From NCBI RefSeq assembly GCF_028693135.1, contig NZ_JAQUVZ010000029.1:1-43906 (forward strand): a stretch of DNA of 43,906 nt, read 5' to 3'. This stretch comes from Methanosarcina sp. GTDB lineage: Archaea; Halobacteriota; Methanosarcinia; Methanosarcinales; Methanosarcinaceae. Positions 1 through 43,906 of the stretch are shown in pieces. The notes below the pieces were generated by a model. The model saw nothing but the letters and a program-made list of their open reading frames with translations. It had not been told where the DNA came from and searched no databases. The position numbers were made by a program, and so were the translations under genes. Positions within the stretch are counted from its first letter, which is position 1, and each line of letters starts with the position of its first letter.

Positions 1-35
1 AAGATAAGCCTGTCCACGTTCCTTACTGTACTGAA

Positions 36-382
36 GTGTGCGAGCCTTCGGGAACTCTGGATCGCTGCCAATTTCACCCTATACTACTTTAACTCTATTC
101 TAAACTTGTTTTTTTGAAATGTTTTTTGATATTACTGTTGTTTTTGATATTGATTTTTTGAAATGTTTTTTTGATATTGATTTTTTGAAATGTTTTTTTG
201 AAATGTTTTTCCTATATTGTTTTTTGATATCTTGTTACGTTATCTGCTTGAGCGAGCGAAGCGAGTGAAACGGACTTCGTGCTCCCGACGCGAAACTCGG
301 GTGTGCGAGCCTTCGGGAACTCTGGATCGCTGCCAATTTCACCCTATACTACTTTAACTCTATTCTAAAATTGTTTTTTTGA
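36..382. repeat. Direct repeat pair with T-rich simple sequence
   Basis: A segment beginning GTGTGCGAGCCTTCGGGAAC at 36 recurs at 301 with an offset of 265 bases. The two copies match for roughly 80 bases with one visible substitution. Between and after the copies lie degenerate runs built from TTTTTTGATATTG and TTTTTTGAAATG units (about 105-240 and 370-430). A short GC-rich patch of GAGCGAGCGAAGCGAG type at 250-300 precedes the second copy. No credible gene is present. This looks like a dispersed intergenic repeat typical of large Methanosarcina genomes; that assignment is inference. Confidence 0.75.
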
Positions 383-430
383 TACTGATTTTTTGAAATG
401 TTTTTATGATGCTGATTTTTTTATATTACT

Positions 431-1125
431 GTTGTTTTTCCTTCTTTGAATCCTGCTATTCTTCTCGATCTTGTTACTTTGTCTATTTTCTTGTCTATCT
501 TGTCTGCCGTTGTTTTTTTACACACACTACTTATATTTGTTTAATCATTTTATTCTTTTGAAACCATTTTCTAAGTTTTATTATTCTTACCTTTTTTTCA
601 TCCCGTTGTTTTTGTTATTTGATTTTTTATGTACCGGCGCCTTTTTAGCTCTGCTTTTCTATAAAATCAGGTTCAACTCTTTTGATGTACTGGTATCCTA
701 TTCTGGCACTCTGTCCAAGTCCCGAAGGGCGCGTGAGACTTCATAATTAAATCCAGGGCTTACCGTAAAATGAAATTCTCCTTTAATTTCTTTTGATGGC
801 ATTTCTGTTTAGTTCTGAAATACGTTCATCCAGCCTTTAATCAGTACACTGAGAATTCTCAGATGAAGGATCTAGCTTACATAAGGCTTGAGCCATCTGG
901 AGAATTTTATACCTTTTTCTGTGTAAGCTTCTTCTATAAAATTTCCCAGTCCCATCCATGTTCTGCAGTATAAAAGAACACAAAGACAAGTGCTCTTAGA
1001 GGAATATAATGCCTTAAAATAGACTGAGGTGTTCAGTGCAGGTTAAGATATTAAGGGTGAACTGGATAAGGCGTCCCGAAAAATACTCAAAAATCTTGAA
1101 GTTAATGCTCAGGATAACGCCTAAA
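431..1125. other. Intergenic region, possibly with a decayed gene tail
   Basis: No intact gene is visible. One plus-strand frame from about 964 to 1124 reads as plausible protein with two in-frame stops (after EEYNALK and before DIKGELDKASRK) and ends at a TAA at 1122-1124. The residue mix, rich in K, E, L, N and D, resembles coding sequence, so this may be the tail of a dead gene. The family is not recognisable. The 91-codon frame at 471-746 is a product of the T-rich sequence and is not called. Confidence 0.3.
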
Positions 1126-1258
1126 TTGCACATTTCGAACCCTGGCACTCTTGTGCCACTATGCTATACTAAAAAATCATTTTGTTAATATAAAGTCAAT
1201 AAAATGTCCAATAGTCATACATTATTGTCCGATATTGGCAGGGGTTCGAAATGTGCAT
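1126..1258. repeat. 133-bp inverted-repeat element (MITE-like)
   Basis: The left end TTGCACATTTCGAACCCTGG and the right end, read on the opposite strand as ATGCACATTTCGAACCCCTG, form terminal inverted repeats of about 20 bases with one or two differences. They surround about 90 bases of A+T-rich sequence with no ORF. TAAA flanks both sides and could be a target duplication. The structure fits a miniature inverted-repeat element. No parent transposase is visible here. Confidence 0.5.
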
Positions 1259-1335
1259 TAAATAAAATGTTTTGGCAGAAATATCCAAATTTGAATTTTT
1301 AAAAAGATAACAGTTAGTAAAATGAAAAAAAGGAA

Positions 1336-1689
1336 TCAGGCAGAAGAAAGTGCCACAATGGCTTCTGCCAGATCTCCGTTTGAGTTCTTCAGGGCTTTCC
1401 CAGCTTCTTCTTCGGAGACGCCGGTCTGCTCCATTACGAGTTTGATGTCTTCGGCAGGGATTTCCAGAGATTTTGGGACTTCCTTTGCATCGCCTACAAT
1501 CTGATATGTATCCGAACCCTGGACTGTCATTATAGTGACATTTGCGTTCTCAATAATTATGTTCGAGTCCGCAGTCTTTATAATTACCTCTTCAATGTCC
1601 TTAAGCTCCTTAACATTAATCCCCATCTGCTTCATCATCTGTTTCATTTTGGCCGGGTTTGTCCCCCGGCCTCCCATTCCTGGAATCAT
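1336..1689 (-). CDS. nac: Nascent polypeptide-associated complex protein
   Basis: This 117-residue protein matches the archaeal NAC (alpha-NAC-type) family. Archaeal NAC forms a homodimer that binds ribosomes near the exit tunnel and shields emerging chains. The N-terminus (MIPGMGGRGTNP, then KMKQMMKQMG) is the usual archaeal start. The NAC beta-barrel dimerisation region spans about residues 25-72 (VIIKTADSNIIIENANVTIM). A UBA domain follows at about 78-116 (DIKLVMEQTGVSEEEAGKAL). Length is normal for the family. A GGGGATC Shine-Dalgarno lies directly before the ATG. The gene sits 85 bases downstream of the A-type Fe-S protein on the same strand and may share its transcript. Confidence 0.95.
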   Translation of the reverse strand: MIPGMGGRGTNPAKMKQMMKQMGINVKELKDIEEVIIKTADSNIIIENANVTIMTVQGSDTYQIVGDAKEVPKSLEIPAEDIKLVMEQTGVSEEEAGKALKNSNGDLAEAIVALSSA

Positions 1690-1774
1690 AGATCCCCTTC
1701 TCCTTTTTTTTCACTTTTTATTTGCTTCTTCAGGTTCGGGTATTTTTCATGTCCCTGCACGGTTTTGCTTTTAT

Positions 1775-2095
1775 TTAATGGCAGCTGCCACAGGTACCGC
1801 ATCCGCCACCGGCACCGAGGTTGCGGATAAGGAAGCCTTTTCCGTTTTCATCTTCAACGTAATCAATGCTGCCGTCAGTGAAGCTTTTCTCAATGTCTTT
1901 TGCCATTACCAGCTTAATTCCGTTGCTTTCTATCGTCACATCATCTTCCTTCACTTCCTCATCGAGGGCGAGTCCGTACTGGACTCCACTGCAGGCTACT
2001 CCAGCAACAAAGATCCTGAGTGCAAGTTCCGGTTTCCCTTCCTGTTCCAGCAGTGTTTTCAGCTCTACAGCAGCTTTTTCTGTTACTTCAATCAT
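1775..2095 (-). CDS. A-type iron-sulfur cluster carrier (IscA/HesB family)
   Basis: The 106-residue protein has the HesB/IscA fold. A-type proteins bind Fe-S clusters or iron and pass them to apo-proteins in the cytosol. The three family cysteines are present: Cys35 in VAGVACSGVQYG, and a C-terminal cluster at Cys99, Cys102 and Cys105 in GGGCGTCGSCH. The tail has CxxCxxC spacing, slightly different from the bacterial CxC, so one cysteine is extra. The mobile N-terminal start MIEVTEKAAVELK is standard. Which apo-proteins it serves cannot be read from the sequence. Confidence 0.93.
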   Translation of the reverse strand: MIEVTEKAAVELKTLLEQEGKPELALRIFVAGVACSGVQYGLALDEEVKEDDVTIESNGIKLVMAKDIEKSFTDGSIDYVEDENGKGFLIRNLGAGGGCGTCGSCH

Positions 2096-2386
2096 TTATA
2101 TATACCTCTTTTATTTTTGATAAGTTTAAAACACTGAAGACCTTAATCTTCTATATAAAGCCATCCGTTACAGCTTACTAGATAACTCCTCAGCGTTATA
2201 TAATCTTGCATCTAATACATATAACGCTTATGCGAGATGGCATCTCTTTTTCCTGAAAAAGTTTTATCAAAGAAGTCTTCAAAGGCAGATTGTGGATTTC
2301 TTTTCTTAGAAAACCACTTTCTCCCAATATGTAAATATATTTTCTATCTTATATATTTTTCTTTCAATAATTTTTCCAGATTTCTC

Positions 2387-3532
2387 TTAAAGGAATTCTG
2401 CATCTTCATCTATAGGCTCTTCAAGTACACTGGCATTATAAGCATTGATCTCAAGAGAATTTCGTTTACCCTTTACTTCCCATACAGGAATATATACAAG
2501 GTCCATGTCGAGTTCTATTTCATCGGCTTTTGGGCTGATACTCTTCTGTTCGTAGATAATTGCCTGCCCTTCCAGATTGTTAAAGCGCATTTCGCGTGTA
2601 TTTTCCTGTATTATTATATTAAGAAGGATCTTCTCTGCCTGTTTTTTATCTACATTCGGCCGCTTTACCTCATATTGCACTGCCGGAATCCTGGTAGGCG
2701 TTCCAAAACCTTCTATCTCAATATTTTCTTTTGACTTGTTAAGAGCATTAAGATAGCCTTCTCCCTCTCCTGTAATGCTCATAACTTTTGACCTGAACCG
2801 TTTTTCTGCCTCAACATTGTAAGAATACTTCCAGAAAGGTACGAATTTCAAAATCACGTCTTTAGGGCTGCTGAGATAAGGTTTTGCAATGATAATTGCT
2901 TGATCTTTAGATATCTTGGGTTCTACAGATTGTATGTTCAGCATATCATATGGCTCAATTCTGGAAACCTCATCGTTTTCAAGCCTTTTTAAAGGTTTTC
3001 TTTCCTCAACTGGCTTTCGCAGGGTTCTGGGTTCAAAAGAGATATTTTCTGTTTCTCTAGGCATATCTTGAAGTGGTACAAGTCTCTCATCGGAGTAAAA
3101 CTCCTTTTTGAAGTATTCCTCCTCCCAGTTTTCTCCAGGGAGTTCAGGGGGAGTTTCTACCTGGGTCTGAGATTCCTTTAAAGGTATTTCAGATTCAGTC
3201 TGATAAGCGCTCGATTTTCTTTCCATATTTGCCAGAACCGCTCTTCCGATCTGGAGAGCCAGTTCATCTCTGTCCCATATGTATATTCCGAGTTCAGCTG
3301 CATAGTCATTCAGTTTTCCCGAAATTTTCTGAGTCGTCACATAGATACCGGTACAAGCTTCCATTTTTTCGGAAAAAGATTTTATCTCCTCATAGTCTGG
3401 TTTCAGGGCGCACATGACATAAGCTTGATGCCCATTTTTCTCTACACGGATATCAGACTGGCTGGATATTATAACATTGTATCCGGATGATTTGAAGATG
3501 TCAACAAGGATTTCTAAAAGGTTTTGATTCAT
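2387..3532 (-). CDS. Protein with a degenerate Mrr-like nuclease fold and a duplicated C-terminal domain
   Basis: The 381-residue protein is not characterised. Residues about 1-105 follow the pattern of Mrr-type restriction-endonuclease-like domains: IRVEKNGHQAYVMCAL, then GIYVTTQKISG and the closing ELGIYIWDRDEL. The catalytic (E/Q)xK is replaced by MCA, so nuclease activity is unlikely. Residues about 120-200 are charged, E/P-rich and probably disordered. The rest looks like two related units, one with KFVPFWKYSYNVE and one with LVYIPVWEVKGKRN, each preceded by a KxQAxxI helix. ATG at 3532 is chosen over GTG at 3541 because GTGAG lies just before it. Function is unknown; DNA binding without cleavage is a guess. 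Confidence 0.75.
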   Translation of the reverse strand: MNQNLLEILVDIFKSSGYNVIISSQSDIRVEKNGHQAYVMCALKPDYEEIKSFSEKMEACTGIYVTTQKISGKLNDYAAELGIYIWDRDELALQIGRAVLANMERKSSAYQTESEIPLKESQTQVETPPELPGENWEEEYFKKEFYSDERLVPLQDMPRETENISFEPRTLRKPVEERKPLKRLENDEVSRIEPYDMLNIQSVEPKISKDQAIIIAKPYLSSPKDVILKFVPFWKYSYNVEAEKRFRSKVMSITGEGEGYLNALNKSKENIEIEGFGTPTRIPAVQYEVKRPNVDKKQAEKILLNIIIQENTREMRFNNLEGQAIIYEQKSISPKADEIELDMDLVYIPVWEVKGKRNSLEINAYNASVLEEPIDEDAEFL

Positions 3533-3629
3533 GATTCTCACTTTCTTATGTCCTGTACAACTAAAATAGTTTATGTTTACAATTAAAATATAATTATCTT
3601 AAATCTTATTATACTGTATATTTCTTTCT

Positions 3630-5672
3630 ATGTTTAAACCCCTCCTTTCAGACATACAACTATATAAGAAATCAAACCCTAGTCATGTATGTATGAGTGG
3701 GATCAGGCTTGGAGCAGATTCATTTTCTACTTATGAAGAAGGTATAAGCAAAGAATGGATTATAGGGAACGGGCTCGGAGGATATGCCTCCTCTACAGTT
3801 ATAGGGGCCGGAACAAGGACCTATCATGGCCTACTCGTAGCAGCTCCAGAGAATTCACCAGGGAGGGTCTTGTTACTTTCTTCCCTTGATGAGGAAATTT
3901 CTGTCAATGAAGAAGTCTATCGACTTGCGACCCATAAATATCCAGGAATTGTTTCTCCAACGGGCTTCAATTACCTTTCCAAATTCATTCTTGCCCCTTT
4001 CCCCCTCTGGGTTTACCAGCCCGACGTTTTTACCGTGAAAAAAAAGGTCTTTATGGTTCATAATAATAATACTACCTGTATTATTTATGATATCAAATCC
4101 AGAAAAGAGGGAGCGTTGCTAAGAATTTTCCCTATGGTAAACTCAAGAGATTTCCATTCTACTACTCGCTCAGGATACCTTTCTTTTTATCAGGAAGCTG
4201 ATTCTACAAGATTAAAACTGGAAAGTTCCAATGGTTTTTCTTTCTCGCTTTTGTCCAATCTCCAGTACCATCGTGATCCGACGTGGTACTACAATTTTGA
4301 GCATGATGCTGAAAAGGAACGCGGACTAGCCTTTCAGGAAGACAACTTTAACCCCGGGTATTTCGAAAGCAAACTCAAACTGGGAACTTCCCATTTTTTT
4401 ATTGTTGCTTCAACCGAAGATATTTCTTCTCTGACTCTTGAGCAAGTTGAGGAACTCTATACAAGGGAGGTATATCGACAGAATCTTCTTGCTTTTAATT
4501 CCAGGCTTACCGAACCTTTTGCTCTTAAGCTTCTCAGGGCAACTGATTCTTTTATTGTGAAGAATCCCGCTACAGGCAAGAAGTCGGTGATTGCTGGATA
4601 TCACTGGTTTGCTGACTGGGGACGGGACACTATGATTTCTCTACCGGGTCTTCTTTTAGTTTCCCACCGATTCGATGAAGCCAGGTCTACTCTCAAAAAC
4701 TTTGCAAGGCACTGCCGGAGAGGATTGATCCCTAACAATTTCCCGTCTTTCGGAGGAGAGCCAGCCTATAATACAGTGGATGCTTCTCTCTGGTTTATTC
4801 ATGCCCTTGGCCGATATTTCGCATACACAAAAGATTTACTATTTCTCTCTTCTGTTTGGGATACTGTGGAAAGTATCATAGATAATTACAGTAAGGGCAC
4901 AGACTTTGGAATCGGCATGGACTCTGATTATCTTATTCGGCAGGGCCCTCAACTGACCTGGATGGATGCTAAAATAGAGGGTAAGCCGGTCACTCCAAGA
5001 GCAGGTAAAGCCTGTGAGATCAATGCCCTCTGGTATAATGCTCTAAAAACTGCTTCCAGATTCGGAAGCCTTCTTGGCAAAGAAACTGCTTCATATGAAA
5101 CTCTTGCAGCCGGGGTGGCCTCTAACTTTGAAGACGTTTTCTGGAATCCGGAGACTAACTGCCTCTATGATATCGTTTCTGAAGATGAGGCGGGAAATCA
5201 GATTAAAGATCCGTCGATCCGCCCTAACCAGATTTTTGCAGTAGCGCTCCCCTACACAATGCTGTCCTCTGAGAAAGAAAAGGCTATTGTGGACAGTGTG
5301 GAAAAGGATCTGCTCACACCTTTCGGGCTCAGGACACTTTCAATGGATAATCCTTCTTATATAGGGCGTTATCAGGGAGGGCCTGAACTAAGGGACCTGG
5401 CCTACCACAACGGAACCGTTTGGCCCTGGCTTCTTGGACCATATGTCAAAGCCTACAGGAAAGTACACAACTACTCAAAAGAGAGCCTTGAGGATATGCG
5501 TTCCCTTCTCAGAGGCTTTGATATGCATCTTGAAACGGCAGGTATAGGCACCATTTCCGAGGTATTCGATGGGGATTTCCCTTATTCCCCCGGGGGCTGC
5601 ATTGCCCAGGCCTGGAGTGTTGCAGAAATTTTAAGGGCTTATGTTGAAGATGTTCTTGGGATCAAACCGTGA
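3630..5672 (+). CDS. Glycogen-debranching enzyme (amylo-alpha-1,6-glucosidase, GH133)
   Basis: This 680-residue protein belongs to the archaeal/bacterial amylo-alpha-1,6-glucosidase family, which removes alpha-1,6 branch stubs during glycogen breakdown in the cytosol. The N-terminal glucan-binding domain begins with the signature EWIIGNGLGGYASSTVIG. The (alpha/alpha)6 catalytic half carries the family blocks HWFADWGRDTMISLPG, NTVDASLWFIHALG, TWMDAKIEGKPVTPRAGK, RPNQIFAVALPY and YHNGTVWPWLLGPY, whose Asp/Glu residues form the active site. Length is normal. Neither the ATG at 3630 nor the one at 3693 (MSGIRLG) has a clear Shine-Dalgarno; 3693 would give an N-terminus closer to most relatives. 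Methanosarcina stores glycogen, which fits. Confidence 0.93.
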   Translation: MFKPLLSDIQLYKKSNPSHVCMSGIRLGADSFSTYEEGISKEWIIGNGLGGYASSTVIGAGTRTYHGLLVAAPENSPGRVLLLSSLDEEISVNEEVYRLATHKYPGIVSPTGFNYLSKFILAPFPLWVYQPDVFTVKKKVFMVHNNNTTCIIYDIKSRKEGALLRIFPMVNSRDFHSTTRSGYLSFYQEADSTRLKLESSNGFSFSLLSNLQYHRDPTWYYNFEHDAEKERGLAFQEDNFNPGYFESKLKLGTSHFFIVASTEDISSLTLEQVEELYTREVYRQNLLAFNSRLTEPFALKLLRATDSFIVKNPATGKKSVIAGYHWFADWGRDTMISLPGLLLVSHRFDEARSTLKNFARHCRRGLIPNNFPSFGGEPAYNTVDASLWFIHALGRYFAYTKDLLFLSSVWDTVESIIDNYSKGTDFGIGMDSDYLIRQGPQLTWMDAKIEGKPVTPRAGKACEINALWYNALKTASRFGSLLGKETASYETLAAGVASNFEDVFWNPETNCLYDIVSEDEAGNQIKDPSIRPNQIFAVALPYTMLSSEKEKAIVDSVEKDLLTPFGLRTLSMDNPSYIGRYQGGPELRDLAYHNGTVWPWLLGPYVKAYRKVHNYSKESLEDMRSLLRGFDMHLETAGIGTISEVFDGDFPYSPGGCIAQAWSVAEILRAYVEDVLGIKP

Positions 5673-5740
5673 GAACAGAACTTTGTTTTCAGAGGTTCTT
5701 TTTTAAAAAAGGAAATATTTTGTCCCTTTAAGGGACATAA
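5672..5740. terminator. Convergent terminator region
   Basis: The debranching enzyme and the subtilase converge here. Just after the plus-strand stop, AGAAC and GTTCT flank an A/T-rich loop and are followed by TTTTTT. At 5722-5736 the palindrome GTCCCTTTAAGGGAC forms a 6-bp stem that could serve either strand. Both are inferred from sequence symmetry only. Confidence 0.45.
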
Positions 5741-5779
5741 ATTTTAACTTACTTTCTTTTCAGGCTCATTTTTTTGAAA

Positions 5780-7543
5780 TTAAGAAGAAGTATATGTTCC
5801 CGTATCAGATAGTTCTTTTTCGTTCCATGGGATCGTGTAATTCACATCGTTGACTGTGAAAGTGAAAGTCAGTGTGCCGCTTTTGTATTTTACCTCATCT
5901 GAATATACTGTCACAGTTCCCTCGTTGTTTGTAGTGGCAGAATCTATATCAGAGGTTGCCCCGCTCCACTTGCCTGAGACGATGGCTCCCTCAACAGGGC
6001 CATTACTACTCAGTATGGTCACGACTGCTTTCGCAGAAACAAAAATATTTTTCCCGGCTACTCTCTTACTAGTTGTTACCTTCACGCTATCGATATGAAT
6101 TAGGTTTTCTACATTCTCTTCAGATGTGGTGAAACTGTAGTATTGTGCATCGTTGTTGTCAACTGCAGTATTTCCTGCGGCATCTGAAGACAGGACTTCG
6201 TAATAATAGATGGTCGCGGGATCAAGTCCGGTAAGTTCGACAGTATGGGATGTGACCTGCGTCGGGTTTGATTCCTCTTCAAAGTAACTTGTGTCCGTGC
6301 TGTACCTGACTGTACTGTTGCTGGCTTCATCTGTAGTCCAGGTAATTGTAGCTGAATAAGCGGCAGCCTCTGCATCTACGTTTGATATTTCCGGATCTGT
6401 TTCATCGGGCTCTGAAACGATTGCAGCAGCTTCTGCATTTACCAGGCCGAAGCCATACAAGGTGTCTCTTCCTGAAGTGCCAAGGTCTGTAGTCGTTTGT
6501 GCAAGCTTCCCTCTTACATTCTCATTGGTAAAAGTTGGGTTTGCATACAGAACTAAAGCTGCGGTTCCTGCAACATGTGGGCAGGCCATTGAGGTTCCGC
6601 TTGCTGAGGCGTAGCCTCCCAGATAGGTTGAGAAGATATTTACACCGGGCGCTGCAAGCTCAACGGCCGGACCTGTGCTCGAGAATGAAGCCCTTACATC
6701 ATTGCTATCGGTTGCTGCAACTGCTATTACTGAACTGTATGCTCCTGGATAGTCTACAGAATCTCCTGTTCCCCTTCTGTTCCCATCATTTCCGGCAGCG
6801 GCAACCAGTAGGATTCCATGAGTATAGTAGGCTTCAGTACATACCGAATTAAGCGATTCCAATCCACTGTCTGAGCCCAGACTCATTGAAATTATCTGGA
6901 TATCGTTTAAATCGTCCCCATCATCTCCATGAGTAGCTATTGCCCAGTCGATCGCTGCTATCAGGTCACTGGAATCACCGCTTCCTGTACTATCGAGTAT
7001 TTTGAGTGCATATAAATTTGCTTCTGGGGCCACTCCGATAACTCCTGTATCATCATCTACTGCAGCGATGATGCCTGCACAGTGGGTTCCGTGCCCATTA
7101 TCATCCATAGGGTCAGCGTCGTTATTTACGAAATCGTATCCGCCTTTGTAATTTTCATTAAGGTCTAGATGAGTATGATCAATTCCGGTGTCTATGATAG
7201 CAACATTGACCCCCGTACCTTTGTTGTCACTTGCGTGTACCTGTGGAGCCCCGATTCTTTCTATCCCCCAGGGCAAGGTTTCCCCGAGAGCCTTAACCTC
7301 AAAGTCCGGCTCAATGTATGCGATGTTCTTGTTCTTTTTCAGATTTTCAATCGCCTGTTCCGGAAGATCAGCAGCTACGGCAGGGATGTACTTGTAGCTG
7401 TGTGTTACTTTTCCATAAGGCTGAACCATCTCTGGATGAGCTTTGTCCTTGAAGCCTATGATTACCGGTACTGCTCCAGCGGTGGTGACCATTAAACCGC
7501 TAACAAAAATTAACGCAATAAAAAATATTGTCCATTTTCCCAT
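5780..7543 (-). CDS. Secreted subtilisin-like serine protease (S8) with fibronectin type III domain
   Basis: The 587-residue protein is an exported subtilase. A signal peptide covers about 1-24 (hydrophobic TIFFIALIFVSGLMVTT, then AGA). An I9-type propeptide follows at about 25-82, ending in NIAYIEPDFEV. The catalytic domain spans about 90-375 with Asp118 (AIIDTGIDH), His151 (NGHGTHCAG), oxyanion Asn252 (AAAGNDG) and Ser318 (GTSMACPHVAGTAAL). A fibronectin type III domain lies at about 384-474 (ATITWTTDEASNSTVRYST). The last 105 residues look Ig-like. There is no sorting motif or C-terminal membrane helix, so release or glycan binding is likely. A box A 24 bases before the ATG and no Shine-Dalgarno suggest a leaderless mRNA. 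Confidence 0.95.
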   Translation of the reverse strand: MGKWTIFFIALIFVSGLMVTTAGAVPVIIGFKDKAHPEMVQPYGKVTHSYKYIPAVAADLPEQAIENLKKNKNIAYIEPDFEVKALGETLPWGIERIGAPQVHASDNKGTGVNVAIIDTGIDHTHLDLNENYKGGYDFVNNDADPMDDNGHGTHCAGIIAAVDDDTGVIGVAPEANLYALKILDSTGSGDSSDLIAAIDWAIATHGDDGDDLNDIQIISMSLGSDSGLESLNSVCTEAYYTHGILLVAAAGNDGNRRGTGDSVDYPGAYSSVIAVAATDSNDVRASFSSTGPAVELAAPGVNIFSTYLGGYASASGTSMACPHVAGTAALVLYANPTFTNENVRGKLAQTTTDLGTSGRDTLYGFGLVNAEAAAIVSEPDETDPEISNVDAEAAAYSATITWTTDEASNSTVRYSTDTSYFEEESNPTQVTSHTVELTGLDPATIYYYEVLSSDAAGNTAVDNNDAQYYSFTTSEENVENLIHIDSVKVTTSKRVAGKNIFVSAKAVVTILSSNGPVEGAIVSGKWSGATSDIDSATTNNEGTVTVYSDEVKYKSGTLTFTFTVNDVNYTIPWNEKELSDTGTYTSS

Positions 7544-7566
7544 AAAAATTCAATACCACATTATTT

Positions 7567-7575
7567 AATATAAAG
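7567..7575 (-). promoter_or_regulatory. Box A promoter of the subtilase gene
   Basis: Read on the minus strand this is CTTTATATT, close to the methanogen box A. Its spacing of 24-32 bases to the subtilase ATG at 7543 is the usual box A to transcription start distance. No Shine-Dalgarno is visible, so transcription and translation may begin at or near the same base. Confidence 0.55.
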
Positions 7576-8182
7576 ATTGTTACTTTGTACTACAGTTTTA
7601 ACATAATTAGTACGATTTGTATATTTAAAAGCCGATCATTTTTTTATCCTGTTAGTAAACCAGCTGCCGGTAGAAAACGTTAGTGTTTTTACCCTAAGAA
7701 TCAGGGTATTTTTCTAAGTTCTCTCCCCTTAGCGTGGTTTTCTATTAATCGGTTAATATTGCTCCATATCTCCATAAGCGATATTTCATAGCCTTTTTAC
7801 TTGCGTTTTATCTGGTTGTAACCAGCCTGCAATCCAGATTAGAACCGCCCGCTGTCCCGGAAATCTTATTTTAATATAGTTTATAGGGTGCCTCCGCCAG
7901 CTTGTCTGGCGGCTCGTCAAAAAAGAAAAAAGAAGTAGGAAAAAGAGCGATAAAACTTTAAAAGTAGTAAAATAACTTAAAATATACGTGGAAAAAAGTA
8001 TTTTCCAGGTAAAATTTAGTTATGTTCTGTTTGAAATTTTTAAGGGATTTTCAGTTATTTTGATTTATTAGTTTCTCACAGTTTTTCTCAGCCACTTTTT
8101 AACTAAAGATCAATCACTTAATGATGGATAGCTTATTCTTTTTCTTTTTCTTTTTCTTACTAAATATTTTATTAAACTTCTC
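7576..8182. other. Long intergenic region with a GC hairpin
   Basis: No gene is visible between the divergent subtilase and hisI. A perfect 7-bp hairpin, CCGCCAG-CTTGT-CTGGCGG, lies at 7894-7912 and is followed on the plus strand by an A-rich run (AAAAAAGAAAAAAGAAG). The rest is A+T-rich, with a pyrimidine-rich tract (CTTTTTCTTTTTC type) at about 8136-8158 before the hisI promoter. The hairpin could end a transcript or be an intergenic repeat. Confidence 0.5.
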
Positions 8183-8190
8183 TTTTTATA
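8183..8190 (+). promoter_or_regulatory. Box A promoter of hisI, apparently leaderless
   Basis: TTTTTATA lies 23-30 bases before the hisI ATG at 8213. The bases directly before the ATG (CTATCCCCC) contain no Shine-Dalgarno. With normal archaeal spacing, transcription would begin at about the start codon. Confidence 0.55.
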
Positions 8191-8212
8191 CTAGTTTGGT
8201 AATCTATCCCCC

Positions 8213-8575
8213 ATGATTGACTTTGATACCCTTAAATATGAAAACGGCCTGATCCTTGCAGTAGTTCAGGACCAGGTTAGCAGGGAGGTTCTTATGTGCG
8301 CCTATATGAATAGGGAAGCTCTTGAAAAGACCGTGGAAACAAACATTGCTCATTTCTGGAGTCGTAGCCGGAAGCAGCTCTGGAAAAAAGGGGAAACTTC
8401 GGGAAATTTGCAAAAAGTAAAGGAAATCAGGATTGACTGCGATATGGATTCCATTCTCCTGCTGGTGGAACAGATTGGAGGAGCCTGTCATATGGGTTAC
8501 AGATCATGTTTCTACCGAAATCTCGAAGGAGAGGTTATAGGAGAAAAGGTCTTTGAGCCCGAGGATGTTTACTGA
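8213..8575 (+). CDS. hisI: Phosphoribosyl-AMP cyclohydrolase
   Basis: HisI opens the adenine ring of phosphoribosyl-AMP, the third step of histidine synthesis, in the cytosol. The 120-residue protein is a stand-alone cyclohydrolase without a fused HisE domain. Family blocks are complete: [29 protein letters not shown], then [22 protein letters not shown] and GYRSCFY. These supply the Asp and Cys ligands for magnesium and zinc (Cys and two Asp in DCDMD, Cys in GGACH, Cys in RSCF). It is not next to other his genes in this window, so it is transcribed alone. Its last codons are part of a 34-bp tandem repeat that extends past the stop. Confidence 0.96.
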
Positions 8576-8645
8576 ACTTCAATCCTATTGCCTCAATTAT
8601 GTTTACTGAACTTCAATCCTATTACCTCAATTATGTTTACTGAAC
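8565..8645 (+). repeat. 34-bp tandem repeat starting inside the hisI 3' end
   Basis: The unit begins ATGTTTACTGAACTTCAATC. Copies start at 8565, 8599 and 8633, the third only 13 bases long. Copies one and two differ by one base (CTATTGCC versus CTATTACC). The first copy contains the last hisI codons and the stop, so the gene's end has been duplicated downstream. Confidence 0.9.
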
Positions 8646-8946
8646 CGTAATATTCTTAGTTTTCAATTTTTTTATATTTGTGATACGTTAACTTTCTTTT
8701 TTCTTTTCATTTCTTGCCAGATTCTCATTTCTTGCCAGAGGAACTATACTTTTCATGAGTTATTTCAGGGAATAAATATTGGGGTTTATTTTCAGGGGTT
8801 TTGAATCAAAACATAGTTTTAAATAACTTATCATAACTTATCATAAATACACATTGAAGCCTGAAAACAGAGAGTCGGATTCGGGATATATATCTCCAAT
8901 AAAAGATTCCGTGCGCATCTTCCAGGCATGAACGAGGATTTTTAAA
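8646..8946. other. Intergenic region before the carbonic anhydrase gene
   Basis: No gene is seen. It contains small direct repeats (TTCTTGCCAG twice near 8711-8738; AACTTATCAT twice near 8825-8845). The TATATATC at about 8886-8893 could be a box A for the downstream gene. The last bases before the ATG at 8947 contain GAGG (AACGAGGATTTTTAAA), a weak Shine-Dalgarno. Confidence 0.4.
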
Positions 8947-9546
8947 ATGAATTTTCCAAACCCCCATAATCAGCACCCAAGAGTCAGCAAAAAGGCGTGG
9001 ATATCCGAAACTGCAGTAATTATCGGAAATGTAAGTATTGCAGATGATGTATTCGTCGGGCCCAATGCAGTCCTCAGGGCAGATGAACCCGGATCATCCA
9101 TAACCGTTCATAGCGGCTGCAATGTACAGGATAATGTCGTGGTCCATTCTCTCTCACATTCCGAAGTACTGATCGGTAAAAACACTTCCCTTGCTCACAG
9201 CTGCATTGTACACGGCCCATGCACGATAGGAGAAGGATGCTTTATCGGTTTTGGGGCAGTGGTTTTTGACTGCAGCATCGGAAAAGATACGCTGGTCCTC
9301 CACAAAGCAATTGTTCGCGGAGTTGAAATCCCCTCAGACAGGGTGGTGCCAGATGGGAACATCATCACCAACCAGAATTATCTTGAAACCCTTGAGGAAA
9401 TCACAAAAGAACTGGCAGATTTCAAAAGCTCAGTTGTCAGGGCCAATATTGATCTTGTGGAAGGCTATAAAAAACTTGCAGAAGGGATCCAAAAACAGCC
9501 CACTGTAATATACGGGCAAAAATATATACAACAATATGAAGCCTGA
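8947..9546 (+). CDS. camH: Gamma-class carbonic anhydrase, CamH-like
   Basis: This 199-residue left-handed beta-helix protein resembles CamH of Methanosarcina thermophila. Gamma-class enzymes interconvert CO2 and bicarbonate as trimers with metal sites at subunit interfaces. Hexapeptide repeats run from about residue 20 to 135. Metal and active-site residues line up with Cam: Arg and Asp in VLRADEPG, Gln-Asp in NVQDNVVVHS with its His, and two further His in SLAHSCIVHGP. There is no signal peptide and no acidic loop with the proton-shuttle Glu of Cam, which separates CamH from Cam. The C-terminal helix is 60 residues long. It could supply CO2 or bicarbonate to acetate or carboxylation metabolism; a non-enzymatic acyltransferase-like relative is less likely. 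Confidence 0.85.
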   Translation: MNFPNPHNQHPRVSKKAWISETAVIIGNVSIADDVFVGPNAVLRADEPGSSITVHSGCNVQDNVVVHSLSHSEVLIGKNTSLAHSCIVHGPCTIGEGCFIGFGAVVFDCSIGKDTLVLHKAIVRGVEIPSDRVVPDGNIITNQNYLETLEEITKELADFKSSVVRANIDLVEGYKKLAEGIQKQPTVIYGQKYIQQYEA

Positions 9547-9594
9547 ATAAAAATAGGAAGCTCAGGGCTCTGGGCCCACAACCTGCTTTTTAAA

Positions 9595-9873
9595 TTACAG
9601 GTATTTCCCTTCCAGTTTTTCCAGAACTTTTTTTCCCATATCCGTAAGCATGTATTTTTTCCAGGTCGTTTTTTCAGGAGTCAGGCATTCGATTAAACCC
9701 CTTTCCTCAAGTTCTTTTAAAGCACGACTGATATTTTGCGTAGACCTGCTTGTCTCATGAGCTATATCCGAAGCTCGGACTGCAGTGTGCTTTTTCATTG
9801 ATTCCATAAGTATCAGGCGGCGGTCAACGCTGATAACCCACTTCATCATTTCATCTATTGAGTTTTCAGTCAT
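9595..9873 (-). CDS. Small winged-helix transcriptional regulator
   Basis: The 92-residue protein is a single winged-helix domain of the MarR/ArsR-like type. Residues about 14-45 form the first helices (DRRLILMESMKKHTAVRASDIAHE), followed by the recognition helix (SRSTQNISRALKELEERGLIECL) and the wing (KTTWKKYMLTDMGKKVLEKL). It has no ligand-binding or cysteine motif. It is convergent with camH and about 500 bases from purE on the same strand. The target is unknown; autoregulation or control of neighbours would be a guess. Confidence 0.85.
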   Translation of the reverse strand: MTENSIDEMMKWVISVDRRLILMESMKKHTAVRASDIAHETSRSTQNISRALKELEERGLIECLTPEKTTWKKYMLTDMGKKVLEKLEGKYL

Positions 9874-10164
9874 GTTAATTCAGAGTCTCCAGCAAAGCTT
9901 CCTAGTGAGTAAGCAGTCGCATAATATTTAAAATTTAATCAATCTGTGGCTAAGAAAACCCTCCTGAATGCCTGAAACCTCTGTATTTTAAGAAATTTCA
10001 AAGAATAACAGCCAGAGAGTGGCTGTATCAAAGTGACAACAGTAGCCAGAAACCAGCAGCTAATAAGGAAAGTATGAATTAAAAGTTGAAAAAATATGGA
10101 TTCGGGACAGCCAAAAGAAAACGGAGACAGCCCGAATTTATTAATTCAACATATTAAACCAGCA
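9874..10164. other. Intergenic region between regulator and purE
   Basis: No gene is seen in this stretch. It is A-rich with scattered short repeats of AGCCAGA type (10008-10062), and lies between the regulator's start and the purE stop. The end of the purE transcript probably falls here, but no clear hairpin plus T-run was found. Confidence 0.35.
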
Positions 10165-10677
10165 TCAAATGCTCGCAGCCTCCTGGGTCGGGACAAGCTC
10201 GCCCAGCAAACTTTCTGCATCCTTTTCAATCATCTCGACCAACTCTTTTCGATAATTTGCCAGCTTTTGCGCCAGTTCCATGTTTTCTATTGCCATTATC
10301 TGGACAGCAAGAATTGCGGCGTTGTCCCCTCGTCCTATTCCCACACAGGAAACCGGAATCCCTGTAGGCATCTGGGCAATTGACAGAAGAGCATCAATAC
10401 CGTCAAGAGCAGAGTTAACCGGAACGCCTATCACAGGTCTTATCGTACTTGAAGCCACAACTCCGGGAAGGTGGGCCGAGAGTCCGGCAATTGCGATAAA
10501 TACCTTGACATTGTTTTTATGGGCATTTTCGATTATTTCGGCAAGTCTTGCAGGGGTCCTGTGAGCAGATGCAACTGTAATAGTATATTCAATACCAAAC
10601 CGATCAAAGATTCCAATTGCTTTTTTCGCTATTTCCTTATCTGATTTGCTGCCAAGTATTACTACGACGTCAATCAT
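10165..10677 (-). CDS. purE: N5-carboxyaminoimidazole ribonucleotide mutase (PurE)
   Basis: PurE moves or adds the carboxyl group that makes CAIR, in de novo purine synthesis. The 170-residue protein shows the family motifs: ILGSKSDKE near the N-terminus, [11 protein letters not shown] around residue 35, [12 protein letters not shown] around 84, GVPVN, and the closing [17 protein letters not shown]. PurK is not next to it, so whether it is an N5-CAIR mutase (class I) or AIR carboxylase (class II) cannot be settled here. The GAGGT Shine-Dalgarno lies about 8 bases before the ATG, and an A+T-rich TTTAAATAAG sequence 45-55 bases upstream may hold the promoter. Confidence 0.93.
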
Positions 10678-10879
10678 GGATTTACCTCATATACAGAAGA
10701 TATGGCAATATATGAGAACTTATTTAAACCTTTACTTTCCCCAGCTTCCAGGAAAAGCAATAGCCAATAAGAAAAAACAGAGAAGAAACGGAAAAAGCCG
10801 TTAAAGGAAAAACAGAATCCATGAAATCGTCAGGGAGATTAAGACAAAAAATAAAAAGAAGGGAAAATGGTAAAAAATT

Positions 10880-11527
10880 TCAGGCAAATTTTGTCAGAAT
10901 TCCCTTGATGCCTTCAAAAACTTCATTGATGTCCTTTGTGCCGTCGAGAGTTACCAGGATGCCCGTTTCCTTATAGTAATCAATAAGGGGCTGGGTCTGT
11001 TTTTTGTAGACCTCAAGGCGGTTTTTGACAGCTTCTTCGGTGTCATCGGCGCGCTGGTAGACTTCAGCCCCGCAGATGTCGCAGATACCTGCTTTTTTAG
11101 GCGGGTTGAAGGTCTTGTGGTAGCTTGCACCGCACTTACACATAAGGCGACCACTTGTCCTTTCGACCAGTTCTTCGTCAGGCACCTCGAAGTTGAGGAT
11201 GATGTCAATGGGTTTTTCGATTTCCTCCAGAATTACGCCAAGGGCGTTAGCCTGCGGAAGGGTCCTGGGATAACCGTCAAGGATAAAACCTTTCGTGCAG
11301 TCCGGTTCGTTCAGGCGGTTCTTAATGATCCCTATAAGCACTTCGTCAGGGACAAGGTCTCCTCTGTCCATGAATGCTTTGGCGGCAAGGCCCAGTTCTG
11401 TTTCTGCCCTGACGTTTGCCCGCAGGATATCTCCTGTGGAGATCTGCGGGATTCCATAGAAATCAACCAGTTTTTTGGCCTGGGTACCTTTGCCAGCACC
11501 CGGGGGCCCGAAGAGTATTATGTTCAT
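10880..11527 (-). CDS. adk: Adenylate kinase
   Basis: This 215-residue protein interconverts ATP + AMP and two ADP. It is the bacterial-type long form. The P-loop is GPPGAGKGTQAKKL (about 7-20), followed by the AMP-binding STGDILRA and GYPRTLPQA. The LID carries a four-cysteine zinc site (CKCGASYH and CDICGAEVYQRADD). It lies downstream of secY with a 91-base gap, the same order as in bacterial spc operons, and has its own GGGGATC Shine-Dalgarno. Many archaea carry instead the short AdkA type at this locus, so the long Zn form is noteworthy, though usual for Methanosarcina. Confidence 0.96.
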   Translation of the reverse strand: MNIILFGPPGAGKGTQAKKLVDFYGIPQISTGDILRANVRAETELGLAAKAFMDRGDLVPDEVLIGIIKNRLNEPDCTKGFILDGYPRTLPQANALGVILEEIEKPIDIILNFEVPDEELVERTSGRLMCKCGASYHKTFNPPKKAGICDICGAEVYQRADDTEEAVKNRLEVYKKQTQPLIDYYKETGILVTLDGTKDINEVFEGIKGILTKFA

Positions 11528-11618
11528 TCGAAGATCCCCTTTTTACGTCCTTTTATTTGATTGTTTTCCTTTCTGATCTATCTTTTCAGTATCCCTGCAA
11601 TTAGAGGTTTACCAGCCC

Positions 11619-13094
11619 TTACTGCTCCCCGAAGAAGGAACGGATCATCGGGTGCATCTCCATCATCTGCTCGGAAGCAATATCTTCGTACAGACGGTAC
11701 ACAATGCTTACTGTAAGCAGCAGTCCGGTACCTCCGGCACTTCCGAGAGTACCGAGTAGGCTTGCAACCAGGGTGAGAATCCCAATGAAAGCTCCACCTA
11801 TCACAGTAACCTTTGGAATGTAGCGCTGCATAACTTTTTCAATACTGCCGATGTTCCGCCTGAAACCAGGGATCTGCATTCCTGAATTGAATATCTTCTG
11901 GGCTGTGGGCTTTGCGCCCATGCCTGTAGTTTCTATCCAGAAGAGGGCAAATATAATTCCGCCTCCGATCAACATCACGGCATCTGAAAAGACGTGAAGT
12001 GAGATCTGCCAGATAGCTGGAGCAGCTGCCCCATAGCTTGCAAAGGATTCCCGCACAAGGGACGGTATCCAGTCATATGGGCTGTGTATGGGAGCCAGGT
12101 AATACATAATCCCGTTCAGTGGCTTTGATCCGCTAAATTCTCCGAGGAAGGTTATTCCTCTGCCGGAAAGGATGATCCCGATCATCTGAATGTTAGCCTG
12201 AAGAGCCCTTACAAGGATCATGGGCAGGACTGATGCGTATATGAGCTTTACAGGGAAACGTCCCCTTGCCCCTCTAACCGCACTGTGGGCGAGAGGGATC
12301 TCAATTCTCGTACTCTCCACAAATACCACAAGCAGGAAGATGATCACCGTGCTCAGGAGAGCGAGAATTCCTCCTCTGACCAGCAGGAACATCAGACCTT
12401 CACCGGAGAAGAGGTAGTCTGCCCCGGTGTTCTGGGCGATGTAAATCCATTTGGGAATGAGTCCCACAGGAAGTCCGTCCTCAAGTTGCCAGTTAAAAAT
12501 ACCTGTAACAATCTGTTGGGAGATTCCCGCAACTATGAAAAGCCCGACTCCTGATCCAATACCCCATTTGGAAATCACTTCATCCATGAAGAGGATCAGC
12601 GTGCCTCCGATAAAGATCTGGACAAGGAGCAGTAAAGTGACCACTCCCGGACCCACACCAAGAGTCGAAGCAAGCCCCGGGTCCGGCTGGATGTATCCGC
12701 CGAGGAGCTGCGGTAGAGCCTCCAGAAGAATCATGACAAAAACAAGGAACTTCTGAGCCCCCTGAAAGAATGCCTGATCTTTGGGGTTCGAAAGATCCAT
12801 CTTAATTATGTCTGCCCCAACAAGAAGCTGCAGGACAATAGAAGCCGTGACAATTGGCCCGATACCGAGAAGGACTAAAGATCCCGAAGCCCCGGCAAAG
12901 AAGGCGCGATAAGATTCAAAAAGGTCAACAGAATCCTGCGACATCCCGAATAGCGGCACATTTGCAAGAGCAAAGTACAGCACCAGAACTCCCAGAGTCC
13001 ACCAGAGTTTATCCTTAAAGTGGACGTGTTTTTCCGGACTTGCTACTGCGGGCAACTTGTTAAAAAACGGTTCTAATGTATCCCTGAGAGTCAT
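11619..13094 (-). CDS. secY: Protein translocase subunit SecY
   Basis: SecY is the channel subunit of the SecYE-beta translocon in the cell membrane. The 491-residue protein has ten predicted membrane segments. The N-terminus (FKDKLWWTLGVLVLYFALANVPLFG) forms the first, followed by the plug region (GASGSLVLLGIGPIVTASIVLQLL). The cytosolic loop carries RIEIPLAHSAVRGARGRFPVKL. Length is normal for archaea. GGTG lies about 7 bases before the ATG. A hairpin at the L15 end and a strong promoter at 13189-13210 indicate that secY and adk have their own transcript of roughly 2.3 kb. Confidence 0.97.
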   Translation of the reverse strand: MTLRDTLEPFFNKLPAVASPEKHVHFKDKLWWTLGVLVLYFALANVPLFGMSQDSVDLFESYRAFFAGASGSLVLLGIGPIVTASIVLQLLVGADIIKMDLSNPKDQAFFQGAQKFLVFVMILLEALPQLLGGYIQPDPGLASTLGVGPGVVTLLLLVQIFIGGTLILFMDEVISKWGIGSGVGLFIVAGISQQIVTGIFNWQLEDGLPVGLIPKWIYIAQNTGADYLFSGEGLMFLLVRGGILALLSTVIIFLLVVFVESTRIEIPLAHSAVRGARGRFPVKLIYASVLPMILVRALQANIQMIGIILSGRGITFLGEFSGSKPLNGIMYYLAPIHSPYDWIPSLVRESFASYGAAAPAIWQISLHVFSDAVMLIGGGIIFALFWIETTGMGAKPTAQKIFNSGMQIPGFRRNIGSIEKVMQRYIPKVTVIGGAFIGILTLVASLLGTLGSAGGTGLLLTVSIVYRLYEDIASEQMMEMHPMIRSFFGEQ

Positions 13095-13188
13095 CGATTA
13101 CACCATTCAAAATATACATTTATTTAGACTATAATAAATATTAGATTGTGTTTTACCGTAAGATAATGGTATATGGTATAATTGGTAT

Positions 13189-13210
13189 ATAGCACATCTA
13201 ATATAAAAAG
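13189..13210 (-). promoter_or_regulatory. Promoter of secY-adk
   Basis: The minus strand reads CTTTTTATAT as box A (13201-13210), followed by TAGATGTGCTAT. The 17-base core ATAGCACATCTAATATA (plus strand, 13189-13205) is identical to the one upstream of the L3 leader at 25441-25457. Transcription should begin near 13175-13180, leaving a leader of about 85 bases before secY. Confidence 0.7.
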
Positions 13211-13225
13211 TTACTAAAAGAATGA

Positions 13226-13674
<449 letters not shown>

Positions 13675-13684
13675 TTAAACCACC

Positions 13685-14777
<1,093 letters not shown>

Positions 14778-14786
14778 TTAATCACC

Positions 14787-16766
<1,980 letters not shown>

Positions 16767-16780
16767 TTCCTGTTCCCTCC

Positions 16781-17173
<393 letters not shown>

Positions 17174-17183
17174 TTAAATCACC

Positions 17184-21978
<4,795 letters not shown>

Positions 21979-21993
21979 AACGAATACCCCTCA

Positions 21994-22713
<720 letters not shown>

Positions 22714-22720
22714 TCACACC

Positions 22721-25432
<2,712 letters not shown>

Positions 25433-25440
25433 GCCTTTAA

Positions 25441-25464
25441 ATAGCACATCTAATATATAAAACC
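25441..25464 (-). promoter_or_regulatory. Promoter of the ribosomal protein operon
   Basis: The minus strand reads GGTTTTATATATTAGATGTGCTAT: box A TTTATATA followed by a GATGTGCTAT stretch near the expected start of transcription. Seventeen bases (25441-25457) are identical to the secY promoter. The predicted start is near 25432. Confidence 0.65.
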
Positions 25465-25469
25465 TTTGT

Positions 25470-25939
25470 AGGGGAATGGGAATAATAAGAAAGAAGAATC
25501 AATGACAGGGGGGAAAAAAATCTAATCAATTTTAAAGTTAAAGGCGCAAGGATTACCCCTACTCGACAAAAAAAACTCAGGTATTCCCGGCAAAATCCGG
25601 ATTATGGTTGAAGTTTCAGCAAGATCTGCAAAACCGGACTTCAACTGAGGATTGATATGATAAAGATGAAACAAAGACGAAAATCGCATATTTAGTCTAT
25701 TTTGTCGAATGCAGTCCATCATTGATACATTGATAACAACAAACCCGGAGAATACACCATTGTGAAGTACACTATATAATACATTCATGGCAACAAACCA
25801 GAGGAATAAACCATATATAATACGTTCATGGAAACAAACCTGACCTGTTTACCAGCGCAAAGGATAGAATTCAGGAAGCAAAACCCTTGAAAAGAAACAG
25901 CTCAAAAGCTTTCGGATGGGCAGAGATCCCGAAAAAATC
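25470..25939. other. Intergenic region with degenerate TATA-containing repeats
   Basis: No convincing gene is present; an 88-codon minus frame at 25522-25788 lacks a ribosome site or a recognisable domain. Between about 25725 and 25843 a unit of roughly 41 bases occurs about three times: copies two and three start TATATAATACATTCATGGCA and TATATAATACGTTCATGGAA, and the first copy is more diverged. Each intact unit contains TATATAAT, box A-like on either strand. Confidence 0.5.
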
Positions 25940-26203
25940 TCAGGAGCCTGCCTGTTTTTCATCAGAGACCTTTTTTACGATCTTAGGAATCTTCCTGCCC
26001 CTTAAGTTTATCCCGCCTGCAAGGGCCACACCCGGAGTTTTCTTGACTAATTCGGCATAGTTGCTGTCAAGACTGGCGATAATTGTCCTTCCTGCCACCA
26101 TTTCAATTCGCCCTCCGGCCCCCAGAACCACTTTAAGGATCCTCTGGACCTGAAGGGCAGTAGCATTTTCTGCAACCTTTATAAGATGTGTTTCAATTGG
26201 CAT
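25940..26203 (-). CDS. Small conserved-looking protein of unknown function
   Basis: The 87-residue protein is not recognised. It has a compact alpha/beta pattern: a strand (THLIKVA), a helix (ATALQVQRILKVVLGAG), two strands (GRIEMVAGRTIIASLD), a helix (SNYAELVKKTPG) and a strand (VALAGGINLRG). The order resembles the peptidase-inhibitor I9 or ferredoxin-like fold, but there is no supporting motif. The basic tail RKIPKIVKKV follows. It starts 16 bases after the PASTA gene and is the last gene of the four-gene operon. Its Shine-Dalgarno is weak (GCAGGT). Confidence 0.65.
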   Translation of the reverse strand: MPIETHLIKVAENATALQVQRILKVVLGAGGRIEMVAGRTIIASLDSNYAELVKKTPGVALAGGINLRGRKIPKIVKKVSDEKQAGS

Positions 26204-26218
26204 CGAAAAACCTGCAGA

Positions 26219-27766
26219 TCAAAGTTTAAGCCTGGATAGAGTACTTCTGCGCAGTTGAGTTTCAGGCGCCTGTTTTGAGACCACAAGATTGATCGGGACC
26301 GACAGGTTTACCGCAGAACCGGCCCCCGGATTCTGGCTTATGACTGTTCCCGCAGCCCCCGTCGAAATAGCTTCCGAAACCTTTCCGACCTTTATCCCCT
26401 GAGCCCCGAGTAAAGCGACCGCCTTTTCAAGATACATCCCGGTTACACCCGGAACTAATTTAGACTCCTGCTTAAATGGTTCTGAAGGTACACTGGCAGA
26501 AGTTTCACGGGATACTTGAGATGTGGTTTCGGACTGCAGCTTCGAGGGAGTTTCGAAAGAAACTTTATTTACTGTTTCTTTTACAACAGCTTCGGGAAAG
26601 GTCCGCAAGGGTTTTCCAGGCACCACTTCCTTTTCTCCAGCTGAAACGACAAGGTCAACCTTTGAATTTGCCTCAACTTCAAGCCCGGGTTTGAGGCTCT
26701 GAGTAAGTACAATTCCCTGTTTTCCACTTGAGAGCTGCTCCTTTATCTCACCCGGCTGGATCCCGGACTTTTCTATGACTTGCTTTGCACTCTCAAACTC
26801 AAGCCCGAGCAGGTTTGGGACTTTGTAGACCTTTGTAGAAACCGTCAGGACAATTGCAGAGTTAACTTCGACTTCCGAATCCGGATTGAGGTTCTGGGCA
26901 AGGACTGTACCCGGGTTTTTGTCTGAAGGCTTTTCTTTGACCCCTTCAAGCCGGAGCCGTGATTTTTCAAGGAGGGCTTTTGCGGTTTCAAGCCCGAGTC
27001 CCACAAGGTCCGGGACCTTTACGGAAAGAAGCCTGGAAATTGTAAGATCCACAGCTGCCTTCGGTTCTGCAAGGGAGCCTCCCGAGGGGAGCTGGGCTAT
27101 GACCGTACCCTGAGGCGTCCTGCTTTCTTTTTCAAGGATGTCTCCTGCCTTAAAGCCCGATTCAAGCAGTTTGCTTTCGGCTTCTTCTTTTGAGAGCCCG
27201 ATAAGGTCCGGAACTTCCTTATAAGAGCCAATACCCGGCTTATCGGACACCGCTTTTAGAGAGAATTCTATTGTGCTGAGGTTTTCGGGGCTGATGATGT
27301 CATCGGCTTTTGGCATCTGGAACCTCAGTTCCCCCCCCTCGAGAGCGATATTGGTCTTTAAGGTTACATTCATATTACTTACAAGGTACTTTGGACCGGA
27401 CTGCACTTTCTTAAGACCTTTGTCCATTTCTGCAAGCGAGGATGCAAAAGAGCTAACAAGATTTGAAGACGAGAGGACAGGCCTGTTTTTCTGCAAAATG
27501 GAAATCCGAGATTCAAGGTCTGCCTTCTCATTTGAGAGCTTTGTCACCTGCGCAGCAAGGCTGCTCTTTTCCCGTTCAAGGACGAGTTTTTCCCCGAGAA
27601 GCTTGTCCAGATTTTCTTTATAGACAAGGACTTCCTTTTCCACGGATTCAAATTCGATTTCCGTATCCTTCAGTTTAGTCATAATGCTTGAATAACTGCT
27701 GGCATCTATTGTCCCTGCTTTCCTGAAGACGTCCAGGCTGCTCCTGAGTTCGCTTATATTCTTCAT
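26219..27766 (-). CDS. Coiled-coil protein with four PASTA domains
   Basis: The 515-residue protein has an N-terminal helical/coiled-coil part (about 1-100, ending SRISILQKN), a beta-rich domain (about 125-172: PKYLVSNMNVTLKTNIALEG, then FQMPKADDIISPENLSTIEFSL), and four PASTA repeats: VPDLIGLSKEEAESKLLESG (about 183-245), VPDLVGLGLETAKALLEKS (about 250-310), VPNLLGLEFESAKQVIEKSG (about 315-375) and VPGVTGMYLEKAVALLGAQG (about 440-500). A Ser/Thr/Glu-rich linker separates the third and fourth. There is no signal peptide, membrane helix or kinase domain, so the usual role of binding peptidoglycan is not expected. AGGAGGAA lies before the ATG. It is the central gene of an uncharacterised operon. 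Confidence 0.9.
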   Translation of the reverse strand: MKNISELRSSLDVFRKAGTIDASSYSSIMTKLKDTEIEFESVEKEVLVYKENLDKLLGEKLVLEREKSSLAAQVTKLSNEKADLESRISILQKNRPVLSSSNLVSSFASSLAEMDKGLKKVQSGPKYLVSNMNVTLKTNIALEGGELRFQMPKADDIISPENLSTIEFSLKAVSDKPGIGSYKEVPDLIGLSKEEAESKLLESGFKAGDILEKESRTPQGTVIAQLPSGGSLAEPKAAVDLTISRLLSVKVPDLVGLGLETAKALLEKSRLRLEGVKEKPSDKNPGTVLAQNLNPDSEVEVNSAIVLTVSTKVYKVPNLLGLEFESAKQVIEKSGIQPGEIKEQLSSGKQGIVLTQSLKPGLEVEANSKVDLVVSAGEKEVVPGKPLRTFPEAVVKETVNKVSFETPSKLQSETTSQVSRETSASVPSEPFKQESKLVPGVTGMYLEKAVALLGAQGIKVGKVSEAISTGAAGTVISQNPGAGSAVNLSVPINLVVSKQAPETQLRRSTLSRLKL

Positions 27767-27803
27767 TCCGTTCCTCCTGAAAGAGCATTTCCTGAAAAGA
27801 GCC

Positions 27804-28208
27804 TTATTCCTCCCTCACCTTTGAAGAGGCAGGAATGGACACTATTTTTGCTTTGATGCAGCTTGAGCCCTGCACATCGTAACTGTAAAGAGAGTTGTAA
27901 GAGGCATTAAGGGGAGAGGCGTTGAGGACAGATCTGTAGCCCCTTACCCGATTTTTAGAGTCCCTTTCTTCTTCAAGTTTCACAGTAAGCGACATTTTGA
28001 GCTCAAGGTCAACCTCAGGGATATGATACCATGCAGCCTGAATATCATACTCACTGAGGGCTTTTTCTTCATCAATCTCTATCTGGGTCTTTATGGAATT
28101 CAGGTCAAGAGTCCGCTGAGTTTCAGCAACGGACCGCCCTACTTCTCCCAGAAGCCTGGAAAGGGGGGTAATAAGTACTTCTCCGATTTCTTCCCCGTCA
28201 TTAACCAT
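27804..28208 (-). CDS. DUF2589-like protein, short paralogue
   Basis: The 134-residue protein shares an architecture with the next gene upstream: an N-terminal helix (TPLSRLLGEVGRSVAETQRTLDLNSI), a beta-strand region (EVDLELKMSLTVKLEEERDS), and a C-terminal NASYNSLYSYDVQGSSCIKAKIVSIP. The pattern, especially the helix followed by an ALDMNS/TLDLNS motif and the final NAxYxSxYSY strand, resembles DUF2589 proteins; this is my reading and not a database match. No signal or membrane segment. AAGGAG is well placed. It lies between its paralogue and the PASTA gene in one operon. Confidence 0.7.
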   Translation of the reverse strand: MVNDGEEIGEVLITPLSRLLGEVGRSVAETQRTLDLNSIKTQIEIDEEKALSEYDIQAAWYHIPEVDLELKMSLTVKLEEERDSKNRVRGYRSVLNASPLNASYNSLYSYDVQGSSCIKAKIVSIPASSKVREE

Positions 28209-28399
28209 AATAACAACTCCTTGAAATAAGTCCTTGAAATAAGTCCTTTAAAGGGTATAGAAAAATACGGCAGAATATTTAGCCTGCAAAAAGGGTAATT
28301 AGAGCTTTATCTGCCGCAACTACGGTCAGGTTCCCCGATATTTTAAGAGACCCTTCCCGTAGCAAGAATATTTTATTGAAGGCTTTAGTCAAGACGTAT

Positions 28400-29005
28400 T
28401 CATTCCCCGATCTTAACCGTCACCTTTGGAATTGTCCTCTCAGGAGCAGGGACAGGCTTGAGGGTTGTCCTCAGCAGGCTTGTACCTTCTTCCTTAAAGG
28501 AATACTTCGAACTGTATTTTGCATTAAACGTGGAGGTATAGGCAACGCTTGTCGTGTTTTGAAAGCTCCCCTTGCTCTTTCCGAAGAGGATTTTTGCAAG
28601 CCCGCCGGACTCCATACTGCCAGTGACCTTTGACTCATTGCTTAACTTGAATTCATTGCCATAAGTGAGCTCTGTGGAAGACTCTCGCATCATGGTGATT
28701 GTCATCTTAACTTCGATAATCGATTCCGTAAATTCGTAGAAACGAGGCTCAAGCCCGTAGGTAAGAAGAGACATCGGCTTGTCATTGGTAACCACACTGC
28801 TCGCTGTGACATTGCCATCAGCATCCGTGGTCTCTTCAATATACATTACAACACTTCCGGCATCAAGCTGGGTTGTTGCAAGAGTCTGGGCAACTTGCAC
28901 AGAATTCATGTCCAGAGCCATCTGCCCCTCTGCAATCGCAAGGGCCATTTCTCGAATCATGTCCCCAAAGGGAACATTCAATAGTTCCTGACCAACACTT
29001 ACCAT
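28400..29005 (-). CDS. DUF2589-like protein, long paralogue
   Basis: The 201-residue protein begins MVSVGQELLNVPFGDMIREM, then ALAIAEGQMALDMNSVQVAQ, an N-terminal helix very like that of its downstream paralogue. A middle segment (FYEFTESIIEVKMTITMMRE) forms beta strands, and the end STFNAKYSSKYSFKEEGTSLL matches the paralogue's last strands. It is a good candidate for DUF2589, a family without assigned function. No membrane helix, signal or catalytic motif is visible. It is the first gene of the four-gene operon; GGGGA precedes the ATG. Confidence 0.7.
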   Translation of the reverse strand: MVSVGQELLNVPFGDMIREMALAIAEGQMALDMNSVQVAQTLATTQLDAGSVVMYIEETTDADGNVTASSVVTNDKPMSLLTYGLEPRFYEFTESIIEVKMTITMMRESSTELTYGNEFKLSNESKVTGSMESGGLAKILFGKSKGSFQNTTSVAYTSTFNAKYSSKYSFKEEGTSLLRTTLKPVPAPERTIPKVTVKIGE

Positions 29006-29060
29006 ATTATTTATCCCCTTAAATTAAACACTAACTTAATAAAAAAATTAAGGCATTAAT

Positions 29061-29070
29061 GGTATAAAAC
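29061..29070 (-). promoter_or_regulatory. Likely promoter of the PASTA/DUF2589-like operon
   Basis: The minus strand reads GTTTTATACC, box A-like, 56-65 bases before the ATG at 29005. A start of transcription near 29035-29040 would give a short leader containing the AAGGGGAT ribosome site. No operator symmetry stands out. Confidence 0.4.
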
Positions 29071-29268
29071 ACTTTGTAAAAAAATGGTAGTTATTTTTGA
29101 AAATTATTCTAAGACAACTTTCCTGACATTCACTAAATTATATTCAATAACAGAAGCTATAAAGTTATGAAGAGCAAATTTTATTAATAAAAAAAGAGAA
29201 TATTAGTTAAAAATATCAAAAAGATAATAAGAAATAAATTATACTGTTCGCGATGGACCTATATAAGT

Positions 29269-29424
29269 TTATACAGGCATTAAAGAGTAAATTTTCTCTC
29301 TCTTCATCTTCCCCTGAGATGATGAAAGGCACTCAAGCGTACAGTAGATTGCCTTTTCCTCGACCTTTTTAAGGACTACAAACTCACTCCCACAAATCGG
29401 ACATGTTTTTTTCACGTACTCCAT
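29269..29424 (-). CDS. Small zinc-ribbon protein (51 residues)
   Basis: A short frame translates to MEYVKKTCPICGSEFVVLKK, then VEEKAIYCTLECLSSSQGKM and KREKIYSLMPV. Cys8, Cys11, Cys28 and Cys32 form a CPIC...CTLEC pattern, a likely zinc ribbon. A well placed GGTGAT Shine-Dalgarno (about five bases before the ATG) supports expression. It is upstream of the PASTA operon on the same strand with a 263-base gap. Such small ribbons often serve as adaptor or RNA/DNA-binding proteins; its role here is unknown. Confidence 0.7.
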   Translation of the reverse strand: MEYVKKTCPICGSEFVVLKKVEEKAIYCTLECLSSSQGKMKREKIYSLMPV

Positions 29425-29820
29425 TAAATATCACCCACTTGTTTTAATTTCAAATTTCTGTAACGCTTTTTGACAGGTAACAGCTACGGGTTTTATTCTA
29501 CGATATGGGATTAAATACGTAGAGGAATTCCATTATTTAAATGCATATATTATGTACTATATTATACTGATATCTCAATACGTCTCCCTAATTTTAATCC
29601 AACCAGGTTACTAATCGTAACTACGATTGTATATAGCTAGTTTTTAGATGAGTAAATAACTTTAGGAAAGATAGTTTCTGATAATTAGTACTGAAGAAGT
29701 AAGGGAGTTCTGTGGGAATTTGCAGGGTTTTCAAAAAAGACAAAATTAAAAATTGATTTAATAAATGAGCTTATCCTAAAGTGAATATTACGCTGAAATT
29801 ATAAATTCGACGTAATATTA
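29425..29820. other. A+T-rich intergenic region with an inverted repeat
   Basis: No gene is seen. AATATTACG (29784-29792) and CGTAATATT (29811-29819) form a perfect 9-bp inverted repeat with an 18-base spacer, directly before the decayed transposase. It may be related to the old element's end, or could be chance in A+T-rich sequence. Confidence 0.4.
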
Positions 29821-30036
29821 TTTTGTGAAATTGGCGACATTCTATGGAACATAGAACTGCATCTTTTTCCACAGAAACTACATACTGGAATTCCTCGTTT
29901 AGGCTTGAGGAAGTTAATGAATGAATTTTGTATGTCGTTATAACAGGTTGTACGTGAAAGGTGTTTCTTGTAACTATGGTTCTAAGTCAACAATTCATAG
30001 ATTTCATCTCTACTTGTGTGAACATGTACCTATCAG
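29821..30036 (+). pseudogene. Decayed IS5-type transposase fragment
   Basis: Two plus-strand frames give transposase-like peptides. The first reads PQKLHTGIPRLGLRKLMNEF and stops at TAA (about 29940); the second, after a frame change, reads GVSCNYGSKSTIHRFHLYLC, then EHVP. Together they match the N-terminal region of IS5-family transposases (PPxKxxTGRPRxDLRKVLNG ... GSKSTIHRRFQxW) from my memory of that family. The DDE core is missing. It is a remnant with no function. Confidence 0.7.
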
Positions 30037-30051
30037 AAGCTTTTCAATGAA

Positions 30052-30294
30052 TTACAAAATACTTATTACATGATAAATAATTGTCAAACTGAATACTAAC
30101 AACAATGGCAAAATTCCCATATTTAAAGAACTTTCTAGATATTCCTCCCAGTGATCTGATCCTGAAAGTACATATTTAAAACTAAGAAGTAAACCCAATC
30201 CGACTAAAGCCATATTATAGTAATCTGGGAGACCGCATACCATATTCATAATAATTGTACTTGATGATGTAGTAGTGATTATGCTTGAAAACAT
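30052..30294 (-). CDS. Small two-helix membrane protein
   Basis: An 80-residue frame with two hydrophobic stretches, MALVGLGLLLSFKYVLSG (about 28-45) and MGILPLLLVFSLTIIYHVISIL (about 59-80), joined by a short polar loop SDHWEEYLESS. No family is recognised. The N-terminus is Ser/Thr-rich. It stands alone between the dead transposase and the CPBP protease gene. Coding status is likely but not certain; no strong Shine-Dalgarno is visible. Confidence 0.5.
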   Translation of the reverse strand: MFSSIITTTSSSTIIMNMVCGLPDYYNMALVGLGLLLSFKYVLSGSDHWEEYLESSLNMGILPLLLVFSLTIIYHVISIL

Positions 30295-30485
30295 AAAATC
30301 TCAGCTCTTTTATAATTAAACGTTTATTATAGTTAGTGGTATGTACAATAAATTAGTCATCTTTAAGAAAATACAGAATACAAACTGAAATCTGCTTGTT
30401 TGCTATTTAAGTCTGCTTTTTAGTTTATACGAACAGTGATCAACTTAAGAGAATGTTGACTTCTTTTTAGAAACATTGGGTATAG

Positions 30486-31358
30486 TTAGAATATTCCGAG
30501 GCCATGCCCCAAATAAGGGATAATTCCGAAGGAAAATACGCTTATAAAGCCATGTACTAATGCAATGAAAGGAAGACTTCTTGTTCTATAGAACAAATAT
30601 CCAATTATAAATCCTGTAAAGGATGCATATAATATTTCATATGGAGATCCAAAACCGGAGTTCATGAGCCCGAAAATCAGGCTTGAAAGGACCAGACCAC
30701 CCCGTAACCCGAATATTCCCTCAAGTCTTGTCTGGAGGATTGACCTGAATAAGAGTTCTTCAGTAATCCCGACAAAGAAAACCATTACAACTGTAAGCTT
30801 TAAGATATTTATGAAAGAAAGATCAGGGATAAGTGGGGTTGTTTGCATGATAAACGATTCACCCTGCCCCAAGATAAAGCCAATAATAATTGACACAGGA
30901 AGATAATACCATATTTTTTTGAAACTCAGCCCTAACTGTTCATATGTAAACTGTTGACGAGTTATAATGACGGTCAAAGGAATTATCATTGGTATGTAAA
31001 TGTACTCAAAGGAGATAAGAGAATAATCAGGGAATGTAGGCACTGAAAAGTTGATAATGCGGAAGATTGGGAGTAACAAGAAGACTTGGCAGATGTTTCG
31101 AATTTCTTTCTCTTTTACGAATATGGAGATAAGAGATAAAGCTACCAGTATACCTGCATACAACAAGAGAGCAATTTTAATTTCTCCAGAATAAATCAAC
31201 GATTCGGGAAGAACAACTAGAAGAAGAAGAACGCCTGCAAGGGCTTCTCTACTCTGATACTTTGAATTTTTATGTTGTACTTCTGGATTTTCTGCTGATT
31301 TCCCGAAAATTGTGGTTTTTTCCCCGAAGTTTGTCATACTTAATTTCTCCATATTCAC
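30486..31358 (-). CDS. CPBP-family intramembrane protease-like protein
   Basis: The 290-residue protein has about eight membrane segments and matches the CPBP (Abi, CAAX protease/bacteriocin-processing) family. Motif 1 is present as EELLFRSILQ (Glu200, Glu201, Arg205). Motif 2, normally FxxxH, reads FGLMN, so its histidine is replaced by Asn233. Motif 3 is present as ALVHGF (His269). The missing ligand raises the question of altered or lost activity. It overlaps the DUF1616 gene upstream by four bases (GTGA), so the two are translated together. An ATG two codons later (31352) is an alternative start. Confidence 0.88.
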   Translation of the reverse strand: MNMEKLSMTNFGEKTTIFGKSAENPEVQHKNSKYQSREALAGVLLLLVVLPESLIYSGEIKIALLLYAGILVALSLISIFVKEKEIRNICQVFLLLPIFRIINFSVPTFPDYSLISFEYIYIPMIIPLTVIITRQQFTYEQLGLSFKKIWYYLPVSIIIGFILGQGESFIMQTTPLIPDLSFINILKLTVVMVFFVGITEELLFRSILQTRLEGIFGLRGGLVLSSLIFGLMNSGFGSPYEILYASFTGFIIGYLFYRTRSLPFIALVHGFISVFSFGIIPYLGHGLGIF

Positions 31359-32242
31359 TTTGCCTCTGATACATTTATCCAGAGATGAAGGTCTCGATAA
31401 GGGATATTCTTCTCGCTTTCATTGTAAAGCAGGAACCCGAGTTTCATATTATTTCCTTCGAACGAAGGGGCAATCGTAACTGGTTCTTCCCAGGTCTCGT
31501 TATGGTCAAGGCTTACTTGTCTTTGGTTTTCCGGAAGAGGAAGAGATCGGTTTTGAAGCCTTACTTCCATTGTGTAGTTTACAAGCCTGTACTCGTGGTT
31601 TACGATTCCAACAATTACTGTACCATTCTCTCCGAGTGTGTAGTTTGTTGGGTAATTGTCAGCCATCCCTTCAGGACCGAGAATATATAACTCAGTGCAG
31701 TGCTCTTCCTCTTTTGGGGTAACAACTACATAAAAAAGTGTTGCGACCGAGAGGAGTATTGAGAGGCCCGGGATGATCGTAACAGTTTTATCCAGCTTTG
31801 ACTCGGACTTATCCAATATTTCGTCTTTGAGGGAAAGTGTCATTTCCCTGAATGGCACTTCGAAAGCATCGGTTTCAGGGAGTTTTGCTCTTCTCAAGTA
31901 AGTAAGTACGCACATGAAAAAGGCGAGTCCGGACAGGCTGATCAGGATTGGTAGAAGCCGAATTCCCCAGGGGGTGTAGTTGAGTCCAAGCCCTATGAGG
32001 GGTATGACTGCAATACTAAGCCTGAAGGAAAGAGCGGTTCTTTCGATTCCATCAAGGTCGGATCTTGCAGGAAAGAGTGCAGCAATCAGGGCATACCCTG
32101 GAAGGAAAAGCACAAGAGGTAGCCCAAGTACTGCCCGGATAATAGTTGCGCTAAGTGAAGGAATAAGGACGAATGTATTGGCCAGTATTATAAAGATTAT
32201 TATGAGCAACAGATCAGAAGAAAGTTTCCTACGTTTTAACAT
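31355..32242 (-). CDS. DUF1616 membrane protein
   Basis: The 295-residue protein has four membrane segments in its first half (LLLIIIFIILANTFVLIPSL; AVLGLPLVLFLPGYALIAALF; LSIAVIPLIGLGL; LLPILISLSGLAFFMCVLTY), the DUF1616 pattern with the LPGYAL block. A fifth segment (SILLSVATLFYVVV, about 178-190) is followed by an exported beta-rich domain with likely N-glycosylation sites (NYT, NGT, NRS). DUF1616 proteins are widespread in archaea and often lie near surface-glycan or protein-sorting genes; their function is unknown. A box A (ATTTATAAAG on the minus strand, 32301-32310) fits as its promoter. Confidence 0.88.
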   Translation of the reverse strand: MLKRRKLSSDLLLIIIFIILANTFVLIPSLSATIIRAVLGLPLVLFLPGYALIAALFPARSDLDGIERTALSFRLSIAVIPLIGLGLNYTPWGIRLLPILISLSGLAFFMCVLTYLRRAKLPETDAFEVPFREMTLSLKDEILDKSESKLDKTVTIIPGLSILLSVATLFYVVVTPKEEEHCTELYILGPEGMADNYPTNYTLGENGTVIVGIVNHEYRLVNYTMEVRLQNRSLPLPENQRQVSLDHNETWEEPVTIAPSFEGNNMKLGFLLYNESEKNIPYRDLHLWINVSEAK

Positions 32243-32310
32243 AATTATCCCTAAAATAAGTGCATCCTGAAAATTTTTTTAGAAAACAGTCATGAGTATA
32301 CTTTATAAAT

Positions 32311-33567
32311 ATAATATTTTATGTTAGTCATTTTTAGTGTCGTGTCAATACTTAAGGATTGAACAATTCTGAATAGTTGTAACCGATTTTATATGAGATA
32401 TTACCGTTGACGCTACACTAGCCCAATATTCATATAATTTCAGCCATTGACCTATTTTTAAAAACTGCGAAAACAATCTACTTTCACTATAAAGCACTAT
32501 AATTTCTTTATATATATGTGATTTGATTATAATCTTCACTTATAATATTTTTCTGTGAATGTAATTTATGATAATTTCTCCATTAAGGTCCGAATTTTTC
32601 ATTAAATAATCTTGCTTTTCATACTTGCCTTTTTGTGATTATATTTTAAATCAAGTTTTCCTTCATCCGTTCAGAATAGTTATATTTTCAGAGAATGGGT
32701 GTGAAAAATATCGTTTCTAAAACTATTTTTTTGTTTTAACTTCTATAGTTAATTGAATTCCTCAAAAAACCTGAAAAAAAATTTAAACAGAATTCCTAAA
32801 TTATTATGTTAAATATTTAGTAGGACATCTTGTTTTTTACATTTGTCTTCAATAAATAATAAATATTATCTCTCAATTTAAAAGCATTTCAATTTAATTT
32901 ATATTTATTATTATTCAGCTTGGAAAAACAATCTCTATCGCCATCTTTTTTATTATTCAATGGGCAAATTTCTGTAAGTTTATTTTATTTAATTGTTGGT
33001 TATTGATTACGTTTTTTCATTTAGCTCTAATTTGACAAAAGCATACATTTTGTAATGTATAAATGGACTTTATGATTTTGTTTTCTTCCTATAATTCTAA
33101 TTTACATCTTTTGTCTATGATTTTTGACATTTATCATTTTACCTACCGGTAATATGTCAATGCAACGTGTTTGTTGTGAGAAAATTCGGTATTAATTAAC
33201 ATAATCTGTCAGATTGGGGTTTAGATCAGTTAGTAATCTATTTGTCTGTTTCCTTAAAATCAATATCATTCAACTGTTTTTTATAGGCTTAATCGTTCCT
33301 GGTATTTATTCTTTCTGAAACAAAGTAGTATCCAAAGTTATTTATATTTATAAGTTCTATTCGCAAATTAATCTAATTAATACTTAAATGTTATGAATTA
33401 TTTAAACCACTTTGCGATTTTTTAGCAAGCGTGTTATTCTTAAATGGTTGGTAGTAGGTTTACTATAATTTCGATCAAGTTGTTCCGAATTTATTTGTGA
33501 GTTAAATTTTATCAGTTACAGGCACTAGTCAAGTAAATTATTGCATTTCAGTTGTGGGTGAGTGAAT
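32311..33567. other. 1.3-kb A+T-rich intergenic region before the polysaccharide cluster
   Basis: No gene is supported here. A 64-codon minus frame at 32345-32539 has no ribosome site or recognisable motif. The sequence is strongly A+T-rich throughout with many T runs and TATA-like strings, so the promoter of the cluster cannot be singled out. No long hairpins or tandem repeats were found by eye. It separates the divergent DUF1616 gene and glycosyltransferase gene. Confidence 0.5.
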
Positions 33568-35100
33568 ATGTTGGGCATAGTTTCACCGGAGGTTGCAGTT
33601 ATTCTTCCGGCTTTTAATCGAGAAATTGAAATCGGGACAGTCGTGTTGATCACCAGACGATATGCAGACCGGGTCATCGTTGTAAATAATGGTAGTTCAG
33701 ATCAGTGTGCAGAAGTGGCCGAACTTGCAGGAGCCGAAGTAATTCAGGATTTTGTAAGCACGAGTAAAAATTTTTCTCTGAAAAAAGGTATTGAGGCAGC
33801 AGAAGGTGCCGATATCTTTGTCACGATGGACATGGATGTCTGCAGAGATCCAAAATTAATCCCGAAGATGATCAGGCCTATCAAAGAAGGAAAATTTGAC
33901 TTGATTGTAGGGACATGCTTAACCAAACATCAGAGAAATTCAGAAAATGTTCTTTTGATAAAAAATAAAAAGACAGGAGACAGACCAGTGGGTTTTATGG
34001 CCTTCTCAAAAGCCTGTCTAGAGAAACTTGATATTTCCGAGATCTACTTTAATCCCATTCGTTCCATCATATCCATCTGTGAAATAAATAAAATCAAGGT
34101 CTGTCACATTGACCTGCAGGAAGAGCACGAAAAAACTCTTTTCAAAGCCTACAAGATCGGAGTCGTGGTTCCCGCCTACAACGAAGCACTTTTGATCCAG
34201 GAAACAATTGATGGGATTCCTGATTACGTAGATAAGATCTATGTCATAAATGACTGTAGTACCGACCGTACAGGAGAGATCGTCGACCAGATGGTCGACA
34301 CCCGAATAGTGCCAATACATCACGAAGTTAACAAGGGTGTCGGAGCAGCCATCATAAACGGTTACAAAAGAGCCCTCGCCGATGAAATGGATCTGGTTGC
34401 GGTTATGGCTGGAGATAACCAGATGGATCCCACTCATCTTCCTCGCCTGTTGTTCCCTATTATTGAAGGGAAAGCAGATTATACCAAGGGTAATCGTCTC
34501 ATTTCAAAGGATCTGAGAAAAGGGATGAGCGCCTGGAGAGCCTTTGGTAATGGGCTCCTGACCTTGATCACAAAAATAGGCAGTGGTTACTGGAATATTG
34601 CGGATCCTCAAAACGGCTACACTGTAATATCACGAGAAGCACTTGAAGCACTTGACCTGGACTCAGTTTACACTTACTATGGTTACTGCAACGATCTCCT
34701 GATAAAACTCAACGCTTTTGGCCTGCAAACAATGGACGTATCAATGCCCGCACGTTATGGAAGGGAAACATCCACTATCAGGTACAGTGTATACATTAGA
34801 AAAGTTGCCCCCATGATTTTCAGAGGCTTTTTATGGAGGCTGAAGATGAAATACATAGTTCTTGACTTCCACCCTTTGGTTCTGTTTTATATTGCAAGTA
34901 TGTTACTGGTACCTATTGGGTTTTTATTTGGAGTATGGATCGTTATGCAAAAGTTAGTCTTTCACGGTCAGGTTTCGGCAAATTATCCCCTTCTGGATGT
35001 GTTTATTTCGCTTATGGGTATGCAATTACTTCTCTTTGCAATGTTCTTTGACATGCAAGTGAATAAGGCGACAAATTTGAATTATCCGAACTTAAACTAA
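33568..35100 (+). CDS. Tandem GT2 glycosyltransferase with C-terminal membrane anchor
   Basis: The 510-residue protein contains two GT2 domains. The first (about 5-185) reads VAVILPAFNREIEIGTVVLITRRYADRVIVVNNGSSDQ and has a DMD metal-binding triad, but looks shortened. The second (about 190-400) is complete: GVVVPAYNEALLIQETIDGI, INDCSTDRTGE, VNKGVGAAIINGYKRAL, GDNQMDP and the acceptor region DPQNGYTVISREAL. Two membrane helices follow (LVLFYIASMLLVPIGFLFGV; LLDVFISLMGMQLLLFAMF). GT2 enzymes of this type often load sugars on lipid carriers such as dolichyl phosphate. ATG 33568 is chosen because GGTGA lies six bases upstream; GTG 33562 is possible. Confidence 0.92.
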   Translation: MLGIVSPEVAVILPAFNREIEIGTVVLITRRYADRVIVVNNGSSDQCAEVAELAGAEVIQDFVSTSKNFSLKKGIEAAEGADIFVTMDMDVCRDPKLIPKMIRPIKEGKFDLIVGTCLTKHQRNSENVLLIKNKKTGDRPVGFMAFSKACLEKLDISEIYFNPIRSIISICEINKIKVCHIDLQEEHEKTLFKAYKIGVVVPAYNEALLIQETIDGIPDYVDKIYVINDCSTDRTGEIVDQMVDTRIVPIHHEVNKGVGAAIINGYKRALADEMDLVAVMAGDNQMDPTHLPRLLFPIIEGKADYTKGNRLISKDLRKGMSAWRAFGNGLLTLITKIGSGYWNIADPQNGYTVISREALEALDLDSVYTYYGYCNDLLIKLNAFGLQTMDVSMPARYGRETSTIRYSVYIRKVAPMIFRGFLWRLKMKYIVLDFHPLVLFYIASMLLVPIGFLFGVWIVMQKLVFHGQVSANYPLLDVFISLMGMQLLLFAMFFDMQVNKATNLNYPNLN

Positions 35101-35258
35101 TTTACGAAGATCGCGTCTGCTTGAAATAACTGGGAAGTCTGCAAGAAAGAGAGGTTGGGAATGTGAGACAAAATGATCGAGGATAAAAATGGTAATTTCA
35201 TAGTGGGATGGAGGTTTAATATCCTGTATATTTGCTCAAACTTTCATGGTGATCTCTG

Positions 35259-37010
35259 ATGCTAGACTTTAAAAATCGCGATTTTACGAGTCATAAGTTC
35301 CTTCGACTCTGTGAAGCAATATCCGGTGCCTACCCAACAGTAACAATGGCCGAGTATATGGAGAACCAGCATCCTAACCGTTTTATATTAATGCGCCACG
35401 ATGTTGATCGGATACCGGAACGTGCCTTGGGCATTGCCAGGATAGAACAAGAACTTGGCATCAGATCAACATATTATTTCAGGACGATAAAAAGCGTATT
35501 CAAATCTGAGATCATAAGTCAGATAAAGGATATGGGTCATGAGATCGGCTATCACTACGAGACCTTAAGCGAAGCAAACGGAGATCACGAAAAGGCACTG
35601 GATTTGTTTCGATCAAATCTGGAAAAAATAAGAGAGATCTGTGAGGTAAAAACAGTCTGCATGCACGGAAGGCCTCTTTCAAAATATGACAACCGCGAAC
35701 TCTGGAAGACCCACGATTTTAGGGATTTCGGAATAACCGGTGAAGCCTATCTTTCCATAGGAAATGATCTCAACTATTTATCTGATACTGGAAGGACGTG
35801 GGGTTATAAAAACAGTATCAGAGACTCTATCCCTGGTAAAACGGATCAAGTTTTTGCTGAAACGACTGATGAACTTATTGAATTAATAGAGAGAAGAGAA
35901 TTAAATAACCTTTATATTCTAACGCATCCAGAAAGATGGCCTTCAAGTATTCTTGGATGGGGCCTATATTATTCTACAGATCTCTCAGTCAATTTTGGAA
36001 AGAAAATTTTGATGAGGCACCGTGGAAAGAATCCGATTCATGTTAGGAGTAACAATAATTTATCGGTTACAGTTGATATTGAAGACTGGTATCATATCCC
36101 ATCTGTTTGTGGGTCAAGTTTCTCGGTTTACAAAAATGTAAGCGAATTTTTTGATAAATGGAACGAAAGATATGATTACTTGAGTGAGCCGACAAAAAGA
36201 ACATTGGATCTTCTGGATGAATTTAATATAACTGCAACTTTCTTTGTTGTTGCAGACGTTGCAGAGCATTACCCAGGTCTGATTGAATCCATCTCTGAGA
36301 GAGGGCATGAAATTGCATGTCACGGAGCGGATCATACATGCGTACTCGATCCAAAAACGAAAGAACTTCTTACGACCATTGAAGAATTTGAGGCAACAAC
36401 CAGAAAGGCAAAGAAACTACTTGAAAGAATATCCGGGCAAGAAGTAGTTGGATACAGGGCACCAAATGCAGCAGTTACAGGATGGATGCTTGACTCACTT
36501 GAAAAAATCGGATTTAAGTACGATTCTTCAGTATCTGTAAATTCACTGTATAATAAATCTGATTCTTCTCTAAGAGCTGTTTCCTCGTGTCCTTATTATC
36601 CAGCTCCGGGCAGTCTGGAACCTGCCTGTGGAAAAAGGAATTTTGTTGAATTCCCATGGGCCTATTACGACATGGGCATTAAGATTCCTACGTATGGTGG
36701 ACCTACTCTGAGGTTTTTAGGTTCTCATTTGATATCCAAAGGGTTAAAGCAGAGTTTGAATAGAGGTCATACGATTTTTTATTTTCATCCTATTGATATT
36801 TCTCTGGAGAATTTTCCATCCATTGGGAATAGAAGGCCCTTATATTGGGTTATAAAGGGTAAAATCGTAGAAGAAAAACTTCGTTACGTATTTAATGAGC
36901 TTGAAACTATTACGAAAGTACCTTTACGAAATCAGGTAGATAATAATTGGGGGGTGCAGCACAGGACTATAAAAAATCACCAAATACTAAATAATGAAAC
37001 ACATAATTAA
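35259..37010 (+). CDS. Two-domain polysaccharide deacetylase
   Basis: The 583-residue protein fuses two NodB-type polysaccharide deacetylase-like domains. The N-terminal one (about 1-262) has RHDVD, GHEIGYHYE, CMHGRPLSKYDNRELW and ILTHPERW. The C-terminal one (about 275-550) begins VTVDIEDWYHI and has FFVVADVAEHYP, GHEIACHGADHT, GYRAPNAAVTGWM and IFYFHPIDI, like the DUF3473/XrtA-linked deacetylases. The Asp and His residues that bind metal are retained in both. It probably removes acetyl groups from surface-glycan amino sugars. There is no signal peptide, so it may act on cytosolic lipid-linked precursors. GGTGAT lies six bases before the ATG. Confidence 0.88.
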   Translation: MLDFKNRDFTSHKFLRLCEAISGAYPTVTMAEYMENQHPNRFILMRHDVDRIPERALGIARIEQELGIRSTYYFRTIKSVFKSEIISQIKDMGHEIGYHYETLSEANGDHEKALDLFRSNLEKIREICEVKTVCMHGRPLSKYDNRELWKTHDFRDFGITGEAYLSIGNDLNYLSDTGRTWGYKNSIRDSIPGKTDQVFAETTDELIELIERRELNNLYILTHPERWPSSILGWGLYYSTDLSVNFGKKILMRHRGKNPIHVRSNNNLSVTVDIEDWYHIPSVCGSSFSVYKNVSEFFDKWNERYDYLSEPTKRTLDLLDEFNITATFFVVADVAEHYPGLIESISERGHEIACHGADHTCVLDPKTKELLTTIEEFEATTRKAKKLLERISGQEVVGYRAPNAAVTGWMLDSLEKIGFKYDSSVSVNSLYNKSDSSLRAVSSCPYYPAPGSLEPACGKRNFVEFPWAYYDMGIKIPTYGGPTLRFLGSHLISKGLKQSLNRGHTIFYFHPIDISLENFPSIGNRRPLYWVIKGKIVEEKLRYVFNELETITKVPLRNQVDNNWGVQHRTIKNHQILNNETHN

Positions 37011-37204
37011 TAATACTAACACTAATAATAATCATAATAATAATCATTTTATTCTATATTATGTCTCTCCTGTTTCATATAAAATCTGTAAAACCACTAT
37101 GATGCAAAATATGGCGAACAAAACGATAGCTATCTGACGTATTTGCAAGGAAGCAAAATATCTCACTCAGGAATAAATCCATTAAATCGAGGGGGAAAAT
37201 TTAA

Positions 37205-37981
37205 ATGATAAAATATAAAAATCGCGACTTCAGTCTTGATAAATTCAGTCAACTTTGTTCTGCAGTATCAGATAAGTACACATTTATTACCATGAGTGAA
37301 TATGTGACTGCAGGCGATAAGCTTCCAAAGCATTTTGTATTAATGCGTCATGATGTTGATAGATGGGCTAAAAATGCACTACAAACTGCAATTATAGAAA
37401 AAAAATTTGGAATAAAGGCAACTTATTATTTTAGAACCAATAAGAAGGCTTTTGTTCCTGAAATAATACAAGAAATTGAGAAGATGGGGCATGAGGTCGG
37501 ATATCACTATGAGGTACTGAGCACTGCAAAAGGAGACTATGAAAAAGCCATCAAATTATTCGAGGATGATGTGCAGAAATTCAGAGAGATCTGCAACCTC
37601 AAAACTGTCTGTATGCATGGAGCTGTGTTGTCAAAATATGATAACCGAGACCTCTGGAAAGAATATAATTTAAGTGATTTCGGAATTCTTGGAGAGGCGT
37701 ATTTATCTGCTGGAGACAATCTCAATTATTTCACTGATACAGGAAGGGGTTGGAATTCAAAGAGCAACCTGAGAGATTTTATCCCCGGTAAAATTGAACA
37801 GATCTCTGCTGAAACAACTGATGATCTTATTCAGTTGATTGATAACTGCGAAATCAGCAATTTCTATATTTCACTACATCCGGACCGATGGAAATCAAAT
37901 ATTGTTAATTGGAGTTTATTCTGGTTATATGATTTTGTACTTAATTCAGGGAAGAAGGTCTTGATGGCTGTGAGACAATGA
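37205..37981 (+). CDS. Polysaccharide deacetylase-like protein, paralogue of the upstream N-terminal domain
   Basis: The 258-residue protein matches residues 1-262 of the preceding gene almost throughout: KNRDFSLDKFSQLCSAVSDK, LMRHDVDRWAKNAL, YYFRT, GHEVGYHYEVLS, LKTVCMHGAVLSKYDNRDLW, LHPDRW. It therefore arose by duplication or domain capture. Metal-binding Asp (HDVD) and His residues are kept. A strong GGGGGAAA Shine-Dalgarno precedes the ATG. It overlaps the methyltransferase start by four bases (ATGA). Confidence 0.87.
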   Translation: MIKYKNRDFSLDKFSQLCSAVSDKYTFITMSEYVTAGDKLPKHFVLMRHDVDRWAKNALQTAIIEKKFGIKATYYFRTNKKAFVPEIIQEIEKMGHEVGYHYEVLSTAKGDYEKAIKLFEDDVQKFREICNLKTVCMHGAVLSKYDNRDLWKEYNLSDFGILGEAYLSAGDNLNYFTDTGRGWNSKSNLRDFIPGKIEQISAETTDDLIQLIDNCEISNFYISLHPDRWKSNIVNWSLFWLYDFVLNSGKKVLMAVRQ

Positions 37982-38667
37982 ATTTCCTTGACGATATTAT
38001 TAATAAACTGATCTCTGAAAATAATTTTAAATATTATCCAGAAGACAGATACTTTATAAAGCACGTTTTGAAATTTTCGGAAAATAAAAATGTAAAGGTT
38101 CTTGATGTTGGTTGTGGAAATGGGCACTACTCGTTTCTGTTTGAAAAATATGGGGCAAATGTAACTGCTTTTGATTATGATAAGACTTTAATTAAAAAAG
38201 CGAATGAGGAAAAAAGGGAAATCAACTCAAACGTGGAATTTATGATTGCTGATGGCAGATACCCTGAAAAATATTTTACTGATAAATTTGGGATTATATT
38301 TCTTTCTGGATTTGCATTATTTGGTATTAACCAGAACAAAGAACTGATGGAAAAATATCTATTGTTGCTTGATGAAGGAGGTAAATTGATATTTGTCCAT
38401 AGTTCTAATCTAACAGGGGATGTTAGAAAGACGCATTGGAGAAACCATAAAATGGAAGAGTTAAAATCCTTTTTTGAAAGCCTGGATTGTACAATTGAAG
38501 AAATTTATTTTTATGACAGGCATATTATTATTAAATTATTGCATTCTTTAGCATTCAATAACTTCTCAACAAAAATGCATGTATTAATATCGAAAATAAC
38601 AAAGTTACCCTGTTCTTTAGTCTTTATTGTAAAAAAGCATGGTCAAACTACAGGATCATGTATTTAA
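37978..38667 (+). CDS. SAM-dependent methyltransferase
   Basis: The 229-residue class I methyltransferase has the SAM motif VKVLDVGCGNGHYSFLFEKYG (about 40-60), the acidic second motif VTAFDYD, and a third motif DKFGIIFLSGFALFG. The C-terminal part (about 140-229) determines the acceptor and gives no family hint. In this cluster it could methylate a sugar of the surface glycan; another small molecule is possible. Its start overlaps the deacetylase stop, so they are translated together. Confidence 0.87.
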   Translation: MNFLDDIINKLISENNFKYYPEDRYFIKHVLKFSENKNVKVLDVGCGNGHYSFLFEKYGANVTAFDYDKTLIKKANEEKREINSNVEFMIADGRYPEKYFTDKFGIIFLSGFALFGINQNKELMEKYLLLLDEGGKLIFVHSSNLTGDVRKTHWRNHKMEELKSFFESLDCTIEEIYFYDRHIIIKLLHSLAFNNFSTKMHVLISKITKLPCSLVFIVKKHGQTTGSCI

Positions 38668-38700
38668 GTCAGGGAAAAATAATTTTGATACGGTGAGGAA

Positions 38701-39744
38701 ATGAGAATACTTTTCAATATAGGTCATCCTGCTCAAGTTCATTTATTCAAGAATTTACTCTGGAACCTGGAAAAAAAGGGTCACATATGTAAAATTACAG
38801 CTGTTGAAAAAGAAGTTTCATCGAATTTACTGGATGCTTACGGATTTGAATACGACATCGTAGGAAGTGCAAAATTCACGTTATTTTCAAAGGCAACAGA
38901 AATGATAAAAATAGAATATATATTGTATAATATTGCTAAATCTTTTAAACCTGATGTCCTGGTTGGCGGCGTGGGAAACGTATATATTTCACATATCGGG
39001 AAACTAATTGGGAAAACTTCTATTGTATTTGATGATACCGAACATTCAAAAATTGAACACTTTTTGATGGATCCCTTTGCGACTGTGATTTGTACACCTT
39101 CCTGTTATAGAATTAATCTAGGTACGAAGCAAATCCGGTATGATGGAAATCATGAACTTGCCTATCTTCATCCAAACTATTTCAAACCTGACGCCGAAGT
39201 TCTGAAAGAGCTTGGAATCAAGGAAGACGATACTTTCATAATCTTAAGATTTGTCTCCTGGGGCGCAATTCACGATGTTGGGCATGCAGGCTTAACTTTA
39301 GAAGATAAAATAAATGCAGTAAGAGAATTTGAAAAATATGGACGTGTTCTTATAACTTCAGAAAAACCTCTTCAGAAAGAGTTTGAGAAGTATCGGATTA
39401 ATGTTCCACCAGAAAAGATGCATGATTTGTTATATTATGCAACGTTACTGTATGGCGATAGTGCAACAATGGCTTCAGAATGCGCGGTCCTGGGAACACA
39501 TGCGATATTCTGTGATTATGCAGGGAGGGGGTACACAGATGAAGAAGAAAAAAGATATGGATTGGTATACAACTTTTATAATGAAGAGTCGATGGGCAAG
39601 GACTCTTTAGCCAGAGCACTGGAATTATTGAATAATCCTCTTCTAAAGCAAGAAGGTAGACAAAAACGAGAGAAATTAATTGCTGAGAAAATAGACGTAA
39701 CTAAATTTATGACAGATATTGTAGAAAAATACGGCGGCATGTAA
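38701..39744 (+). CDS. DUF354 glycosyltransferase-fold protein
   Basis: The 347-residue protein is a DUF354 member: MRILFNIGHPAQVHLFKNLL, WNLEKKGH, then DVLVGGVGNVYISHIGKLIGK and FDDTEHSKIEH, with the C-terminal KMHDLLYYATLLYGDSATMASECAVLGTHAIF block. The two halves suggest a GT-B Rossmann-like fold as in UDP-GlcNAc epimerases and MurG. DUF354 is common in archaeal polysaccharide clusters, with no settled activity. GGTGAGG lies just before the ATG. Confidence 0.88.
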   Translation: MRILFNIGHPAQVHLFKNLLWNLEKKGHICKITAVEKEVSSNLLDAYGFEYDIVGSAKFTLFSKATEMIKIEYILYNIAKSFKPDVLVGGVGNVYISHIGKLIGKTSIVFDDTEHSKIEHFLMDPFATVICTPSCYRINLGTKQIRYDGNHELAYLHPNYFKPDAEVLKELGIKEDDTFIILRFVSWGAIHDVGHAGLTLEDKINAVREFEKYGRVLITSEKPLQKEFEKYRINVPPEKMHDLLYYATLLYGDSATMASECAVLGTHAIFCDYAGRGYTDEEEKRYGLVYNFYNEESMGKDSLARALELLNNPLLKQEGRQKREKLIAEKIDVTKFMTDIVEKYGGM

Positions 39745-39781
39745 TTAACTCCTCAAAAGATGCAATTATGGGAGATACAAT

Positions 39782-41110
39782 ATGTTTCAAAAATCTTTGT
39801 TCATATTCGCTCATCAATTGGGAGAGCGGGGATTCTATCCAACCTACAAAAAATTGGTCGATTCTCAGTGGAAACCTTACTCTGACCAGAAAAAAGATCA
39901 GGAAAACCAACTGAAGCATATGATCAGTTTTGCATATAAAAATGTACCCTACTATCATAAACTATTTAATAAACTGAAGCTGGATTCCTATGATATCAGG
40001 ACTACTGAAGATCTCGAAAAACTTCCTATCCTAACAAAGGATATCATCAAGCAAAACTTTGAGGACCTCAAACCAGTTAATCTGGACTCAATGAAATACT
40101 ACGTAAATTCAACAGGCGGATCAACAGGTACCCCCCTTCAGTTCAGGCTATTGAAATATGATAGATTTTTCAATGGTGTCTCTCTATATCGTGGATGGGG
40201 ATATGCAGGATATGAATTGGGGGATAAGATGGTATTTCTGGCTGGTTCCTCTCTAGACGTAGGCTCAAAATCTTTTATTGTCAAAAAAGCTCATGAGATT
40301 TCAAGGAATATTCGGAAATTATCTTCATTTGATATGAGTACTCAGGATATGCAGCAATATGCAAAGGTGATTAATTCTTTCAAACCTGAATTCATAAGAG
40401 GTTATCCTTCTTCAATCAATTTTTTTGCAAACTTTCTTGATGAGAACAAGATTGATATCATCACCCCTCATGCAATTCTTACTACTGCCGAAAAATCAAT
40501 CCCCAGTATACAGAAGAATATCAAAAATATATTCGGATGTGATGTGTATGATGCATATGGACTGAACGATGGGGGCCTGGGGGCTTATGAGTGTTCAGAA
40601 CACAACGGTCTGCATATAGACACTGAACGAAGTATTATGGAAATTGTTGATGATGAGGGTCTGCAACTGGAAAATGGAGTTGGAAAAATACTAGCAACGA
40701 GCCTTCACAATTATGCAATGCCCTTCATAAGGTATGATACAGGCGATATGGGGCATATTGTAGATGACATTTGTGGATGTGGAAGGGGATCCAAACTCTT
40801 GAAAGAAGTTATTGGGAGGAGTGCTGATATTTTATTAACTCCTGAAGGGAAACATGTACATGGATATTTCATCCTATACATTTTCTGGGATTATGGGGAA
40901 GGTATAAAGGAATATCAGGTAATCCAAGAAAAGATTGATAAGCTTGTTATCAAGATCGTGGCAGAAAATAAATTAAATGAAGCACAGCTGGACGGAATCA
41001 GAGAAATCATTCGAAGTAAATCTGAGGGATGGGAAGTGGAATTTAGATTTGTTGATAAGATTGAAAGGACAAGGGCTGGCAAATATAAATATATTATTAA
41101 TGAGCTATAA
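39782..41110 (+). CDS. PaaK/CapK-like adenylate-forming enzyme
   Basis: The 442-residue protein resembles phenylacetate-CoA ligase and the capsule protein CapK. The ATP-binding loop is STGGSTGTPLQF (about residues 110-121). The central AMP-binding block reads DVYDAYGLNDGGLGAYECSE, then NYAMPFIRYDTGDMG and IGRSADILLTPEGKHVHGYF. In glycan clusters these proteins probably activate a carboxylic acid for transfer to sugars; the acid here is unknown. GGGAGAT lies just before the ATG, and the next gene starts three bases after the stop. Confidence 0.88.
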   Translation: MFQKSLFIFAHQLGERGFYPTYKKLVDSQWKPYSDQKKDQENQLKHMISFAYKNVPYYHKLFNKLKLDSYDIRTTEDLEKLPILTKDIIKQNFEDLKPVNLDSMKYYVNSTGGSTGTPLQFRLLKYDRFFNGVSLYRGWGYAGYELGDKMVFLAGSSLDVGSKSFIVKKAHEISRNIRKLSSFDMSTQDMQQYAKVINSFKPEFIRGYPSSINFFANFLDENKIDIITPHAILTTAEKSIPSIQKNIKNIFGCDVYDAYGLNDGGLGAYECSEHNGLHIDTERSIMEIVDDEGLQLENGVGKILATSLHNYAMPFIRYDTGDMGHIVDDICGCGRGSKLLKEVIGRSADILLTPEGKHVHGYFILYIFWDYGEGIKEYQVIQEKIDKLVIKIVAENKLNEAQLDGIREIIRSKSEGWEVEFRFVDKIERTRAGKYKYIINEL

Positions 41111-41112
41111 TT

Positions 41113-42282
41113 ATGAAGTTTAAAAATTTACTCATTATATCTAATGATTTTCCAGATGCCGAGAACAAGTACGCAAGAAATATTTTTGTAAAAGAACAGG
41201 TATTATCCCTGAAAAAATATTTTGAGAATATATATGTGGTATGTCCAGTTGCTGCAGGGATGGAGTTTTTGAGGAAAACTCGATATGAAAATTATATGAT
41301 CGATAATGTTCATGTTTATTTTCCAAAATATCTTAATTTTCCCCTATTTTATAAATATGGTAAAGATATGTGGACATATTTTGAAGAGAAAGCCATCCAA
41401 AAACTAATTAAAAAAGAAAGTTTAAAATTTGATTTGATTCATGCTCATTTTACATGGTGTTCTGGAGTAGTCGCCGTCAAATTAAAAGAAACTTATAATG
41501 TCCCTGTAGTGATTACCGAACATACTTCTCAAACATTCACTAACGCTATAGAAAAAAAAGAATCTCAATTTGTTCGATCATGGAACTTATGTGATGCAAT
41601 AATTCGCGTCAGGAAAGGAGATATCCCTTTATTCGAAAGTGTAGGAGTCTCCTTGGATAAAGTATACCATGTTCCAAATGGCTATAATCAAATATCATTT
41701 CCTGGTCCAGATTCCCAATACTGTAAAAAAAAGCTTGGATTGCCTTTGAATAATAAAGTGATATTGAATGTTGGAAATTTGTATAGTGAAGTAAAAGGAC
41801 ATAAGTATCTCATCGAAGCTATGGGGGAAATTATATCGAAGAGAAAAGATGTACTGTGTTTCATAGTTGGGGGGGGAAAACTGGAGAACAAGTTAAAAAA
41901 GCAAATTAGATCTGCAGGTCTGGAGGATTATATAAAAATTGTTGGCACCAGACCATACACTGAAATTCCTTTATGGATGAGTGCTTGCGATGTTTTTGTT
42001 TTGCCGAGCTTGAGCGAAAGCTTTGGAATCGTTCAGATAGAGGCGATGGGATGTGGAAAGCCTGTTGTTGCAACTTACAACGGTGGAAGTGAAGAAGTTT
42101 TGATTTCTGATAATTATGGTTATTTAGTTGAACCAGCGAAACCAAAAGAATTGGCAGAAAAAATATTGATCGCCTTAGATAAAGAATGGGACAACGAACA
42201 AATAAAAAGACACGCTGAGAATTTTAAATGGGATATAGTTGTGGAAGAAATTCGAGAGATATATGAAAAATTAGGAGTTTGA
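41113..42282 (+). CDS. GT4-family glycosyltransferase
   Basis: The 389-residue protein is a GT4 (GT-B, retaining) glycosyltransferase. N-terminal acceptor domain: NLLIISNDFPDAENKYARNIFVKEQV, HAHFTWCSGVVAVKLKETYNVPVVITEH. C-terminal nucleotide-sugar domain: ILNVGNLYSEVKGHKYLIEAM, then SLSESFGIVQIEAMGCGKPVVATYNGGSEE with the E-x7-E motif. It probably adds sugars to a lipid-linked glycan at the cytosolic face. It begins two bases after the PaaK-like stop and closes the cluster; base composition is strongly A+T-rich like its neighbours. Confidence 0.93.
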   Translation: MKFKNLLIISNDFPDAENKYARNIFVKEQVLSLKKYFENIYVVCPVAAGMEFLRKTRYENYMIDNVHVYFPKYLNFPLFYKYGKDMWTYFEEKAIQKLIKKESLKFDLIHAHFTWCSGVVAVKLKETYNVPVVITEHTSQTFTNAIEKKESQFVRSWNLCDAIIRVRKGDIPLFESVGVSLDKVYHVPNGYNQISFPGPDSQYCKKKLGLPLNNKVILNVGNLYSEVKGHKYLIEAMGEIISKRKDVLCFIVGGGKLENKLKKQIRSAGLEDYIKIVGTRPYTEIPLWMSACDVFVLPSLSESFGIVQIEAMGCGKPVVATYNGGSEEVLISDNYGYLVEPAKPKELAEKILIALDKEWDNEQIKRHAENFKWDIVVEEIREIYEKLGV

Positions 42283-42842
42283 AAACTGTGAGAGTTCTAC
42301 ATTTGCAATTATTTTGTTGATGAGATTATTCTAAAACTTGATCTTAACGGCTTAATGTTGATTTCGTTTTTCAAACTCATCTTTCAAAGATGTTGGACGA
42401 ATACACCGCTCTATATCGAAAATCCATAGTCCTCCAAGGAAATCAAATTGCTTGCGGCCACCCCAACCTAAACAGGCTGTCCGACAATTACTGGTAGTAA
42501 TAAATAACAACTGTCTATTGTTAAACTGCAAAACTTTTTATAACTTTATGAAAATACTTCCATTTGACCAATTGTTTATCTATTCTTGCCACCAAAACAA
42601 TATTGGTGGCTTCAAAGATGTTGGACGAATACACCGCTCTATATCGAAAATCCATAGTCCTCCAAGGAAATCAAATTGCTTGCGGCCACCCCAACCTAAA
42701 CAGGCTGTCCGACAATTACTGGTAGTAATAAATAACAACTGTCTATTGTTAAACTGCAAAACTTTTTATAACTTTATGAAAATACTTCCATTTGACCAAT
42801 TGTTTATCTATTCTTGCCACCAAAACAATATTGGTGGCTCTC
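42283..42842. other. Region between the polysaccharide cluster and the DUF1670 gene
   Basis: It holds the 228-bp duplication and about 100 bases of unrecognised sequence after the GT4 gene (42283-42382). No promoter stands out. The hairpin at 42816-42838 sits immediately before the DUF1670 start and may fold in its mRNA leader or be part of a transposon end. Confidence 0.4.
42383..42838 (+). repeat. Perfect 228-bp tandem duplication
   Basis: Two copies (42383-42610 and 42611-42838) appear identical over their full length. Each starts TTCAAAGATGTTGGACGAAT and ends with the hairpin GCCACCAA-AACAATA-TTGGTGGC (8-bp stem). The unit length is 76 codons, so one frame stays open through both copies, but it has no protein-like character. 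The second copy ends four bases before the DUF1670 start codon. Confidence 0.95.
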
Positions 42843-43592
42843 ATGTTCGTCGAAATTCCAAAAGAATATCTCTCAACCTTTAATCGTCAATTACAGACCC
42901 AGCTTTACAATGAACTCATGCATGATTATTCATTTCCTCGTGCTGTCTGTAGAGCATTATCTGAACTGTTCATCTTTTATTTTGACCTGTATTTCAGCAG
43001 CCAGCGCAAAGAAGGCCAGATCATCTTCCACGCAGTTTCTAAAGACGTTCCTCCTGGCGTACCAGTAGACGAAATGAATCTGGTTCCTGTAAAAATCACC
43101 ATCTATGACCCTGATGACTGTACAGTCAAAGATCAGCAGGAGTTGTTAGATAAAAGGATCAAGCGCATCAGTAGTGAAGCATATGCCCAAGGTGCCCTAC
43201 TTACCCAGGCTGACATAGCAATCCTTCTTGGAGAGAGCACAAAGACAATTTCACGGCATACAATGGCGCTGGAAAAGAGGGGAGAACTGGTACCAACCAG
43301 AGGAAAGTGGAAGGATATAGGTCCCGGAGTAAGTCACAAGAAGAAAATTCTGGAGCTTTATCTCAAAGGTTATGAATATACGGAGATCGAGAGAAAGACA
43401 AAACATAGCGGAGAATCCATCATGCGCTATGTGAAGGACTTTGCAAGAATACTGCTGCTTACCGAAGAGAGATATGAAGATCAAGAACTCAGGATTATAA
43501 CAGGTCTCTCTGAAAAAACAATTCGAGAATACAAGGAATTGATTGAAACATATTCAACTGAGGAATATCAAGAGCGTTTAGACCAGCTTCAC
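42843..43592 (+). pseudogene. DUF1670 protein gene interrupted by IS21-family element
   Basis: From ATG 42843 (MFVEIPKEYLSTFNRQLQTQ) 250 codons read as a DUF1670 protein. Parts seen: LYNELMHDYSFPRAVCRALS, an HTH-like segment LLTQADIAILLGESTKTISRH, and a second one ITGLSEKTIREYKELIETYS. The frame then runs into the IS21-type left end at 43593 and picks up 47 foreign residues before a stop at 43736. DUF1670 proteins occur in many copies in Methanosarcina and look mobile-element linked, with no known activity. The start at 42792 proposed by the longest frame lies in the repeat and is not chosen. Confidence 0.8.
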
Positions 43593-43906
43593 TGTCAATG
43601 GCGGTTAAGAATCTTCCAATTTCGGCGGTTTAAAACCTTCCAATTCACAATCCTTGAGAAAAGTTCGAGGATTGTAGATAATGCTGAAAATGGAGGAATG
43701 GCTATTGATACGAGATTTGTATTCACGAGGCTTTAGCATCAGTAAAATCGCCAGACAAACAGGTTATGCCAGGGAAACTGTGAGGAAATATCTTAACAAG
43801 AAAACCGTCCCAGAACCCCAGAAACGTCCCGGAAGAAAAAGCAAGCTTGATCCTTACAAACCTTACATTCTTGAAAAACTCAATGAAGGTCCCTATACTG
43901 CTTCTC
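43593..43906 (+). mobile_element. IS21-family element, left part
   Basis: The left end begins TGTCAATGGCGGTTAAGAAT. Two related units follow (GGTTAAGAATCTTCCAATT and GGTTTAAAACCTTCCAATT), the multiple end repeats typical of IS21-family elements. The istA gene starts 88 bases in. The element continues past the window, so its right end, target duplication and istB are not visible. Confidence 0.85.
43681..43906 (+). CDS. istA: IS21-family transposase IstA, N-terminal part
   Basis: From ATG 43681 the frame is open to the window end (75 codons). It reads MLKMEEWLLIRDLYSRGFSI, SKIARQTGYARETVRKYLN and RPGRKSKLDPYKPYILEKLNEGPYTAS, the N-terminal helix-turn-helix and linker of IstA. IstA is the DDE transposase of IS21 elements and binds the end repeats; IstB is the AAA+ helper. 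The DDE domain lies outside the window, so activity cannot be judged. Confidence 0.92.
   Translation, partial: MLKMEEWLLIRDLYSRGFSISKIARQTGYARETVRKYLNKKTVPEPQKRPGRKSKLDPYKPYILEKLNEGPYTAS

Follow-up and report, generated by a model that had tools for sequence, protein, structure and literature searches.

A conserved operon of Methanosarcina with PASTA repeats and DUF2589- and Trypco2-like modules, a candidate cytosolic scaffold or adaptor

Gene layout and domain composition

The stretch of DNA analysed here (the window) comprises 43,906 nucleotides of a Methanosarcina sp. contig (NZ_JAQUVZ010000029.1), and the genes under study, termed A to D, occupy positions 25940-29005. The four co-directional genes described in the initial annotation were confirmed, all of them lying on the minus strand:

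28400-29005, minus strand: gene A, 201 aa, DUF2589-superfamily protein with a long N-terminal helix (residues 13-44) followed by beta strands
28217-28222, minus strand: Shine-Dalgarno-like AAGGAG, 9-14 bases before gene B, strong (sequence)
27804-28208, minus strand: gene B, 134 aa, paralogue of A
27773-27778, minus strand: Shine-Dalgarno-like AGGAGG, 7-12 bases before gene C, strong (sequence)
26219-27766, minus strand: gene C, 515 aa, coiled coil, Trypco2-like core and four PASTA repeats
27488-27703, minus strand: C residues 22-93, coiled coil, length differing among species (AF2 model and alignment)
27248-27469, minus strand: C residues 100-173, conserved core of a helix and four strands (AF2 model, profile comparison)
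26642-27217, minus strand: C residues 184-375, PASTA 1-3 in tandem (Pfam, AF2 model)
26477-26626, minus strand: C residues 381-430, disordered linker (AF2 pLDDT below 50)
26267-26467, minus strand: C residues 434-500, PASTA 4 (Pfam, AF2 model)
25940-26203, minus strand: gene D, 87 aa, small alpha/beta protein

The intergenic gaps A-B, B-C and C-D measure 191, 37 and 15 bases, respectively, and the strong Shine-Dalgarno sites reported for the two middle genes were found again, whilst A and D are preceded by weak ones. The motifs LDMNSV/LDLNSI and NAKYSSKYSF/NASYNSLYSY, previously noted as common to the two short proteins A and B, are present and are kept in their homologues. The proposed composition of C from a coiled coil, a beta-rich domain and four PASTA repeats was likewise recovered: Pfam recognised PASTA in four stretches (E 1.7e-53; 178.8 bits against a curated cut-off of 23.2), the AF2 model of the protein exhibits a mean pLDDT of 85, and the predicted structure of the PASTA part matched PrkC, PknB and PBP2x in Foldseek (E 8e-15). 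The beta-rich domain is indeed present, and it is the conserved, Trypco2-like part of the protein.

PASTA is a textbook cell-wall sensor domain that is known from outside the cell, and Methanosarcina does not possess peptidoglycan. Protein C has its PASTA domains in common with the PASTA kinases and penicillin-binding proteins (PknB, PrkC, PBP2x), but differs from these in exhibiting neither a kinase or transpeptidase domain in Pfam nor a membrane helix (hydropathy maximum 1.23), in being apparently cytosolic and in having an archaeal host without peptidoglycan. No signal peptide or membrane helix was found in A to D, with top 19-residue hydropathy values of 0.71-1.23, and none was clear in the homologues; the absence of such signals from C had been claimed before, and with no export signal found all four proteins look cytosolic, as also proposed.

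Remote relationships of A, B and C

The paralogy suggested for the two short proteins was supported by profile comparison using hhalign, the E-values of which are those of single comparisons throughout: A and B matched at 98% (E 2e-13) using alignments from Methanosarcinales only and at 99.8% (E 2e-27) using wide alignments, with a reversed control giving 0.11. By these profiles, A and B are paralogues. The description of both proteins as DUF2589-like holds in part. A matched DUF2589 at 96% (E 6e-9; reversed control 0.23) with a collinear alignment over the whole domain, and is thus, as judged from its profile, a remote homologue of this family; the match of B was not significant (E 0.006). 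The Pfam model itself (PF11655) did not match A or B of the window at E 1 and was matched by only 2 of 64 A homologues (best 9.3e-4). Searches of Pfam, NCBIfam, PHROGs and PADLOC gave no useful match for A, B or D, and a PDB sequence search using the profiles of these three proteins returned only PASTA for B, the PASTA tails of B homologues matching PrkC and PknB. The AF2 model of A is weak (pLDDT 62, pTM 0.42): the long helix 13-44 is reliable and strands are present, whilst the middle is poor. Foldseek comparison of this model with the PDB gave no match, in a search limited by the poor model. Amongst the invariant columns, no catalytic-looking residues were seen.

The conserved core of C matched Trypco2 (PF19631) at 83% (E 9e-6), whilst none of 60 column shuffles reached half the score. 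It exhibits the same helix-plus-beta order as this domain of the VMAP ternary conflict systems; on this profile evidence, the core of C is a remote homologue of Trypco2. PF19631 was absent from the Pfam matches of C, was not detected in this genome at E 0.01 and was not found in a search of the phylum of the actinobacterial locus described below. In conflict systems, Trypco2 is described as an adaptor (PMC7159879; PMC10907252). As a point of difference, no trypsin, MoxR or vWA gene was seen beside A, B and C; inspection by eye of gene maps, covering the window and some 20 related loci, also did not reveal the VMAP ternary set (MoxR ATPase, vWA and VMAP together with a peptidase).

A second relationship of the C core leads back to DUF2589. 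Many archaeal DUF2589 genes are arranged, as here, in tandem pairs with a C-like gene in third place, and in the Archaeoglobus-type operons this third gene was matched by the core of C at 89% (E 2e-6). As these DUF2589 operons carry a C-like gene, the A/B/C operon represents one branch of a wider A/B/C system. In a haloarchaeal version the third gene bears HhH/DUF4332; PASTA, present in C of the window, was not encountered in any of the DUF2589 operons inspected. The sole expression data found in the open-access literature concern such a region, AF0414-AF0417 of Archaeoglobus fulgidus, which is up-regulated on lactate (PMC3949148) and which, to go by related genomes, would comprise the DUF2589 pair and the third gene. 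Direct comparison of A with C and of B with the C core remained below significance, and common descent of the three proteins hence rests on the links via Trypco2 and the third gene of the DUF2589 operons. Taking these links together, A, B and the C core are probably related modules, in each of which a small beta sheet comes after an N-terminal helix. Two other matches were discarded: a first match between B and C as core homology, given that it includes PASTA tails, and an assignment of C to the PADLOC system PD-T4-6, where the strong match covers PASTA only. D was not related to A, B or C and served as negative control.

Conservation, spread and the variable arm

Full-length A is present in 21 of 60 relatives in addition to the window genome, and the order A-B-C-D is kept in about 22 Methanosarcinales genomes, with D missing in a few of these. 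In several Methanosarcina genomes the set adjoins the ribosomal L3/L4 genes, as it does in the window, and B was seen only where the genome also has A or a remnant of A. With dN/dS at 0.07-0.12 in A and B, 0.18-0.29 in C and 0.11-0.21 in D, all four genes are under purifying selection, and the between-species similarity of A and B is about that of the neighbouring ribosomal L3/L4. The conserved order in about 22 relatives and the low dN/dS argue that the gene set is not a product of chance. The set is nevertheless absent or decayed in many Methanosarcina: in one genome A is truncated by a TnpB-type element (G008), in another C is split by a transposase-bearing insertion (G019). Thus, the genes are constrained yet dispensable, and their role is not essential.

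When 84,980 species genomes were scanned with the A alignment as the only seed, 78 loci were recovered, of which 45 with more distant A proteins (L089-L133) lie outside Methanosarcinales and span about a dozen bacterial and archaeal phyla. The bacterial hosts include Aquificota, Alphaproteobacteria (Elioraea, Ruegeria and others), deltaproteobacterial groups, Firmicutes, Fibrobacter, Spirochaetes, WOR-3, Actinobacteria, Bacteroidales and Hydrogenedentota, and the archaeal hosts Methanocalculus, Methanophagales, Methanomassiliicoccaceae, Methanimicrococcus and Nitrosocaldus. In profile searches, C-type and nearly always B-type genes adjoined A in essentially all 45 loci; since the scan was seeded with A alone, the presence of B and C beside it is an independent test of their co-occurrence. 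The initial annotation had asked whether the genes co-occur elsewhere, and in these 45 loci they do. Apparent gaps are mostly explained: the middle gene of Rhodobacteraceae is C by profile (87.7%, E 3.4e-6, 0 of 25 shuffles), a 111-aa gene of Nitrosocaldus gives a weak B/C-like signal and the locus without B (L116) lies near a contig end; in one further locus (L117), no C was found among the ORFs called. The idea of a four-gene unit, by comparison, stands only in part: the core consists of A, B and C, with D mainly found in one branch, that with PASTA on C (Methanosarcinales, Aquificota, Elioraea, Methanocalculus), as well as in one actinobacterial locus. D lies upstream of A in bacteria and is the last gene in Methanosarcinales. 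A tblastn search for phage records with B returned none, which leaves a phage origin without support.

A maximum-likelihood tree of 97 A proteins was separated broadly into three branches. Branch I (Methanosarcinales, Aquificota, Elioraea and relatives) exhibits PASTA, sometimes with DUF4332/HhH, on C and has D. In branch II (Firmicutes, Fibrobacter, Methanimicrococcus and others) A is present as two paralogues, B bears PASTA and HhH, and a bare C is followed by genes for a disordered protein and TPR proteins; the B homologue in these Firmicutes-type loci is fused to DUF4332/HhH and PASTA. Branch III (Rhodobacteraceae, WOR-3, Spirochaetes, Nitrosocaldus and others) is without PASTA. The placement in branch II of Methanimicrococcus, a member of Methanosarcinaceae, suggests that its set may have been acquired by transfer.

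Amongst loci with both B and C, the PASTA/HhH arm was found on C only in 39, on B only in 15, on both in 0 and on neither in 8, the last including two short C proteins that may be truncated; one locus (L130) with PASTA on C (2.3e-9) and sub-threshold PASTA on B was left out of this count as its C is too divergent. Given that branches I and II are clades, the exchange of the arm between B and C is essentially one event rather than 54 independent cases. Such interchangeability of the arm would be expected if both proteins sit in one assembly. The number of PASTA repeats per C is 0 to 4 in most genomes and 0-14 overall, with C proteins without any PASTA being common. In two Methanosarcinaceae bins a second C of about 1500 aa lies just upstream of the operon; the complete one comprises 1526 aa, with a longer coiled coil and 14 PASTA repeats. 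PASTA is hence optional, and not the core function or activity of the set. The window lacks HhH, as do most copies from Methanosarcina, Methanolobus, Aquificota, Elioraea and Rhodobacteraceae.

Possible roles of the gene set

Our preferred reading, to which we assign a probability of about 0.5, is that the products of the operon make up a hetero-oligomeric scaffold or adaptor in the cytosol. Most likely, A, B and the C core would co-assemble through their helices, with that of C extended into the coiled coil; the variable arm (0-14 PASTA, or HhH/DUF4332), carried by C or B depending on the branch, would project from this core and bind a partner inside the cell, and D would act as a branch-specific accessory subunit. 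With no conserved active-site-type residues seen, a structural or adaptor role is favoured. Physical assembly, helix contacts, partner binding, a function of the arm as spacer or client binder and the lack of enzymatic activity are those parts of the model that we infer. The earlier suggestion of PASTA as a spacer arm fits both the range of 0-14 copies and the fact that B carries the repeats in one branch and C in another, the copy number behaving like a length setting.

A different explanation starts from the remote homology of the C core to an adaptor of conflict systems (PMC7159879; PMC10907252): within a conflict or defence module, A, B and C could act as adaptors, detecting invaders or damage and relaying this to an effector, in the way proposed for Trypco2 beside trypsin-like peptidases in VMAP ternary systems. 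The patchy distribution, the mixture of phyla in the A tree and the copies broken by insertion sequences would suit such a module, and some loci continue with a gene for an amidase, for a lipase-like protein or for a protein with a HEIAHL motif. We regard it as rather unlikely, however: the genes have no constant neighbour of the effector, nuclease, ATPase or peptidase kind, housekeeping genes surround most loci, A and B evolve slowly (dN/dS about 0.08), unlike arms-race proteins, and the PADLOC matches of C arise only through PASTA and the coiled coil. We are similarly doubtful of a self-assembling particle or filament, in which A and B would be the major subunits of a shell, tube or fibre and C a tether or length-setting part. 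Paralogous small subunits with a long helix and strands, the duplication of A in the Firmicutes-type branch, the variable length of the coiled coil and of PASTA (up to 14 repeats) and the lack of catalytic-looking residues all point in this direction, but neither by structure nor by sequence did PDB or PHROGs give a match to proteins known from particles, filaments or tails, the model of A being too weak for the fold search to be informative.

The HhH/DUF4332 arm could instead bind DNA or RNA that is organised by A, B and C, in favour of which B or C of many lineages, and the third gene of a haloarchaeal DUF2589 operon, bear DUF4332/HHH_5; such a nucleic-acid-linked complex is improbable given that the window and most copies from the groups named above carry no HhH, and this domain also mediates protein contacts. 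Least plausible, to the point of being very improbable, is a cell-wall set that is exported by a non-classical route and whose PASTA domains bind wall material as in PknB or PBP2x. The matches of the C repeats to PrkC, PknB and PBP2x in predicted structure and of the B tails to PrkC and PknB in sequence are in line with this, but the window proteins have no signal peptide or membrane helix, and none is clear in homologues, Methanosarcina is generally known to be without peptidoglycan, and C proteins without PASTA are common.

Returning to the scaffold or adaptor, a bolder extension that we put forward tentatively is that the A/B/C and DUF2589 operons form an unrecognised class of intracellular machine, built from three homologous core subunits and a swappable PASTA/HhH arm tuned by repeat number; if true, PASTA would have a role unrelated to the cell wall. 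Neither family libraries nor the open-access literature that was searched (including that on PASTA with Methanosarcina or archaea) gave a description of this composition, in line with the initial annotation of an undescribed system: what is new is the system as such, whilst its component domains are known or akin to known families of unknown function. The gene set spans two domains of life and evolves about as slowly as ribosomal proteins in Methanosarcina, yet is dispensable; family models are lacking for three of the four proteins, the set connects two unexplained families, DUF2589 and Trypco2, and it would place PASTA inside cells without peptidoglycan. Homologues exist in culturable hosts (Methanosarcina, Methanolobus, Ruegeria, Elioraea and Youngiibacter), which makes the question directly testable.

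Upstream flank of the operon and its remnants in G025

On its upstream side in the window (30052-32242), the operon is flanked by an 80-aa ORF and two overlapping genes:
30486-31358, CPBP/Rce1-like protease
31355-32242, DUF1616 gene

The 80-aa ORF and the protease are syntenic in locus L028. In genome G025 (loci L031 and L053), an intact operon adjoins the ribosomal protein gene L3, and remnants of A and B were found some 35 kb away; these remnants adjoin CPBP protease and DUF1616 genes, which in the window border the operon on the side away from L3. The operon end in G025 may have been duplicated by an insertion.

Interrupted operon copies

Mobile elements interrupt the operon in two genomes, splitting gene C in the Methanosarcina bin G019 and truncating gene A in G008, where B, C and D remain open:
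L034:7424-8690 (G019), transposase-bearing insertion in C
L049:6154-7368 (G008), TnpB-type element at gene A

Enlarged and divergent relatives

Two Methanosarcinaceae bins carry an additional C paralogue of approximately 1500 aa directly upstream of the operon, the complete copy of which exhibits 14 PASTA repeats and a lengthened coiled coil; no export signal was evident in either paralogue:
L057:932-5512, giant C paralogue
L059:659-5511, giant C paralogue

The Methanosarcina genome G022, which is without the operon, encodes a divergent A-like protein of 309 aa (L052, frame -1) with an apparently Ig-like C-terminal part, accompanied by a weak B-like ORF: together these perhaps represent another branch of the A/B/C system. 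In a 5.8 Mb Methanosarcina genome, two Trypco2-like repeats occur in one protein, neighbouring a subtilisin-like TPR protein:
L175:1213-1758, protein with two Trypco2-like repeats

Branch II operons sometimes run on into genes for large proteins (L106, L165, L170, L174, L114). One is an N-acetylmuramoyl-L-alanine amidase, another is 2492 aa long and carries a HEIAHL motif, and the others are large and uncharacterised.
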